Shown here: in pieces, positions 1 through 59,251 of the stretch
How the letters are laid out: every line of letters begins with the position of its first letter
How positions within the stretch are numbered: the first letter of the stretch is position 1
Program-made: the position numbers and the translations under genes
The notes under the pieces: generated by a model
What the model saw: only the letters and a program-made list of their open reading frames with translations
Database searches by the model: none
Told to the model about the DNA's origin: nothing
From: Coriobacteriia bacterium
Lineage (GTDB): Bacteria > Actinomycetota > Coriobacteriia > Anaerosomatales > SLCP01
Assembly: GCA_007121015.1 (NCBI GenBank)
Contig: SKMN01000059.1
Location: forward strand, 1 to 59,251
Direction: 5' to 3'
DNA: 59,251 nt

Positions 1-84
1 AGAAGGTGGACTCGGGAGAGGATAGAACAGGGCGCGGAGCGCGCCGGGGTCACACGAGGCGGGGCGGAGGGCCCTGCCAGACCA

Positions 85-104
85 AGTGCAAGACCACTTG
101 CACT
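85..104. terminator. Perfect 8-bp inverted repeat, terminator or operator
   Basis: AGTGCAAG, a four-base loop ACCA, then CTTGCACT form a perfect hairpin. It is followed by a weak T-containing stretch (aactttgt). It could terminate a gene entering from the left edge, or be an operator for the promoter about 65 bases downstream. The sequence does not decide between the two. Confidence 0.4.
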
Positions 105-167
105 AACTTTGTCAATTCGCGCGAGGAATGCCGACACCCATTCGGATTCGCGTAGCGGCGTGTATCC

Positions 168-176
168 TGCTATACT
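168..176 (+). promoter_or_regulatory. Putative extended -10 promoter for the RlpA-like gene
   Basis: TGC-TATACT is a TGn extended -10 element with a near-consensus hexamer. No good -35 box lies at the normal distance, as is common for extended -10 promoters. Transcription from here would give a leader of roughly 330 bases before the GTG start at 516. Confidence 0.4.
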
Positions 177-515
177 CAGCGTTTGTTGTTGTACGAAGGT
201 GCTTGCCGGAGTGTTGTGGCGACGAGACGATCGGAGTCGCCACGCGGACCGACGCTTCGGGGCGCATACCGGATGACCCGATCGACCGGGACGGCCCTGG
301 CCATAAGGCGAGGACGACCGAGACACGTCTGACGGATAGGTCCACCGCCAACAGCATACTCGTGCATGTGGCATGAGGCGACGGCCGTACGGCCCCCATG
401 CCGGTGCGAGGCAGCTACTCCCTCACTCTTTCCGTATGTCGCATTCGGGGATGTCCCTGTGTCTGTGATGCCTCCGCGCCCGTCGCCGGTACTGTACCCG
501 GATTCGGAGGTATGA

Positions 516-1160
516 GTGAGCTCACAAGTGAAGATCGTCATCCCGTCGCTCGCGGTGCTGGCGGCGGTAGCGCTCCTAGCGCTCACGGCCGCAGCGTTGC
601 TGGCCGCTAGTGCGCTGCCTGCAGCACACGCCGACGACATGCCCGTCCACGTTCCGTCCGATATGCTCGGTGTGGGAGCCTCGGTGTTCTCCCTCGACGG
701 TGTGCGTGTCGCGTCGGCAAAGGTCCCTGTATGCGATGAGGCCGTCTTGCCGACATCCCTGACGAGCGGACCGGCACAGCGATCGAACGCCCCGCTCCCC
801 AAGCCCAAGCCCGCCCCGAAGCCGACGCCTGCGCCCCGAGCGGAGACACCCGCCCCGAGCCGAGCTGCGGACACGACCGGCTGGCAGTCTGCACGCGCCT
901 CGTGGTACGGCCCCGGTTTCTACGGCCGGACGACGGCGAGCGGTGCCGTCCTTACCGAGAACATGATGAACGTGGCGCACAGGACGCTGCCGTTCGGCAC
1001 GAAGGTGCAGTTCGAGTACAACGGGCGCACCGTGACAGCAGTGGTGAACGACCGCGGTCCGCACATCGCCGGTCGCGTCTGGGACCTCGGCCCCGGCACG
1101 GCCAAGGCACTCGGCTTCGGTGGTGTAGCCACGGTCAACTACCGCATCCTCGGCCGGTAA
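516..1160 (+). CDS. RlpA-like double-psi beta-barrel secreted protein
   Basis: This 214-residue exported or membrane-anchored protein has a hydrophobic N-terminal segment (about 6-38), a proline/lysine-rich linker (about 90-115) and a C-terminal RlpA-like double-psi beta-barrel (about 126-214). The domain starts at ASWYG (128-132) and contains TASG, LPFGT and VNDRGP motifs. RlpA is a septal lytic transglycosylase in Gram-negatives, and related domains in Gram-positives act on or bind peptidoglycan. Enzyme activity here is inference. The GTG start is chosen because GGAGG lies five bases upstream. A terminator-like hairpin follows, so the gene appears to be transcribed alone from a long structured leader, suggesting control at the RNA level. 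Confidence 0.85.
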   Translation: MSSQVKIVIPSLAVLAAVALLALTAAALLAASALPAAHADDMPVHVPSDMLGVGASVFSLDGVRVASAKVPVCDEAVLPTSLTSGPAQRSNAPLPKPKPAPKPTPAPRAETPAPSRAADTTGWQSARASWYGPGFYGRTTASGAVLTENMMNVAHRTLPFGTKVQFEYNGRTVTAVVNDRGPHIAGRVWDLGPGTAKALGFGGVATVNYRILGR

Positions 1161-1178
1161 GTATCCAGAGAATCGAGC

Positions 1179-1206
1179 GCGCCGGTCCCGCTCTCGGGGC
1201 CGGCGC
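1179..1206 (+). terminator. Terminator-like hairpin after the RlpA-like gene
   Basis: A stem of 12 base pairs with one G-U wobble and a CTCT loop starts 18 bases after the stop codon. The following bases are only mildly T-rich. Confidence 0.6.
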
Positions 1207-1284
1207 TTGCGTTTGGGGTACCTTAATACGTGGCATGGCGTGGAACGAAGTATGCGACACCGGATGACTCACGGAGGTGTTTCG

Positions 1285-1626
1285 ATGGCCGAGGAGGGCG
1301 GATCCGGCAGGGTCCCCGAGGAGCGGACCGTGATCGACGCGGTGGCGGACCTCCTGCAGACGCTCGTGGACTGGTTGCGCCAGGAGGCTGAGGCTCTCGT
1401 TCGCGAGAAGGTCGTCCTGCCGCTTCAGAAGCTCGGGCTGACCATCGCGTCGGCATCGGCGGCGGCGTCGCTGCTCGTGTTCGGGATGTGCTTCATAGCG
1501 GTCGGCCTGTTGCTTCTGCTGGCACAATGGCTGACGTGGCCTGGTGCGCTGCTCGCCATAGGTGGCGTGCTCGTGCTGGGTTCGATCGCGTTCACTGTCG
1601 TCAAGATGAAGAACATCCAGCGATGA
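1285..1626 (+). CDS. Small membrane protein, holin-superfamily (DUF1469) type
   Basis: The 113-residue product has an N-terminal amphipathic region followed by two predicted transmembrane helices (about 50-72 and 76-98). This layout matches the Phage_holin_3_6/DUF1469 group, which is common in chromosomes and usually not phage-derived. The ATG at 1285 is chosen over a start at 1207 because GGAGGTG lies just upstream. It is followed after 13 bases by another small membrane protein and then by a cyanophycin-synthetase-like domain protein, probably as one operon. DUF1469 proteins often pair with a small DUF3618-type protein, and the next gene may fill that role. Function is unknown. Confidence 0.7.
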   Translation: MAEEGGSGRVPEERTVIDAVADLLQTLVDWLRQEAEALVREKVVLPLQKLGLTIASASAAASLLVFGMCFIAVGLLLLLAQWLTWPGALLAIGGVLVLGSIAFTVVKMKNIQR

Positions 1627-1639
1627 GCGGAGGTCAGGG

Positions 1640-1843
1640 ATGCCCGCGCGCAAATTAAGCGTCGAGGACGTGAAGCACCGGGCCGAGGAGGTCCGCGATC
1701 TTGCACGAGCCGACGTGATGCGAGCCGCCCGATCCGATGCGGGCAGGATCGTGACGGTGGCGGTCGTCGGGGTGCTCGTCGTAGCCTCGGTCGCGTACTA
1801 CCTCGGCACGAGGAAGTGTGGCCGTGGTGATGCGGCCGAGTGA
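1640..1843 (+). CDS. Small single-pass membrane protein, DUF3618-like
   Basis: The 67-residue product has a charged amphipathic N-terminal helix (about 5-35) and one transmembrane segment (about 38-56), ending in a short polar tail. Position right after a DUF1469-type gene and its layout resemble DUF3618 proteins, but the family match is tentative. A GAGG sequence precedes the ATG. Its end overlaps the start of the next gene, consistent with translational coupling. Confidence 0.6.
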   Translation: MPARKLSVEDVKHRAEEVRDLARADVMRAARSDAGRIVTVAVVGVLVVASVAYYLGTRKCGRGDAAE

Positions 1844-2336
1844 GTCGACGGCCGGGATACGCATCGAGCGCGTGGTCGTCGGTCCGGAGCGGGTCGAAGC
1901 ATCGGTGCGAATGGGGCCGCAGGTACCGTTGCGTACGTCTGCCGTGCCCGGACTGGTGGACATCGTCGTAGAGGCGCTGCCGGGTATCGTGCGCCACCGG
2001 TGCGAATGCGGCTCGGCTCGGGGGGTCGTCGCGGAGCTTGCGGACACCGAGATACCACACCTTCTCGAGCACGTCGCGCTCGAGATTATGGCGCTGTCGG
2101 GATCGCCACGCTCTCTAGCCGGGTCCACGTCGTGGGATTTCTCGGCTGACGGCAGAGGGGTGTTCAGGGTCGCTCTCGAGTACGATGACGACCTCGTCGC
2201 ACTCGCGGCCCTTACGGAGGCTGCAAGAATCGTCCAGAAGCTAGCGGACGGGGATACGAGGATGCGGCACGTCGACGCCGTCATCGAGAAGGTCCGCATG
2301 ATCCGTAGCGGAGGAGATCCTGGTGAGGTCTCGTAG
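1818..2336 (+). CDS. Stand-alone cyanophycin synthetase N-terminal-like domain protein
   Basis: The 172-residue product contains HLLEHVALEIMAL, which matches the conserved HL(I/L)EHVALEL stretch in the N-terminal domain of cyanophycin synthetase CphA1. The ATP-grasp and Mur-ligase domains that make the polymer are absent, and no such gene is nearby. Cyanophycin synthesis by this protein alone is therefore unlikely, and the role of the isolated domain is unknown. It overlaps the preceding membrane-protein gene by 26 bases. The start is uncertain: GTG 1818, GTG 1824 and ATG 1830 are all in frame, and AGGAAG at 1811-1816 fits GTG 1824 best. Confidence 0.65.
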   Translation: MAVVMRPSESTAGIRIERVVVGPERVEASVRMGPQVPLRTSAVPGLVDIVVEALPGIVRHRCECGSARGVVAELADTEIPHLLEHVALEIMALSGSPRSLAGSTSWDFSADGRGVFRVALEYDDDLVALAALTEAARIVQKLADGDTRMRHVDAVIEKVRMIRSGGDPGEVS

Positions 2337-2792
2337 CGACACGATCGTTCTCAGGGCCGGCGGCGCAGTGCCTTAGGATGCGGGGACATCGACCGTTCTG
2401 CGGCCCGACGACCCGACGAGCCCCCGTGCGACACGCAGCGCGCGTGAGAGCACGCGCGAGAGCAAGACGAGGATCGCCCCGTACTTGAGTGCGTCGGCAC
2501 TGCCGTCACCCGAGGGCAAGGCAAGGGCTCGGCCCATGTGTGCGAGGTCGATGTCGGCGACGAGTTCACGACCGGATGCGGTCCTCACCACGACCCCCTC
2601 GGCCCCGACCGAGATAATCGACCGCCGAGCGAGGAAACTTGAGTACCAAGTGTGATGAAAGGTCTGAGTTTAGAGTATCGCGGCTGAGCCACGACAACCG
2701 TGCGTCAGCTACCCCACGACCGGCCACGGGGGACATCACTCGGAGTCACGAGCGTGTATGCTATGCGGTACGGTTCGAAAGGAGACGTCACG
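2337..2792. other. Gap of about 450 bases with a doubtful small gene
   Basis: No gene is certain here. A possible minus-strand frame (2373-2591) is listed separately. The stretch 2630-2690 is visibly poorer in G+C than its surroundings and has a 5-bp inverted repeat, ACTTG-AGTAC-CAAGT (2637-2651). TATGCT at 2757-2762 could be a -10 element for the gene starting at 2793. Confidence 0.5.
2373..2591 (-). CDS. Possible small protein, unknown
   Basis: A 72-residue frame begins at a GTG preceded by GAGGGG at good spacing and would converge with the cyanophycin-synthetase-like gene. Its C-terminal half is hydrophobic with scattered arginines (about 30-55), as in an amphipathic or membrane helix. 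Third codon positions are G+C-rich, as in real genes here, and no other frame explains the stretch. No family was recognised; it may be spurious. Confidence 0.3.
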   Translation of the reverse strand: MVRTASGRELVADIDLAHMGRALALPSGDGSADALKYGAILVLLSRVLSRALRVARGLVGSSGRRTVDVPAS

Positions 2793-3926
2793 ATGACCGA
2801 CCAGGAGAAGCCGGACGGCGCGGGAGCGCCTTCTCGGCCCGAGACAGCCGGTTCGGACGCGGGGGGTGCGACCGCGCCGCCTGTGGCCGCGCAGCCACCG
2901 GAAGAGCCGACACCTCCCCGCACCGGGCCGAGGATCGCCCTCATCGCGATCACGGTCATTGCGGTCGCGATGCTCGGTCTGGCGTTGTGGTTCCAACACG
3001 AGACGCGCAAAGAGCAGCAGGCCGCGGTCGCACAACTCGACGAGGCGACTGCACTCGTCGAGCGTGCGGACGAGGTCGTACTCGAGGTCGATGAGGTCGT
3101 GCGTGCAGAGATCGACACGGAGCTGGGTGCGCGCGCAGAGCAGTTGGAGCCACGGCTCCCCTCGGCTGGAGAAGACCTCGCTACGGCGATCCGTCTCATA
3201 GAGCGTTCACGCCCGAACCTTCCCGAGGGGGAGCTCGATTACGCCGACGCCCTACGGGAGGCGGCTGACGCCCGACTCGAGATGCTCGAGAAGGCAGAGA
3301 CCATACTCGAGTTCAACATCAAGGCTGCCGCTGCCCTCGAGCCCGCGCTCGAAGCGTGGGGCCTCGTTGTAGAAGCCGGGTCCCTGACGGTCGAGGCGGT
3401 CGAGGAGTACAACAAGCTGACTCGTGAGGGTGTGACGCGCTCGAGCGAGCTCACGGGCGAGGCAGAGGAAAAGGTCGGCCGGGCGCAGGAGCTGTTCAGC
3501 GAGGCGGCGACCGGGTTCCCCGAGACGGACTTCGACGCGTATCTCGAGTACTGCGATGAGAAACTCGCTGCGATCGAGATCTCCAAGCAGGCCGATGTGG
3601 CGTTCCTCGCGGACAGGCCGCAGGAGGCCAACACGCTGTCTGCGCGATACAACGATGCCGAGCGCGAGCTTGCGGAGAAGGCGGCGGAGCTGCCCGCATC
3701 ACCCGCGGAGCCCATCGCCGATGCCTACGAGCGGCATGCCGGCGAGGCGACGGAGGAGTACTTCGAGGCGCGCGCACGAGCAAGCGAGGCTGACGGGCGC
3801 CTACGGATGCTCGCTGGCGTCGAAGCGGTGACCGATGAGGACGACGACGAAGTCCCTGAAGGCGAAGACGGAGACGGCCCCGCTGACGGGCCACCTGAAG
3901 AAGCGGACACTGACAGCGGCGAGTGA
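2793..3926 (+). CDS. Unknown membrane-anchored coiled-coil protein
   Basis: The 377-residue product has a proline-rich cytoplasmic N-terminus, one transmembrane helix (about 48-67) and a long, strongly helical, glutamate- and alanine-rich region (about 70-340) that should form coiled coils outside the membrane. It ends in an acidic tail rich in Asp, Glu and Gly (about 345-377). No enzyme motif is visible. The ATG at 2793 is chosen because AAAGGAG lies 7 bases upstream; frames extending further upstream lack a site. It converges on the Crp/Fnr gene and shares a terminator hairpin with it. The function is not recognised; the layout suggests a structural or envelope-spanning role. Confidence 0.7.
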   Translation: MTDQEKPDGAGAPSRPETAGSDAGGATAPPVAAQPPEEPTPPRTGPRIALIAITVIAVAMLGLALWFQHETRKEQQAAVAQLDEATALVERADEVVLEVDEVVRAEIDTELGARAEQLEPRLPSAGEDLATAIRLIERSRPNLPEGELDYADALREAADARLEMLEKAETILEFNIKAAAALEPALEAWGLVVEAGSLTVEAVEEYNKLTREGVTRSSELTGEAEEKVGRAQELFSEAATGFPETDFDAYLEYCDEKLAAIEISKQADVAFLADRPQEANTLSARYNDAERELAEKAAELPASPAEPIADAYERHAGEATEEYFEARARASEADGRLRMLAGVEAVTDEDDDEVPEGEDGDGPADGPPEEADTDSGE

Positions 3927-3944
3927 CGCGAGATCGCGCGTCAC
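3923..3944. terminator. Bidirectional terminator hairpin between convergent genes
   Basis: GTGACGCG, a six-base loop, then CGCGTCAC form a perfect 8-bp stem. It overlaps the stop codons of the coiled-coil gene (plus) and the Crp/Fnr gene (minus), so it can serve both directions. Confidence 0.55.
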
Positions 3945-4663
3945 GGCGACTCGCTGTAGCCGCTCCCTAGCTCCGCGAGGCTCCGTACGTCGAGTACGGT
4001 GACGGTCTTCCCGTGCACCTCGAGCACGCCATCGTCGCGCAGACGCGCGAAGGCGCGCGAGAGGGTCTCGGGTACCGTGCCGAGCGCTGCGGCGAGTTCG
4101 CTCTTGGGCATGCCGAGGTCGAGCTCGAGCCCGCGGGACGATGGCTTCCCGACCGCGAGCGCTCGCTGGAACAGATAGCGCGCCAGTCGTGACGGGACGT
4201 CGAGGGTGAAGGACTGTACGACGTTCGTGAAGTTCACGACGCGGTTGGCGAGGTCGGCGATGACGCCTTTGGCGACATCCGGCTCCGCCGCTATGAGGTC
4301 GAGGAGTGCTTCGCGCGGGAGCCACGCGATCGTCGCGGGGGTGGCCGTCTCGGCCGTCGCCGGATAGCGCCCTCCTGCCAGCGCGGCGACAGCGGCGACC
4401 GGCTCGGCCGTCCCGACCGTCTCGAAGACGAATCGCTTGCCGTCAGCGCCGAGATAGTAGACGCGCACCTTCCCTGTGATCACCACGCCGAACCCCGTCG
4501 CGGGCTCGCCCTCCGGCGCGAGGACGCTTCCGCGCGGCTCGTCGCGTACGGACGCGCGCCTGGCGAGCGCCGCCACGGCCTCGTCGTGAGCGGCCCGCCA
4601 CAGGCGGCATTCGCGCAGGGCGGTCCACAGGTCGGAACGGATGTCCGCGGGCCTGCCGGCCAT
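3941..4663 (-). CDS. Crp/Fnr-family transcriptional regulator (probable nitrosative-stress regulator)
   Basis: The 240-residue protein has an N-terminal cyclic-nucleotide-binding-type beta-barrel (about 30-130), a long dimerisation helix (about 130-160) and a C-terminal winged helix-turn-helix (about 185-230). The recognition helix reads PETLSRAF, with the Glu-x-x-Ser-Arg pattern that contacts TTGA half-sites in FNR. Only one cysteine (Cys19) is present, so an FNR-type iron-sulfur sensor is ruled out; HcpR/DNR-like regulators sense NO through haem, and that is a possibility here. It is divergent from ygbA-ferredoxin-hcp and a TTGAC-N4-GTCAA box lies between, so it very likely controls that operon. 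The start has a strong GAGGAGG site; longer upstream frames overlap ygbA and were rejected. Confidence 0.9.
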   Translation of the reverse strand: MAGRPADIRSDLWTALRECRLWRAAHDEAVAALARRASVRDEPRGSVLAPEGEPATGFGVVITGKVRVYYLGADGKRFVFETVGTAEPVAAVAALAGGRYPATAETATPATIAWLPREALLDLIAAEPDVAKGVIADLANRVVNFTNVVQSFTLDVPSRLARYLFQRALAVGKPSSRGLELDLGMPKSELAAALGTVPETLSRAFARLRDDGVLEVHGKTVTVLDVRSLAELGSGYSESP

Positions 4664-4775
4664 AGTCTGCCTCCTCACGGTGTGCGCGGCCCACGGGCTC
4701 GGAGACATCCGAGACGCTTCGGCCGAGCAACACGTGACGCATGTCTGACATGTTCGCTCAAGATTCTTCCCGGAA

Positions 4776-4789
4776 TTGACGCCCGTCAA
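4776..4789. promoter_or_regulatory. FNR/HcpR-type operator, TTGAC-N4-GTCAA
   Basis: A perfect 5-4-5 palindrome (TTGAC GCCC GTCAA) lies in the divergent promoter region between the Crp/Fnr gene and ygbA. FNR-family boxes have this geometry. If TACGAT (4812-4817) is the -10 element, the box centre falls close to -41.5, the class II activator position. A second imperfect palindrome, ATGTC-T-GACAT, sits at 4741-4751 nearer the regulator gene. Confidence 0.65.
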
Positions 4790-4810
4790 GGTCTGCCATG
4801 CCAGCTCGAC

Positions 4811-4848
4811 GTACGATTCCTCTCGATACTCCCGTACGAGAGTCGTAC
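4811..4848. promoter_or_regulatory. Hairpin or operator in the ygbA leader
   Basis: GTACGA-ttc-CTCTCG pairs with CGAGAG-TCGTAC to make two 6-bp helices separated by a three-base bulge, with an 11-base loop. It lies between the FNR-type box and the ribosome binding site of ygbA. It could be an RNA hairpin or a second protein site; it is not a terminator, since no T-run follows. Confidence 0.4.
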
Positions 4849-4864
4849 CGATGGAGGCCGACAC

Positions 4865-5281
4865 GTGAGCGAGCGTTTCGCAGAGAAGATGGCCCAGCAT
4901 GACGTTGCGAAGGACACACGACTGCTCGGTGACTTCGCGGTCATCTACTGTAACGACAACCACCCGGACGCCGAGCGCGCGCCACTCGATTCGTCTGGGG
5001 CTGCACTCGGCGTGTACGGCAAGCGCCGTCCGGCCGTGTGCGTCGAGTGCGCAGAGCTCCTTGCGTACGCCGAGAAGCGCCGCGCGTCCTGCCCCAAGGA
5101 CCCCAAGCCGTTCTGCAGCTATTGCGATACGCATTGTTACAGGGCCGACATGCGTGAGCGCATGCGCGACGTGATGCGCTATGCCGGACCGCGTTCGGTA
5201 CTGCGCGGTCACGCTATCGATTCCGTGAAGCACCTCATCGAGGGCCGGCGCCACGCACGTGCGGCGGCTCGCGACTCGTAG
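4865..5281 (+). CDS. ygbA: YgbA family protein (nitrous oxide-stimulated promoter family)
   Basis: The 138-residue product matches the YgbA/PF11756 pattern. It has an N-terminal region with YCNDNH, then CVEC, then a cluster CPKDPKPFCSYCDTHCY and an RMRDVMRYAGPR stretch near the C-terminus. In enterobacteria ygbA is induced by NO through NsrR and helps recovery from nitrosative stress; its biochemical role is unsettled, and the many conserved cysteines suggest metal binding. It is the first gene of the ferredoxin-hcp group, which supports the NO-stress reading. GTG 4865 follows GGAGG at suitable spacing. Confidence 0.88.
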   Translation: MSERFAEKMAQHDVAKDTRLLGDFAVIYCNDNHPDAERAPLDSSGAALGVYGKRRPAVCVECAELLAYAEKRRASCPKDPKPFCSYCDTHCYRADMRERMRDVMRYAGPRSVLRGHAIDSVKHLIEGRRHARAAARDS

Positions 5282-5359
5282 ACCGCCACACGGGTCACCT
5301 CGGCCCGGCCTTACATCACGACCCTGACACCAGACACCACGACCGAGAGGAACACGAAC

Positions 5360-5749
5360 ATGAGCGCCACGACCGTCACCCGCCAGATCGTACGCATCGA
5401 GGAGGACCTCTGTAACGGTTGCGGACAGTGCGTCTCGCCCTGTGCCGAGGGAGCCATCGAGATCGTCGACGGCAAGGCTAAGGTGATCCGCGAGGAACTC
5501 TGCGATGGAGCGGGCTTCTGCCTGGGTGTGTGCCCGACCGGCGCGCTCACGCTCGAGGTCCGCGAGACCGTCCCCTTCGATCACGAAGCAGCCGAGCCGA
5601 TCATGGCCGAGAAGAAGGCCAACTACCTCGCCCAGCGCTGCTTCCGCTGCGGCACGTCTGAAGACGACCGTCCCCTGTTGCCGGTCCGCACCGGCGGAGA
5701 CAGCACGTGGGTATGCACAAGGTGTATCCCTGCCCTGATCCACGGGTAG
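5360..5749 (+). CDS. Hcp-associated ferredoxin with extra zinc-knuckle-like tail
   Basis: The 129-residue protein has one complete [4Fe-4S] motif (Cys18, 21, 24, 28) and a second motif, CDGAGFCLGVCP (Cys48, 54, 58), in which the second cysteine is Ala51. Ferredoxins of this type often sit beside hcp and are presumed to supply its electrons. The C-terminal part adds two cysteine pairs, CFRC (94, 97) and CTRC (119, 122), about 21 residues apart, likely a zinc or iron site. It lies between ygbA and hcp in the same direction, 57 bases before hcp. An AGAGGAA site precedes the ATG. Confidence 0.88.
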   Translation: MSATTVTRQIVRIEEDLCNGCGQCVSPCAEGAIEIVDGKAKVIREELCDGAGFCLGVCPTGALTLEVRETVPFDHEAAEPIMAEKKANYLAQRCFRCGTSEDDRPLLPVRTGGDSTWVCTRCIPALIHG

Positions 5750-5806
5750 TGGCGAACGTCGCGCCGACCCTATCTGCCCGGCGCGCCTCTACGAAAGGAA
5801 GTGAAC

Positions 5807-7432
5807 ATGTTTTGCAACCAGTGTGAACAGACCGCAAGGGGTACCGGTTGCGTCACGGTAGGCGTGTGTGGCAAGAAGGAGGACGTCGCCGTTCTCCAGG
5901 ACCTGCTCGTGAACGCATGCAAGGGGCTCTCGATGGTCGCCATCGACGCAGCCGCGCGCGGCGTCGATACGACCGAGGCCGGTCGCTTCGTGGCCGACTC
6001 GCTCTTCACCACGCTGACCAACGTCGACTTCGACCCGGGATCGATCGCCGAGAAGGTCGACGAGGCTGTCCGTCTGCGCGATGCGCTTGCCGCCGGATCG
6101 GACGCTACCGTCGAGGGTGCACTCGTCGACTTCGCACCGGCGAGCGGCGTGGACGAGAAGATAGCCCAGGGCGTCGAGTTCGGTAGCCCGTGGGACACGA
6201 CCCGTGGCGAGGACGTCCAGGCCCTCCAGCAGACCACTCTCTACGGCCTCAAAGGCGTGGCAGCGTACGCGCACCACGCGCGTATCCTCGCCCAGGAGGA
6301 CCCGGATGTGTACGCGTTCATGTTCAAGGTGCTCACGGCGCTCGACGATGCGACGATAGGGCTTGAGGACTGGATCGCGCTTGCGCTCGAGTGCGGAGCG
6401 GTGAACCTGCGCACGATGGAGTTGCTCGATGCGGGCAACACCGGCACCTACGGACATCCGGTGCCCACCGAGGTCCCGCTCGGCCACCGGCCGAACAAGG
6501 CCATCCTCATCTCCGGCCACGACCTGCGCGACTTGCAACTGCTTCTCGAGCAGACCGAGGGCAAGGGTATCGATGTCTACACCCACGGCGAGATGCTGCC
6601 CGCGCATGCGTACCCGGAGCTCAAGGCGCACCCGCACTTCTACGGCCATTACGGCACCGCGTGGCAGAACCAGCACAAGGAATTCGCCGGGTTCCCCGGC
6701 GCGATCCTCATGACCACCAACTGCCTCATGCCGCCACGCGACGAGTACAAGGAGCGCCTCTTCACGAGCGGTCCGGCGCAGTTCCCGGACATCCTGCACC
6801 TCGAAGGCGACTTCTCGCCCGCGATAGAGAAGGCGCTTGCGATGCCCGGATTCACGGACGAGGTCGACAGCGGCAGCGTCATGGTGGGCTTTGGACGCAA
6901 CACCGTGCTTGGCGTGGCCCCGCAGGTCATCGACGCGGTCAAAGGCGGCGCGATCAAGCACTTCTTCCTGGTGGGCGGATGCGATGGCGCCAAGCCGGGT
7001 CGCAACTACTACACCGAGTTCGTCGAGCAGGCCCCGGCCGACACCGTCGTGCTCACGCTCGCGTGCGGCAAGTTCCGCTTCTTCGACAAGCAACTCGGCG
7101 ACATCGGCGGCATCCCGCGCCTGCTCGACGTGGGCCAGTGCAACGACGCCTACTCGGCGATCAAGATCGCCGTCGCGCTCGCGGACGCCTTCGAGGTCGG
7201 GGTGAACGACCTGCCGCTCTCGATGATCCTCTCGTGGTACGAGCAGAAGGCCGTCGCGATCTTGCTGACACTGCTGCACCTCGGCATCACCGACATCCGT
7301 CTTGGGCCGACCCTGCCCGCCTTCGTGACACCCAACGTGCTGCAGGTGCTCGTCGACACGTTCGACATCAAGCCCATCGCCGAGTCGGCCGCAGAGGATC
7401 TCGAGGCGATCCTCGGGACGGAGGCCGCGTAG
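5807..7432 (+). CDS. hcp: Hybrid cluster protein (hydroxylamine reductase / NO reductase / S-nitrosylase)
   Basis: The 541-residue product has the N-terminal cysteines of Hcp: Cys3, Cys6, Cys15 and Cys21 (C-x2-C-x8-C-x5-C). That spacing indicates a [4Fe-4S] proximal cluster, the anaerobe (class I-like) form, not the [2Fe-2S] form of enterobacteria. Further conserved stretches such as ISGHDLRDL, TTNCLMPPRDEY, GGCDGAKPGRNYY and VGQCNDAYSA carry the ligands of the hybrid cluster. Hcp reduces hydroxylamine and NO to N2O and can drive protein S-nitrosylation. ATG 5807 fits the family N-terminus MFCNQCEQ and follows AAAGGAAG. The small haem protein starts two bases after its stop. Confidence 0.97.
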   Translation: MFCNQCEQTARGTGCVTVGVCGKKEDVAVLQDLLVNACKGLSMVAIDAAARGVDTTEAGRFVADSLFTTLTNVDFDPGSIAEKVDEAVRLRDALAAGSDATVEGALVDFAPASGVDEKIAQGVEFGSPWDTTRGEDVQALQQTTLYGLKGVAAYAHHARILAQEDPDVYAFMFKVLTALDDATIGLEDWIALALECGAVNLRTMELLDAGNTGTYGHPVPTEVPLGHRPNKAILISGHDLRDLQLLLEQTEGKGIDVYTHGEMLPAHAYPELKAHPHFYGHYGTAWQNQHKEFAGFPGAILMTTNCLMPPRDEYKERLFTSGPAQFPDILHLEGDFSPAIEKALAMPGFTDEVDSGSVMVGFGRNTVLGVAPQVIDAVKGGAIKHFFLVGGCDGAKPGRNYYTEFVEQAPADTVVLTLACGKFRFFDKQLGDIGGIPRLLDVGQCNDAYSAIKIAVALADAFEVGVNDLPLSMILSWYEQKAVAILLTLLHLGITDIRLGPTLPAFVTPNVLQVLVDTFDIKPIAESAAEDLEAILGTEAA

Positions 7433-7434
7433 CC

Positions 7435-7764
7435 ATGGAGAAGGCCGGTGTCGTAGCGCTTGTCGTCGTAGGGCTCGTGCTCGGGGTGGCGGCGTTCGCC
7501 TTCGCTTTCGGCACGCCGCAGGCACCGCTGCCGCCAGCAGGGAGCGCACCCGTGGCGCAGGCGCCCGCGCCGGCTGCGGCGTCGGTACCAGACGCGCCGA
7601 TAGCGATCGAGCCTTCCGAGGAGAAGGCACCCTTCGCCGTGCAGATCCCCGGGTGTCGCTGTCACAGCGACGATCCCGCGGTCGTGGAAGAGCACTCGCA
7701 GTACCGCATCAACGAGTGCCGTTCGTGTCACAGCGATGGCTCTGTGAAGATGGGGTCGCAGTAA
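7435..7764 (+). CDS. Small membrane-anchored c-type haem protein (CxCH + CxxCH)
   Basis: The 109-residue product has an N-terminal signal anchor (about 5-27), a proline/alanine-rich linker (28-60) and a compact C-terminus with CRCH (74-77) and CRSCH (95-99). The second is a canonical c-type haem attachment site. The first has only one residue between the cysteines, so it may bind haem atypically, coordinate iron, or supply a disulfide and axial ligand. Met106 is a possible axial ligand. It begins two bases after hcp and is surely co-transcribed, suggesting an electron-transfer or NO-sensing role on the outer membrane face. I do not recognise a named family. A cytochrome c assembly pair lies about 2 kb downstream. 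Confidence 0.75.
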   Translation: MEKAGVVALVVVGLVLGVAAFAFAFGTPQAPLPPAGSAPVAQAPAPAAASVPDAPIAIEPSEEKAPFAVQIPGCRCHSDDPAVVEEHSQYRINECRSCHSDGSVKMGSQ

Positions 7765-7828
7765 GGTGGTCATGCACGCGTACGTGTAACGCGCCGACAG
7801 GGCGCCATACCGGTAGCGAACCGAGAGC

Positions 7829-7871
7829 GGACGTCCCGTCCCGGGCCTCCAAGGTCTGAGACGGGACGTCC
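7829..7871 (+). terminator. Strong terminator-like hairpin after the hcp operon
   Basis: GGACGTCCCGTC (7829-7840) and GACGGGACGTCC (7860-7871) form a perfect 12-bp stem around a 19-base loop. No T-run follows, so termination may be imperfect or factor-assisted. Confidence 0.55.
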
Positions 7872-7914
7872 GTGCGGTTCACGGAGGTTTGCCGCGCCGG
7901 TCTGCGCCGTGCAG

Positions 7915-7920
7915 TATCAT
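7915..7920 (+). promoter_or_regulatory. Putative -10 element for the M28 peptidase gene
   Basis: TATCAT lies in a locally A+T-richer spot about 57 bases before the ATG at 7978. No convincing -35 box was found. Confidence 0.25.
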
Positions 7921-7977
7921 TAGCGCAGACAGCGAGAGGCCGTCATACAGAGTCGCCGCCCGAACCCGGAGGGATGC

Positions 7978-9789
7978 ATGTCTCAAGCGACCGAGCACCT
8001 TCGATACCTCGCGGACACGATCGGGCCGAGGCCCGCGACGACCGATGCGGAGGCAGAGGCCGCCGACTACATCGAGTCGGTGTTCCGCAGGCACGCAGTC
8101 GATGTCGAGCGCCAGGAGTTCGACAGTCCGCGCACCTACTCGTGGGCGTACGTCCTCTACCACCTGTTCACGATCGGTGCCGCAGTGGCGTCGGGGTGGT
8201 CGTTCCTCGCGTGGCCGGCCTTCGCGGCTGCCGCGCTCACCGCGCTCCTCATGTGGATGGATCTCGACACCCGGTTCGGCCTTTCGAGCTGGCTGCCCCC
8301 CAAGGGCCCAAGCCAGAACATCATCGCTCGTCATATGCCGCGAACCCGGCGTGGCGAGCGGCCCACGAGGATCGTCATCGTCGCGCACTACGACAGCGCA
8401 CGAACGTCGCTCGCGTTCTCGCCGTCGATGGTCAAGAACTTCTCGGCGACGTTCTCGCTGATGAAGTGGTGCACCTACGCCGTTCCCGTGTTCGTGCTCC
8501 TCGGTGCCCTCCCGTTCACCGAGGCATGGGACCCGTGGTGGTGGTACGCCACGATGGCCGCGAGCGCGTACCTCGCCGTTCCGCTCTTCATCAACATCCA
8601 CCGCGAGATCGCGATGGACTTCTCGGATGGTGCGAACGACAACGCGAGCGGCGTGGCCGTCATGCTCGACGTGCTTGGGCGGATCGCGCGCCTGGCCGAG
8701 GACGCGCCGGGTACCGGCCGCTTCGCCCCGGTCAGGCGTGACGCTGACACCGCGCGCCGTGCGGGGGTCGTGCCGGACGACGCGGGGCTCGAATACTCCG
8801 AGGACACAGATGTGTCCTCCGCCGACGAGGACCTCACCGCGCTGCCCGATGACTTCCGGTGGGCCGAGGCACCCTCGGAGAGCGAGAGCGCACCGTCCCA
8901 GGGCGCACAGGGCGTCCTGTCCCTCGATACCGTCGAGTTCGAACCGGTGGGCCGCACCGCCCGAGATGAGGAGCGCGGACCGGTCCGACACGTGTCGGAA
9001 GACGCACCGGTCGCGTCTGCGTACGACGAAGGGCCGCCCCGCGACGCCGGGACACAGCGCGGTGACCGAGGCGTGACCTCTCGCCTGAAAGGGATGCTCT
9101 CACGGCGGAAGCGCAGTGAAGCCGATGAGGACGTGAGCGGATGGCTCGGTGTCGAGGAGAGCTTCGACCCGCGCGAAGCCGGGCGTAAGATCGGCTCGTG
9201 GGAGAACTTCGAAGAAGAAGACGATGATGGCGGTTTCGGCTTCAAGGGTGGCCGGGCAGGCGACGACCCGCTCGGCGATCCCGACTACGCTGCCGCCGAG
9301 GCGTCGCGGATCCGCAGGCGCGTGGCCGAGGGGATCGATCGAGCGCTCGCCGACAAGGAGGTCTGGTTCGTCGCGACCGGCGCCGAAGAGGTGGGTACCC
9401 GCGGCATGCAGGCGCTGCTCGCCGCGTACGCCGACGACCTATCCCGGGCGCTCATCATCAACATCGACAACGTGGGCACCGGTGCGCTGCACATGGTCAC
9501 CGAGGAGGGTATGGCACGCCGGTACCGTTCGGACCGCAGACTTCTGAGCGCCGGTAAGCGAATCGCTCGCGACAACGACCTCCCCGTCAGGACCGGGGCG
9601 TACAAGGGGCTTTCAACGGACGCGACGGCAGCGCTCGCACGACGTATGCGCGCGATGAGCCTCATGGCGTTCGACGTCAACGGGAGGCTTCCGCACTGGC
9701 ACTGGGCGACGGACACCGTCGACAATGTCGATGAGCGCAATCTCGATACAGCATCGCGCTTCGTGACCGAGCTCGTCCGCTCGCTGTAG
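7978..9789 (+). CDS. Membrane-embedded M28-family metallopeptidase with large disordered insertion
   Basis: The 603-residue protein has the two-zinc M28 aminopeptidase core: AHYDS (His137, Asp139), GANDNASG (Asp221), ATGAEEVGT (Glu470, Glu471), INIDN (Asp497) and a C-terminal HWHW (His573-His575). Hydrophobic stretches at about 50-90 and 160-205 should be transmembrane helices placed inside the catalytic fold. Between Asp221 and Glu470 is an insertion (about 238-440) that is acidic, rich in Asp, Glu, Ser and Arg, and probably unstructured. Substrate and the side of the membrane are unknown. ATG 7978 has GGAGGG upstream. The gene is alone on its strand and converges on the cytochrome assembly pair. 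Confidence 0.85.
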   Translation: MSQATEHLRYLADTIGPRPATTDAEAEAADYIESVFRRHAVDVERQEFDSPRTYSWAYVLYHLFTIGAAVASGWSFLAWPAFAAAALTALLMWMDLDTRFGLSSWLPPKGPSQNIIARHMPRTRRGERPTRIVIVAHYDSARTSLAFSPSMVKNFSATFSLMKWCTYAVPVFVLLGALPFTEAWDPWWWYATMAASAYLAVPLFINIHREIAMDFSDGANDNASGVAVMLDVLGRIARLAEDAPGTGRFAPVRRDADTARRAGVVPDDAGLEYSEDTDVSSADEDLTALPDDFRWAEAPSESESAPSQGAQGVLSLDTVEFEPVGRTARDEERGPVRHVSEDAPVASAYDEGPPRDAGTQRGDRGVTSRLKGMLSRRKRSEADEDVSGWLGVEESFDPREAGRKIGSWENFEEEDDDGGFGFKGGRAGDDPLGDPDYAAAEASRIRRRVAEGIDRALADKEVWFVATGAEEVGTRGMQALLAAYADDLSRALIINIDNVGTGALHMVTEEGMARRYRSDRRLLSAGKRIARDNDLPVRTGAYKGLSTDATAALARRMRAMSLMAFDVNGRLPHWHWATDTVDNVDERNLDTASRFVTELVRSL

Positions 9790-9864
9790 CTCGCCGGACG
9801 GGAGGCTACCCGGAGGTGAGCGCGACGCCCGTCCTTCGCCTTAGGCGCCGCCAGTCTCGCGCCG

Positions 9865-10515
9865 TCAGTCTCCGGCTCCTGCGAGCGGCCGGTCGACCTC
9901 GGCGCGCACGCGCGTGCGGAACGCAAGCTTGTCGGCGTAGAACGACATGAGCGTGCCCACCACGGTGAGAAGTGTCGCGACCCAGAACGCCGGGAGCATG
10001 AAGGCCGAGTTCTGGAGCGCGACCACCACGTATGCGAACGCGATGAAGCCGAGGTGCAGAAGGCCCGAGCCCGTCTTCACGAGCCGCCCCTCGGTCATGT
10101 ACGACGGTCCCCGCGTGCCGGCGACGGTGAGTGCCACGACCGCCACCTGGATAAGGCCGGCGAGTGCGAGGTAGGTGGCGAGCCCGTCTTGCATGCTGCC
10201 GGTGATCACCCACGCGACGAGCCCGATGCCGAGCATCACGCCGGACACGACGATGAGCGCGGTGCGGTCGAGCAGCCGTTTGGGTACGCAGAGCCCCATC
10301 ACGACGACGAGGGCGACTACCTGCGGCGCGGCGATCAGGTTCATCACCCGCACGAAGTCGTTGTAGCCGAACGCCTCCCAGTTGGGAATCGTGCTGAGAG
10401 CCCACCACGCGTAGAACGTGCCGAGGAGCGATTGTAGGCCGAGTGTGGCGAGGAGTACCACCGTTGCCACGGTCAGCGCGTAGTCCCACGTCCGGGTATG
10501 TGCGAGCGAGTTCAC
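9865..10515 (-). CDS. Polytopic membrane protein of the cytochrome c assembly operon, unknown
   Basis: The 216-residue product has about six predicted transmembrane helices separated by short loops, and ends in a basic then acidic tail. No known motif was recognised. It starts 17 bases after the CcsA-like gene, so it is almost certainly co-transcribed and may be a partner subunit for haem handling or an unrelated passenger. It is not ResB/Ccs1-like by size or by visible motif. GTG 10515 is chosen because GGAGG lies about ten bases upstream; longer frames run into the CcsA-like gene. Confidence 0.7.
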   Translation of the reverse strand: MNSLAHTRTWDYALTVATVVLLATLGLQSLLGTFYAWWALSTIPNWEAFGYNDFVRVMNLIAAPQVVALVVVMGLCVPKRLLDRTALIVVSGVMLGIGLVAWVITGSMQDGLATYLALAGLIQVAVVALTVAGTRGPSYMTEGRLVKTGSGLLHLGFIAFAYVVVALQNSAFMLPAFWVATLLTVVGTLMSFYADKLAFRTRVRAEVDRPLAGAGD

Positions 10516-10532
10516 GGTCGTGCGGCCTCCAC

Positions 10533-11504
10533 TCAGATGTAACTGTGCGCGCCGGGCACCACGTAGGTCGCGAGGTACGTCAGGAGCAGGACGAGGAACG
10601 AGGCGATCGAGAGCGCCGCCACCCATTTCCACATGCCGGGCTTACGGATGTACAGGCGTGCATGAAGGTATGCCGTGTAGAGGACCCACAGCATGATCGA
10701 CATGTTGACCTTGCCCGACCACCACCACGACTGGCCCTGCCAAGCCATGATCGCCCACGGGAACCCGAGCAACATGCCTGCGGTGAACGGGATGTAGCCG
10801 AGGCGGACCCACCGGTACGCGGTGGTCTCGAAGCTCGATCGCCGCCTCGTCACCATGAGCAGCGTCGCGACGAAGGACAGAGCGAACGTGCCGTACGCGA
10901 AGAACAGTGCCGGCGGGTGGATCCACATGTAGACGGTGTTGTAGTAGAACTGGCGCGCACCCTCCATGCCCTGGTACGCCCCCATCGCCATGCCGAAGTT
11001 GCCGCTCTGCATCGCCTGCAGGTATCCGAAGTACTGGCCGAGGAAGGAGGGCAGGGGCTCGGTGAACGGCTTGCCCCAGAAGGCCGCTCCCGCCATGAGT
11101 ATGGCGAGGATGACCGAGATCCCGGGCAGCAGCTCTTCGCGGTGCCGCCTCACGAACACTGCCAGTAGCGCGACGGTGAGCGCCCAGACGTAGAGCTTCT
11201 CGGATTCGATCCACAGCGGCACGGCGACGCGACCGGTGATGGCTCCGGTCTCCGGGCTGACGACCACGGCGAGTTCCCAGAGGCGCCAGTGGAACCATGC
11301 GAGCAACGCTTCGCCCGCGAGGAGCACGACAGCGGTCGCTGTGATCGCCGGGCCGAGTGCCCGGCGCCACGCAGGGACCACGGCCAGAGCGACCAGGGCG
11401 ACCGCGCCGACGGGCATGAGCACCTGCAAGGGTGTACCGATGATGGCAAGCGTGCCTATGAGAGCAGTGATCTCCGCCTGGATCGTGGCGGGGGTCATGG
11501 GCAT
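10533..11504 (-). CDS. CcsA/CcmC-like cytochrome c assembly protein (variant)
   Basis: The 323-residue protein has about eight transmembrane helices. WIHPPALFFAYGTF resembles the conserved His-Pro-Pro segment of CcsA/CcmF/CcmC haem handlers, and a tryptophan-rich segment AWQGQSWWWSGK sits where the family has its WGxxWxWDxxE signature. Here the acidic and proline residues of that signature are replaced, so the haem-binding 'WWD' motif is divergent. The protein is probably involved in haem delivery to c-type cytochromes; a candidate client (CRSCH protein) lies about 3 kb away. Two ATG starts two codons apart (11504, 11498) are possible. It is divergent from a diguanylate cyclase gene. Confidence 0.75.
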   Translation of the reverse strand: MPMTPATIQAEITALIGTLAIIGTPLQVLMPVGAVALVALAVVPAWRRALGPAITATAVVLLAGEALLAWFHWRLWELAVVVSPETGAITGRVAVPLWIESEKLYVWALTVALLAVFVRRHREELLPGISVILAILMAGAAFWGKPFTEPLPSFLGQYFGYLQAMQSGNFGMAMGAYQGMEGARQFYYNTVYMWIHPPALFFAYGTFALSFVATLLMVTRRRSSFETTAYRWVRLGYIPFTAGMLLGFPWAIMAWQGQSWWWSGKVNMSIMLWVLYTAYLHARLYIRKPGMWKWVAALSIASFLVLLLTYLATYVVPGAHSYI

Positions 11505-11529
11505 CCACTCCGTGTGTCCGCGTCCCTCA

Positions 11530-11537
11530 AGTATACT
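11530..11537. promoter_or_regulatory. Symmetric -10 element shared by divergent genes
   Basis: AGTATACT is its own reverse complement and so gives a TATACT -10 hexamer on both strands, plus 11532-11537 and minus 11535-11530. It lies in the 80-base gap between the CcsA-like gene (minus) and the GGDEF gene (plus). -35 boxes are weak on both sides. Confidence 0.4.
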
Positions 11538-11584
11538 GGACCAGCAGCAACCATGCCGTCGTACCCGTTCGTGGAGGCACGTCC

Positions 11585-12793
11585 GTGAACGCGAGTCGTT
11601 TTACCAAGAATCTCTTGCGGAGCGCGCGGGTCACGTGGCGCGCTCATCCCACCCGGTACGATATAGAGGCCTTGCAAGCCAATATCGAGCGGGTCGGCCT
11701 CGTCATCAAGGTCCGCTGGGCGATCGTGGCACTGCTCGCGACGTTCTCGGCCATCGGGCTCGCGGTGTACTCGACGGAACTGCCGTGGGAAGAGCTTGCG
11801 GCGAACATGCGCGTGCCGGCGATCGCCGTTGCGTTCGTCATCGCGTACAACACCTACTACCACCTCACCTACCGGCGTCTCGGCAACATCGCGTTCCTCA
11901 ACCACGCACAGCTGCTCTTCGACGTGCTCGTCGTGGGAGTCCTCATCTACTACTCCGGTGGCGTGAACTCATGGTTCTATGCGCTTTACCTGCTCTTCAT
12001 CCTCGAAGCCGCCTTCATATTGCCGTTGAGGCGGGACACCTGGATCGTCGCCGGGTTCTGTGCGCTGACGTATGGCGCGGTGCTGTTCGGCGAGTTGTTC
12101 GGCGTGCTTCCCCACGTGACCGTGCCGTTCAGCGAGGAGGACCTGCACCAGAACACCGCCTACGTCACGGTGCGGTTCATGTGGCAGGTAGCGGTCTTCG
12201 GGGGGGCGGCGATGGTCGTCACGCTGATGACGGGCTCCCTCGCCGTGCGGGAGGCGCGAATCGCCGAGGCGGCGATCATCGACGAGAAGACGGGCCTCTA
12301 CGAGCGCAGCTACTTCCTGCGCGCACTCAACAGCGAGATCCTCCGGGCCGAGCGGGACGACCGGCCCCTCTACGTGATGCTTATCGACATGGATGACTTC
12401 GCGCGCTTCAACGACCTGTTCGGTATCGAGTTGGGAGACGAACTCCTGGCGAACGTCGCGCGCGCCTTCGAGGACGCCCTCGAGTCGTGTGGCTCGGCGA
12501 TGACGTTCGAGACGAACATCATCGCACGCTGGGGTGGAGAGGAGTTCGCGGTCTTGTTGAGCGAGGGATGCTCCGGCGGGCCACCCGAAGGCGAGGACGC
12601 CGCTAAGGTGGCCGGGGCCTTGCGTTCGGCCGCCGAAGGGACCCTCGTCAAGGGTGCCGGGGTGACGGTGAGCCTTGGCATCGCGGCCTTCCCTGCGCAC
12701 GGGCCCACGGCCGACACGCTCTTGACCGCTGCCGACGAGGCGCTCTATCGCGCCGCGGAGGCGGGAGGCAACCGCACCGAGATGGCCTCGTAG
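11585..12793 (+). CDS. Membrane-bound diguanylate cyclase (GGEEF)
   Basis: The 402-residue protein has an N-terminal cytoplasmic segment (1-40), about six transmembrane helices (about 42-215) and a C-terminal GGDEF domain (about 235-400). The active-site loop is GGEEF (317-321) and the metal-binding stretch reads DMDDF, so c-di-GMP synthesis is likely. The RxxD product-inhibition site normally found just before the active loop is not present (FETN instead), so feedback inhibition should be weak. The membrane part has no recognised ligand domain. GTG 11585 follows GGAGG. It runs directly into the DUF1461 gene two bases later. Confidence 0.9.
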   Translation: MNASRFTKNLLRSARVTWRAHPTRYDIEALQANIERVGLVIKVRWAIVALLATFSAIGLAVYSTELPWEELAANMRVPAIAVAFVIAYNTYYHLTYRRLGNIAFLNHAQLLFDVLVVGVLIYYSGGVNSWFYALYLLFILEAAFILPLRRDTWIVAGFCALTYGAVLFGELFGVLPHVTVPFSEEDLHQNTAYVTVRFMWQVAVFGGAAMVVTLMTGSLAVREARIAEAAIIDEKTGLYERSYFLRALNSEILRAERDDRPLYVMLIDMDDFARFNDLFGIELGDELLANVARAFEDALESCGSAMTFETNIIARWGGEEFAVLLSEGCSGGPPEGEDAAKVAGALRSAAEGTLVKGAGVTVSLGIAAFPAHGPTADTLLTAADEALYRAAEAGGNRTEMAS

Positions 12794-12795
12794 CG

Positions 12796-13473
12796 ATGGC
12801 GTGGGTGTGGCGCACGGCCACCGTCCTCGGCGGAGTGGCCTTGACCCTGACGGTGTTCGGCTTCTCTTTCCAGCCACTGCTGTCACCGGCGTACACCGAG
12901 GCGCTGGTGGGTGCCGTCGATGCTCCGGGGAGGACGGGGCTTTCTCCCGAACACGTTCGCGAACTCGCCGATGACGTGAGGGCGTTCGTGGCGGGCGTTC
13001 CGGGTGTAGAGTTGCCAGACCGGCTTCCCGACGGTCGTCCGGCGTTCGGGCCGGACGCGGTCGCTCACCTCGATGACGTGCGTGAGGTCGTAGTGGGAGC
13101 ACGCATAATCGCGTGGGTCGCCCTCGCGCTGTCGTGCGCGTGGGCAGCGTGGTGCTTGCTGGGCGGCGCGGACCGGCGCATGATGCTCGCGCGCTCCCTT
13201 CGAGGCGCCGCTCTCGCCTCTGCGTCGTTCGTGACGGTGGCCGCCCTCGTGGCCGTCGCCGACTTCGACGCCTTCTTCGCCGGCTTCCACGACGTCTTCT
13301 TCGAGCCCGGAACGTGGACGTTCCCCGCCGACGCCTTGCTCGTCCGCCTGTTCCCGGAGCCCTTCTGGGTGGCGTCGGGCATCTGCTGGGCCGCGCTGGG
13401 CCTGCTCGGAGCGGCATTCCTCGGCATGTGCGCGTGGGCGATCCGGCGCAGCTCTGCGGAACGCGAGGCATGA
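12796..13473 (+). CDS. DUF1461 (TIGR01906/Lit-like) integral membrane protein
   Basis: The 225-residue protein has four predicted transmembrane helices and a large loop after the first. The pattern FHDVFF (with His165), then W-x-FPAD, then LFPEPFW is the conserved core of the DUF1461 family. The characterised member is Lit, which moves an acyl chain within bacterial lipoproteins to make the lyso-form seen by TLR2/1. Whether this homologue does that chemistry is inference. It starts two bases after the diguanylate cyclase stop and is probably co-transcribed; the functional link is unclear. Confidence 0.78.
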   Translation: MAWVWRTATVLGGVALTLTVFGFSFQPLLSPAYTEALVGAVDAPGRTGLSPEHVRELADDVRAFVAGVPGVELPDRLPDGRPAFGPDAVAHLDDVREVVVGARIIAWVALALSCAWAAWCLLGGADRRMMLARSLRGAALASASFVTVAALVAVADFDAFFAGFHDVFFEPGTWTFPADALLVRLFPEPFWVASGICWAALGLLGAAFLGMCAWAIRRSSAEREA

Positions 13474-13497
13474 CAAGCGTGCGGCAAGGTGTACACT
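13470..13497 (+). promoter_or_regulatory. Putative sigma-70-type promoter for the zinc-ribbon gene
   Basis: ATGACA (13470-13475), a 16-base spacer and TACACT (13492-13497) each match the consensus at five of six positions. It overlaps the end of the DUF1461 gene and precedes the ATG at 13590 by about 90 bases. Confidence 0.45.
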
Positions 13498-13589
13498 TCA
13501 TGTCGGGCGACATCGGTCGCCGGGGAGGACCATGCTTCCGGGCGGGCCTGTGGCCCTGACGGGCATCGGTCGAGAAGAGAGGAGCCTAC

Positions 13590-13736
13590 ATGGCCAGCAC
13601 AGAGGGATACTGCGTCAAGTGTAAGTCCAAGCGGGAGATCCAGGATGCCCAGGCGATCACGATGAAGAACGGTCGCCCGGCGACCCAGGGCACCTGTCCC
13701 GAGTGCAGCACCAAGATATTCAAGATCGGCAAGTAG
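13590..13736 (+). CDS. DUF5679-like 48-residue zinc-ribbon protein
   Basis: The gene is short but clear: GAGAGGAG precedes the ATG, and the product has two cysteine pairs, YCVKCKSK near the N-terminus and CPECSTKIF near the C-terminus, with KNGRPATQG between. This is the pattern of DUF5679, a small zinc-ribbon family often seen in actinobacteria and Chloroflexi and sometimes found near topoisomerase genes. Its role is unknown, but nucleic-acid binding is plausible. It has its own promoter upstream and a very strong hairpin starting 14 bases after its stop, so it seems to be a single-gene transcript. Confidence 0.88.
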   Translation: MASTEGYCVKCKSKREIQDAQAITMKNGRPATQGTCPECSTKIFKIGK

Positions 13737-13749
13737 CGATCTCCTCGTG

Positions 13750-13807
13750 CGATATCCGGTGACGGGCGATCGCGGTACGCTGCCGCGACGCCCGTCGCCG
13801 GATATCG
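13750..13807. terminator. Very long hairpin after the zinc-ribbon gene
   Basis: A 19-bp stem with one G-U wobble (13750-13768 with 13789-13807) encloses a loop that itself folds into a 6-bp stem (TCGCGG at 13770-13775 with CCGCGA at 13783-13788). It is far longer than a normal terminator stem and no T-run follows. It could be a terminator or a mobile or repetitive palindromic element. Confidence 0.6.
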
Positions 13808-13821
13808 TCGTCGGCATCCGG

Positions 13822-13837
13822 CGCCTGTCGACAGGCG
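13822..13837. promoter_or_regulatory. Perfect 16-base palindrome upstream of trkA
   Basis: CGCCTGTCGACAGGCG is its own reverse complement and lies 43 bases before the first trkA start, just after the long hairpin. Its position fits an operator for a dimeric repressor, but no matching family was recognised. Confidence 0.4.
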
Positions 13838-13880
13838 ATGGCATGGTGGCGGGGATCACGATCGGAAGCGAGGAGGTAGG

Positions 13881-14525
13881 ATGAACGTCATCGTCGTCGG
13901 GTGCGGTCGCGTCGGCTCGCAGCTGGCCACGTTGCTCTCGGTCGAGGGACACAACGTGGTCGTGGTCGACCGCGACGCGGAGGCGTTCAAGCGCTTGGGC
14001 ACGGCGTTCAACGGCGTGACGATCAAGGGACTCGGTTTCGACGAGGAAGTGTTGGAGGAGGCGGGCACGCGGGCGGCTGACGCGTTCGCCGCCGTCACGA
14101 ACCTCGACAACACCAACCTCATGGCAGCCGAGGTCGCGCGCAAGCTCTTCGAGGTCCCACACGTGGTCGCACGCCTCTACAATCCTGTCCGCGAGCGCAC
14201 CTACCAGCAACTCGGCCTCGACTACGTATGCGGCACCACTCTCGTAGCCGAGACGCTGCTGGAGAAGTTGCGTTCGGGCCACGGGCACCACGTCTCCCAG
14301 TTCGGCGACATCGAGTTCGTCCAGTTCAAAGCATCCGAAGAGGTCGAAGGCCGACGGGTGGAGGAGATCGAGATCCTCCGCAAGTTCCGCATCTCCGCGA
14401 TCGCGCGCGGCGAGGAGATGTTCGTGCCGGAGCCGGAGGCGATACTCCACGAGGGCGACATCGTCATGGCGTCTGTGAAGGACGACGCATACGCCAAGGT
14501 CGAGCGCTACATGGCCGAGGAGTGA
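13881..14525 (+). CDS. trkA: TrkA-family potassium uptake regulatory protein (first copy)
   Basis: The 214-residue cytosolic protein has an N-terminal Rossmann RCK-N domain, with GCGRVGSQLA (about 7-16) and a conserved acidic residue after the second strand (VVVDRD). It also has a C-terminal TrkA-C domain (about 135-214). Such proteins gate Trk/Ktr potassium channels in response to NAD(H) or other nucleotides, and some TrkA-C domains bind c-di-AMP. The second TrkA gene follows after three bases; paired TrkA proteins (CeoB/CeoC) are typical of actinobacteria. No membrane TrkH/KtrB partner lies in the window. GAGGAGG precedes the ATG. Confidence 0.9.
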   Translation: MNVIVVGCGRVGSQLATLLSVEGHNVVVVDRDAEAFKRLGTAFNGVTIKGLGFDEEVLEEAGTRAADAFAAVTNLDNTNLMAAEVARKLFEVPHVVARLYNPVRERTYQQLGLDYVCGTTLVAETLLEKLRSGHGHHVSQFGDIEFVQFKASEEVEGRRVEEIEILRKFRISAIARGEEMFVPEPEAILHEGDIVMASVKDDAYAKVERYMAEE

Positions 14526-14528
14526 GCG

Positions 14529-15197
14529 ATGTACATCGTCATCAACGGCGGCGGTAAGGTCGCATCGTACCTGGCGAGGACGATGCTCGACTCGGGGCAT
14601 GAGGTCGCGCTGATCGAGAAGCGTGCCGAGATCGTCGAGCGCCTCGTAGCCGAACTGCCGCCACGCGCGCTGGTCATCCACGGCGACGGCTGCGATTCCA
14701 TCTATCAGGAAGATGCGGGGACCGGACGGGCCGACATCTTCGTGGCCTCGACCGGTGACGACGACGACAACCTCGTCGCCTGCCAGCTCGCTAAGGTCGC
14801 GTTCGGGGTGCCCCGCTCGATCGCGCGCGTCAACAACCCCAAGAACGAGCACATCTTCAACGCCCTCGGCATCGAGGCGATCTCTTCGACGACCATCATC
14901 TCGCGGATGATCGAGGAAGAGGCGACGGTCGGTGACATCCGGACGCTCATCGCCCTGCGCAAGGGGAATATGGCGATCGTCGAGATCGAGCTGCCGACCG
15001 ACCGGTGCGTCGTGTGCGACAAGCGGGTGGCCGAACTCGACCTGCCGAACGACTGCGTCCTCATCGCGATCGTCCGTGGCGATGAGGAGGTGGTGGCGGT
15101 GCGCGGCGACACCGAGTTGAGGCCGGGCGATACGGTCATCGCGTTCACCGCCGTCAAACGGGAGCGCACCCTCAAGCGCATACTGACCGGGTCGTAG
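14529..15197 (+). CDS. trkA: TrkA-family potassium uptake regulatory protein (second copy)
   Basis: The 222-residue protein has the same RCK-N plus TrkA-C layout as its upstream neighbour. The glycine-rich loop here is INGGGKVASYLA (4-15), where the last glycine of GxGxxG is alanine. An acidic residue after the second strand (IEK) could favour NAD(H). The C-terminal domain (about 140-222) contains CVVCDKRV, a cysteine pair absent from the first copy. The two probably form a heteromeric gating ring for a potassium transporter encoded elsewhere. Confidence 0.9.
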   Translation: MYIVINGGGKVASYLARTMLDSGHEVALIEKRAEIVERLVAELPPRALVIHGDGCDSIYQEDAGTGRADIFVASTGDDDDNLVACQLAKVAFGVPRSIARVNNPKNEHIFNALGIEAISSTTIISRMIEEEATVGDIRTLIALRKGNMAIVEIELPTDRCVVCDKRVAELDLPNDCVLIAIVRGDEEVVAVRGDTELRPGDTVIAFTAVKRERTLKRILTGS

Positions 15198-15251
15198 GGT
15201 ACATCCCCCCGGTCGCCCGCGTACCCCCTGGCCCGCTGGCTCGCTGGGACA

Positions 15252-15257
15252 TATACT
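15252..15257 (+). promoter_or_regulatory. Putative -10 element of the SRP RNA gene
   Basis: TATACT lies about 19 bases before the predicted 5' end of the SRP RNA helix, in an otherwise G+C-rich stretch. No clear -35 box is visible. Confidence 0.4.
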
Positions 15258-15275
15258 TGGGACTCCGCACCGCGG

Positions 15276-15382
15276 CGCGTTCGAGCGGGGTCCGGACGGC
15301 GGTACGGCGTGAACCTGGTCAGATCCGGAAGGAAGCAGCCATAAGCGTCCTCTGCCGGGCGTCCGGGTCCCGCTCGAACGCG
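15276..15382 (+). ncRNA. ffs: Small signal recognition particle RNA (4.5S-type)
   Basis: The conserved SRP domain IV core is present: GTGAACCTGGTCAGATCCGG, followed by the GGAAGGAAGCAGC loop (about 15308-15344). The flanks form a long closing helix: CGCGTTCGAGCGGG at the 5' side pairs perfectly with CCCGCTCGAACGCG at the 3' side, then continues through a two-base mismatch to CCGGACG/CGTCCGG. The whole is about 107 bases, the short form without an Alu domain. With Ffh it targets nascent membrane and secreted proteins. It lies directly upstream of dnaX, an arrangement known in many Gram-positives. Exact ends are estimated from the helix. Confidence 0.93.
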
Positions 15383-15440
15383 TCGACGCGTTTACGGTGC
15401 CCGGGCCGGCTCGGCCAGACACGTGAAGCGGAAGGACCAG

Positions 15441-17384
15441 ATGGCGCACCAATCCCTCTACCGCAAGTACCGTCCGCAGTCCTTCGAGGACGTCGTCGGA
15501 CAAGCTCACGTGACTCGGACGCTCCGCAACGCGGTGACCGAGAGCGCCGTGGCGCACGCGTACCTGTTCACCGGCCCGCGCGGGACCGGCAAGACGACGA
15601 CCGCACGCATCCTCGCGAAGGCCCTCGAGTGCGAGTCGGGCCCTACGCCGGACCCGGACAGCACCTGCGAACAGTGCGTGGCCATCACCGAGGGGCGGCA
15701 CCCCGACGTCTACGAACTCGATGCGGCCTCGCGCACGCAGGTCGATGCGGTGCGCGAGGAGATCATCGGCAGGCTCGTGTATCCGCCGGTCCGCGGTGCG
15801 TGGAAGCTCTACATCATCGACGAGGTCCACATGCTCTCGAACCACTCGTTCAACGCACTGTTGAAGAGCATCGAGGAGCCTCCACCGCACACGATCTTCG
15901 TGCTGTGCACCACGCACCCGCACAAGGTACCCGAGACGATCCACTCTCGCTGCCAGCGGTTCGATTTCCATCGCATCGGCGTGGACGACATCGTCGGCAG
16001 GCTCGAACACATCGCGAAGGCCGAGCGGATAGAGGTCGCTCCCGGCACGCTCGCGCTCGTGGCCAAGCACGCAGGCGGAGGGATGCGGGACGCGATATCC
16101 CTTCTCGAGCAACTCGCGGCGTTCTCCGGCTCGTCGATCTCGCTTGCGGACGTCGAAGGGCTCCTCGGCGAGGTCGACTCTGCACTGCTGTTCGAGGTGG
16201 CGGACCTCATCGCGCGACGTGACGTCGCAGGCTCTTTCGAGTTCGTGGCACGGATCGCTTCCGCAGGCGTGGACATCCCCGAGTTCGTACGGGAACTCGT
16301 CGGCCACGTGCGTGACCTGTACGTGGTTGCGGCCGTTGGGGATGCGACCGGTATCGTCGAGGCGCCCACGTCGGATCTCGCGCGACTCACGAGTCAGGCG
16401 GCCGCGTTCGGACCGGACCGGCTCGCGCGCGTGCTCGACCTGCTCGGCGAGTTGACCGGGGAGATGCGGTGGTCGCCGGACCCGAGGCTCGCACTCGAGG
16501 TCATCCTGACCCGGCTCGCACGGCCTCACGGCGAGATGACGCTCGAGGCCCTCGCCGAACGTGTCGAGGCGCTCGAGACCGGGGTGGCGATGGCGGCATC
16601 GGGACCCTCGGCGCCAGCAGCCGGCGCGAGCGCGGGACACGTTCCGCCACCGGCGGATCCGGCGGATCCCCGGCCCGCACAGACAGCGGTCGCTCCCAAG
16701 CTGGACGCGCAGCAGGCAGGCACGGCCGATGACGCCGAGGAGCGCGGCACGTCATCTCCAGAGCCCGCCCAAGATGCCTCTGACGACGAGTCCGGTGTTC
16801 CGGCGCCCGAGACGACGACCCCCCCGCCCGCAACCTCGATAGCCCCTCTCGATCGCGCCCACGTGAAGCGCGCATGGCCCGCTGTGGTCGCCGAGGTCCG
16901 CAAGCTCAAGTCGGCACGCGGCGCGATGTTCGACGGGACCGAGGTCGATGTCGACACCGACGGCGTGACGCTCGTCGTCGAGTTCCCCTCCAGTGCGCGT
17001 TTTCCCATGAAGCAGGCGCAGGGTCCCGACAACGTCGCGCTTCTCAAGCGGGCGCTCGCCTCCGTTTTCGGGAGCGTGCCTCCCTTCCGGTATCAGCTCG
17101 GACGGGGAGCGGTGCGAGCCGAGGAGCCCGCCCCCGCCCAGGTCGCTCCCGGGCCCGAGCCGCCCGCCCCGCTGCCGGAAGAGCCGCACGAGCCGCCCGC
17201 CGCACCATCCGGCTCCGCACCCGGAACGGGTGACCGCCCAGCGCCTCCGACGCCGAGTGGACCGGGCGGCGTGCGCACGGAGGATGCGACCCCGGAAGAC
17301 CTGGACATCGAGGCCCTCATGGCCGACGCGCTTGGAGCAGAGAAGGTGTCCGAGCGCCCGCACATCGACGAAGGAACGGAGTAG
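15441..17384 (+). CDS. dnaX: DNA polymerase III subunit gamma/tau
   Basis: The 647-residue clamp-loader ATPase begins with YRKYRPQSFEDVVGQ. It has a Walker A motif GPRGTGKT (45-52), a DEVH box (Asp127) and an arginine-finger-type sensor HSRCQRFDF. The zinc module normally has four cysteines; here only Cys64, Cys76 and Cys79 are evident, with the usual PC position occupied by Asp-Ser. After the AAA+ and collar domains (to about 370) comes a long Pro/Ala/Glu-rich linker and a C-terminal domain (about 475-560), then another disordered tail. ATG 15441 follows GGAAGG. It lies between SRP RNA and ybaB-recR, a classic replication-repair cluster. Confidence 0.96.
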   Translation: MAHQSLYRKYRPQSFEDVVGQAHVTRTLRNAVTESAVAHAYLFTGPRGTGKTTTARILAKALECESGPTPDPDSTCEQCVAITEGRHPDVYELDAASRTQVDAVREEIIGRLVYPPVRGAWKLYIIDEVHMLSNHSFNALLKSIEEPPPHTIFVLCTTHPHKVPETIHSRCQRFDFHRIGVDDIVGRLEHIAKAERIEVAPGTLALVAKHAGGGMRDAISLLEQLAAFSGSSISLADVEGLLGEVDSALLFEVADLIARRDVAGSFEFVARIASAGVDIPEFVRELVGHVRDLYVVAAVGDATGIVEAPTSDLARLTSQAAAFGPDRLARVLDLLGELTGEMRWSPDPRLALEVILTRLARPHGEMTLEALAERVEALETGVAMAASGPSAPAAGASAGHVPPPADPADPRPAQTAVAPKLDAQQAGTADDAEERGTSSPEPAQDASDDESGVPAPETTTPPPATSIAPLDRAHVKRAWPAVVAEVRKLKSARGAMFDGTEVDVDTDGVTLVVEFPSSARFPMKQAQGPDNVALLKRALASVFGSVPPFRYQLGRGAVRAEEPAPAQVAPGPEPPAPLPEEPHEPPAAPSGSAPGTGDRPAPPTPSGPGGVRTEDATPEDLDIEALMADALGAEKVSERPHIDEGTE

Positions 17385-17389
17385 GACGG

Positions 17390-17704
17390 ATGAAGCCCAA
17401 CATCGGCAACATGATGAAGCAGGCCCAGAAGATGCAGACTGAGATGGCCCGCGTGCAAGAGGAGTTGACCGAGGAGCGTGTCGAGGCCTCGGTGGGGGGA
17501 GGCGTCGTCAAAGCGGTCATGACCGGAGACCTCAAGCTCGAACGCGTCGTCATCGACCCGGCTGCGGTCGACCCCGACGACGTCGCGATGCTCGAGGACA
17601 TGGTCGCCGCTGCGGTCAACGAGGCGCTCCGCCAGGCCCAGGAGCTCGCTTCGAGCAAGATGTCCCAGGTGACCGGGGGCATGAACATCCCCGGCCTCAT
17701 GTAG
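17390..17704 (+). CDS. ybaB: YbaB/EbfC nucleoid-associated protein
   Basis: The 104-residue protein has the YbaB/EbfC pattern: an N-terminal helix with MMKQAQKMQTEM, a central beta region with VEASVGGGVVKAVMTGDLKL, and a helical C-terminus. It forms dimers that bind DNA and shape the nucleoid. It starts five bases after dnaX and is followed by recR after ten, the common dnaX-ybaB-recR operon. Length is normal for the family. Confidence 0.96.
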   Translation: MKPNIGNMMKQAQKMQTEMARVQEELTEERVEASVGGGVVKAVMTGDLKLERVVIDPAAVDPDDVAMLEDMVAAAVNEALRQAQELASSKMSQVTGGMNIPGLM

Positions 17705-17714
17705 CGAGGCCGGC

Positions 17715-18311
17715 GTGTACTACGCAGCCCCCATCGCGCGCCTCCTCGAAGAGCTCGAACGACTGCCTGGCGTGGGGCCCAAGTCGGCCCAGCGTATCGC
17801 GTACCATATACTGCGTTCCGAGGCCGAGGGAACCGCACGGCTCGCCGAGGCTCTGCTCGAGGTGAAGCGCGTCATACATTTCTGTCCGCGATGTTTCGAT
17901 TTCACCGAGGGTGATCTCTGCGCTACGTGCGCCGACCCGGAGCGTGACGCCGCGACCGTCTGTGTCGTCGAGGAGCCCCGCGATGTCGTGGCTATCGAGC
18001 GGACCGGTGGGTACCGCGGCCTCTACCACGTGCTCGGGGGCGTGATCTCGCCCGTGGATGGGGTGGGCCCCGAGCAGCTCCGCGTTCGCGAGTTGCTCGA
18101 CCACATCGCCGAGGGCACGGTCACCGAGGTCGTCGTCGCTACGAACACGACGGTCGAAGGGGAGACTACCGCGCTCTACCTCGCCCGTATGCTCAAGCCA
18201 CTCGGGCTGAAGGTGACCCGGATCGCCTCGGGGCTGCCGGTCGGCGGCGACCTGGAGTATGCAGACGAGGTGACGCTCGGGCGGGCGCTCGAGGCGCGGA
18301 GGGAACTCTAG
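17715..18311 (+). CDS. recR: Recombination mediator protein RecR
   Basis: The 198-residue protein has an N-terminal helix-hairpin-helix (LPGVGPKSAQRIAYH), a four-cysteine zinc finger (CPRCFDFTEGDLCATC), a Toprim domain (about 79-175, with VVEEPRDV and the acidic motif ending TTVEGETTALYL) and the C-terminal Walker-B-like SGLPVGGDLEYADE. With RecF/RecO it loads RecA at gaps. The start is a GTG. It ends the dnaX-ybaB-recR operon. Confidence 0.97.
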   Translation: MYYAAPIARLLEELERLPGVGPKSAQRIAYHILRSEAEGTARLAEALLEVKRVIHFCPRCFDFTEGDLCATCADPERDAATVCVVEEPRDVVAIERTGGYRGLYHVLGGVISPVDGVGPEQLRVRELLDHIAEGTVTEVVVATNTTVEGETTALYLARMLKPLGLKVTRIASGLPVGGDLEYADEVTLGRALEARREL

Positions 18312-18484
18312 ACAGTAGGCTGACATATTTTGTCTACCGTTCACCGATTCCTCGCATCCGCTGACCTCCTCGGTACAACCGCTTGCCGGGTACACGCCCG
18401 TATCCTTGTGTGACCTGTCCGCCCTCGTCGATCCCGGCGGGTTCAGGAGTGTGATGTGGCGGCACGGGAAGAAAGGGGAAGGGA
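18312..18484. other. Gap before porCDAB with inverted repeats
   Basis: Directly after the recR stop lies an A+T-richer stretch with overlapping short inverted repeats: TAGACAG (18310-18316) with TTGTCTA about 14 bases later, and GACA-TATTT-TGTC inside it. These could be a weak terminator for recR or an operator for the por operon. No clear promoter hexamers were identified. AAAGGGGAAGGG precedes the first por gene. Confidence 0.3.
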
Positions 18485-19060
18485 ATGCAACAACTGACGG
18501 AGATCCGCTGGCACGCGAGAGCCGGCCAGGGCGCGGTGACCGCTGCCAAACTGGTGGCAGAGACTGCCCTGGCGGCAGACCAGTACATGCAGGCGATGCC
18601 CGAATACGGGCCGGAGCGTATGGGTGCGCCCATCAAAGCGTTCACTCGCATCAGTCCCGAGCCGATCGACATCCACTGCAACATCGAGAACCCGGATGTC
18701 GTGATCGTGCTCGACGACTCGCTCCTCGACGTCGTGGACGTGGCCGAGGGCCTCGTCGACAACGGCACCCTCATCATCAACACATGCACGCCTCCCGATG
18801 CGGTCAAGCGCTCGCTCGGGTTGTCCGACTCGATCACGGTCGCGTGTATCGACGCGTCGGGGATCGCGCTCGACACGATCAAGCGGGACATCCCCAACAC
18901 GCCGATGGTGGGCGCACTCTCGAAAGTGACGGGCGCCGTCGACATCGACGCGATCAAGACCCTGCTCGTGTCGACGTTCGGTAAGAAGTTCGGCCAAGAG
19001 ATCATCGATGCGAACATCGCTTCCGTGGAGCGCGCGTACGAGGAGGTGGCAACAGCATGA
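18485..19060 (+). CDS. porC: 2-oxoacid (pyruvate) ferredoxin oxidoreductase, gamma subunit
   Basis: The 191-residue product matches the gamma subunit family: it opens with EIRWHARAGQGAVTAAKLVAE, and continues with PEYGPERMGAPIKAFTRIS and a Rossmann-like central part with VVIVLDDSLLD. With the delta, alpha and beta subunits it makes the four-subunit enzyme that splits pyruvate with CoA to acetyl-CoA, CO2 and reduced ferredoxin, reversibly. The delta gene overlaps its stop (ATGA). Gene order C-D-A-B is that of the archaeal and Thermotoga PORs. A related 2-oxoacid as substrate cannot be fully excluded. Confidence 0.93.
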   Translation: MQQLTEIRWHARAGQGAVTAAKLVAETALAADQYMQAMPEYGPERMGAPIKAFTRISPEPIDIHCNIENPDVVIVLDDSLLDVVDVAEGLVDNGTLIINTCTPPDAVKRSLGLSDSITVACIDASGIALDTIKRDIPNTPMVGALSKVTGAVDIDAIKTLLVSTFGKKFGQEIIDANIASVERAYEEVATA

Positions 19061-19407
19061 GCGAGACCAAGCAATCGAAATGGGACATCTCCGACATGGA
19101 TTCTTGGACCGCCGAGGACTTCCCCCTTGGCGCAGTGATCCCGGACTCGGGCAATTCCCGCGACTACGTGACCGGCGGCTGGAGGAGTGAGCGCCCGATC
19201 CGCAACGTGGACACATGTATAGAGTGTCTGCTCTGTTGGATCGTGTGCCCCGACACGGCCATCCGTGTCGCTGACGAGAAGCTGGCACCCGATCCAGACA
19301 CCTTCAACCTCGACCATTGCAAGGGGTGTGGTGTCTGCGCCAACGAATGTCCCGTCGAGGCCATCACGATGGTGCCCGAGGGCTGCGAACTGCCGGAGGT
19401 GAAGTAG
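19057..19407 (+). CDS. porD: Pyruvate ferredoxin oxidoreductase, delta (2[4Fe-4S] ferredoxin) subunit
   Basis: The 116-residue protein has two ferredoxin motifs, CIECLLCWIVCP and CKGCGVCANECP, each with the full C-x2-C-x2-C-x3-CP pattern. The N-terminal 50 residues are the usual delta-subunit extension. It passes electrons from the TPP site in the beta subunit to soluble ferredoxin. It overlaps porC by four bases and abuts porA. Confidence 0.95.
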   Translation: MSETKQSKWDISDMDSWTAEDFPLGAVIPDSGNSRDYVTGGWRSERPIRNVDTCIECLLCWIVCPDTAIRVADEKLAPDPDTFNLDHCKGCGVCANECPVEAITMVPEGCELPEVK

Positions 19408-20595
19408 ATGCCGACCCAGACCACAGTAGCGTCCACCGGGAACACCGTCGTGGCCGAGGCGATGCGCCAGTGCGCCCCGGATGTCGTCGCCGCGTACCCG
19501 ATCACCCCGCAGACGACCATCGTCGAGGAGTTCGCGAAGTTCGTCGCGCAGGGCAAGGTCCACACCGAGTACGTGTGCACCGAGTCTGAGCACTCTGCGA
19601 TGAGCGCGTGCATCGGTGCCTCGGCCGCAGGCGCCCGCGTCATGACGGCGACCGCGAGCCAGGGTCTCGCCCTCATGTGGGAGGAGCTCTACATCGCGAG
19701 CGGGATGCGGCTCCCCATCGTCATGGCGAACGCGAACCGCGCGCTCTCCGCGCCCATCAACATCCACTGTGACCACTCCGACATCATGGGAGCCCGTGAC
19801 GCCGGCTGGATCGTGCTCTTCGCCGAGACGGCGCAGGAGGCCTACGACAACACGATCATGGCGACGAGGATCGCCGAGGACCCCGAGGTGCTTCTGCCCG
19901 CCATGAGCTGCCTCGACGGCTTCATCACCACTCACTCCATCGATCGTGTCCAGGTCATGGACGATGAGAGCGTGTCGGAGTTCGTGGGCGACTACGAGCC
20001 GCAGAACGCGCTGCTCGATGTCGACAACCCCGTGAGTCACGGCAACTTCGCCGGACTCGGCGGACCCTACTTCGAATTCAAGAAGGCCCAGCGTCTCGCC
20101 ATCGACCGCTCCAAGGCGGTCATCGGGCGTGTCGGGGAGGCGTACTCGGAGCTGTCCGGCCGTTCGTTCGGCTTCATCGAGACCGATATGATGGACGATG
20201 CCGAGGTGGCGATCGTCGTCATCGGCTCGAGCGCAGGCAACGCTCGTCACGTGGCCAAGCAGATGCGTGCCGAAGGCGTGAAGGCGGGGCTCGTCAAGGT
20301 CCGCTGCTTCCGCCCGTTCCCCGCGGCAGAACTCGCCGAGGCCCTCAAGGGCGCGAAGGCGGTCGCCGTACTCGACCGCAGCGAGACGTTCGGTGCCGAG
20401 GGCGGCCCCCTCTACACCGAGACACGCAGTGCGCTCTACGACCTCGAGACACGTGTCCCGATCGTGAACTACGTGTACGGGCTCGGCGGCAGTGACGTCC
20501 GCCTCGAGCTGATGAGAAGCGTGTACACCGACCTGTCCGACATCGCCACGGGTGCCGCTGAGCCTTCAGGCCTGCAGTACCTCGGCGCCCGATAG
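19408..20595 (+). CDS. porA: Pyruvate ferredoxin oxidoreductase, alpha subunit
   Basis: The 395-residue protein starts with the pyrimidine-binding domain (VVAAYPITPQTTIVEE, then TESEHSAMSACIGASAAGARVMTATASQG in two conserved segments), followed by APINIHCDHSD and a transketolase C-terminal-like domain with VLDRSETFGAEGGPLY. The YPITPQT motif is diagnostic of the alpha subunit. Length is normal. It begins directly after the porD stop. Confidence 0.96.
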   Translation: MPTQTTVASTGNTVVAEAMRQCAPDVVAAYPITPQTTIVEEFAKFVAQGKVHTEYVCTESEHSAMSACIGASAAGARVMTATASQGLALMWEELYIASGMRLPIVMANANRALSAPINIHCDHSDIMGARDAGWIVLFAETAQEAYDNTIMATRIAEDPEVLLPAMSCLDGFITTHSIDRVQVMDDESVSEFVGDYEPQNALLDVDNPVSHGNFAGLGGPYFEFKKAQRLAIDRSKAVIGRVGEAYSELSGRSFGFIETDMMDDAEVAIVVIGSSAGNARHVAKQMRAEGVKAGLVKVRCFRPFPAAELAEALKGAKAVAVLDRSETFGAEGGPLYTETRSALYDLETRVPIVNYVYGLGGSDVRLELMRSVYTDLSDIATGAAEPSGLQYLGAR

Positions 20596-20608
20596 GGAGG
20601 GAGCGGAC

Positions 20609-21553
20609 ATGGCTACTCTTCGTGAACTGACCCACCGGGAGGACCGTCTCGAAGGCGGGCACCGCCTCTGTGCGGGATGCGGCGCCTCCATCGCCGTGAG
20701 GCAGATACTCCTCGGTGCCGGCACCGACCCCGCCATCGCGAGCTGTGCCACCGGATGTCTCGAGGTATCCACGACGATCTACCCGTACTCGTCGTGGAAG
20801 ACACCGTTCATCCACAACGCGTTCGAGAACTCCGCAGCTACCATGTCCGGTGTGGAGGCCGCGTTCAAGGGCCTCAAGAGCGCCGGGAAGATCCCTGCCG
20901 ACAAGAAGATGAAGTTCGTCGCGTTCGGCGGTGACGGTGGTACGTACGACATCGGCTTGCAGTCGCTCTCCGGGGCGATGGAACGCGGCCATGACATGGT
21001 CTACGTCTGCTACGACAACGGTGCGTATATGAACACCGGTATCCAGCGCTCCTCGGCCACCCCGAAGGGCGCGTGGGCGACCACGGCCGAGGTCGGCGCC
21101 GCCCAGCAGGGCAAGCTCGAGGCGCGCAAGGACCTCACGTCGATCATCGCGGCGCACAACGTTCCGTACGTCGCCCAGGGCTCTATCAGTCACTGGAAGG
21201 ATCTCACGTCGAAGGCCGAGAAGGCTTTCGCCATCGAGGGTCCGGCGTTCATCAACGTGCTGGCCACCTGCCCGCGCGGGTGGAGAAGCGCGTACAACAA
21301 GTCGGTCGAACACGCAGGACTCGGTGTCAAGACGGGGTATTGGCCGCTCTTCGAGGTCGAGAGCGGCGTGTGGAAGCTCTCGGCACCGAGCAAGGCGCTC
21401 GTCAAGAAGGGTCGTGAACCTGTCGAGGAGTTCCTCAAGGTGCAGGGGCGTTTCCGGCACCTGCTCAAGCCCGAGAACGCCGAGTTGCTGGCGGAGATCC
21501 AGGCCGATGTCGATCGACACTGGGAGTACGTGCTCGGCCGGTGCGGCGAGTAG
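20609..21553 (+). CDS. porB: Pyruvate ferredoxin oxidoreductase, beta (TPP-binding) subunit
   Basis: The 314-residue protein has CAGCG (Cys21, Cys24) and ASCATGC (Cys46, Cys50 region) for the iron-sulfur cluster. The TPP-Mg motif is FGGDGGTYDIG, followed by YDNGAYMNTG and the POR-type segment QRSSATPKGAWATT. The latter favours pyruvate over branched-chain substrates. AGGGAGG precedes ATG 20609. A perfect terminator hairpin follows 31 bases after the stop, ending the operon. Confidence 0.96.
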   Translation: MATLRELTHREDRLEGGHRLCAGCGASIAVRQILLGAGTDPAIASCATGCLEVSTTIYPYSSWKTPFIHNAFENSAATMSGVEAAFKGLKSAGKIPADKKMKFVAFGGDGGTYDIGLQSLSGAMERGHDMVYVCYDNGAYMNTGIQRSSATPKGAWATTAEVGAAQQGKLEARKDLTSIIAAHNVPYVAQGSISHWKDLTSKAEKAFAIEGPAFINVLATCPRGWRSAYNKSVEHAGLGVKTGYWPLFEVESGVWKLSAPSKALVKKGREPVEEFLKVQGRFRHLLKPENAELLAEIQADVDRHWEYVLGRCGE

Positions 21554-21584
21554 CGTACACGGTCGATCGATAGTGGGTATCAGA

Positions 21585-21615
21585 CAGGACCCCGGACCAT
21601 GCGTCCGGGGTCCTG
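21585..21615 (+). terminator. Terminator hairpin after porCDAB
   Basis: CAGGACCCCGGA, a seven-base loop and TCCGGGGTCCTG make a perfect 12-bp stem. No T-run follows. Confidence 0.7.
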
Positions 21616-21620
21616 TGCGA

Positions 21621-21629
21621 TGGTAGAAT
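21621..21629 (+). promoter_or_regulatory. Putative extended -10 promoter for the PstS-like/HD-GYP pair
   Basis: TGG-TAGAAT is an extended -10 element just after the por terminator and about 52 bases before the ATG of the lipoprotein gene. Confidence 0.4.
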
Positions 21630-21680
21630 GACCACGGTGTGGGCGACACGGACGGTTAGCGGGTAGCTGGAGGGACCTTG

Positions 21681-22535
21681 ATGAGAGACACGGCGCTGAG
21701 CTCCTGTATCGTGGGGTGCGTCATCGCGTTCGCGTTGTTCGTGTCGACCGGATGCGACCGGGACTCCTCTACGCAACCGCCCGATACCGTCATCCGCATC
21801 TCCGGGTCGGGCACCTGCCTGCCACTGCTCCGCGTCCTCTCGGCCGAGTACGAGCGGGAGCATGACGTCCGCTTCGTCTACCTCCCCGGGCTCCATTCGA
21901 GCGGCGGCATCAAAGGTGTCGTCCACGGAGACCTCGACATCGGAGCGGTCTCACGTGCCCTCACCGACGAGGAGCGCGAGCTTGGCGTGGAGTACGTGCA
22001 CCTCTCCGATGATGGGCTGGCGATCGCAGCACACCCGTCTGCAGAGGTCGCAGCTCTCACGAGCGATCAGGTGCGTGGCGTGTACGCTGGGCTCTACCGG
22101 AACTGGGTCGAACTCGGCGGGGCCGATATCCCGATCGTCATGCTCGACCGCAACGAGGACGAGTCGGCCAAGATGATCCTCAGACAGTACGTGCTCGGTC
22201 CGATGGCTGTCTCCGAGGACGCGATCGTGCTCGCGTACGAGCAGGACATGATCGATGCTCTCCAAAAGACCCCCGGCGGGATAGGTTACTTCTCGCTAGG
22301 CTTCGGTCTTTCAGAGGGCATCGAGGTCGACTACGTCAGCATCGACGGCGTTCCACCAAGCATCGATGCCATCGTCGCCGGCGAGTATCCCATGGTCCGT
22401 CCTCTCGGAGTGGTCGTTTCGCCGAGCGCCGAGCGAGAAGTGAAGGACTTCGTCGCGTGGACACAGTCGGGCGATGCACGTGAGCTCGTGCGTGAGCACG
22501 GCTTCGCTCCACCTCTCGACGCGATCGGTGAGTGA
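21681..22535 (+). CDS. PstS-like phosphate-type substrate-binding lipoprotein
   Basis: The 284-residue protein has a lipoprotein signal peptide ending VSTGC (Cys near residue 25), then a PBP-like fold with ISGSGTCLPLL (ligand-binding start), SSGGIKGVVHGDLDIGAVSRALTDEE split over two conserved segments, and TPGGIGYFSLGF. These features match the PstS/PBP-like-2 family that binds phosphate or similar oxyanions. No ABC permease genes follow. Instead an HD-GYP receptor starts three bases after its stop, suggesting that the lipoprotein feeds a signal to that receptor rather than to a transporter. ATG 21681 has GGAGGG upstream. Confidence 0.85.
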   Translation: MRDTALSSCIVGCVIAFALFVSTGCDRDSSTQPPDTVIRISGSGTCLPLLRVLSAEYEREHDVRFVYLPGLHSSGGIKGVVHGDLDIGAVSRALTDEERELGVEYVHLSDDGLAIAAHPSAEVAALTSDQVRGVYAGLYRNWVELGGADIPIVMLDRNEDESAKMILRQYVLGPMAVSEDAIVLAYEQDMIDALQKTPGGIGYFSLGFGLSEGIEVDYVSIDGVPPSIDAIVAGEYPMVRPLGVVVSPSAEREVKDFVAWTQSGDARELVREHGFAPPLDAIGE

Positions 22536-22538
22536 GGT

Positions 22539-25115
22539 ATGGGCCGGTTCTTCCTCGGCAAGCACCTCTACAATCAGATAGTGCTGCCGCTCGTCGTCGC
22601 CGCCCTGGCCGTAGGGGTCATGGCCACGGTCGTCGCCACCTATTTCTTGTCCGACCTGACGGACCGCTGGGTCGACCAGGTCGCCGAGAACGCCTCGGCC
22701 AGCGTGTTGACCCGCGTCCAAGACCGGGTCGACGCGATGCACTCGGTCGCCCGTCTCATCGCAGACGGACAAGCCCTGGTCGAGGCGACCGAAGCAGCGA
22801 ACGTCGACGACCTCGAACTCCTCCTCGACCGCTCGCGCGCCACACACGGTTACGCGGACATCGCGGTACTCGACCGAGGTGGACGGCTCGTCGCCGGGAG
22901 CGGCTTCTTCGCCCGTGAAGGCGGGGACGCTGCCCTCGCGGAGGATACGTGGTCCGAGGAGGCACTCGTCCGGCCGGTGTCGTTGCTCACACTCGTCGAC
23001 GGGCGTCCAGTGCTCGTCGCGCTCGAACCCGTTGCGACCTCCAGCGGACACGTCCTGCGCGTCGCTCACCTCATCGACGACGCGCTCCTCGGCGAGCTTG
23101 CCACAGGCGCGGGAAGCGCGTTCGTGCTCTACGTCGTCGGAGAAGGCCGCGTGGCGCTTTCGGTCGCCGAGGACCCGGAGGACGGCTCTGCGCACGTCGC
23201 GCTCGCCGGTGAGCTCGACGAGGATCCCGCGACGGTCGCCGACGTGGTGGCGGCCGCCTCAGCGAGTGTCGAGCGCACCGGAGTGGGGACACTCGACGTC
23301 GAAGGCCGGCGGTACACGGTCCGGGCGGACGCGCTGTCCCTTACCGACGCGGAGTGGGCACGCGGCGAAGACCTCTTCCTCGTGTCCCTGCTCAGCCAGG
23401 AAGCGAGCATGGATGCGCGCGCTGCGACGATGAACCTTATCGGGATGTGGTCGTTCATCGCAGTGCTCGCGCTCGTAGGACTCGGCGGGTGGGTCGCTCG
23501 CCGCGTGTCTGATCCGTTGGTGGAGCTGACCGAGGGCGCGCGGAAGGTGGCCGACGGAGACTTCTCGGCCAAGACGGTCATAAAGGGAGACAACGAGATA
23601 GCCGAGCTCGCCACGAGCTTCAACCAGATGACCGACTCACTCAAGGACCGGAGCGAGAGCCTCACCAAGAAGGTCCTCGAACTGGCGACACTCTACGAGA
23701 TGAGCAGGTCTCTCGGCTCCACGCTCGACATGGACGAACTTCTCGACTCGGTGCTCGACTCGGCCCTACGCATCTTCAGCGCCGACCTCGGCTACGTCAC
23801 GATGCGCGACCCGGAAACTGGGGAACTGGCGATCCGGGCACACCGGGGGGTGAGCGAGACGCGCATCGATGATGCAGCTGTACGGAGTTCGATGTCGGAG
23901 TGGGTCATCCGCGAGTCTCGCCCGCTGGTCTTCAACCCCGCAGAGGTGTCGAGCCACGGGCAGGTCGAGGTCGTCACCGGGGCGCTCGCGGCGCTCTGCG
24001 TGCCCCTGGTTTCCGGAGAGGGGACTGTCGGCGCGATCACCGTAGGAAGCCAGGACCCCGACCATCGTTTCGACAGCGAAGACGTCCGCCTGCTGTCGAC
24101 GATCGCCAACCACGTGACGATCGCCATCGGGAACATCGATCTGTTCTCGAGCCTTCAGGAGGCGTATCTGACCACGGTGCGCTCGCTTGCTGCGGCAGTC
24201 GATGCGAAAGACCCGTACACGCGCGGGCACTCCGATGGTGTGGCGGTGTATGCAGCCCTCATCGCCGAGGAGATGGGACTCTCTCACGACCAGAAGGTCG
24301 CACTCGAGATGGCGGCCTACCTGCACGACATCGGCAAGATCGGCGTCAAAGAAGAGATATTGCTCAAGCCCGGGACGCTCACCGACGCGGAGATGGGCCA
24401 GATGCGGCACCACCCGCTCATCGGTGCGAGCATCTTGAAGCCCGTCGCCTTCCCGTGGCCCATCACGCCGGTCGTACGCCATCACCACGAGTTCTGGGAC
24501 GGCAACGGGTATCCCGCTGGGCTGAAGGGTGAGGAGGTCCCGCTCCTCGGACGCATCCTGGCCGTCGCCGACGCGTACGAGGCGATGATCTCCGATAGGC
24601 CGTATCGCAAGGGGCGCACGATGATCGAAGGTGTCGCCGAGCTCAGGCGATGTGCGGGCACGCAGTTCGACCCACAGGTGGTCGAAGTCTTCATAGAGGC
24701 ACTCGAGCGGCGCGAGCGGCTCGGCTGCGAAGATGCCGACGATGTCGTGGAGAAGGTCGGTCTCGCTGAGGCGCGGGCGATCTTCGTCGCGCTGAGTGAG
24801 GGGATGCTGTCGAGTTTCAGAAGGCTCGGGGGTCCCCGGCTTGCGGGTAACGTCGAGTGCGAACTCAACGTGCGCTTCGCCGAGGAACGGCTACCGATAG
24901 TCGTAGAGGGCGGCCGCGTGGTCGTCACGGCCGACGAAAGCACGGTCCACGCTGTGGAGATCGACGGACTGACATCGGCACTGCGCATGATCGACACCAC
25001 GATGGGGAGGATGTCGGGGAATACGCTCGTGGACCACTTCTACAGCGACGCGATGGAGGCGTTGCCTGAGCGCATGAGGTGCCTGGCCACGCGTCTCGGA
25101 TTCTACGTGGCGTGA
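22539..25115 (+). CDS. Transmembrane HD-GYP phosphodiesterase receptor (sensor-HAMP-GAF-HD-GYP)
   Basis: The 858-residue receptor has a first transmembrane helix (about 13-38), an extracellular sensor domain (about 40-290, Cache-like), a second helix (about 300-320), HAMP (about 320-375), a GAF domain (about 395-540) and an HD-GYP domain (about 545-730). The catalytic residues are intact: HDIGK (His596, Asp597), VRHHHE and the GYP motif (657-659). It should hydrolyse c-di-GMP. About 125 further residues form a C-terminal domain with no recognised motif. It directly follows the PstS-like lipoprotein gene, which is its likely ligand sensor. Confidence 0.93.
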   Translation: MGRFFLGKHLYNQIVLPLVVAALAVGVMATVVATYFLSDLTDRWVDQVAENASASVLTRVQDRVDAMHSVARLIADGQALVEATEAANVDDLELLLDRSRATHGYADIAVLDRGGRLVAGSGFFAREGGDAALAEDTWSEEALVRPVSLLTLVDGRPVLVALEPVATSSGHVLRVAHLIDDALLGELATGAGSAFVLYVVGEGRVALSVAEDPEDGSAHVALAGELDEDPATVADVVAAASASVERTGVGTLDVEGRRYTVRADALSLTDAEWARGEDLFLVSLLSQEASMDARAATMNLIGMWSFIAVLALVGLGGWVARRVSDPLVELTEGARKVADGDFSAKTVIKGDNEIAELATSFNQMTDSLKDRSESLTKKVLELATLYEMSRSLGSTLDMDELLDSVLDSALRIFSADLGYVTMRDPETGELAIRAHRGVSETRIDDAAVRSSMSEWVIRESRPLVFNPAEVSSHGQVEVVTGALAALCVPLVSGEGTVGAITVGSQDPDHRFDSEDVRLLSTIANHVTIAIGNIDLFSSLQEAYLTTVRSLAAAVDAKDPYTRGHSDGVAVYAALIAEEMGLSHDQKVALEMAAYLHDIGKIGVKEEILLKPGTLTDAEMGQMRHHPLIGASILKPVAFPWPITPVVRHHHEFWDGNGYPAGLKGEEVPLLGRILAVADAYEAMISDRPYRKGRTMIEGVAELRRCAGTQFDPQVVEVFIEALERRERLGCEDADDVVEKVGLAEARAIFVALSEGMLSSFRRLGGPRLAGNVECELNVRFAEERLPIVVEGGRVVVTADESTVHAVEIDGLTSALRMIDTTMGRMSGNTLVDHFYSDAMEALPERMRCLATRLGFYVA

Positions 25116-25136
25116 GCATGACGGATCGACCAGCGG

Positions 25137-25145
25137 TGATACACT
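25137..25145 (+). promoter_or_regulatory. Putative extended -10 promoter for lysC-asd
   Basis: TGA-TACACT forms an extended -10 element 44 bases before the preferred GTG start of the aspartokinase gene. Confidence 0.4.
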
Positions 25146-25189
25146 AGCCGAAGGTCGGTTCAGGGCGATCATCTATGCGAAAGGGTACC

Positions 25190-26449
25190 GTGTCTCTCGT
25201 AGTGACCAAGTTCGGCGGGACGTCGGTCGCAGACACCGAGCGCATCATGAGTGTCGCTCGTCGTCTCATCGCGCGCAAAGAGGCGGGCGACGGAGTGGTC
25301 GCCGTCGTTTCGGCGATGGGGGACGTCACCGACGAACTCCTCGTCAAAGCCGCCGATATCTCTCCCTGTCCGCCCGAGCGGGAGATGGACATGCTGCTCG
25401 CGACGGGCGAGCAGGTGACGATCGCCCTCCTTGCGATGGCCATACACTCGCTCGGTCACGAGGTCATCTCGTTCACCGGCTCGCAGGTGGGCATCGTCAC
25501 GGATGCCGGACACACCAAGGCTAAGATCATGGAGGTCCGGGCCGATCGCGTGCGCAAGGCACTCGACGAAGGCCGCATCGTCATCATCGCTGGCTTCCAG
25601 GGAGTGACCGATGACGGCCAGATAACGACTCTTGGCCGAGGCGGGTCCGACACCACCGCGGTGGCCATAGCGGCTGGTGTAGGCGCTGACGTATGCGAGA
25701 TATACTCTGATGTGGACGGCGTGTACACGTCCGACCCGCGGGTGGTTCCTCGAGCGCGCAAGATAGATGTCATTTCCTACGAGGAGATGCTGGAGATGGC
25801 GGCGACCGGCGCACGGGTGCTGCAGCTGCGGGCGGTCGAGTTCGCCCGCAACCACGGGGTGGTCATCCACAGCCGCTCGAGCTTCAACAACGTCCCCGGC
25901 ACCGTGGTCAAGGAGGCCGACAGCACCATGGAACAGGCGATCATCTCGGGGGTCACTCACGACACCTCGGAGGCGAAGGTCACGATCCGCGACGTTCCCG
26001 ACGTTCCCGGAGTAGCAGCTGTCGTGTTCGGCCAGCTCGCCGAGTCCAACGTCAACGTCGACATGATCATCCAGAACGTCTCCGAGCGTGGTACGACCGA
26101 CATATCCTTCACCACACCGATAGAGGACCTGGTCAGGGCACGCAGGGCGACCGAGGAAGTGGCGGCAGAACTCGGTGCGCGCGAGTGGAGTGTGGACGAA
26201 TCGATCGCCAAGGTCTCCCTCGTGGGAGCGGGCATGAAGACGCATCCCGGTGTGGCGGCCCAGATGTTCCGGACCCTTGCCGACGCGGGAGTGAACCTCG
26301 ACATGATATCGACCTCGTCGATACGGATCTCGTGCGTCATCTCGGCGGACGAGGTGGAGGTGGCCGTCAGGGCGCTGCACGAGAGGTTCGGCCTCGACAG
26401 CGGAGAGGTCTCCGTGGAGACCTCTCCCGCATGCGGAGAGGTGGGCTAG
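25190..26449 (+). CDS. lysC: Aspartate kinase
   Basis: The 419-residue enzyme phosphorylates aspartate, the first step to lysine, methionine, threonine and diaminopimelate. The N-terminal catalytic domain has VTKFGGTSVAD (6-16), GFQGVTDDGQITTLGRGGSD in conserved segments and YSDVDGVYTSDPR. Two ACT domains follow (about 265-405). GTG 25190 is preferred because the protein then begins like its relatives (SLVVTKFGG) and AAAGGG sits five bases upstream; ATG 25175 is an alternative. An internal start for a separate beta subunit is likely (see the site at 25910). asd follows after one base. Confidence 0.95.
   Translation: MSLVVTKFGGTSVADTERIMSVARRLIARKEAGDGVVAVVSAMGDVTDELLVKAADISPCPPEREMDMLLATGEQVTIALLAMAIHSLGHEVISFTGSQVGIVTDAGHTKAKIMEVRADRVRKALDEGRIVIIAGFQGVTDDGQITTLGRGGSDTTAVAIAAGVGADVCEIYSDVDGVYTSDPRVVPRARKIDVISYEEMLEMAATGARVLQLRAVEFARNHGVVIHSRSSFNNVPGTVVKEADSTMEQAIISGVTHDTSEAKVTIRDVPDVPGVAAVVFGQLAESNVNVDMIIQNVSERGTTDISFTTPIEDLVRARRATEEVAAELGAREWSVDESIAKVSLVGAGMKTHPGVAAQMFRTLADAGVNLDMISTSSIRISCVISADEVEVAVRALHERFGLDSGEVSVETSPACGEVG
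25910..25930 (+). promoter_or_regulatory. Internal ribosome binding site for the aspartokinase beta subunit
   Basis: AAGGAGG (25910-25916), a strong Shine-Dalgarno sequence, lies 11 bases before an in-frame ATG (25928-25930, codon 247) inside lysC. The start falls between the catalytic and ACT regions, as in Corynebacterium and Bacillus, where the regulatory beta subunit is made from the same gene. Confidence 0.55.
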
Positions 26450-26450
26450 C

Positions 26451-27497
26451 GTGGCGAACGGCACACCGATTCCGCGACATCCGGTCGTCGCGGTGGCCGG
26501 TGCCACCGGCGCGGTCGGGCGCGAAATGCTCACGGTCCTCGAACAGCGCTCGTTCCCTGCTGGCAGGGTTGTGCCTTTGGCCTCGAGCCGCAGTGCCGGG
26601 TCGACTGTGCCGTTCGGGGGCGCTGAACTCGTCGTAGAGGAGCTTACCGACCGGTCCTTCGACGAGGTCGACATCGCCTTGTTCAGCGTAGGCGCATCGG
26701 TTTCCAAGCGGTACAGGGACGCGGTCGTCGACGCCGGCTGCGTCATGATCGACAACTCCTCGGCCTTCCGAATGGACGACGACGTGCCGCTCGTGGTCCC
26801 GGAGGTCAACGGAGCGGACGTCGCCGGCCATTCAGGCGTCATCGCGAACCCCAACTGTTCGACCATCCAGATGGCGATGGTTCTCGCGCCGCTGCATACC
26901 GCATCGCCGATCAGGCGTGTTATCGCGTCGACGTACCAGGCGGCCTCCGGTGCAGGTGCGGCGGCGATGCGCGAGCTGCACGAGCAGACAGAGGCGTTCT
27001 TGCGAGGCGAGGAGCTCGTGCCGCAAGAGTTCGCCCACCGCATCGCGTTCAACTGCATACCGCAGATCGACGTGTTCCTCGGCGACGGCTCGACCAAAGA
27101 GGAGTGGAAGATGGTCGTCGAGACCAAGAAGATCATGCATGCGCCAGACATCGAGGTGCACGCGACGTGCGTCCGCGTCCCCGTCCTCAGGTGTCACTCC
27201 GAGGCGCTGATTATCGAGTTCGAGCGACCTCTATCGCCTGGTGAAGCACGGGACGTACTTGCTGCCGCGCCTGGCGTGGCCGTACTCGACGATCCGGGCG
27301 AGTCGCTCTATCCGATGCCCGCGTACCTGGAGGGCACGGACGACACGTACGTCGGTCGCATCCGCCGGGACCCGACGGTGCCTCACGGCATCGCACTTTG
27401 GATCGTCGCCGATCAACTCAGAAAGGGCGCAGCGCTCAATGCGGTTCAGATCGCCGAGGAGCTTGTGGGCAGGTCAGGGCAGGCGACGGAGGACTGA
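26451..27497 (+). CDS. asd: Aspartate-semialdehyde dehydrogenase
   Basis: The 348-residue enzyme reduces aspartyl phosphate with NADPH. It has the nucleotide-binding loop VAGATGAVGREM (about 15-26), the SSRSAG phosphate-binding segment, the catalytic cysteine in NPNCST (Cys136) and the later motif RCHSEAL with the active-site histidine. Start is GTG, one base after the lysC stop, so the two are translationally coupled. Length is normal for the Gram-positive form. Confidence 0.96.
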   Translation: MANGTPIPRHPVVAVAGATGAVGREMLTVLEQRSFPAGRVVPLASSRSAGSTVPFGGAELVVEELTDRSFDEVDIALFSVGASVSKRYRDAVVDAGCVMIDNSSAFRMDDDVPLVVPEVNGADVAGHSGVIANPNCSTIQMAMVLAPLHTASPIRRVIASTYQAASGAGAAAMRELHEQTEAFLRGEELVPQEFAHRIAFNCIPQIDVFLGDGSTKEEWKMVVETKKIMHAPDIEVHATCVRVPVLRCHSEALIIEFERPLSPGEARDVLAAAPGVAVLDDPGESLYPMPAYLEGTDDTYVGRIRRDPTVPHGIALWIVADQLRKGAALNAVQIAEELVGRSGQATED

Positions 27498-27503
27498 TAC
27501 GAT
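27495..27503 (+). promoter_or_regulatory. Putative extended -10 promoter for the two-component pair
   Basis: TGA-TACGAT overlaps the asd stop codon and precedes the response-regulator start by about 40 bases. Confidence 0.35.
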
Positions 27504-27541
27504 AGCGAGGAGTACGAGCCGTGTACCAGCAGGGAGAGCGT

Positions 27542-28222
27542 ATGGGCAGTGAGAAGATCCTCATCGTCGAGGATGACAGGACCATCGCGCGTTTCGTCGA
27601 ACTCGAACTCATGCACGCGGGCTACCAGGTCCATAAGGTCGACGATGGGAACATCGCGCTCGACGTCATCGAGGAGGACCCGCCGGACCTCGTCATCTTG
27701 GACCTCATGCTTCCTGGGATGGATGGTATCGAGGTCGCCGAGACCCTGCGTTCCCTGGGCTATCACGTCCCGATACTCATGCTTACCGCGCGCGCGGAGA
27801 CCGAGGACGTGGTGGCAGGCTTCGGATCGGGTGCCGACGACTACCTTCGGAAGCCGTTCGAGATCCCCGAGTTGCTGTCGCGCGTACGTGCGCTGCTCAA
27901 GCGCACCGAGCAAGACCGGGGCGGTCCGATCCACAAGGCGTCGGGACTCGAGGTCGACACAGCCTCCCGCCGCGCTACGCTCGCGGGCGCACCCATCGAG
28001 TTGACGGCACGGGAGTTCGACCTGCTCACGTATCTGGTGAGCAACGCCGGACGGGTCGTGACGCGAGACGAGATCCTCGAAGCGGTGTGGGGCATGCAGA
28101 AGAGTACGGACAGCAACGTCATCGAGGTTTTCATCTGCCATCTTCGCAACAAGATCGGTGACGAGAACAACACGATCATCCAGACCATCAGGGGTGTCGG
28201 GTATTTCTTCGCAAGGGGATAG
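27542..28222 (+). CDS. OmpR/PhoB-family response regulator
   Basis: The 226-residue protein has a receiver domain (about 4-118) with the acidic pair Asp11-Asp12, the phosphorylated Asp54 (VILDLMLPG) and the conserved lysine in YLRKPFE. A winged-helix DNA-binding domain follows (about 130-226), ending with TIRGVGYFF. ATG 27542 follows AGGGAGAG; the longer in-frame start at 27521 lacks a site. The kinase gene starts directly after its stop. Target genes are unknown. Confidence 0.95.
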   Translation: MGSEKILIVEDDRTIARFVELELMHAGYQVHKVDDGNIALDVIEEDPPDLVILDLMLPGMDGIEVAETLRSLGYHVPILMLTARAETEDVVAGFGSGADDYLRKPFEIPELLSRVRALLKRTEQDRGGPIHKASGLEVDTASRRATLAGAPIELTAREFDLLTYLVSNAGRVVTRDEILEAVWGMQKSTDSNVIEVFICHLRNKIGDENNTIIQTIRGVGYFFARG

Positions 28223-29716
28223 ATGAGGCGCTCATCACTGCGCACGTCGCTCTTCCTTATCTCGCTCCTGTTCGCTGTGCTCGTAGTGGGCGGGGTCTCC
28301 TTGACGACGTACGTCGTCATCTCCGAGGTCGTCGCGGCCGCCGCGCACGATGCGGCAGTCCGGGCGTCTATGCGTGTCGCCGACATCGCCAAGGTGCGCG
28401 TCACGGACGCGGTCCTCGAAGCGGCTGCGAGCGGCTTGACCGGGCAAGAGCGGGACCAGGAGGCACGGCGACTGTTCTTCCGCGACGTCCCGGCCATCTT
28501 CCGGGGCGGCGGGCAGAGCGGGGTGGAAGTCGCCTTCTACGATGAGACGCTCCAGCCTCTGTGGTTCAGCGACGAGCGGGCGCTGACCGAGGCTGAACAG
28601 GAACGCAGGCGGGCGATCGTCGCGGCGCAGCCCGTCGAGTCCGTCTATGTGGATCGGCCGCCGCTCTCCGGGATGTTCGGAGAACAGGCCCTCGACACCT
28701 TCACGATCCACGTCCCTATCGATCTTCCCGACGGGGCGCGCGGGGTCATCGATGTGACGTACTTCCCCGACCTCGAAGAGTCGATCATGAACCAGGTCCG
28801 GCTGCCGATGCTCGTACTCGCGCTGTCTTCTGCCCTTGTCATGGTGATCATGATCCAGGCCGGTACGGGATGGATGCTGAAGCGGATCGAGCACCTTCGC
28901 GCGGCTGCTGAATCCGTCGAGACCGGTCGCCTCGACGTCCAGCTCCCGGTGGAGGGCAACCACGAGATCGCCGAACTCGCGCGTTCGCTCAACATGCTCA
29001 TGAGCCGTCTGCGCCATCGTGCCGCGATGCAGACTCGGTTCGTGGCGGACGCGTCTCACGAGCTGGCCACGCCCGTCGCCGGCATTCGCGGATACACCGG
29101 CATCCTGAGAGCCTGGGGCGCCGAGGACTCCGAGGTCCGTGACGAAGCGATCGCCGCCATCGACAGGGAGTCTCGGCGCATGGCCCGCCTCTGTGGTGAC
29201 CTTATCGCGTTGGTCCGCACCGATCAGGCAGGGGAGGCTGAAGCGGTACCGTTCGACGTACATGAGCTGGCGCGGGAAGTGATGGCGAGCGCGCTCACCC
29301 GCTACAAGGACAGGGGTCACCTGCACGAAGGTCCGCCCGGGGGCGCGCTCGAGGCCGTCGGCGACCCGTCACGTCTGGAAGACGTGCTCTCGGTGCTGCT
29401 CGATAACGCGTTCAAGTACACGCCCCCCGGAGGCAAGATCTTCATCGACACCCGGGCCACCGACGACGTGGTGACCATCGAGATAGGCGACACGGGGATA
29501 GGCATTCCCGAGGAGGACCTCCCCAGCATCTTCGAGCGATTCTACCGCTCCGACGAGTCGCGTTCCAAGTCGACGGGAGGCTTTGGTCTCGGACTGCCGA
29601 TAGCGAAGTCTGCGGTGGAGGCCATGGGGGGCGATCTCGCCGTCCGCAGCGCACGCGGAGAAGGATCGGTCTTCACCGTTCTGATTCCCCGTGACCTATC
29701 CAGAGAACAGAGGTAA
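28223..29716 (+). CDS. Membrane sensor histidine kinase
   Basis: The 497-residue partner of the preceding regulator has two transmembrane helices (about 8-38 and 190-215) flanking an extracellular domain of about 150 residues, then HAMP, a HisKA domain with His279 in SHELATP, and a HATPase domain with N box LDNAFKYTPPGG, G1 DTGIGIP and G2 GGFGLGLP. The usual SHEL(R/K)TP has alanine in place of the basic residue, a mild oddity. The extracellular domain has no recognised ligand motif. Confidence 0.94.
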   Translation: MRRSSLRTSLFLISLLFAVLVVGGVSLTTYVVISEVVAAAAHDAAVRASMRVADIAKVRVTDAVLEAAASGLTGQERDQEARRLFFRDVPAIFRGGGQSGVEVAFYDETLQPLWFSDERALTEAEQERRRAIVAAQPVESVYVDRPPLSGMFGEQALDTFTIHVPIDLPDGARGVIDVTYFPDLEESIMNQVRLPMLVLALSSALVMVIMIQAGTGWMLKRIEHLRAAAESVETGRLDVQLPVEGNHEIAELARSLNMLMSRLRHRAAMQTRFVADASHELATPVAGIRGYTGILRAWGAEDSEVRDEAIAAIDRESRRMARLCGDLIALVRTDQAGEAEAVPFDVHELAREVMASALTRYKDRGHLHEGPPGGALEAVGDPSRLEDVLSVLLDNAFKYTPPGGKIFIDTRATDDVVTIEIGDTGIGIPEEDLPSIFERFYRSDESRSKSTGGFGLGLPIAKSAVEAMGGDLAVRSARGEGSVFTVLIPRDLSREQR

Positions 29717-29720
29717 GTCA

Positions 29721-30293
29721 GTGAACAGGAGTCGATTCATCGCACAGGCGGGCGTGATCGCGGCGGTTCACGCTGCGGCGACGGTCGCGGTCCTTCAGAT
29801 GCCCGGGCAGCTCGGATGGGGCCCCGTGCAGTTCCGGCTGAGCGAGGCCCTCACCGTGCTCGCGCTCTTCACTCCCGCAGCGGTTCCTGGGCTGGCGGTA
29901 GGAACCGCCGTTGCGAACGTCTCGCTCGTCGCCCAGCTGGGCGCCGTCGGCTTGCTCGACGTGACGTTCGGTTCGCTTGCGACGTTTCTCGGCGCGGTGT
30001 GGACGTGGCGACTGCGCAAGCGCCCGGCACTCGCTTTGCTCGGCCCGGTGGTCGCAAACGCATTGATCGTCCCCGCGTACCTTCCGATACTTTTTGCGGC
30101 TCTTGGTCTTGAACAAGCACCGTTTCTGGGCATAGACGTGAGCAGCGGACCGGTTGTCGTCTACGGGTTCGGCGTGCTGACCGTCGGCATCGGGCAAGCG
30201 GTGGTCGTGTACGGCGTCGGGCTGCCGCTGGCGGCGGTGCTGCGGAGGCGCATCGCAGGGCTGCTCTGCTGGGACGGCGAATGTAGCGAGTGA
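29721..30293 (+). CDS. queT: QueT-family queuosine-precursor transporter
   Basis: The 190-residue membrane protein has five or six helices. Its pattern fits QueT ECF-type S components: AVHAAATVAVL, then WGPVQFRLSEALTVLALFTP, then a conserved glycine-rich region with LDVTFGSLATFLGA. It would import preQ1/preQ0-like precursors together with a shared energising module. GTG 29721 follows GAGG; an earlier in-frame start overlaps the kinase gene. No preQ1 riboswitch is visible, since the gene is tightly downstream of the kinase. Confidence 0.82.
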   Translation: MNRSRFIAQAGVIAAVHAAATVAVLQMPGQLGWGPVQFRLSEALTVLALFTPAAVPGLAVGTAVANVSLVAQLGAVGLLDVTFGSLATFLGAVWTWRLRKRPALALLGPVVANALIVPAYLPILFAALGLEQAPFLGIDVSSGPVVVYGFGVLTVGIGQAVVVYGVGLPLAAVLRRRIAGLLCWDGECSE

Positions 30294-30356
30294 CCGCGCA
30301 GGGCACGGTGCGCGTGCATGACATGATGCGAGCACCCGCACCGCGGAGCGGAGACC

Positions 30357-32165
30357 ATGATGGCTCTAGCGTACGCACAGGGACACATCGGCGAGTCAGC
30401 GCTGATCCAGGGCGCCTCCTCCGACTGTCACGCGTGTTGGGGATGCGTTCGAGCGTGCGCGGCACGTGCGATCCGGGTGGTCGGTGGGTACGCCGAGGTC
30501 ATCGAGGACCGGTGCGTGAAGTGTGGCGCGTGTGTGGCGGCGTGTGGCACCGGAGGTATGGTCGTCCGTGACGACACCTCGCGCGTCATGGACCTTCTCG
30601 CGGGACCACGCTCCGTCGTTGCGCTGCTCGCTACCGAGTCGGTCGCAGCGATGCGCCCGCTCAGTCCCTCCGAGGTCGATGACGCCTGTCGGGAACTCGG
30701 GTTCATGACGGTCGAGAGCACGCTCCTCGGCGAGGAGATCGTGGCGCGCGAGTACGAGGACGTGCGAGCGAGCCGCGCGGATCAGCCGGTGGTGCGCTCG
30801 ACGTGCCCTGTGGTCACTGAATGGATACGACGGTTCCGTCCCGGACTCGTCGGCATGCTCGCGCCGGTGGTGCCACCGTATATCGCGCAGGCCCGCCTCG
30901 TGCGCTCGATGTACGAGGAGCAGGTCGCTATCGTCTACGTGTCTCCGTGCTACGCGCGCAAGGACGAGATCCTCGAACCGGAGTTCGAGGGTATCGTGGA
31001 TGTCGCGATCGGGTTCGACGAGTTGCGGCGGCTGTTCACATCGGGGCCGCTCGCTGCCGCACGGACATCGAAGGGGTCCTCGGCCGACCCGGTACGTCTG
31101 AGAGTAGAGAAGGACATCTCGCTCACCGATGGGTTCCCGCGCAGCTTTCTCGACGGGAAGGTCGGGGGAGTGGGTGGACTCACGACGGTGAGAGGTCTCG
31201 ATCGGCTCGATCGGCTCGCCGAGGCGATCGAGGCCGGGGAGGCAGCTCCGGGCATCGTCGATGCCCTGTACTGCGAGAGCTGCATCGACGGGCCTGCCAT
31301 GGGTGTGGACCTTTCCGGCTATGCGCGGCGTGTCGCTTCCGCGACAGCCCGGCGCCCCTCGGCAAGAGTGACGGTCGCCTCCCGTGATCTGCTCCGCCAC
31401 CTTCCTGACGCTGAGACATCGCGTCGGTTCGGGGCCCGCGTGGTCGAGCACTCGGCATTCACCGAGGCCCGGATCGACGAGTCGCTCGCGGAAGGCGGCT
31501 TTGCCGGCCGCGAACAAGCGCTTGATTGCGGTGCGTGCGGGTACGCGACGTGTGTGGAGCATGCGGTCGCCGTGCTCTCGGGTGCGTCGGAGTGGGAGGC
31601 GTGTCTGCCGATACACGTCAAGCGTCTCGAATCGAAGGTCGCTGACCTCCAGGACCACGCGACCATCGATCCGCTGACCGGTCTGTGGAATCGTCGGGTG
31701 TTCTACGAGCGCCTTGCCAACGAGTTCGCCCGGTTCCGCCGGTATGGGCTGCCGCTCGCGCTTCTGATGGTCGACCTCGACGGGTTCAAGACGATCAACG
31801 ACACGTATGGTCACCGGACCGGGGACGCGGTGTTATGCCAGACAGCCTCTGCGATGAAGGCGGTCCTCCGTGAGACCGACATAGCGGCTCGATACGGCGG
31901 GGATGAATTCGCGCTCATCTTGCCCGGAGTCGATAAGACCGCCGGCTACGCGGTAGCGGAGAAGCTGCGAGCAGCCATCTCGCAGCTTGAGGTCCCCGTG
32001 GCCTCCTCCGATGCCGAAGAGTCGATAACGGGCACTATCTCCGTGGGACTCGCATCGGCTCAGCCTACGATGGGCTCGCACGACGAACTGCTCGAGCAGG
32101 CGGACAGGGCACTTTACCGGGCCAAAGAGCAGGGCCGAGACCGGGTCCGTCTCGCACCCGACTAG
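30357..32165 (+). CDS. HsfB-like H-cluster (iron hydrogenase C-terminal) protein fused to GGDEF
   Basis: This 602-residue fusion begins with two complete [4Fe-4S] motifs (Cys24/27/30/34 and Cys53/56/59/63). A domain like the large-subunit C-terminal part of [FeFe] hydrogenases follows, with three cysteine loops: STCPVVTEW (Cys150), SPCYARKDE (Cys198) and YCESCIDGPAMG (Cys306, Cys309). Next is a DCGACGYATC cluster motif (391-400), as in sensory HsfB-type proteins, then a short coiled linker. The last part is a GGDEF domain with GGDEF (514-518) and an intact inhibitory RxxD site, RETD (505-508). Loops 1 and 3 differ from catalytic hydrogenases, so sensing is likelier than turnover. It lies between queT and a radical SAM gene, probably in one transcript. 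Confidence 0.88.
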   Translation: MMALAYAQGHIGESALIQGASSDCHACWGCVRACAARAIRVVGGYAEVIEDRCVKCGACVAACGTGGMVVRDDTSRVMDLLAGPRSVVALLATESVAAMRPLSPSEVDDACRELGFMTVESTLLGEEIVAREYEDVRASRADQPVVRSTCPVVTEWIRRFRPGLVGMLAPVVPPYIAQARLVRSMYEEQVAIVYVSPCYARKDEILEPEFEGIVDVAIGFDELRRLFTSGPLAAARTSKGSSADPVRLRVEKDISLTDGFPRSFLDGKVGGVGGLTTVRGLDRLDRLAEAIEAGEAAPGIVDALYCESCIDGPAMGVDLSGYARRVASATARRPSARVTVASRDLLRHLPDAETSRRFGARVVEHSAFTEARIDESLAEGGFAGREQALDCGACGYATCVEHAVAVLSGASEWEACLPIHVKRLESKVADLQDHATIDPLTGLWNRRVFYERLANEFARFRRYGLPLALLMVDLDGFKTINDTYGHRTGDAVLCQTASAMKAVLRETDIAARYGGDEFALILPGVDKTAGYAVAEKLRAAISQLEVPVASSDAEESITGTISVGLASAQPTMGSHDELLEQADRALYRAKEQGRDRVRLAPD

Positions 32166-32187
32166 GCGGGCGGAAGGTTCAGGCGAC

Positions 32188-33201
32188 ATGCGTACGGCAG
32201 ATCTGTGGCATAGCGAGGGCGGACGTGTTCGCTGCGAACTCTGCCCTCACCGATGCCTTATCGCACCGGGGCGTGCGGGAGTCTGCGGCGTCCGGCGCAA
32301 CGACTCGGGGACGCTCATCGCCACCACGTATGCGTGCGTGTCCTCCGTAGCTATCGACCCGATCGAGAAGAAGCCGGTGTTCCACTACCGTCCCGGCACG
32401 AATGCGCTGTCGCTCGGCAGCGTCGGATGCACGATGTCGTGCGGGCACTGTCAGAACTGGCGTATCAGCCGAGCGGGGCCCGGCGACGGCAACGTCCGGC
32501 TGCAGGCCCTGGCACCCGAGGAGGTCGTGCGTCTCGCTCTGGACGGCGGGTGCGCGGGGGTCGCGTTCACCTACAACGAGCCCGTCATCTGGGCGGAGTA
32601 TGTGCGTGACACGGCGGCGCTGTGCCGAGAGTCGGGGCTCTACACGGTGATGGTCACCAACGGCTACATCACCGAGGACGGACTCGACTACCTCGGCGAA
32701 GTGATCGACGTGTGGCGCGTCGACGTGAAGGGCGCTTCCAAGGAGACGTATCGCACGCTGTGCCACGTGCGCTCCCCGGGACCCGTGTTCGATGCGGCGG
32801 TCCGGGCCAAGAAGCGGTGGGGCATGCATGTCGAGGTGATCACGAACGTCGTCCCCACCGTCAACGACTCCGATGAGGAACTCACTGCGATCGCGCGCTT
32901 CATCGCCGACTCGCTGGGAACGATGACCCCGTGGCACGTGACCAGGTTCATCCCCTACCTGGACTACGCACACCTCGAACCGACGCCGTTCGTGACGCTC
33001 GAGCGCGCTGCCCGGATTGGAGCGGAGGCGGGACTCGCGTTCGTGTACCTCGGTAACGTCGCGGAGCCGGGAGGGGAGGACACCGTGTGCCCCTCGTGTG
33101 GTGCGCGAGCGATAGTCAGGGACGGGTACACCGTCATCAAGCAGGCAACGAGTGAGGGCGCGTGCCTGGCCTGCGGGGAAGACCTCGGCATCGTCGAGTA
33201 G
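32188..33201 (+). CDS. amrS: AmmeMemoRadiSam-system radical SAM enzyme (AmrS)
   Basis: The 337-residue protein resembles pyruvate formate-lyase activating enzymes but is of the AmrS type. An N-terminal cysteine set (CELCPHRC, then GVCGVRRN) is followed by the radical SAM motif GCTMSCGHCQNW (Cys81, Cys85, Cys88), FTYNEPVIW, and MVTNGYITEDGLDY. Two more cysteine pairs (CPSCGAR, CLACGE) near the C-terminus suggest a metal site. In many genomes it accompanies Memo and AMMECR1 genes in a system of unknown chemistry; neither is in this window. It follows the H-cluster/GGDEF gene by 22 bases and a DsbA-like gene comes eight bases later. Confidence 0.9.
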   Translation: MRTADLWHSEGGRVRCELCPHRCLIAPGRAGVCGVRRNDSGTLIATTYACVSSVAIDPIEKKPVFHYRPGTNALSLGSVGCTMSCGHCQNWRISRAGPGDGNVRLQALAPEEVVRLALDGGCAGVAFTYNEPVIWAEYVRDTAALCRESGLYTVMVTNGYITEDGLDYLGEVIDVWRVDVKGASKETYRTLCHVRSPGPVFDAAVRAKKRWGMHVEVITNVVPTVNDSDEELTAIARFIADSLGTMTPWHVTRFIPYLDYAHLEPTPFVTLERAARIGAEAGLAFVYLGNVAEPGGEDTVCPSCGARAIVRDGYTVIKQATSEGACLACGEDLGIVE

Positions 33202-33209
33202 GGAGCCAT

Positions 33210-33911
33210 ATGGCAGAGCACCGGGACAGATACAGGGATCACGCTGGCCATGGGCACGAACACGACGATACGGAAGAGCGCCCGCGGGTACTCGTCTTCT
33301 TCGACTACGCGTGTCCGTTCTGCTACGTGGATCAGGCCCGGATCGACTCGCTGGCTTCCGAGATCGACTTTGAGATGGTGCTCGTCCCCCTCGAACTTCG
33401 TCCGGACATGCCCGAGGAGGGGTGGCAGATCAGCGAACTCGAGGTGGAGGGGCATTCGGACAGGGTGGCGCAACACCTCGAGAAGGCGGCCGAGAAGGAG
33501 GGGATCGAACTTTCCGTTCCTGGTTTCTTGCCCAACACCCACAAGGCGCTGACCGTCGCCGAGGTCGCACGTGACGAGGGAGACGCACTGCATCAGACCG
33601 TCCATCGGGCGATCTTCGACGCGTACTTCGGCAAAGGGCTCGATATCGGTGATGGAGAGGTCTTGCTCGAGATCGCTCGGCAGAGCGGACTCGACACCGA
33701 GGCGGTCGCCACCGCGTTACGGGAGGACGCCTACGCAGACCGGCTGCACCGCTTCCGTCACGTGGCACTGCACCTGGGGATAGATGGGACGCCGGCGGCC
33801 CTCATCTGCAACGAACTGCTGATCGGCTCGCGCCCCAAGGAGGTGGTACGGCAGGCGCTCGAGCGTTGCGGGGTGCGTGTGCACGAGGGTGAGGAAGCGC
33901 TAGAATCGTAG
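33210..33911 (+). CDS. DsbA-family (FrnE-like) thiol oxidoreductase
   Basis: The 233-residue protein has a histidine-rich N-terminus (HAGHGHEHDD), a thioredoxin-fold active site CPFC (Cys35, Cys38) in DYACPFCYVDQ and the FrnE-like layout with an inserted helical domain (about 75-180) and a cis-proline region (GIDGTPAAL). No signal peptide is visible, so it is probably cytoplasmic. The His-rich tail could bind metal. ATG 33210 follows GGGAG; a longer in-frame start overlaps amrS. It is probably co-transcribed with amrS. Confidence 0.88.
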   Translation: MAEHRDRYRDHAGHGHEHDDTEERPRVLVFFDYACPFCYVDQARIDSLASEIDFEMVLVPLELRPDMPEEGWQISELEVEGHSDRVAQHLEKAAEKEGIELSVPGFLPNTHKALTVAEVARDEGDALHQTVHRAIFDAYFGKGLDIGDGEVLLEIARQSGLDTEAVATALREDAYADRLHRFRHVALHLGIDGTPAALICNELLIGSRPKEVVRQALERCGVRVHEGEEALES

Positions 33912-33960
33912 CAGTACGGCTCGGTCTCATCGGACAACGAGCTCAGAGGGAGCCCCACCT

Positions 33961-35211
33961 GTGAATCCGTGCGTCATCATCCCTACGTTCTGGACGCGCC
34001 GACGCGACCGCGTGCCTGACAACCTGCTCGCAGTCTACGACCACCCCACATCCATCGACTCCGACGGCACCTTGCCGGCATGTCTCCGCTCCCTCGAAGA
34101 TGTAGAGGGTCTCGGGCAGGTGGTCGTCACGGTCTCGGCGACCGATCCGAGTACGGAGCATGCAGCCGAGGACCGGGTACGCGAGATCCTTGCCGACGCT
34201 CCCGGGATCGAGGCCTTCGTGTTCGGTCCTGCCGAGCTCGGATCCCTCCACCGAAGGATGGAGCAACTCGAGTTCGCCGATATGATCACCGGCGTGAGCC
34301 TGGTCGGTTACGGTGCCGCCCGCAACGTCGGCCTCATCGCCGCCGCCGTACTCGGCTGCGAGACGGCACTGTTCATCGATGACGATCAGATTATCGATGA
34401 TCCGAAGTTCCTCTCCAAGGCACTCTATGGCATCGGGGAACGGTCCGAGAACGGGCGCCCGATACTGGCGAAGACCGGCTTCTACACCGATGAGCAGGGT
34501 CACTACCAGCGGCACGTGGATCCTGATTGGGCAGACATGTTCTGGCGTCGCGAGGATGCGTTCAACGAAGCGCTCTCGATGGTGGACAAGCCGCCACGCA
34601 TCACCCCGTCGCCCCTGGCTTTCGGCGGCTGTCTCGTCCTGCATCGTGACATGTACTGCAACGTGTCGTTCGACCCGTGGGTGGTGCGTGGAGAGGACAT
34701 CGACTACGTCATCAATGCGCGCATGCACGGCGGAGACGTGTTCCTCGACGGGGAGTGGTCGATAATCCACAAGCCACCACGTCTGTCGAGCGAGGCGCTG
34801 CAGTTCAGGCAGGACATCTACCGGTTCATCTACGAGCATCGCAAGATCGAGTTCGCGAAGTCGCAGGTCGACTTGAGGCAGGTCACGCCGGATTCGATGG
34901 AGCCGTACCCGGGACGGTTCATCTCCTCGTCGGTGGTGTGGCGCGCCGTGGCCACGGCGGTGCTGCGGGGGCTGTCGCGCAAGGAGGGCGGTCGCTACCT
35001 GCGGTCCGCACGCATCGCACTGCGGGACGCCTCCCAGTATGCGCAGGAGAATTGCCACAACTACTTCGAATTCCAGCGCCGGTGGCCGATGCTCCTCGAT
35101 CGGATGTGGGAGGACATCGCCCTCAAGGCAACGTTCACAGGGGAGCGGCGCATAGACCGGGCGGCGATCACGGGCCGGTTTCCCCGCCTCCGGAGTGACG
35201 AGGACTGGTGA
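33961..35211 (+). CDS. Putative GT-A-fold glycosyltransferase
   Basis: The 416-residue protein begins MNPCVIIPTFW, typical of nucleotide-sugar-binding GT-A folds. It carries FIDDDQIIDD (Asp140-Asp142, the DxD-like metal site) and GEDIDYVINARMHGG, similar to the catalytic acid region of family 2/27-like transferases. The C-terminal third is helical and has no clear membrane segment, so it is likely cytoplasmic or peripheral. Substrates are unknown. It overlaps the next gene by four bases (GTGA). Confidence 0.72.
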   Translation: MNPCVIIPTFWTRRRDRVPDNLLAVYDHPTSIDSDGTLPACLRSLEDVEGLGQVVVTVSATDPSTEHAAEDRVREILADAPGIEAFVFGPAELGSLHRRMEQLEFADMITGVSLVGYGAARNVGLIAAAVLGCETALFIDDDQIIDDPKFLSKALYGIGERSENGRPILAKTGFYTDEQGHYQRHVDPDWADMFWRREDAFNEALSMVDKPPRITPSPLAFGGCLVLHRDMYCNVSFDPWVVRGEDIDYVINARMHGGDVFLDGEWSIIHKPPRLSSEALQFRQDIYRFIYEHRKIEFAKSQVDLRQVTPDSMEPYPGRFISSSVVWRAVATAVLRGLSRKEGGRYLRSARIALRDASQYAQENCHNYFEFQRRWPMLLDRMWEDIALKATFTGERRIDRAAITGRFPRLRSDEDW

Positions 35212-35987
35212 CGGCGATCGTCGGTAGTGTGGCTGTCGGGCTCGGTGCCGGTGTCCTCGCGGGCATGTTCGGCATCGGGGGTGGAGTGCTCACCACCCCG
35301 GCGGTCCGGCTTCTCCTCGGCTATCCTGCGCTCATCGCGGTCGGGACGCCCCTGCTCGCCCTCATCCCCGGTGCGCTCGCGGGTGCCGCGACGCACATCC
35401 GTTCTGGCGCGGCGAACACGCGCACCGGGCTCGTGGTGGGGGCGTGGGGTGCGGTCGCTGCGCTGCTGGGCGCACAAGGGTCCGCCGCCGCCGGAGGGAC
35501 CGCGGTGATGCTTGTGACGGCTGTGGTCATCGTGTGGGGCGCGATCGCGGTGCTCCGGCGGCCTCCGGCGCCCACGGTCGAACTGGGTCCCCCCGCCGCG
35601 CCGGCGGTAGCGGCGGGTCCGCGTCCGGTCGTCGTCGCGCTGGCCGGCATCGTGGCCGGATCGTACTCGGGCTTTCTCGGTCTCGGTGGGGGCGTGGTAC
35701 TCGTACCCATCTTCCACCGTTTCTTCGGGTACTCCATGAAGGAGTCCGTGGCCACGAGTCTCGTGTCCATATCGGTCCTCGCAGTTCCCGGAGCCTTCGC
35801 ACACTGGTGGCTCGGTCACGTCGACCTCGTTCTGGCCGCCGGCCTCGGCGCCGGAGCCATCCCGGGAGCCGTCCTCGGCGCTCGCCTCGCTTCGCTTGCC
35901 AGCGATCGTGTGTTGCGTATCGGGTTCGCCCTCCTGCTCGCAGCCATAGGGGCGATTCTCGCGGTCACGGAGATCGGAGCGCTGTGA
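35208..35987 (+). CDS. TauE/SafE-family sulfite/anion permease
   Basis: The 259-residue membrane protein has about eight helices in two repeats, each starting with the family motif: GVLAGMFGIGGGVLTTP near the N-terminus and GSYSGFLGLGGGVVLVP in the middle. Members export sulfite or sulfonates or take up organosulfur compounds; the substrate here cannot be told. It overlaps the genes on both sides by four bases, so it is in one operon with the glycosyltransferase and the GNAT gene. Confidence 0.92.
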   Translation: MTAIVGSVAVGLGAGVLAGMFGIGGGVLTTPAVRLLLGYPALIAVGTPLLALIPGALAGAATHIRSGAANTRTGLVVGAWGAVAALLGAQGSAAAGGTAVMLVTAVVIVWGAIAVLRRPPAPTVELGPPAAPAVAAGPRPVVVALAGIVAGSYSGFLGLGGGVVLVPIFHRFFGYSMKESVATSLVSISVLAVPGAFAHWWLGHVDLVLAAGLGAGAIPGAVLGARLASLASDRVLRIGFALLLAAIGAILAVTEIGAL

Positions 35988-36814
35988 GCCTCGACCTCCA
36001 TCCCGCGCGAGCCGACGAGGCACGCCGCATCTGGCCGGTGGCAAAGCGGGCACGCCTGTTCGGCTCGGTCGCGGAGTTCGATGCGTTCCGTACGGAGGGT
36101 CCGTGGCGTCTGCAGGTCTCGGACCGGGGTGAGTGCGCGGTGCTGGAGCGGTGGAGGGAGCACCTCGGGATCGTCGCGATGAGGGGGGCATGGTGCTCTG
36201 CCGAGCGCATGCCCGCGTTCGTCGATCGTCTGATGCAGGTGGCGCGTGACCAGGGGATGGACACTCTGCTCAGCCCGCTCGTCGCCGAGGAGGTGGCGTG
36301 CGTGTACGAAGCGGCCGGTATGCGTCTGTTCGAAGACATCGTCGTATTGAGGCGGGTGAGCGGACGCCGCGCTGCGCGCCGGACCCCTCTTCCCGACGGT
36401 GTCCGCATCCGGTCTGCGATCCCCGCCGACCTCGGTCCGCTGTATGCGCTCGATGAGATGTGTTTCGACGAGTTCTGGCGCTACGACGCCAGCAGACTCG
36501 CGCGCCACTTCGTCGAGGACCGGCTCATGGTCGCCGAGGAGAGCGGTGAGGTCATCGGCTATACTCTGGCCACGGTCATCGGGAGCAGTGCCACGCTCGG
36601 CCGACTCGCCGTCGTGCCGGACGCTCGCGGCCGAGGTGTAGGGGCTTGCCTCCTCGCAGAGGCGCTCGAATACCTGGAGCGGACGGGTGCTGCTACCGTG
36701 AGCCTATGCACGCAGCGGGACAACGCCGTGTCCCGCGCGCTCTACGCGGCAGCCGGCTTGCGCGAGTTGCCGGGGAGGTTGTGCTTCCTCGTTCGCGATG
36801 CGTCGGATGGATGA
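35984..36814 (+). CDS. Tandem GNAT-domain acetyltransferase
   Basis: The 276-residue protein has an N-terminal degenerate half (about 1-125), with a GNAT-like end VYEAAGMRLFEDIVVLRRV, and a canonical C-terminal GNAT domain (about 135-276). The acetyl-CoA loop is RLAVVPDARGRGVGACLL, followed by the NAVSRALYAAAGL helix. It probably acetylates an amine on a small molecule or protein terminus. GTG 35984 overlaps the permease stop. Substrate is unknown. Confidence 0.88.
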   Translation: MSLDLHPARADEARRIWPVAKRARLFGSVAEFDAFRTEGPWRLQVSDRGECAVLERWREHLGIVAMRGAWCSAERMPAFVDRLMQVARDQGMDTLLSPLVAEEVACVYEAAGMRLFEDIVVLRRVSGRRAARRTPLPDGVRIRSAIPADLGPLYALDEMCFDEFWRYDASRLARHFVEDRLMVAEESGEVIGYTLATVIGSSATLGRLAVVPDARGRGVGACLLAEALEYLERTGAATVSLCTQRDNAVSRALYAAAGLRELPGRLCFLVRDASDG

Positions 36815-36829
36815 CGGAGGAGGACGAGG

Positions 36830-38149
36830 ATGACGCCGAGGCGCACCATACTCTTCGACACACTGCTTCTCTTCGCGGCTACGGTCCTGGCCGTCGTGGC
36901 GGGCTGGACCCTGGTCACGGTCACCACACCTGACTGGGTGCTCAGCACCTCACTCGTGGGTCTCACCATCATTGCGGTAGGCAGCGTCGTGGCGCGGTGG
37001 ATCAGCCGTCCCGACCACCTCAAGGCGATGCAGTCGCACCACATCCTCGAGATAGCGAACGCCAGCCTCGGCCACCTCAGGCAAGGTCTGACCGAGGAGA
37101 GCGCAGGGGCGGTCTGTCGGCTCACCCTGGAACAGACAGAGGCAGCAGCCGTTGCGATAACGGACAGGGACCACATCCTCGGCTTCGCGGGTATCGGGGA
37201 GGACCACCACGCACCGGGCGGCCCGATCCTTACGCGCGCGACCCGCGAGGCCATAGAGAAGAACGAACACCGGATACTCGACAGCAAGGCGGACATCGGC
37301 TGTCCACGTCGCAACTGTCTGCTGAAGTCGGCCATCGTCGTCCCGCTCGAGATGCGTGAGCGACCGGTCGGGACCCTCAAGTTCTACTACACGCACCGCC
37401 GCTTGCTCAACGAGACCCAGGTAGCCATGGCCGAGGGCCTCGCCCGCCTGCTCTCGACACAGCTCGAGCTGTCCGAACTCGAGCGCCAGACGGAACTCGC
37501 GTGCAGGATGGAGCTCAAGGCACTGCAAGCGCAGATACATCCCCACTTCCTCTTCAACACCATCAACACCATCGCCATGCTCATACGGACCGATCCGGAG
37601 AAAGCGCGAGGACTCCTGCGCGACTTCGCTCGCTTCTATCGCAGGACACTGGAGGCCTCCGACGACCTGGTACCGCTCGAGCAAGAGATCGAGTACGTGC
37701 GCACCTACCTGTCCTTCGAGCGTGCGCGCTTCGGCGAGCGTCTCGAGGTGGATGAGGAACTCGACGATCGGTTGGTCAGCGTGCTCGTGCCCGCCTTCGC
37801 GATTCAGCCACTCGTCGAGAACGCCGTGCAACACGGTATGAGGGCCGAGGGGGTACTCCACGTCAAGATCGCGACCCGTGTCATCGGCGACCATGTCGAG
37901 GTCGAGGTGCTCGATGACGGCCAGGGGATAGCCGAGGCCGATGTCGACCGTGTGTTGGAGCCCGGATTCGGCAAGGGACTAGGCATCGCGCTGAAAAACG
38001 TGGACGATAGACTGAAGGGCCACTACGGTCCAGGGTCGGGTCTCGCGGTCGAGAGTTCTCCTGACAGCGGCACCCGTGTCCTCCTGACGATCGTCTCCGA
38101 CGGCCTGTTGGAGGGAGGCGCCGATGACTATCAAGGCTCTCGTCGTTGA
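36830..38149 (+). CDS. LytS-type sensor histidine kinase with GAF domain
   Basis: The 439-residue kinase has two N-terminal transmembrane helices (about 7-30 and 36-55), a cytoplasmic GAF domain (about 65-205) and a LytS-type His_kinase domain with QIHPHFLFNTIN (phosphorylated His about 237) and a HATPase domain (about 320-430, LVENAVQHG, DDGQGI, GLGIALKNV). The GAF domain contains GCPRRNCLLKSAIVVPL, a conserved Cys pair that may sense redox or metal. It lacks the five-helix LYT membrane domain of classical LytS. The LytTR regulator gene overlaps its end, and an acetate symporter operon follows 1.4 kb downstream. Confidence 0.93.
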   Translation: MTPRRTILFDTLLLFAATVLAVVAGWTLVTVTTPDWVLSTSLVGLTIIAVGSVVARWISRPDHLKAMQSHHILEIANASLGHLRQGLTEESAGAVCRLTLEQTEAAAVAITDRDHILGFAGIGEDHHAPGGPILTRATREAIEKNEHRILDSKADIGCPRRNCLLKSAIVVPLEMRERPVGTLKFYYTHRRLLNETQVAMAEGLARLLSTQLELSELERQTELACRMELKALQAQIHPHFLFNTINTIAMLIRTDPEKARGLLRDFARFYRRTLEASDDLVPLEQEIEYVRTYLSFERARFGERLEVDEELDDRLVSVLVPAFAIQPLVENAVQHGMRAEGVLHVKIATRVIGDHVEVEVLDDGQGIAEADVDRVLEPGFGKGLGIALKNVDDRLKGHYGPGSGLAVESSPDSGTRVLLTIVSDGLLEGGADDYQGSRR

Positions 38150-38834
38150 TGACGAGGCTCCGGCGCGCGCCGAGTTGCGCTTCCTGCTCGACGAGGTCGG
38201 CGGCGTCGAGGTCATCGGAGAGGCATCGAACGCCTCGGAGGCGTTCCAGCTCATCAAGGCGATCCCGTACGATGTCATCTTCCTCGATATCGACATGCCT
38301 GGGCTCTCGGGGATGCAGCTGGCCGAGACGCTCGCTGCGCTCGAGCGCAGCCCGGCCATCGTGTTCGTGACGGCGCACGGAGAGCATGCCGTCAAAGCGT
38401 TCGAGGTGGCTGCTGCGGATTACTTGGTCAAGCCGGTCGAGACCGAGCGCCTGCGCACGGCGATAGGGCGGCTGACGCCCGCTCCGCAGGAAGGGGTTCG
38501 TGTCGAGCGGATCCCGGTCGAGAAGGCCGGCAAGAAGCTGCTGCTTCAAGTCGACGACATCTATTACGTGATGGCGAAGGACGATTACTCCTACCTGCAC
38601 ACCGACGGCGAGCGTTACCTGTCGACCATATCCCTCGCCCAGCTGGAGAAGCGTCTCGACGTGTCGGGGTTCTTCAGGGTGCATCGCCGGTATCTCGTCA
38701 ACCTGGCGAAGGTGCGCGAGGTGGTGCCCATGTACGGTGGGACACTCCTGCTCACGCTGCGCGATCGCGAAGACACGCAGATCCCGGTGTCCCGGCGCAG
38801 GGTCCCCTCGCTCAAGAAGGCTATCGGTCTGTAG
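38124..38834 (+). CDS. LytTR-family response regulator
   Basis: The 236-residue protein has a receiver domain (about 3-115) with Asp9-Asp10, phosphorylated Asp55 (FLDIDMPG) and Lys in DYLVKPVE, then a LytTR DNA-binding domain (about 135-236) with DDIYYVMAKDDYSYLHT and FFRVHRRYLVNL. Such pairs often regulate pyruvate, acetate or peptide uptake. It overlaps the kinase gene by 26 bases. Likely targets are the universal stress/DUF485/ActP genes downstream; this is inference from position. Confidence 0.94.
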   Translation: MTIKALVVDDEAPARAELRFLLDEVGGVEVIGEASNASEAFQLIKAIPYDVIFLDIDMPGLSGMQLAETLAALERSPAIVFVTAHGEHAVKAFEVAAADYLVKPVETERLRTAIGRLTPAPQEGVRVERIPVEKAGKKLLLQVDDIYYVMAKDDYSYLHTDGERYLSTISLAQLEKRLDVSGFFRVHRRYLVNLAKVREVVPMYGGTLLLTLRDREDTQIPVSRRRVPSLKKAIGL

Positions 38835-38837
38835 CCG

Positions 38838-39314
38838 ATGACCGATGATCGCATGAAGACCGTCGGTCTCATCTCCGACACGCACGGCGATGTGCCGGAC
38901 TCGGCGGCTGAGGCGCTCACGGCGGCCGGCGTCGCTCTCATCGTCCACGCCGGCGACATAGGCGGAGCACACGTCCTGCTCGAGCTTGAGGCCATCGCTC
39001 CGATCGTCGCGGTGCGAGGGAACACCGACCATGGAGCGTGGGCGGAGGCACTTCCCGGCACGGCACGCGCCAGCGTGAACGGTGTCCGTATCGCGGTCGC
39101 CCACGGTGCTGGGCCCGGCGTCGGCCTCGGCGGCGCAGAGGTCGTGGTGGGAGGGCATACGCACGTACCTTCCATCGTGCGCTACGGTGGAGTCCTGTAC
39201 GTGAACCCGGGGTCGGCCACCCGGCCGCGATCCCGCGACGGCGCTCCTACCATCGCCGTCCTCGACATCGGACGTCCCGGTGATGTCCGCGCACGCATCA
39301 TCGCGCTTCGGTAG
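38838..39314 (+). CDS. YfcE/MJ0936-type metallophosphoesterase
   Basis: The 158-residue protein has the calcineurin-like motifs in order: SDTHGD, HAGDIGG, RGNTDH, AHGAG and GGHTHVPS. It is a small phosphodiesterase of the YfcE/MJ0936 group. Substrates in vivo are unknown. It starts three bases after the LytTR gene; a second ATG at 38853 (MKTVGLISDTH) is an equally plausible start. Confidence 0.93.
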   Translation: MTDDRMKTVGLISDTHGDVPDSAAEALTAAGVALIVHAGDIGGAHVLLELEAIAPIVAVRGNTDHGAWAEALPGTARASVNGVRIAVAHGAGPGVGLGGAEVVVGGHTHVPSIVRYGGVLYVNPGSATRPRSRDGAPTIAVLDIGRPGDVRARIIALR

Positions 39315-39573
39315 CGCCGCTCATCCGAGTTCAGTGTCCCTCCGCCCAGCGGTCCCACCGAGCGGTGAGCGGCGGCGAGGCTCCGGTCAACGGCGGCCGA
39401 TACATGGACGTCGCCGCTCCTCGACCACCTGCCACCCTCCGTAACCCGCCTGCCGACACATCGGCCCCGTAGGCGGGAGCTTCGTCGCACCCGGGCAGGT
39501 GCCGCTGTATGTTCAGGCTGGGACGTGTGGATCCGGGGGCGTCGCTGCCCCTGACGAGAAGGAGGTGAACGGC
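39315..39573. other. Gap with G+C-rich inverted repeats before the stress-protein gene
   Basis: The 259-base gap contains an 8-bp inverted repeat, GAGCGGCG (around 39369) with CGCCGCTC (around 39412), and other short G+C-rich repeats. I compared it by eye with common riboswitch classes and recognised none. No tRNA or gene is visible. It probably carries the promoter for the usp-DUF485-actP operon. Confidence 0.4.
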
Positions 39574-40068
39574 ATGAAGGTCTGCATCAAGGGCGCTGCG
39601 GAGGATGTCAAGCTCGCCGACATCCAGGAGGTATGTGTCGACGTGAACCGCATCCTGCTCTCGACGGACGGTTCGGAGCCGTCTATCGCGGCGACCGAGT
39701 ACGCGATCATCATGGCGAAGACGTTCGGTGCCACGCTCAAGGCGATCTTCGTCGACACGGGATACGAGCAGCTCGAATACCCTGAGGAGGCTCTCGACGA
39801 ACACGTCTACGAAGGCGTACATCCGTCGGTCAAGGGTCTCATCATCGCCAAGACGATGGCGGAGCGCAACGGCGTCGAGTACGAGATCGAGGTCGTCAAG
39901 GGCGGTGTTGCCAAGCGTATCGTCTCGACGGGGATCGAGTGGGACGCCGACATGATCGTGATGGGCGACACCGGACGCACCGGGCTCAAGCGTATCGCGC
40001 TCGGTTCCGTATCGGAAGCTGTGGTCAAGGGATCGCCGATCCCCGTCCTTGTCGTGAAAGCCGACTGA
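39574..40068 (+). CDS. Universal stress protein (UspA family)
   Basis: The 164-residue protein has the UspA fold with RILLSTDGSEPS at the first strand and the ATP-binding signature MGDTGRTGLKRIALGSVSE followed by PIPVLVV at the end. An N-terminal extension of about 25 residues precedes the fold. The ATG has an excellent AAGGAGGTG site; an earlier in-frame GTG at 39499 has none. UspA genes often sit next to transporters and may regulate them; here DUF485 and an ActP-like symporter follow. Confidence 0.93.
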   Translation: MKVCIKGAAEDVKLADIQEVCVDVNRILLSTDGSEPSIAATEYAIIMAKTFGATLKAIFVDTGYEQLEYPEEALDEHVYEGVHPSVKGLIIAKTMAERNGVEYEIEVVKGGVAKRIVSTGIEWDADMIVMGDTGRTGLKRIALGSVSEAVVKGSPIPVLVVKAD

Positions 40069-40143
40069 CTGAGCAGAACAACGTTCGCATAACGTACGCA
40101 GCCGCCGGCGTGCGGCGCGAGTGAAGACAAGGAGGTGTAGGAG

Positions 40144-40524
40144 ATGGCGAGCAGTGCCGAGGAAAAAGTCATTCGGACCAGGAGCGGCATACAGGTCCAG
40201 CATGGTAACCACATCGACACCATCGAGAGCGTCGACCTGGTGTTCCGCGCTCAGCGCAAGCTGAGCTTTTCGTTCGCCGCCGTGTTCTTCATCGTCACCC
40301 TATCCATTCCGGTTATGACGGTCTGGTGGGAGCCGTGGTATGGGGTTCCCATCTGGGGGGGCTTCACGGCCAACTACCTGGTCGTGTCCCTTCTGTACTA
40401 CGTGTTCTTGTGGGGCCTGAGTTTCACCTACATCAAGAAGGCCGACGCGCTCGACGAGCGCCTGAGCCACATGGCAGACGAGATCGCGGCAGAGACCGCC
40501 GTAGAGCCGATAGGAGGTGAGTGA
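40144..40524 (+). CDS. DUF485 membrane protein
   Basis: The 126-residue protein has two transmembrane helices (about 40-62 and 75-100) and the DUF485 pattern: an RAQRKLSFSFA segment before the first helix and FTYIKKAD after the second. DUF485 genes are nearly always beside actP-type acetate symporters, and it may be an accessory subunit. It precedes actP by two bases. AAGGAGGTG lies upstream of the ATG. Confidence 0.92.
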   Translation: MASSAEEKVIRTRSGIQVQHGNHIDTIESVDLVFRAQRKLSFSFAAVFFIVTLSIPVMTVWWEPWYGVPIWGGFTANYLVVSLLYYVFLWGLSFTYIKKADALDERLSHMADEIAAETAVEPIGGE

Positions 40525-40525
40525 C

Positions 40526-42379
40526 ATGGGTGATTTGAACGTGATCGCTATCGTGATGGTCATCATCGTCACCACCTTCACCGTTGGAATGGCGATCCTC
40601 GTCCGTCGCTTCACCCGTACCACCGCAGACTTCTACCTCGCGGGACGAAAAGTGGGCACGTTCGCCAACGCCTCGGCGATCTCGGGCGACTACCTGTCCG
40701 CAGCGTCCTTCCTCGGTGTTGCTGCAGCAGTGTACGCCTCCGGTCTCGACGGCGTGTGGTTCGCGGCCGGGTTCGCAGGCGGGTTCATAGTCGTGGTGCT
40801 CTTCATCGCCTCGGCGCTCCGCCGCTTCGGCGAGTACACCATCGCTGACTTCGCCTATGGCCGCTTCCGTTCGGACCGCATCCGCCTGGTCACCGTGTTC
40901 ATGGTGCTGCTCACGAGCCTCTTTTACATGGCCCCGCAGATGTATGGAGCCGGAACGACATGGACGGTCCTTGTGGGGGCCGGTATCTTCGGTCTCTCTC
41001 CCTACAACACGGGAGTCCTGATCGTCGCGGGGATCATCATGTTCTACGTCTTCGTAGGCGGCATGAAGGCGACGACGCTCAACCAGATCTTCCAGTTCTG
41101 GTGGTTGTGGACGGCGATGTTCCTGGTGTGTGTGCTGGTCTTCGTCGCGGGCAACTTCAACTATCCGAGGGACCTCGCAGAGGTGACGGCCGAAGAGCAC
41201 CTCGATGTGCGCACGGTCTCCGTCGCCCAACTGACCGAGGTCGACCCTGAGACAGGGCAGGCGCTGATCGACGAGGTGCGCGAGTACATGAGCGAGCGGG
41301 GGCTGGAACCGGTCGAGGCTGCCATAGAGACCGGCGATCCGGGTGCCACCGTAGGAATCACCGTGCCCTCGACGAACAGGCTGCACACCCTGAGAGATAT
41401 GTGGTTCAACGAGCCAGGCCACCGCTACAATGCTCTCGACCAGTTCTCGATGGTGTTGGCACTTGTTCTCGGCACAGCGGGCCTGCCGCATATCCTGAAC
41501 CGCTACTACACCAACCCGTCAGGACAGGCGGCACGCAGGTCGACGTTCTGGGTGCTCGTATTCATCGGCACGTTCTACATCCTCGCGCCGATCGCGGGAC
41601 TCGCGGGGAGACTTCTCATCGATGATGCATGGCGTGCCGGGGCAGCTCCGGACAACGTGAACTACGTCGACGGGCTCCTGGCTCGCTCTGACACCCTGAT
41701 GCCGACCCTCGCCCAGATCCTCGGTGGCGAGTGGCTGATGGGTGCGGTCGCTGCCGGCGCGTTCGCGGCGATGTTCTCCACGACGGGCGGTCTGCTGATC
41801 GCATCCGCTTCGGCGGTAGGGCATGACGTGTACGAGAAGTACATCAATCCGGACGCTCCCGAGATCAAGCGGGTCATCATGGCTAAGGCGTCCGTGCTCT
41901 TCTTCTCCTTGGTCGCGCTCGGTATCGGGCTCGGTATCCCCGCCGCAGGACTGGACCGCGCGTATCCCGCGCTGATCGCGATGATGGTCACGTGGGCGTT
42001 CTCGCTCGGCGCCGGCGCGTTCGTGCCGATGTTGCTGACGGGCATATGGTGGCGGCAGACCACGGAGCGTGGAGCCATCGCCGGCATGATCGTCGGAGGC
42101 GGAGGATCGCTCTTCTTCATCTTCATGAATGTCATGAACCAACTGGGTCACTTCGGAGATGAAGGGCTGTTGCCACTGCTCGGCAGCTTGACCTTCCCCA
42201 CAGTCTTCACGTTCCCTGCAGCGGTCCTCACGATCGTCATCGTGAGCAAGATCGACGGTCAGCTGCCCAAGAACGTGGACGAGATCTGGATGAGGATCCA
42301 CGGGACCGCGAGCGAGCGTCACGACAAAGAGCTCGGTCTCGACAAGTCGGGAGGCGTGTTCTCCTCCGGCCAGAAGTGA
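40526..42379 (+). CDS. actP: ActP-like cation/acetate symporter (SSS family)
   Basis: The 617-residue sodium:solute symporter has 13-14 predicted helices. Family motifs include DFYLAGRKVG, SGDYLSAASFLG, GEYTIADFAYGRF, AGLPHILNRYYT and AAMFSTTGGLLIASASA. A soluble segment of about 90 residues (about 210-300) is inserted between helices, as in other actinobacterial ActP forms. It takes up acetate or other short monocarboxylates with sodium or protons. TAGGAGGTGA precedes the ATG. Two hairpins follow the stop. Confidence 0.94.
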   Translation: MGDLNVIAIVMVIIVTTFTVGMAILVRRFTRTTADFYLAGRKVGTFANASAISGDYLSAASFLGVAAAVYASGLDGVWFAAGFAGGFIVVVLFIASALRRFGEYTIADFAYGRFRSDRIRLVTVFMVLLTSLFYMAPQMYGAGTTWTVLVGAGIFGLSPYNTGVLIVAGIIMFYVFVGGMKATTLNQIFQFWWLWTAMFLVCVLVFVAGNFNYPRDLAEVTAEEHLDVRTVSVAQLTEVDPETGQALIDEVREYMSERGLEPVEAAIETGDPGATVGITVPSTNRLHTLRDMWFNEPGHRYNALDQFSMVLALVLGTAGLPHILNRYYTNPSGQAARRSTFWVLVFIGTFYILAPIAGLAGRLLIDDAWRAGAAPDNVNYVDGLLARSDTLMPTLAQILGGEWLMGAVAAGAFAAMFSTTGGLLIASASAVGHDVYEKYINPDAPEIKRVIMAKASVLFFSLVALGIGLGIPAAGLDRAYPALIAMMVTWAFSLGAGAFVPMLLTGIWWRQTTERGAIAGMIVGGGGSLFFIFMNVMNQLGHFGDEGLLPLLGSLTFPTVFTFPAAVLTIVIVSKIDGQLPKNVDEIWMRIHGTASERHDKELGLDKSGGVFSSGQK

Positions 42380-42393
42380 TCCTGACTCTCGGC

Positions 42394-42421
42394 AAGATGC
42401 TCCTCCCCCGGGGAGCTTCTT
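42394..42421 (+). terminator. Terminator hairpin after actP
   Basis: AAGATGCTCC and GGAGCTTCTT pair with one mismatch around an eight-base C/G loop, and the 3' arm itself is T-rich, as in an intrinsic terminator. It lies 14 bases after the actP stop. Confidence 0.6.
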
Positions 42422-42428
42422 GGAATCC

Positions 42429-42465
42429 GCGGACCCGGCTCCTACGTCCCAGGAGCCGGGTCCGC
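42429..42465. terminator. Second, perfect 15-bp hairpin between convergent genes
   Basis: GCGGACCCGGCTCCT, a seven-base loop and AGGAGCCGGGTCCGC form a perfect 15-bp stem, between actP and the convergent isomerase gene. It can serve either strand. Confidence 0.6.
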
Positions 42466-42519
42466 ACCCGTTGACGCGGTACTGCGAGGGATGGGAGGAG
42501 CGATGGAGCAGCGGGACCG

Positions 42520-44175
42520 TTACGTGGAGTCGGACCGAGCGACCCGCGCGAGCGACTGTGCGACTCTCGTGACCGCTGCCGGGTCGTCCGGCAGGTCGAG
42601 ACGGAGGACCCGTCGTCCGTGGCGAGCGAGCGTCACGAGGTCGCCCTCGGCCTGTGCCCTGAACAGCTGTGCGAGCGTGTAGGGGGCGCCGGGAATGGCG
42701 ACGTTGGCGTGTTCGCGGGTGGTGATCATGATGAACGCGCCGGTCTCCGGCCCGCCCTTGTGTAGCTGGCCGGTGGAGTGCAGGTAACGGGGTCCGAGCT
42801 CGATGCACACCGGGACCCGCTTCGCGCTCGACACCTCGGCGGCCGCGTCATAGAGAGGCGCAGCGAACGGTTCGACGTAGGGCAGGTAGGCGAGTACGGC
42901 GAGGTAGTCGCCTGGAGCGAGCGACCGGACGAGCGGCGCCAGAGCGGCGTCGATGTCGGCGGGAGCGGGTGAGTCGGCCAGGGCTCCGGCCATCGTGGTC
43001 CAAATGGTATCGAGATCGGTCTGCGCCGGGGGTGCGCTGATCGCGCCGGAGAGCACGTCGTTGGTGGCCGACTTCGCTTCAGCGACGTTGGGCTCGTCGA
43101 ACGGATTGACCCCCATGAGGTGGCCGAGGAGCCCGACCGCGAACTCCCACCTGACGAACTCCGCGCCGATCGCGGCAGGCTCATCGATGACGAACTCCAT
43201 CGTAGGCACCTCGGCCTCGCGCGCATGCTCCGCGAACGAGGCCCGGTCGCTATCGTCAGGCTCGCGCATGACGACCAGCATACGGTCCGGGCCGTACGCC
43301 GAGACCGGTACGCGACCGTCCTCCAGGACCGGTACGATACCCTTCCCGTCCTTGCCGGTCGATTCGCCGACCAGTTGCTCGATCCACAATCCGAACGCGG
43401 CGTAACGAGGCGAGGTCACGAACGTCAGCTTGTCTCGTCCTGCGGGCAGGGCGTCAGCGATCCAGGCTGCGAGCAAGGCCCCAGGGTTGTCTTCGGCAGG
43501 CCGGTGACACGTCTTCTCGGCCTCGATCGCGTGCGAGACGAGCGCGGCGACGTCCAGGCCGCAGAGGGCCGCGGGTGCGAGACCGAAGAGCGAGAGCGCG
43601 CTGAACCTCCCGCCCACGGTGGGCGGAGCGAGGAGAGCGATGCGCATGATGTCCTTCTGACGACGCTTCTCGAGCTCGCTGCCCGGATCGGTCACGACCA
43701 CGAAGCGCTTGCCAGCGGCCACCCTGCCGAGGGCCGCGTCCATCCACTCCCTGAATATCGCGTAGAGCGAGAGAGGCTCGACCGTGGTGCCCGACTTGCT
43801 CGCGAGGACGAAGGCGGTGGTCGCCGGGTCGAGACGCTCCAGGAGCGTGGAGACCGTGAGCGGCGAGGTGGTGTCGAGGACGTGGAGTGCCGGAGCATCC
43901 GCGACCGGCCCCATCACCTCGGTCATAACGAGTGCGGCGAGTGATGACCCGCCCATGCCGAGGAGCACCACGTCACGCATCCCCTCGGCGTGCATCGCCG
44001 AGGCGAGGGTTCGGACCTGCGGGAGCCGGGACGCGGCCTTCTCGGCGAGGTCGGTCCAGCCGAGGCGTTGCATGATGGGCTGGCGCATGTCGACGTCGGC
44101 GGAGAAGAGTGTGGGGTCGCGGTCGACCAGTCTGGCGACGGCGTCGTTGGCGGTGAGCGTCTCCAATGCGTTCAT
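42520..44175 (-). CDS. Glucose-6-phosphate isomerase-like protein (TAL-PGI type)
   Basis: The 551-residue protein has two SIS-type sugar isomerase domains. LLGMGGSSLAALVM and LASKSGTTVEPLSLY bind the sugar phosphate, and GHLMGVNPFDEPNV and LHKGGPETG match PGI motifs. Its divergence and length resemble the isomerase half of bifunctional transaldolase/phosphoglucose isomerases; here it stands alone. It probably interconverts glucose-6-phosphate and fructose-6-phosphate. GGAGGG precedes the ATG. It lies downstream of hypE but has its own likely -10 (TATACT, minus strand at 44220-44215). Confidence 0.87.
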   Translation of the reverse strand: MNALETLTANDAVARLVDRDPTLFSADVDMRQPIMQRLGWTDLAEKAASRLPQVRTLASAMHAEGMRDVVLLGMGGSSLAALVMTEVMGPVADAPALHVLDTTSPLTVSTLLERLDPATTAFVLASKSGTTVEPLSLYAIFREWMDAALGRVAAGKRFVVVTDPGSELEKRRQKDIMRIALLAPPTVGGRFSALSLFGLAPAALCGLDVAALVSHAIEAEKTCHRPAEDNPGALLAAWIADALPAGRDKLTFVTSPRYAAFGLWIEQLVGESTGKDGKGIVPVLEDGRVPVSAYGPDRMLVVMREPDDSDRASFAEHAREAEVPTMEFVIDEPAAIGAEFVRWEFAVGLLGHLMGVNPFDEPNVAEAKSATNDVLSGAISAPPAQTDLDTIWTTMAGALADSPAPADIDAALAPLVRSLAPGDYLAVLAYLPYVEPFAAPLYDAAAEVSSAKRVPVCIELGPRYLHSTGQLHKGGPETGAFIMITTREHANVAIPGAPYTLAQLFRAQAEGDLVTLARHGRRVLRLDLPDDPAAVTRVAQSLARVARSDST

Positions 44176-44214
44176 CGAGCCCTCCTCGGCATGCGTCGTT
44201 GCGGTCCGCCTCCG

Positions 44215-44220
44215 AGTATA
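44215..44220 (-). promoter_or_regulatory. Putative -10 element for the isomerase gene
   Basis: TATACT on the minus strand lies 40 bases before the isomerase start, in the gap after hypE. The -35 region is weak. Confidence 0.35.
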
Positions 44221-44276
44221 CCGCTCGGTAGCTCAGTCCTCCGTGACGGCAGACGGCGCATCGGTCGCCTCACGTG

Positions 44277-45287
44277 TCAGCAGATGCGCGGCAACTGCTC
44301 TCCCACGAGCATGTCCATGACGCGCGCAGCCCCGAACGCGGTGCGCACGTACACGGTCCCTGCAGGAGCCTCGGTCACCTCGCCGATGATCGCCGCGTCC
44401 TCGCCATACGGCGCACGGCGCATCGCCGACAGCGCCGCCTCGGCGCTGTCGGCAGGCACGACGGCTACCATCTTGCCTTCGTTGGCGACCTGGAACACGT
44501 CGTAGCCGAGCATCTCGCACGCGCCGAGCACCTGCTCGCGTACGGGCACCCGCGTCTCGTCCACGGTGATCGAAGTGCCCGAGGTGTCTGCGATCTCGTT
44601 GAGCGCCGATGCAAGCCCGCCGCGGGTCGGGTCGCGGAAGCACCGCGCGTCCGGGGCGGAGTCGAGGACGGCGGCGACGAGGTGGTTGAGCGGGGCGGCG
44701 TCGGTGCGCAGGTCGGTCGAGAACTCGAGGCCCTCACGAGTGGAGACGACGGTGATGCCGTGGTCGCCGAGGCTCCCCGAGAGCAGCACGACGTCGCCGG
44801 GGCGGCACGCGGCCGCCGAGAGGGAGAGCCCCTCGGGAACCACCCCCACGCCGGTCGTGTTGATATAGACGCCGTCACCGTGGCCGCGCTCGACGACCTT
44901 CGTGTCACCGGTGACGATGTGCACGCCGGCTTCCTCGGCCGCCTCGCGCATCGAATGGAGGATGCGTCGCAGGTCGTCCACGGGCAGCCCCTCCTCGAGG
45001 ACGAACCCCACCGAGAGGTAGAGCGGCCGGGCGCCTGAGGTCGCGACATCGTTCACCGTGCCGCAGACGGCGAGGCGGCCGATGTCACCGCCGGGGAAGA
45101 AGAGGGGCGAGACGACGTAGGTGTCGGTGGAGAGCGCGATCCGGCCGCCGGGCAGCTCGAAGGTCGCGGCGTCGTCGGTCACGCTGAGCTGAGAATCGCC
45201 GAACCCCGCGACGAAGACCTCGTCGATGAGGCGGCGCATGAGCGAGCCGCCGCTGCCGTGGGCCAGGAGTATGGTGTCGGAATCCAT
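44277..45287 (-). CDS. hypE: Hydrogenase maturation protein HypE
   Basis: The 336-residue ATP-dependent enzyme dehydrates the thiocarboxamide on its own C-terminal cysteine to thiocyanate, giving the CN ligands of [NiFe] hydrogenases. It starts with LLAHGSGGSLMRRLIDEVF, has DTKVVERG and the AIR-synthase-like fold, and ends with the required PRIC tail, so it is intact. It is last in the hypF-C-D-E group. Confidence 0.97.
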   Translation of the reverse strand: MDSDTILLAHGSGGSLMRRLIDEVFVAGFGDSQLSVTDDAATFELPGGRIALSTDTYVVSPLFFPGGDIGRLAVCGTVNDVATSGARPLYLSVGFVLEEGLPVDDLRRILHSMREAAEEAGVHIVTGDTKVVERGHGDGVYINTTGVGVVPEGLSLSAAACRPGDVVLLSGSLGDHGITVVSTREGLEFSTDLRTDAAPLNHLVAAVLDSAPDARCFRDPTRGGLASALNEIADTSGTSITVDETRVPVREQVLGACEMLGYDVFQVANEGKMVAVVPADSAEAALSAMRRAPYGEDAAIIGEVTEAPAGTVYVRTAFGAARVMDMLVGEQLPRIC

Positions 45288-45324
45288 GTGGTTTCCTGCC
45301 TTTCGCGCGCAGCCGGGCGGGCCG

Positions 45325-46416
45325 TCAGGTCTTCCCGTGGTCGGTGTATCGATAGTAGGCGGCGCACGAACCTTCCGAGGAGACCATGCACGGTCCCACC
45401 GGGTGTTCCGGCGTGCATGCGTTCGCGAAGAGGCGGCACTCGAAGGGCAGGGTCACTCCACGCAGCACCTCGCCGCACTGGCACCCGGGGGTCTCGTGCG
45501 GCGGCTCGGGCTCGACCGGTACCCGCACGAGGGCATCGAAACGCTCGTAGGCGGGGCGGATCGCAAGGCCGGTCCCGGGGATCACCCCGATGCCGCGCCA
45601 CTCGGCGTCGGACTGCTCGAAGACCTTGTCGGTGAGCGCTCGTGCGGTAGGATTGCCCTCGGGAGTCACGCCGCGCGTGTAGGCTATCTCGACGTCGGCG
45701 CGTTCCTCGGCCAGCTGCGACACGAGCATCCACACGCCCTGCAACACATCGACCGGCTCGAAACCGGTGATAACGCTCGCCACACCGTACTCATCGGCGA
45801 GGAATCGGTAGGGCTCCAGGCCGATGATCGTCGAAACGTGTCCGGGAAGGATGAAGCCGTCGACCGCCACGTCGGGGTCGTCGACGAGCGCGCGGAGTGC
45901 CCCAGGCACCGTCTTGTGGGCCGAGAAGACGCTGAAGTTGCCGAGGTCCGCCGCCGTGGCCCGTTCGATGGCGGCCGCGATGAGCGGGACCGTGGTTTCG
46001 AACCCGACGCCGATGAAGACGACGTGTCGGTCCGGCTCGCGCTTCGCGAGCGCGAGCGCGTCGAGTGGGGAGTAGACGATGCGCACGTCGCGCCCGTCAG
46101 CCTTCTCGCGGGAGAGCGAGGAGCGGGAGCCGGGCACCTTCATCATGTCGCCAAAGGTCGCGACGATCACGCCAGGCTGTCGAGCGAACTCGATGGCGGT
46201 ATCGATGTCGGCGTTCGACGTCACGCAGACCGGGCACCCTGGGCCCGACAGAAGCCTCACATCGGGCGGCATGATGCCGCGCAGACCGTTCTTGGCGATC
46301 GCCACGGTATGGGTCCCGCACACCTCCATGATCGAGACGGGCCGCGTGACAGTAGCATCGATCGCGTCGACGAGCCGGGCGGCGAGGGCAGGATCGCGGA
46401 AGCCGGAGAGGTCCAC
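45325..46416 (-). CDS. hypD: Hydrogenase maturation protein HypD
   Basis: The 363-residue protein has the HypD signatures: EVCGTHTVAIAKNGLR, SGPGCPVCVTS, and a C-terminal cysteine-rich region (PGCQCGEVLRG, ECRLFANACTPEHPVGPC) that holds the [4Fe-4S] cluster. With HypC it assembles the Fe(CN)2CO unit. Start is a GTG seven bases after hypC. Confidence 0.97.
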   Translation of the reverse strand: MDLSGFRDPALAARLVDAIDATVTRPVSIMEVCGTHTVAIAKNGLRGIMPPDVRLLSGPGCPVCVTSNADIDTAIEFARQPGVIVATFGDMMKVPGSRSSLSREKADGRDVRIVYSPLDALALAKREPDRHVVFIGVGFETTVPLIAAAIERATAADLGNFSVFSAHKTVPGALRALVDDPDVAVDGFILPGHVSTIIGLEPYRFLADEYGVASVITGFEPVDVLQGVWMLVSQLAEERADVEIAYTRGVTPEGNPTARALTDKVFEQSDAEWRGIGVIPGTGLAIRPAYERFDALVRVPVEPEPPHETPGCQCGEVLRGVTLPFECRLFANACTPEHPVGPCMVSSEGSCAAYYRYTDHGKT

Positions 46417-46423
46417 GGCGGGC

Positions 46424-46666
46424 CTACTCCGCTTCGGCGGTATCGGACGGGTAGATGTCGAGTTGCTTGAGCAGCTCGACGGTCTCGTTGGCGAATTCCT
46501 CGTCGACGACCTGGATCGCGAAGCCTGCGTGGACGAGCACGTGGTCGCCGATCTCAGCGCCGGGGATGAGATCGAGGCTCACGTGGCGGGTGACACCCAT
46601 GATCTCGACCTCGGCCATGTTGTTCGCCTCGAGCGTCTTCACTCGTGCGGGGATCGCAAGACACAT
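46424..46666 (-). CDS. hypC: Hydrogenase assembly chaperone HypC
   Basis: The 80-residue protein begins MCLAIPARV, the HypC/HupF signature whose Cys2 carries the iron unit, and contains HVLVHAGFAIQVVDEEFA. ATG 46666 follows AGGAGG; a longer upstream start was rejected because the family always begins at MCL. It lies between hypF and hypD. Confidence 0.97.
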   Translation of the reverse strand: MCLAIPARVKTLEANNMAEVEIMGVTRHVSLDLIPGAEIGDHVLVHAGFAIQVVDEEFANETVELLKQLDIYPSDTAEAE

Positions 46667-46704
46667 CGGGAAGTACCTCCTCGCGTGCGGGGTGTTCCGG
46701 GTGA

Positions 46705-49077
46705 CTATACCGCGTGGCGGCGCGCCCACGCTACGACCGCTTGGCCGAACGAAACCGAACCATCGTTCACCGGCAGCCTCTCGTGGGTGATCGGGGCGAG
46801 TCCCGCGCGCTCAAGCCCGCGCATCGCGCCCTCGAGCACGAAGCGGTTGAGGAACACGCCTCCCGACAGGGCCACATGGCGGATACCGGTCCGCTGCGAC
46901 GTTGAAGTGGCGAGCGAGACGATGCATGCCACGACGGCCCGGTGGAACCGTGCGGAGATCGTACTGGAGGAGATCCCGGCGGCTACGTCGTCGAGCACGG
47001 CGGCGATCACCGGAAGCGGGTCGGCGAGGAGTGCATCGCCGTGAACGAGGTCGAACGCGTAGGCGCCATCGGCGTCCGGGTCGAGCGCGGCTTCCAGCTC
47101 GATGGCCGCTTCGCCTTCGTAGGCCGCGTCGTCACGCACTCCAGTCAGTGCTGCGACCGTGTCGAAAAGACGTCCCATCGACGAGGTGAGAGGGGAGTTC
47201 ACGGAGCGCTCGACCATGCGGCGCACGACCGCCTGCTCTCCCTCGCGTAGCCGGGACAGAAGCGGTTCTGCACCGGGGTGGTCGCAGAGTGCGGGATCGA
47301 GACCGAGGAGGGTACCGAGCGCCATGCGCGCGGGACGGCGGATCGCCGCTGCGCCGCCAGGCATTGGTACCTCACGCAGGTGGCCGGCTCGCGTGAATTC
47401 CTCCCACGTCGCGACGAGTAGTTCCCCGCCCCAGATGCGGCCGTCGTTCCCGTACCCGGTCCCATCGAGCGCCACGCCGATGACCGGTTCGGCGATCCCG
47501 TGCTCTGCGGCGACGCCGGCGATATGGGCGTGGTGATGCTGGACACCTACCCTCGGCAGGTCGAGGGTCAGGGCGTACTTGGTGGTGAGGTACTCGGGAT
47601 GGAGGTCGTGGGCGACGAGTGCGGGTTCGATCCGGAAGAGACGTTCGTATAGGCCGAGGGTGTCGTGGAAGTGCTCGAGTGCGGCCGCGTTCTCCATGTC
47701 GCCGATGTGCTGGGAGACGAACGCCCGGTTACCGGCGAGCAGGGTGAACGTGTTCTTCTGCGCGGGCCCGACCGCGAGCACCGCCACGTCGCTCTCGAAG
47801 GGCACGGACAGCGGGTGGGGGGCGTAGCCGCGTGCTCGGCGGAGCGGCTGTGCCCGGTCTGCGACGAGGCGGACGACCGAGTCGTCGTAGCGCGAGCGGA
47901 TCTCGCGGTCGTGGAGGAGGAAGACGTCGGCAACGTCGGCGAGGCGGGAGAGTGCCTCGCGATCGTCGGTGGCGATCGGTTCGTCGGTGAGGTTGCCCGA
48001 AGTCATGACCAGGGGACCGTCCACCTCGGCGAGCAGCAGCTGGTGGAGGGGGGTATAGGGCAGCATGATTCCGATGTCGGGCAGGTCTCCAGCGACCGAG
48101 GGAGCGAGCGCAGGTGCCACGCTGCCGGTGGCCGTGCGTCTGCGCAAGAGCACGATCGGACGCACCGCGTTCGCGAGGAGCTCCTCCTCGGCATCGCTCA
48201 CTTCGGCGAGCGTTCGCGCAGCTGCCGCATCGCGCACCATCACTGCGAGCGGCTTGCCCCACCGGTGCTTGCGTTCGCGGAGCCGGGTGACCGCCGCTTC
48301 GTCGGTCGCGTCGCATGCAAGGTGGAAACCACCGAGCCCCTTGAGTGCTACGATCCCGCCGCGTGCGAGGGAGGTCGCGACTGCATCGATGATCGCGTCC
48401 GAGCGCTCGCGTTCGTTCGCGGCATCGCGGTGGGGTCGCGCGGCGGCCGTGTCCACGCCATGGGGCCAGCGCCACTCAGCGGGAGCATCGCTATCTTCGA
48501 GATAGAGTCGCGGGCCGCACACGAAGCAGGCGTCGGGCTGGGCGTGGAAGCGCCGGTCAGCCGGGTCCGAGTACTCGGCGTCACACTCCGGACACATCTC
48601 GAAGACCCGCATCGTCGTGGCGGGCCGATCGTAGGGGATGTCATCGATTATCGTGAACCTCGGCCCGCAGTTCGTGCAGTTGATGAAGGGGTATCGGAAA
48701 CGCCGGTCGTCCGAGTCGACGAGCTCGCGGGCGCATGCCTCGCAGGTGGCGATGTCGGGGGAGACAAGGGTCGCCGCACCCGCGAACGACTCCGATTCGC
48801 GGATCTCGAATCCCGTCAGCGGTTCGGGCTCGACCTCCTCGGCGACGAGCTCCTCGATGACCGCCATGGGCGGCGCTTCGTTGCGTACGGCTGTGAGGAA
48901 CCGGTCGACCGCGTCACGAGGACCCTGGACGAGGCAGTAGACGCCGTCCGAGGAGTTAAGCACCCAGCCGACCAAGCCGAGCCGCGTTGCGAGCGCATAG
49001 ACGTGCGGGCGGAAGCCGACGCCCTGCACTACGCCGCGTACGTGCAGGTGGACGGTGCTCGTGAGTGAAGGCACCAC
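46705..49077 (-). CDS. hypF: Carbamoyltransferase HypF
   Basis: The 790-residue enzyme makes carbamoyl-AMP and passes the carbamoyl group to HypE. Domains in order: acylphosphatase (about 5-95, VRGVVQGVGFRPHVY), a double zinc finger (CEACAREL, NCTNCGP, CPECDAEY, CFVCGP; about 110-190), a YrdC-like domain (about 210-395, LKGLGGFHLACDA) and a Kae1-like domain (about 410-790, HHAHIAGVAAEHG and VALDGTGYGNDG). Start is GTG. It heads hypF-C-D-E. hypA, hypB and hydrogenase structural genes are not in the window. Confidence 0.97.
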   Translation of the reverse strand: MVPSLTSTVHLHVRGVVQGVGFRPHVYALATRLGLVGWVLNSSDGVYCLVQGPRDAVDRFLTAVRNEAPPMAVIEELVAEEVEPEPLTGFEIRESESFAGAATLVSPDIATCEACARELVDSDDRRFRYPFINCTNCGPRFTIIDDIPYDRPATTMRVFEMCPECDAEYSDPADRRFHAQPDACFVCGPRLYLEDSDAPAEWRWPHGVDTAAARPHRDAANERERSDAIIDAVATSLARGGIVALKGLGGFHLACDATDEAAVTRLRERKHRWGKPLAVMVRDAAAARTLAEVSDAEEELLANAVRPIVLLRRRTATGSVAPALAPSVAGDLPDIGIMLPYTPLHQLLLAEVDGPLVMTSGNLTDEPIATDDREALSRLADVADVFLLHDREIRSRYDDSVVRLVADRAQPLRRARGYAPHPLSVPFESDVAVLAVGPAQKNTFTLLAGNRAFVSQHIGDMENAAALEHFHDTLGLYERLFRIEPALVAHDLHPEYLTTKYALTLDLPRVGVQHHHAHIAGVAAEHGIAEPVIGVALDGTGYGNDGRIWGGELLVATWEEFTRAGHLREVPMPGGAAAIRRPARMALGTLLGLDPALCDHPGAEPLLSRLREGEQAVVRRMVERSVNSPLTSSMGRLFDTVAALTGVRDDAAYEGEAAIELEAALDPDADGAYAFDLVHGDALLADPLPVIAAVLDDVAAGISSSTISARFHRAVVACIVSLATSTSQRTGIRHVALSGGVFLNRFVLEGAMRGLERAGLAPITHERLPVNDGSVSFGQAVVAWARRHAV

Positions 49078-49086
49078 AGCCCGCGC

Positions 49087-49746
49087 CTACGTCCGGTCGC
49101 AGAAGGGCACGGTGGGGTCGGAGGTGGCGACGAAGCGGTTGTTGAGGGAGACGAACAGCTCGTAGGCTTGGTCGAGTAGCTCCATCGCCGTATCGGCGTC
49201 ACTCGCTCCAAGCGTCTCCTGGGCGCCGCGGAACGGGGAGTCGTGGATGAACGCGTTGCGTGAGGCGCGCAGTCCTCGCCACCGGTACGGGAAATCGCGG
49301 TAGCCGAGTTCTGCGGCGGCATCCTCGAAGTCCTCCCCCGTGAGGTGCGGGAAAAGCCTGCCGATGCGGGCGCCGATGGCACGCTGGCCGTCGAGTACGA
49401 CCTCGCGCACGGTCACGTCCGCGCCACGCGCGGTGAGGATGCGGTCGATGATGTCTTCCAGGATGGACTCGAGGAACGTCTCGACGAGGATGACGACGAT
49501 CTCGTGTTCGCCGTCGGCGCGGTAGCCACGGATGCGGCCGTCGAGCCGGCGGAGCCGCTCGGGCGGGAAGGTGCGCCTCCCGTCACCGTGCGCTCCGCAC
49601 GAGGGGCACACGATCTCGTCGGCGCCGAAGCGCGGATCGGCTGTGAGCAGCCCGCACTGCGGGCACTCGAAGAAGGCCGGAGCCCTGCCGATCCGGAGAG
49701 GCTCGCCGGAGTGCGCGCCACGTGTGGATTTATCGGATCGCTTCAC
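49087..49746 (-). CDS. Zinc-ribbon protein with HEPN-like RNxxxH motif
   Basis: The 219-residue protein has an N-terminal zinc ribbon with two cysteine pairs, CPQC (28, 31) and CPSC (47, 50), then a mainly helical domain (about 80-210). That domain contains RNAFIH (Arg163, Asn164, His168), the R-N-x3-H pattern of HEPN ribonucleases and related domains, preceded by a helix and followed by a long C-terminal helix, as in that fold. No antitoxin-like partner is adjacent; its stop lies nine bases before the hypF start, so it may be the first gene of the hyp transcript. HEPN assignment rests on motif and layout only; function is unknown. Confidence 0.65.
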   Translation of the reverse strand: MKRSDKSTRGAHSGEPLRIGRAPAFFECPQCGLLTADPRFGADEIVCPSCGAHGDGRRTFPPERLRRLDGRIRGYRADGEHEIVVILVETFLESILEDIIDRILTARGADVTVREVVLDGQRAIGARIGRLFPHLTGEDFEDAAAELGYRDFPYRWRGLRASRNAFIHDSPFRGAQETLGASDADTAMELLDQAYELFVSLNNRFVATSDPTVPFCDRT

Positions 49747-49824
49747 GCGACGATTGTAGCAATCCTTTCGCCGACCTGGACATCGGCTCGTGGGGCGTGC
49801 GCGGCATGCTGATGCCGGGCCGGT

Positions 49825-50037
49825 TCAGACCCTCTCGACCGTGACGTCAGAGCTCCCGGCATCGGTCTCCATATCGCCGATCGCACTCGCCAACTTCGCC
49901 CGTGCCTCGCCGATAAGAACCGTCGCCTGTGCGACCGAGGCGCTCGCATCGGTCAGGTTCCCTTGATCGGCAAGGTGGTGGAGCTGCTCGAGCCACTTCT
50001 GGGCGAGGGCGACTGTCTCATCGGCCTGCGCGACCAT
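49825..50037 (-). CDS. Possible small helical protein
   Basis: The 70-residue product is predicted to be two amphipathic helices (about 1-60) with a short acidic tail; no family was recognised. ATG 50037 is preferred to the in-frame TTG at 50046 because GAAG precedes it, but the ribosome binding site is weak. It lies after trxA on the same strand, about 150 bases away. Coding status is likely but not certain. Confidence 0.5.
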   Translation of the reverse strand: MVAQADETVALAQKWLEQLHHLADQGNLTDASASVAQATVLIGEARAKLASAIGDMETDAGSSDVTVERV

Positions 50038-50186
50038 GAGCTTCAATTGGCCGAGGTGGATTCCGGAATCACAAATGGTGACCTACCGTCCCTTCGGTAC
50101 GGGCGACCATCGTCACCGCTGCATCCGTCGTGACGGGGTGGCCGCCGCAGCGACACATATCGTGAAGCGAGTGCTTGCAGGCAGGA

Positions 50187-50516
50187 TCAGCCGAGCCAGT
50201 CGGAGAGCTCCTCTACGAGCTTCTTCTTGGGCATCGCGCCGACGAGTTTCTTGGCGACCTCGCCGTTGTCGAACACGAGGAGCGTCGGAATCGACAGGAT
50301 CTCGTACTTGCCTGCCGTGGCCGGGTTCTCGTCGACGTTGAGCTTGCCGACGACGATCTTGTCCGAATACTCCTCGGCGATCTCCTTGAGCACGGGCTCC
50401 ATCATCCGACAGGGGCCGCACCACGGTGCCCAGAAATCGAGGACAACCGGCTTGGACGCATTGACGACATCGGTCTCGAAGCCGTCATCCGTGACCTGTA
50501 TCAGTGAGTCTCCCAT
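50187..50516 (-). CDS. trxA: Thioredoxin
   Basis: The 109-residue protein has the active site WAPWCGPCRMM (Cys33, Cys36), the cis-proline loop SIPTLLVF and normal thioredoxin length. It reduces protein disulfides using electrons from TrxB, encoded just upstream. ATG 50516 follows AAGGAG; the longer frame to 50606 overlaps trxB and was rejected. Confidence 0.97.
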   Translation of the reverse strand: MGDSLIQVTDDGFETDVVNASKPVVLDFWAPWCGPCRMMEPVLKEIAEEYSDKIVVGKLNVDENPATAGKYEILSIPTLLVFDNGEVAKKLVGAMPKKKLVEELSDWLG

Positions 50517-50547
50517 ACCCCTGTTCTCCTTTCGACAGTGCTCTTCT

Positions 50548-51486
50548 CTAGATAGAGCATACCTTTTCGTCGACGTAGCGTAGAGCTTCGAACGCTGCAG
50601 AGGCACCCTTTGCCGCTGCGGTGATGACCTGCTTGAGGTCCGAGTCGGTCACATCGCCTGCAGCATACAGCCCTGGCCACGACGTCCGGCCATCATGATC
50701 TATCTTGATGTACCCGTTATCGTCGAGATCGATGAGGTCGCGTGCGATATCGTTCATCGGATCGACGCCCACGAAGATGAAGACACCGTCGAGATCGAGG
50801 TGCTCGTCGGGCTGACCGTTCGTTGCCGCGAGACGTGCGCCAGTGACCTTCGCCCCGTCGCCCTCTATGCTCGAGAGGACCCGATTCCACTGGATCGTGA
50901 TCCGTTCGTTCTCGAAGCAGCGCTCCTGGATGCACTTCGTTGCGCGAAGCTCGTCACGGCGGTGGACGAGATGGACCTGCGACGCGAACTTGGTCAGGAA
51001 GAGGGCCTCCTCGACCGCCGCATCGCCGCCACCCACGACCGCGACCGTCTTGCCCTTGTAGAGCGCTCCATCACACGTCGCGCACCACGAGACGCCGCGC
51101 CCGGTATACTCGGCCTCGCCTGGTACGCCCAGCTTCTTGGGAACGGCACCCGTCGCGACGATGACGGCCCTCGCTAGGTACTCGTCGCCGTCGTCGGTGG
51201 CGACGACGAAGTCGAGGTCGTGCCCCCGGATCGAGACGACCGGCGTGAAGGAGGCGATCTCTGCCCCGAACGCCTCTGCCTGCGCGAGCATCAGGTCGCC
51301 GAGCTGCTGACCCGAGAGTCCTTCGGGGAAGCCAGGATAGTTCTCTATCCAGTCTGTGGTTATGATCTGGCCGCCGGGGACGCCCTGCTCGAACACGATC
51401 GTACTTGCTCGTGCACGGGCGGCGTAGAGCGCGGCGGTCAGTCCCGCCGGACCGGCTCCGATGATGGCGATGTCGATGGATCGCAT
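50548..51486 (-). CDS. trxB: Thioredoxin reductase
   Basis: The 312-residue flavoenzyme has the FAD loop IIGAGPAGLTAAL (about 8-20), the redox-active CATC (Cys135, Cys138), the NADPH loop VVGGGDAAVEEA and the C-terminal FAD motif GLYAAGDVTD. It reduces thioredoxin with NADPH. It starts just after the PIN-TPR gene (one base between) and precedes trxA. Confidence 0.97.
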   Translation of the reverse strand: MRSIDIAIIGAGPAGLTAALYAARARASTIVFEQGVPGGQIITTDWIENYPGFPEGLSGQQLGDLMLAQAEAFGAEIASFTPVVSIRGHDLDFVVATDDGDEYLARAVIVATGAVPKKLGVPGEAEYTGRGVSWCATCDGALYKGKTVAVVGGGDAAVEEALFLTKFASQVHLVHRRDELRATKCIQERCFENERITIQWNRVLSSIEGDGAKVTGARLAATNGQPDEHLDLDGVFIFVGVDPMNDIARDLIDLDDNGYIKIDHDGRTSWPGLYAAGDVTDSDLKQVITAAAKGASAAFEALRYVDEKVCSI

Positions 51487-51487
51487 G

Positions 51488-52606
51488 CTAGAAGGCCCCC
51501 CCTCCAGGAAGTGACTGTCCCTCCTCCTCGGCTTGTGATCTGACCTGCTCGAGCGCGGCGGCGGCTTCCCGGTTGATCGCCTGCATGCGCTCGTCCCCGG
51601 TCTCGGTCAGCTCGATGACCCGGGTGAACTGGCTGGCCGCCAGCTGGAGGTCTTGCTGGCCTCGCCAATAGAAGAGGCCGAGGTAGTAGTTCGCGAGGGC
51701 GTGATTGGGCTCCTGTTCGAGAACCCGACGAGTCTCGCTGATCGCCCGGTCGGTCTGTCCTCCCAGTCGGAACAGGGCTACCGCCATGTTCACGCGTACG
51801 TCGTTTGCGTCCGGTCGTACCTCGAGGTAGCGCTCGTAGTGCCGGATAGCAAGGCTTGCATACCGGACATCGCCGCTGTTCATGAGGAAGTCGAAGTAGA
51901 TGTTCGCAAGCGAGAGACGGGCATCGAGGTCCGCGTCGTTCTGCTCGAGCACCACGAGGTAGTCGAGGATGCGCTGCTGTGCCTGGGGCAACTGGTCGCG
52001 GAATTCCGTCGGTACCGTACCGATGGACGGGGCGCGGGCAGCCGGTCCCCACAGCGTCACGAAGACGATCGCCGCGAAGATGGCGAACGACGTGAACAAG
52101 ATGCCGAGAGGGATGCGGTACCGCTGGAACGGACGGATGATGTAGCGCTTCGCGAAACTGCCGTCGGGGCCGTCGGAGTGGCGCTGTACCTCAAGACCGA
52201 AGGTCTGTGCCTTGAGCAGCATGTTGAGATCGTTCGTCACCAGCTTGATGCCGTCAGGACATCCGGCCGCGCACAGCTGGTACGCGACCGCAAGAATCCG
52301 GTCGTCGGCGTTTCGGGTCGCAAGGCCTTCGGGAACCGCTGCATCGGGATCGAGGGGCACGACGCGCAGTGCGCCGCCGTCAGGGAGTTCGACACCCTCT
52401 ATGAGGCTGCCCTGCTCCGAGAGCTCGAAGAGTATCCGGCTCACTTCGCGTCCCCGGAAGCGCAACTCCGGATCGACGCGGGAGGTCTTGAGCTTGTCGA
52501 GTTCGCCGAGGACGGTCTCGGGTATGACGACGTCGGTCGACGGGAACTCAAGGAGCGCGTTCGGGTCGGCCAACAAGACGTTGGTGTCGAGTACTACCGT
52601 TTTCAT
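51488..52606 (-). CDS. PIN nuclease domain - transmembrane helix - TPR fusion protein
   Basis: The 372-residue protein has an N-terminal PIN domain (about 1-150) with the acidic cluster Asp7 (VVLDTNVLL), Glu35, Asp101/Asp102 (NADDRILA) and Asp126 (VTNDLNML). It resembles the PIN domain of PhoH/YlaK-type proteins. A transmembrane helix (about 166-186) and a C-terminal region of tetratricopeptide repeats (about 200-365, with YERYLEVRPDANDVRVNMA-type periodicity) follow. The RNase would be cytoplasmic and the TPRs outside. No antitoxin is adjacent, and this fusion is not one I recognise as characterised. It lies one base before trxB, so co-expression is likely. Confidence 0.82.
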   Translation of the reverse strand: MKTVVLDTNVLLADPNALLEFPSTDVVIPETVLGELDKLKTSRVDPELRFRGREVSRILFELSEQGSLIEGVELPDGGALRVVPLDPDAAVPEGLATRNADDRILAVAYQLCAAGCPDGIKLVTNDLNMLLKAQTFGLEVQRHSDGPDGSFAKRYIIRPFQRYRIPLGILFTSFAIFAAIVFVTLWGPAARAPSIGTVPTEFRDQLPQAQQRILDYLVVLEQNDADLDARLSLANIYFDFLMNSGDVRYASLAIRHYERYLEVRPDANDVRVNMAVALFRLGGQTDRAISETRRVLEQEPNHALANYYLGLFYWRGQQDLQLAASQFTRVIELTETGDERMQAINREAAAALEQVRSQAEEEGQSLPGGGAF

Positions 52607-52625
52607 CGATACATCATCTGCCTGC

Positions 52626-52982
52626 TCATCTCATGATCGCGGATTCGGCGTGCTGTAGCAGGTACGGCCGGTCCCGATCTCTACCTTCGATCAATACGGC
52701 GATATCGTTGAGGACCCAGGTTCCGTCGATCTCGATCTGACCCCAGACCTCGACCGAAGTCCCATCTTGGTCGTATGCGATGACCGTCACACCGTGAGGC
52801 TCCGCCGCGTCGATCGCGGCTCTCGCCGCTGTGTTGCGGTCGCTGTTCAGCTTCGCCGCACTCTCTGCTGCAATCCGCGTGCCTTCCACGAGTTGGCGTC
52901 TAAGGGCGACATACCTGCCGGCGTCGTGGAACGCTGTCGCCACGACCGCGAGCAGCATCGCTGCAACGATCACCTTCTTCAA
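52626..52982 (-). CDS. Small exported protein, TadE/pilin-like layout
   Basis: The 118-residue protein has an N-terminal hydrophobic anchor (about 4-18), then an Ala/Arg-rich helix (ALRRQLVEGTRIAAESAA) and a beta-rich end. This layout resembles TadE/TadG-type pseudopilins, but no cleavage motif is clear, so the family is tentative. The TTG start overlaps the stop of the upstream DUF6049-like gene (TTGA), indicating translational coupling. Confidence 0.6.
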   Translation of the reverse strand: MKKVIVAAMLLAVVATAFHDAGRYVALRRQLVEGTRIAAESAAKLNSDRNTAARAAIDAAEPHGVTVIAYDQDGTSVEVWGQIEIDGTWVLNDIAVLIEGRDRDRPYLLQHAESAIMR

Positions 52983-55003
52983 TGCGTCCCACCGGCCCCT
53001 CCGCCATCATCTACGCGTGAGGGCATCTTACCAGCATCGGCCTGTTGTCCGCGCCGCCTGATGTAATACAGCAGGGCGAGCAGGACCGCTACGACTCCAC
53101 CGATCATGACCAGGCGATCGAGGTAGGATGCGCGGACAGTAGCACTCGCCGAGTCGAGCAGTACTTCACCGGCCCACAACTCCACCGAAAGACCACTCGC
53201 GAGCGCCGACTGAAGGTCGACGGAGACGGTGTGGAAGTTGTCGTGGGTGTGCAAGGTGAGCCGTTCGGTGCCACCCCCGGCGACGCGGACCCCCTCGCCA
53301 TGCACCTTGAGGACCACCTCGAGATCCTTGCCCGACCCGTTCGAGATGCCGAGCGGCACGTCGCCACGCTGTCCGGGGAGTGTCACGTCGTTCGCGTCGA
53401 CCCGCACGAGGTCCAGATAGCTCCGCGCATGTCTCGTGGCCGACGATGCGAACGCGCGACCGCGCTCGGCCATGCTCCATCTGCCGTCCGGGCCGGCCCA
53501 CTTGCGACTCTGGGCGACAAGGGATGCATCGGTGATCGCACGGGCGTCGGGGTCGTTCGTCCCGGCGGCCGCTTCGAAGGCCTGCGCGAAGCGGCGCGCC
53601 TCGGCGACCTCTTCCCAGTAGTCGGCAGGTGCTCCTTCGTCACGCTCGAGCGGTGCCGTTCGTGCCCTTCCGAGAGGCGGTGCGCCGGCTGCCTCGGACG
53701 CGAGGACGCCGTCAGCCCAGGGGATGGACTGCAGGGCGCGGACCAGGTCGAGCACCGCTTCGACGTCGCAGGTGCGCCCGGGGCCGATGTCGCACACCGC
53801 TGCGACCGGGGTAGTGGGCGATTCGGACACGGCACGGCCGAACAGGTGCTCCACCGCTGCGGTCGTGTCTGCCGAGGCTATCCGGACCCCGAGGGCCGGG
53901 TCTGAGACGAGGGCGGTGACGCGAGAGTCGTCGATGGTCCACGGTCCCGGCGTGGCGGTCCCTTCCTCGGTCTCCAGCGTCCCAGGATCGTCGAGCAGTG
54001 CGAACGCTATGCCGTATTCGCCCATCACACCGAGAGCGGCCGCGTTCAGCGTAGGCGACGAGAGCGCGGTGCCGGCCGACGGTGAGGATTCTACGGTGGC
54101 GAGGTACGTGGATGTCGCTCGAGTGTAGTGGGCCCCGAGGTCGTGCAGGGACCGGGTCGCCGAGAGGCCCGCGATGTCGGGGTCGGCGTAGGGTACGTGC
54201 AGCAACTCGAGTCGCTCCGTGGCCAGGGCGTCGCGCAGCACGTCCAGGGTCTCGCGGTATCTCGCCGGGACCTCTTCCTCGATTGGGACCTCGGTGACGC
54301 CTCCGGGTCCGGCACGCTCGTATCCGCTCGAGATGCGTGCCCACTCCTCGAGTATCAACGGCGTGATGATGGCGGACACCCGGAGGTCTGGTTCGTCGAT
54401 GACCGCCCTGGCCAGGGCTTTGAGAGCGGCCCTGGTCTCATCGGAATCGGCCGGGTCCAAGACGAACCGCCCTTGGGGGTCGAACGACGGGATGTGGCCG
54501 AAGCGCAGCGCGAGGGCGACCGGCGTGACCGGCGGCCCGGGAGAGTGGACGAGCAGCATGCCGCGCACGGTCTGCTCGCGAGGCTCACCGACCTCCGTGC
54601 GGACACGTACTTCGTACGGATACGCGTCTGGTCGCAGTCCGAAGTCCGCGAGTTCACGGGTGAACGCGACCCCCACCGTGCTCGTCTCGACCTCGTTCCG
54701 GACCTCGGTGCGCTGGAAGAGGAGTTGCCCGCTCGGCCTCCGCAGCTGGAACCGGATCTCGAGGTACGGCGTGGGGTGGTCGATCCGCGCCTCGACCCCG
54801 ATCTCGAACGAGCCGTCCGAGGGAATCGAGTACGGTCCTGGATCCACGTCGACGTGTACGGTAGCGTCGGCGGGTACGCCGCGCGCCACGTGTGGACCCG
54901 GCGTCACGGACAGCAGGAGTGCCGCGCATACGAGCGCGAGGATCGCGGCACGCAGGCGGCGTATGTCGATGTGGAAGAAGTGGTCCACGGATCTCCGAAT
55001 CAT
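52979..55003 (-). CDS. Large secreted membrane-anchored protein, DUF6049-like
   Basis: The 674-residue protein has a signal peptide (about 14-42), a large extracellular region and a C-terminal transmembrane helix (about 635-655) with a short basic-then-glycine-rich tail. The N-terminal part is beta-rich ([22 protein letters not shown]); the middle has a hydrolase-like pattern. Size and layout match the actinobacterial DUF6049 family (mycobacterial Rv3909-like), which lies near trxB-trxA and the chromosome origin. Here trxB-trxA follow after two genes. Function is unknown; no strong Shine-Dalgarno is visible. Family assignment is by layout and context. Confidence 0.65.
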
Positions 55004-55113
55004 GTACGTTCGTCGTGCTACGGGCGGGTCCTCGGCATGCCCGACGTGTACCGGCGAGGAAGTTGGGGCAGAATGATTATCGCACGGTAACGAGGGAAAG
55101 GAACCACGCCGAG

Positions 55114-57492
55114 ATGTCTCAGCAAAGCGACGTTCGTGCCATACCCGAGGTCCTGCCGCTTATCCCATTGAGAGACCTCATCCTCTTTCCGAACCTCGTC
55201 GTCCCGCTGTTCGTCGGTCGGGAGCGCTCGATGCACGCGCTCGAGGAGGCGATGCGCGAGGGCCACCTTGTCGCGCTCGTCACGCAGAAGGAAGCCGAGA
55301 CCGGCGACCCGGGGCCTGAGGACATCTACGAGATCGGGTGCGTCGCATCGATTCTGCAGGAGCTGAAGCTTCCGGACGGCACGGCGAAGGCGCTCGTCGA
55401 AGGACAGCAACGGATCCGCGTCGTCGAGTACGTGCAGACCGAACCCTACTTCCTCGTCCGTATCGAGCTGATCGAGGATGAGCCGCACGCCGACTTCGAG
55501 ACGAAGGCGCTCATGCGTGCGGTGGTCAACGACTTCGAGCGCGCGTCTGACCTCGGTAAGCCGATTCCGCAAGAGGTGCTCATGGCGGCGACGGCTATCG
55601 AGGAGCCCGGTCGCCTCGCCGACTTCATCGTCTTCCACCTCAACCTCAAGGTCGATGAGAAGCAGCAGATCCTGGAGGCTGTCGACGCTCGCGTCCGGCT
55701 CGAGACGGCGACGGCGTTCCTCAAGAAAGAACTCGAGATCCTCGAACTGGGCTCCAAGATCCAAGACCGCGTGAAGGAGTCGATGACGAAGACGCAACGG
55801 GAGTACTTCCTCCGTGAGCAACTCAAGGCGATCCAGCAGGAACTCGGCCACCTCGACGAAGTACAGGCCGAGGTCGACGAGTACCGGGAGAAGATAGACG
55901 AGGCGCAGATGCCCGAGGAGGTCGAGGCAAAGGCGCTCAAGGAGCTCGGCCGGCTGGAGAAGATGCCGCCCGCTGCGGCCGAGACGAGCGTCATCCGCAC
56001 ATACCTCGATTGGCTCATCGGCCTGCCATGGACGAAGGAATCCGAGGAGAAGCTCGATCTCATCGAGGCGCAGGAGGTCCTCGACGCGGACCACTACGGT
56101 CTCGAGAAGGTCAAGGAGCGCGTGCTCGAGTATCTCGCGGTGCACAAGCTGACCGATCACATGCGGGGGCCGATCCTGTGTTTCGTCGGTCCGCCAGGCG
56201 TGGGGAAGACGTCCATCGGCAAGTCGATAGCGCGATCGCTCGGGCGCGAGTTCATCCGCATGTCGCTCGGTGGAGTGCGCGACGAAGCCGAGATCCGCGG
56301 TCATCGCCGTACGTACGTTGGCGCTCTGCCGGGGCGGATCATCCAGTCGATCAACCAGGTCGGCACCAGCAACCCCGTGTTCATGATGGACGAGGTCGAC
56401 AAGGTCGGTATGGACTTCCGGGGAGATCCGACCTCCGCCCTCCTCGAGGTGCTCGATCCCGAGCAGAACTTCGCGTTCCAGGACCACTACCTCGAGGCGC
56501 CGTTCGACCTGTCGAACGTCATGTTCATCACCACGGCTAACCTACTCGATCCGATCCCTCCCGCCCTGCGCGACCGCATGGAGGTCATCCACTTCCCGGG
56601 CTACACGGAGGATGAGAAGCTCCACATCGCCGAGAAGTACCTCGTGCCCAAGCAGATCAGGGAGCACGGTCTCACCCCGGGCAAACTCGAGTTCACCGAA
56701 GGAGCCCTCCGGGAGATAGTGCGGCGCTACACGCGTGAAGCGGGCGTGCGCAACCTCGAGCGCACCGTGGCGATGGTCTGTCGCCAGGCCGCCCGCAAGG
56801 TGGTCGAAGGCAAGAAGACCAAGACGCGTGTGACCGAACGCACGCTCCACAAGTACCTGGGCCCGCCCAAGTTCTCATACGGACTGGCGGAGGAGAAGGA
56901 CGAGGTCGGGGCCGCCACGGGACTCGTGTGGACGGAGGTCGGCGGCGATGTCATCACGATCGAGTCCACTACGATGCCGGGCAAAGGCCACCTCACGCTC
57001 ACCGGGCATCTCGGCGACGTGATGAGGGAGTCGGCGCAGGCGGCCGTTTCCTACATCCGGACACGGACAGAGCAGCTCGACATACCGACCGACTTCGCCG
57101 AGAAGCTGGACATGCATATCCACGTCCCCGCGGCGGCGATCCCCAAGGATGGGCCGTCAGCAGGGATCACGATGGCGACGTCACTCGCGTCGGTGTTGAC
57201 GAAGTGTCCGGTTCGTCGCGATATCGCGATGACAGGCGAGATCACGCTCCGGGGAAGGGTGCTTCCGATCGGCGGTCTGAAAGAGAAGCTGCTTGCCGCA
57301 CACCGTGCCGGCGTCACGACCGTGTTGATCCCGAAGGAGAACGAGCGCGATCTCGAACTCGTCCCACAACACGTACGTGATGACCTCTCGATCATCCCGG
57401 TTGCCAACATGGATGAAGTGCTCAAACAGGCCCTCGTTCGCGAGTGCGGATTCCATTCGAGGGGCCGCAAGCGCCGATCGAAGAGCTCGTGA
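55114..57492 (+). CDS. lon: ATP-dependent protease La (Lon)
   Basis: The 792-residue protease has the Lon N-terminal domain (about 10-205, [14 protein letters not shown]), a coiled region, an AAA+ domain with Walker A GPPGVGKT (359-366) and Walker B FMMDEVDK, and the serine-lysine dyad domain with Ser682 (KDGPSAG) and Lys725 (GGLKEK). It degrades damaged and regulatory proteins. ATG 55114 follows GAAAGGAA; a longer frame overlaps the divergent DUF6049-like gene and was rejected. HspR (HAIR) or ClgR boxes, common for actinobacterial lon, were looked for and not seen. Confidence 0.97.
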
Positions 57493-57495
57493 CCC

Positions 57496-57511
57496 ACAAC
57501 ACTTAAGTTGT
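57496..57511 (+). terminator. Weak hairpin after lon
   Basis: ACAAC, a six-base loop and GTTGT form a 5-bp stem four bases after the lon stop, followed by a mildly T/C-rich run. Confidence 0.35.
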
Positions 57512-57574
57512 ACTCCTCCCTTGTTCATACCGATGGATGATGCACGCTCATCTCGGATTCGTTCCTGCTCCGGG

Positions 57575-57580
57575 TATACG
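57575..57580 (+). promoter_or_regulatory. Putative -10 element for the surface-protein leader
   Basis: TATACG preceded by G forms GTATAC. No -35 box is convincing at 17 bases. A transcript from here would carry the structured leader and terminator before the ATG at 57808. Confidence 0.3.
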
Positions 57581-57717
57581 CTGTACCAGGTAGCTGGAGC
57601 AGGACACCTTTGACAACCCTTCTTCGTGCTGGCCCGCGTTTGTCGGGTCGAGCGGGAGGCGACGATCCATCACCGATCTCGTGTCGGTCACCAAGCAGGT
57701 GATGGGGAGCCAGTGGT

Positions 57718-57757
57718 GAGACCGGCCCGTGACATGCGAGCCGGTCTCTACGTTTTC
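57718..57757 (+). terminator. Intrinsic terminator inside the surface-protein leader (possible attenuator)
   Basis: GAGACCGGC (57718-57726) and GCCGGTCTC (57740-57748) form a perfect 9-bp stem, followed by tacgttttct, a real T-run. It lies about 50 bases before the start codon and downstream of other stems, which is the geometry of an attenuator or riboswitch expression platform. Confidence 0.6.
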
Positions 57758-57807
57758 TCGGGACCGGGTGTGGGGGGACGCTCGGAGGTGCCACCGAGGA
57801 AGAGGGG

Positions 57808-59251
57808 ATGGCAATCATGTCTCGTATGGTGCGCAGCGACTCGCTGCTCTCCCGGGTGTTCACGACGTATCTCGTCGTCGTGATCGCGGTGATGTTCACG
57901 GGCATCGGAACTTCGGTGCCCGTTTCTTATGCCGAGGAGGTGGCGACACCACTCGAGGCGTCCGCTGATGCCACCGGATCGGCTGAGGCGCCGATCGCCG
58001 GCGATGAGGGCTCAGACGGCATCGCAGGTGAGGCAGAGGGCCAGACGGACAGTGACGGCGGGGGCGTCGAAGGCGATTCCTCAAGCCCCGGTGACGACGG
58101 CGTCTCAGGGACAACGGATGGGCCTCGAGTCGCCTCGACCTCGACGGCGACCGGAGATGGTGAGACCGCGGGCACCTTGACGATCACGAGCACCAGCCAG
58201 ACGAGTGGCCGGGGTGTGACTCCGACCCTCATCGAAGGCAATCCGACGTGCGGCAGTATCTCCCCATCGGAGGGATACACGGAGTTCAAGATCGACGAAG
58301 CGCCCAAGAACGGCGTGTATGCGGTGGATGGTGGCGGCACAGTGACCATCTCTAACGCGTCGAGCACGTCGTTCGATTGGTCTGTGACCGGGATCATCGT
58401 CTACAAAGTGGTCGCCAAAGGTGGCCCTGACGCTAACCTGTACGACTACGTGCCTCTCGGAGGGGCGACGTGGGACACCGGCCTGCAGGCTCCGATCAAC
58501 CCGCAGAACAACAATCCGTATGGGCTCAGCCATGTGAGCTTCTGCTTCAAGCCTGCGCCGAAGACCGTCACCAAAACGTTCGCCCTCACCTACAACGGTG
58601 CCCCTGCGGGGACGACCTTCTTCGCCCGGTTCTGGCTGAGTGGCAGCACAGACCCGCATTCCGATGTCACGCTCCAGCCTGATGGCGGCGTGTACTCCGG
58701 AGCAGTCGTCCTACCCAAGGACTCGACCATCACTCGCGTCGACTGGTATGCGACGTACGGCGGTGCGGACATACTGCTCGGCACAGAGACGATGTTCGAA
58801 ACGCTGAGCGCGGACAAGACGAATTCCTTCACGTATTCGGCGTCTCTCTCGGGCAAGAAGTTCCACGACCTCAACGAGAACGGGATCAAGGATCCGGGCG
58901 AGCCCGGCTTGAGCGGCTGGCGGATCAAGCTGTACCGCAACGGAGTGCTCTATGCGGAGACCGATACGGTCGCCGATGGCTCGTATGCGTTCACCAATCC
59001 GCTTCCTGGAAGCTACACGCTGACCGAGGTCCTGCAGCCGGGTTGGTTCCAGACCGCGGCTCCCGGTGGCGTGACCGTGTCTAACGGCATGCACACGGGC
59101 GGCCTGTACTTCGGCAACGCGATGAACAACCCCGAGCTCACGCTCGTCAAGTCCGCCACGCCGCAGACCTACGACGCGGTCGGCGACACCATCACCTACA
59201 CCTACACGCTCACCAACTCTGGCAACGTCACCCTCGACGGTCCCTTCACCG
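57808..59251 (+). CDS. Secreted surface protein with SdrD B-like and DUF7507-like repeats (partial)
   Basis: The frame is open to the window edge, at least 481 codons. It begins with a signal peptide (hydrophobic at about 12-33, ending VSYA-EE), then an acidic Gly/Ser/Asp/Glu/Thr-rich stretch (about 38-130). A first beta-rich region (about 130-350) is followed by an SdrD B/Cna-B-type domain (about 350-430, [20 protein letters not shown] and [13 protein letters not shown]). The last visible part starts a DUF7507-type repeat ([18 protein letters not shown], then TYTLTNSGN). Such proteins are wall- or membrane-anchored adhesins. ATG 57808 has AGGAAGAGGGG upstream; ATG 57817 is an alternative. 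The C-terminus and anchor lie outside the window. Confidence 0.87.

Follow-up and report, generated by a model that had tools for sequence, protein, structure and literature searches.

A hydrogenase-fold domain fused to a GGDEF domain in Anaerosomatales: a candidate diiron-less iron-sulfur sensor linked to c-di-GMP

Introduction

The HydDB classification distinguishes three classes of sensory [FeFe]-hydrogenases, the kinase-linked class C1, the chemotaxis-linked class C2 and the phosphatase-linked class C3, and contains no cyclase-linked [FeFe] class (PMC5037454). Sensory HydS proteins of groups C and D carry a C-terminal cluster motif with Cx2Cx4Cx16C spacing (PMC8163306). For TmHydS and TamHydS, a role in H2 signalling is putative only, and the C-terminal cluster of TamHydS was found not to be reduced by H2 (PMC13104023). 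Two residues of the active-site pocket have been linked to the cyanide ligands of the H-cluster: Ser232 of CpI forms a hydrogen bond with the cyanide close to the [4Fe] subsite (PMC12138974), and a salt bridge to the distal cyanide has been suggested for a lysine of the active-site niche (PMC6100070). A precedent for an H domain free of diiron is Nar1 (PMC12621388), and one for the redox control of a diguanylate cyclase by non-heme iron is Bhr-DGC of V. cholerae (PMC9388753).

Here, we describe an H domain-GGDEF fusion encoded in a window of 59,251 nucleotides (contig SKMN01000059.1 of assembly GCA_007121015.1) from a Coriobacteriia bacterium of the order Anaerosomatales, the genome of which comprises 1.94 Mb in 85 contigs and is 98% complete. 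We consider it probable that this protein is a diiron-less, all-[4Fe-4S] redox or oxygen sensor that controls a c-di-GMP module and that descends from sensory [FeFe]-hydrogenases resembling groups C and D.

Architecture of the fusion protein

Translation and Pfam analysis of the 602-residue frame bore out the initial annotation, made from the sequence alone, which had placed two [4Fe-4S] motifs, an H domain, a four-cysteine motif and a GGDEF domain in one frame; the cysteines assigned to positions 150, 198, 306/309 and 391-417 were all correct (Table 1). The hydrogenase likeness of the central domain, on which that annotation depended, is seen both in the match to PF02906 (E 2.5e-25) and in the fold (Z about 34). 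The same architecture was found in 30 orthologues, in the alignment of which all 16 cysteines are invariant, including those of the N-terminal [4Fe-4S] motifs (30/30).

Table 1. Features of the fusion gene and of neighbouring genes in the window
Feature	Coordinates	Strand	Details
Whole fusion gene	30357..32165	+	2x[4Fe-4S] - H domain - [4Fe-4S] (PF04060) - helix - GGDEF, 602 aa
Two N-terminal [4Fe-4S] motifs	30420..30554	+	Cys 24, 27, 30, 34 and 53, 56, 59, 63; Fer4 models, residues 22-66
[FeFe]-hydrogenase H domain (PF02906)	30615..31295	+	Residues 87-313; Fe_hyd_lg_C, E 2.5e-25 (Pfam)
Glu94, equivalent of CpI Ser232 (cyanide contact)	30636..30638	+	E in 57/57 GGDEF-fused rows; S/A in 42/42 others
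Loop 1, RSTCPV	30795..30812	+	Residues 147-152; cluster ligand Cys150; position of proton-transfer Cys299 is Thr149
Loop 2, SPCYARKDE	30942..30968	+	Residues 196-204; Cys198; CpI Met353 replaced by Ser196, Lys358 by Arg201
Loop 3, DALYCESCIDGP	31260..31295	+	Residues 302-313; Cys306 and Cys309 (Cx2C)
C-terminal Cx2Cx4Cx16C [4Fe-4S] motif	31527..31604	+	Cys 391, 394, 399, 416; PF04060, E 6.2e-7, residues 389-418
Linking helix, last cluster to GGDEF	31605..31664	+	Residues 417-436; model secondary structure; putative signalling/dimer helix
GGDEF domain	31659..32144	+	Residues 435-596; Pfam E 1.3e-48; catalytic residues intact
I-site RETD	31869..31880	+	Residues 505-508; alignment
HAMP-GAF-HD protein with HD-GYP-like motif	22539..25115	+	PF13487, E 5e-36; NF053512 c-di-GMP phosphodiesterase family below cut-off
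OmpR-type response regulator and HAMP histidine kinase, upstream	27521..29716	+	Profile matches, neighbourhood conservation
AmmeMemoRadiSam-type radical SAM enzyme, next gene	32188..33201	+	22 bases downstream; TIGR04337, 303.7 bits
HypE, HypD, HypC, HypF, [NiFe] hydrogenase maturation	44277-49077	-	Cluster

Comparison of the window gene with an orthologue of the same genus gave omega values of 0.22 for the sensor and 0.09 for the GGDEF domain, indicative of purifying selection, which was found to act on both halves in all three pairs tested. The AlphaFold model of the window protein is confident (mean pLDDT 87.8). It matched the [FeFe]-hydrogenases CpI, CbA5H and DdHydAB with Z scores of 29-34 (CbA5H 34.1, CpI about 31) and GGDEF structures with a score of 29.1 for 3ign; its structure matches also include HydA(deltaEFG), which represents the maturase-free state (3lx4). 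Given the common architecture of 30 orthologues, the purifying selection and a model that matches both folds, the fusion is more than a chance juxtaposition.

Residues of the cluster site and the diiron pocket

Residue columns were read in 57 aligned GGDEF-fused rows, which correspond to 56 genomes with one gene counted twice, and in 42 comparison homologues that comprise kinase-, PAS- and sigma54-linked proteins as well as groups A and B, the group D protein TamHydS not being among them. The four cysteines that ligate the [4Fe-4S] cluster of the H domain in loops 1 to 3 of group C and D proteins (C150, C198, C306 and C309) are invariant in all 57 rows, and the window protein also has the two N-terminal [4Fe-4S] motifs and the C-terminal motif of these groups, as judged by its sequence and the 30-orthologue alignment. 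The cyanide pocket differs: in place of Ser/Ala at position 232 and Lys at 358, Glu94 and Arg201 are found. Lys358 of CpI, which we take to be the niche lysine of the distal-cyanide salt bridge, is a lysine in each of the 42 other homologues and was lost from 55 of the 57 GGDEF-fused rows, two proteins (L072 and L132) having retained it; across these rows, position 201 is occupied by R, A, Q, V, M, W or K. Arg147 is present in 57/57 GGDEF-fused rows and in 0/42 other homologues. From these columns, the pattern is that of a clade that would have retained the cubane site and lost the diiron site.

The statement of the initial annotation that loops 1 and 3 differ from those of catalytic hydrogenases agrees with the alignment, in which Thr149 replaces Cys299. 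The Cx2C spacing of loop 3, one residue shorter than in group A, was considered as a mark of diiron loss, but it also occurs in kinase- and sigma54-linked homologues, among them the kinase-linked ones of a HydF-bearing genome (G243), and was therefore dismissed.

The invariance of Glu94 and Arg147 within the GGDEF-fused clade makes the pocket look like a new function and not like decay. One explanation is that the emptied diiron pocket binds another ligand or metal, such as a small molecule or a single iron, via Glu94, Arg147 and their neighbours, so that this ligand would be the signal and the clusters would be mainly structural. We regard this as unlikely. Both residues occur in every GGDEF-fused row and in none of the 42 homologues with other outputs, as it would predict, but the variation at position 201 implies that the pocket is fixed only in part, and the candidate ligand is purely hypothetical.

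Absence of HydF and HydG

The initial annotation had advised a check for hydEFG genes. This was carried out for HydF and HydG, with Thermotoga maritima as a positive control that scored over the cut-off in each search, and neither was present in the window genome: HydG was not found, and for HydF there was only a GTPase-family background with a best score of 80.9 bits as compared to a cut-off of 325.6. Among 61 Anaerosomatales genomes, no HydG exceeded the cut-off (four sub-threshold hits scored near 160-190 bits). With all candidates scored, HydF was detected in 0/61 of these genomes and in 0/26 actinobacterial genomes outside the order in which a GGDEF fusion was read. HydF was present in 4/4 Clostridia genomes with PAS-linked proteins and in both actinobacterial genomes of the kinase type, as a full protein in G243 and as a fragment of 112 positions in G332. 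Over the genomes with a protein read, HydF thus occurs in 0/56 with GGDEF-fused as opposed to 6/6 with kinase- or PAS-linked proteins, counts that do not amount to 62 independent observations because the fusion has one evolutionary origin, so that the pattern may reflect one event. Nor is the absence of HydF alone proof of diiron loss, since no HydF was detectable in two nearly complete Coriobacteriia genomes, G274 and G338; G274 encodes a group-B-like [FeFe]-hydrogenase (L133:1866-3539) with canonical residues, and G338 has a similar match.

These data bear on the proposal of the initial annotation that the protein is a true H2 or CO sensor, in which an assembled H-cluster would set the cyclase activity through its state. 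The full set of H-domain cysteines, the homology to group C and D HydS and the presence of Ser196 and Leu304, the residues by which TamHydS replaces M353 and M497, are compatible with it, as is the growth of cultured Anaerosomatales on H2 (PMC9686372). However, HydF and HydG were not found, the cyanide pocket is altered by Glu94 and the loss of Lys358, and PF02906 counts in the 61 genomes leave the order without any other [FeFe]-hydrogenase with which a maturation system could be shared. In addition, published Anaerosomatales isolates were reported to possess [NiFe] hydrogenases only (PMC9686372), and we therefore consider a direct H2 or CO sensor very improbable. The Hyp genes in the window agree with the growth of these isolates on H2 by [NiFe] enzymes. 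As the host organisms use H2 through such enzymes, an H2-linked signal may reach the fusion protein indirectly, via ferredoxin. What stands of the initial proposal is a sensory, hydrogenase-family H domain coupled to an intact diguanylate cyclase, with redox state as the input; the H-cluster, and with it H2 and CO, does not, in view of the absent HydF and HydG and the replaced cyanide contacts.

Distribution and origin

Exactly one PF02906 gene was found in 55 of the 61 Anaerosomatales (OPB41) genomes sampled, and every homologue read was a GGDEF fusion; full-length matches within the order share 43-69% identity over the sensor half. The fusion is common and not universal in Anaerosomatales, since the remaining six genomes, several of them nearly complete, have no such gene. 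Across the phylum, the sensor profile matched in 41 of 396 genomes, and the same fusion was present in proteins read from 26 genomes that lie outside Anaerosomatales. In a sample of Bacillota, 194 of 398 genomes contained a homologue. None of the best 30 of these has Glu94, their tails being PAS, kinase, sigma54-activator or other domains, and a pattern search confined to these 30 found no GGDEF-like motif.

The GGDEF-fused proteins were found to be monophyletic with a support of 100/99, which rose to 100/100 once Bacillota were added, and their clade is placed among group C-like proteins. Because they form one clade, the fusion, Glu94 and Arg147 look like the result of one event at its base. 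Among the Bacillota homologues, two proteins (L136:1411-3750 and L141:454-2739) carry a sigma-54 activator AAA+ domain and a Fis-type HTH fused to the H domain and cluster module; this output is not among the HydDB classes C1 to C3, and the diiron pocket residues are retained.

The GGDEF domain as cyclase or c-di-GMP receptor

The window GGDEF domain contains the catalytic residues D473, K478, D482, H486, D516 and E517, and hence the features expected of a diguanylate cyclase: the GG(D/E)EF motif at residues 514-518, the metal-binding Asp with the substrate residues, and an RxxD I-site. The complete GGDEF domain with a RETD inhibitory site described in the initial annotation is thus intact, and the window cyclase looks catalytic. 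A different situation was met among the 45 Anaerosomatales orthologues, where the GGDEF motif is intact in 24 and the catalytic pattern lost in 21. Degenerate motifs include VADQF, RGDQF and AGGEF; by sequence, the losses fall into two or more types, among them an xGDQF-like one and AGGEF (orthologues L077 to L121). Given that cyclase residues were lost in 21/45 and the I-site R and D were kept in 45/45, the degenerate orthologues, about half of the order, are probably c-di-GMP receptors that read c-di-GMP rather than make it. We read this as a c-di-GMP binding site conserved throughout, with cyclase activity that would be retained in part of Anaerosomatales.

One may ask whether the entire family functions mainly as a c-di-GMP receptor, or as an electron-transfer or Fe-S protein gated by c-di-GMP, in which case cyclase activity in the window copy would be a retained ancestral trait. 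The counts just given fit such a role, and in pairs with a degenerate GGDEF the sensor part is, by omega, more constrained than the GGDEF part. In contrast, the GGDEF motif is intact in the window copy and in each of the 26 homologues read from Actinomycetota outside Anaerosomatales, and the GGDEF domain is the most constrained part between the window protein and its nearest orthologue (omega 0.09). This makes such a role improbable.

A broader scenario, which we put forward tentatively as a possible but less likely one than the redox sensor, is that a deep-branching lineage of Actinomycetota made a new class of sensor out of an H2-sensing [FeFe]-hydrogenase. The diiron site would have been emptied, the invariant Glu94/Arg147 pocket would sense something else, and the wiring to c-di-GMP would run both ways, with a cyclase in some members and a receptor in others.

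Neighbouring genes

In 34 loci, a related radical SAM gene comes next after the fusion gene and has the same orientation. Upstream of the fusion gene, QueT is encoded alongside the histidine kinase and the OmpR-type regulator. The HAMP-GAF-HD protein of the same gene run is, by its motif and profile matches, a candidate c-di-GMP phosphodiesterase; an upstream HD-GYP gene with the strict motif was identified in 8 of 48 loci, the flanks being 6 kb at most. A pattern search revealed another GGDEF motif in the window, in a frame at 11585-12793. The window also encodes a hybrid cluster protein (hydroxylamine reductase; 5801-7432, NF003658, 784.7 bits), hinting at the handling of NO or nitrosative stress.

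Proposed mechanism and implications

For the redox or oxygen sensor that we favour, the invariant cysteines suggest that the protein most likely holds four [4Fe-4S] clusters: two at the N terminus, one at Cys150/198/306/309, formerly the site of the H-cluster, and one held by the Cx2Cx4Cx16C motif. The trigger would be an altered redox state of these clusters, or a change in their integrity, as caused by reducing as opposed to oxidising conditions or by trace O2 or NO. Oxidation, reduction or loss of a cluster would change the C-terminal cluster module, which would act through helix 417-436 on the pairing of two GGDEF domains. This pairing, in either direction of regulation, would switch the synthesis of c-di-GMP, and the product would inhibit the enzyme via the RETD site.

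If this reading is true, a bacterial hydrogenase-fold protein devoid of the organometallic half would serve as a pure Fe-S signalling device, in parallel to the eukaryotic Nar1. The combination of Glu at the position of CpI S232 and loss of Lys358 would mark, at the sequence level, those H domains that metagenome annotations and counts should not treat as H2 sensors. Furthermore, a candidate redox-to-c-di-GMP switch would be available for Anaerosomatales, a group of subsurface anaerobes in which cultivated strains use iron and sulfur compounds for respiration and produce pili-like appendages.

Comparison with known systems

The initial annotation left open whether an H domain-GGDEF fusion had been described. 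No description was found in the open-access literature searched, in agreement with the HydDB classes (PMC5037454), and domain databases may list the architecture uncommented. The titles and abstracts searched yielded no clear case of an Fe-S-controlled diguanylate cyclase, and in the portions of the literature covered the name HsfB occurs only in Desulfotomaculum genome papers.

The closest described proteins are the HydS of group C (TmHydS, M2f) and group D (TamHydS, M2e), with which the fusion shares the two N-terminal [4Fe-4S] motifs, the four H-domain cysteines, the Cx2Cx4Cx16C motif and the missing Cys299; by comparison with the published substitutions, Ser at M353 and Leu at M497 are shared with TamHydS (PMC8163306). 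It differs from both groups in its output, which is PAS in group C, none in group D and GGDEF here, in having Glu at S232 and no Lys358, and in a genome that lacks the H-cluster maturases HydF and HydG. Like the HydDB classes C1, C2 and C3, it couples a sensory H domain to a signalling output, but this output is GGDEF instead of a kinase, chemotaxis or phosphatase module. Unlike genomes with the fusion, all six tested genomes of the kinase- and PAS-linked types have HydF, and the homologues of these types that were read retain the residues of the diiron pocket.

Further parallels exist outside the sensory [FeFe]-hydrogenases. The [NiFe] group 2c, linked to diguanylate cyclases and putatively sensing H2 (PMC5037454), likewise connects a hydrogenase-family sensor to c-di-GMP on paper, but it belongs to an unrelated enzyme family with the [NiFe] and not the [FeFe] fold. 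Nar1/CIAO3 (PMC12621388) is an H-domain protein with the cluster site and no diiron half in an organism that lacks the maturases, a likeness limited to the missing diiron half, whereas Nar1 is a eukaryotic Fe-S trafficking protein that has no second-messenger domain. Finally, in the hemerythrin-GGDEF protein Bhr-DGC of V. cholerae (PMC9388753) a non-heme iron redox sensor also controls a diguanylate cyclase, although this sensor is a hemerythrin diiron domain and not an H domain with Fe-S clusters.
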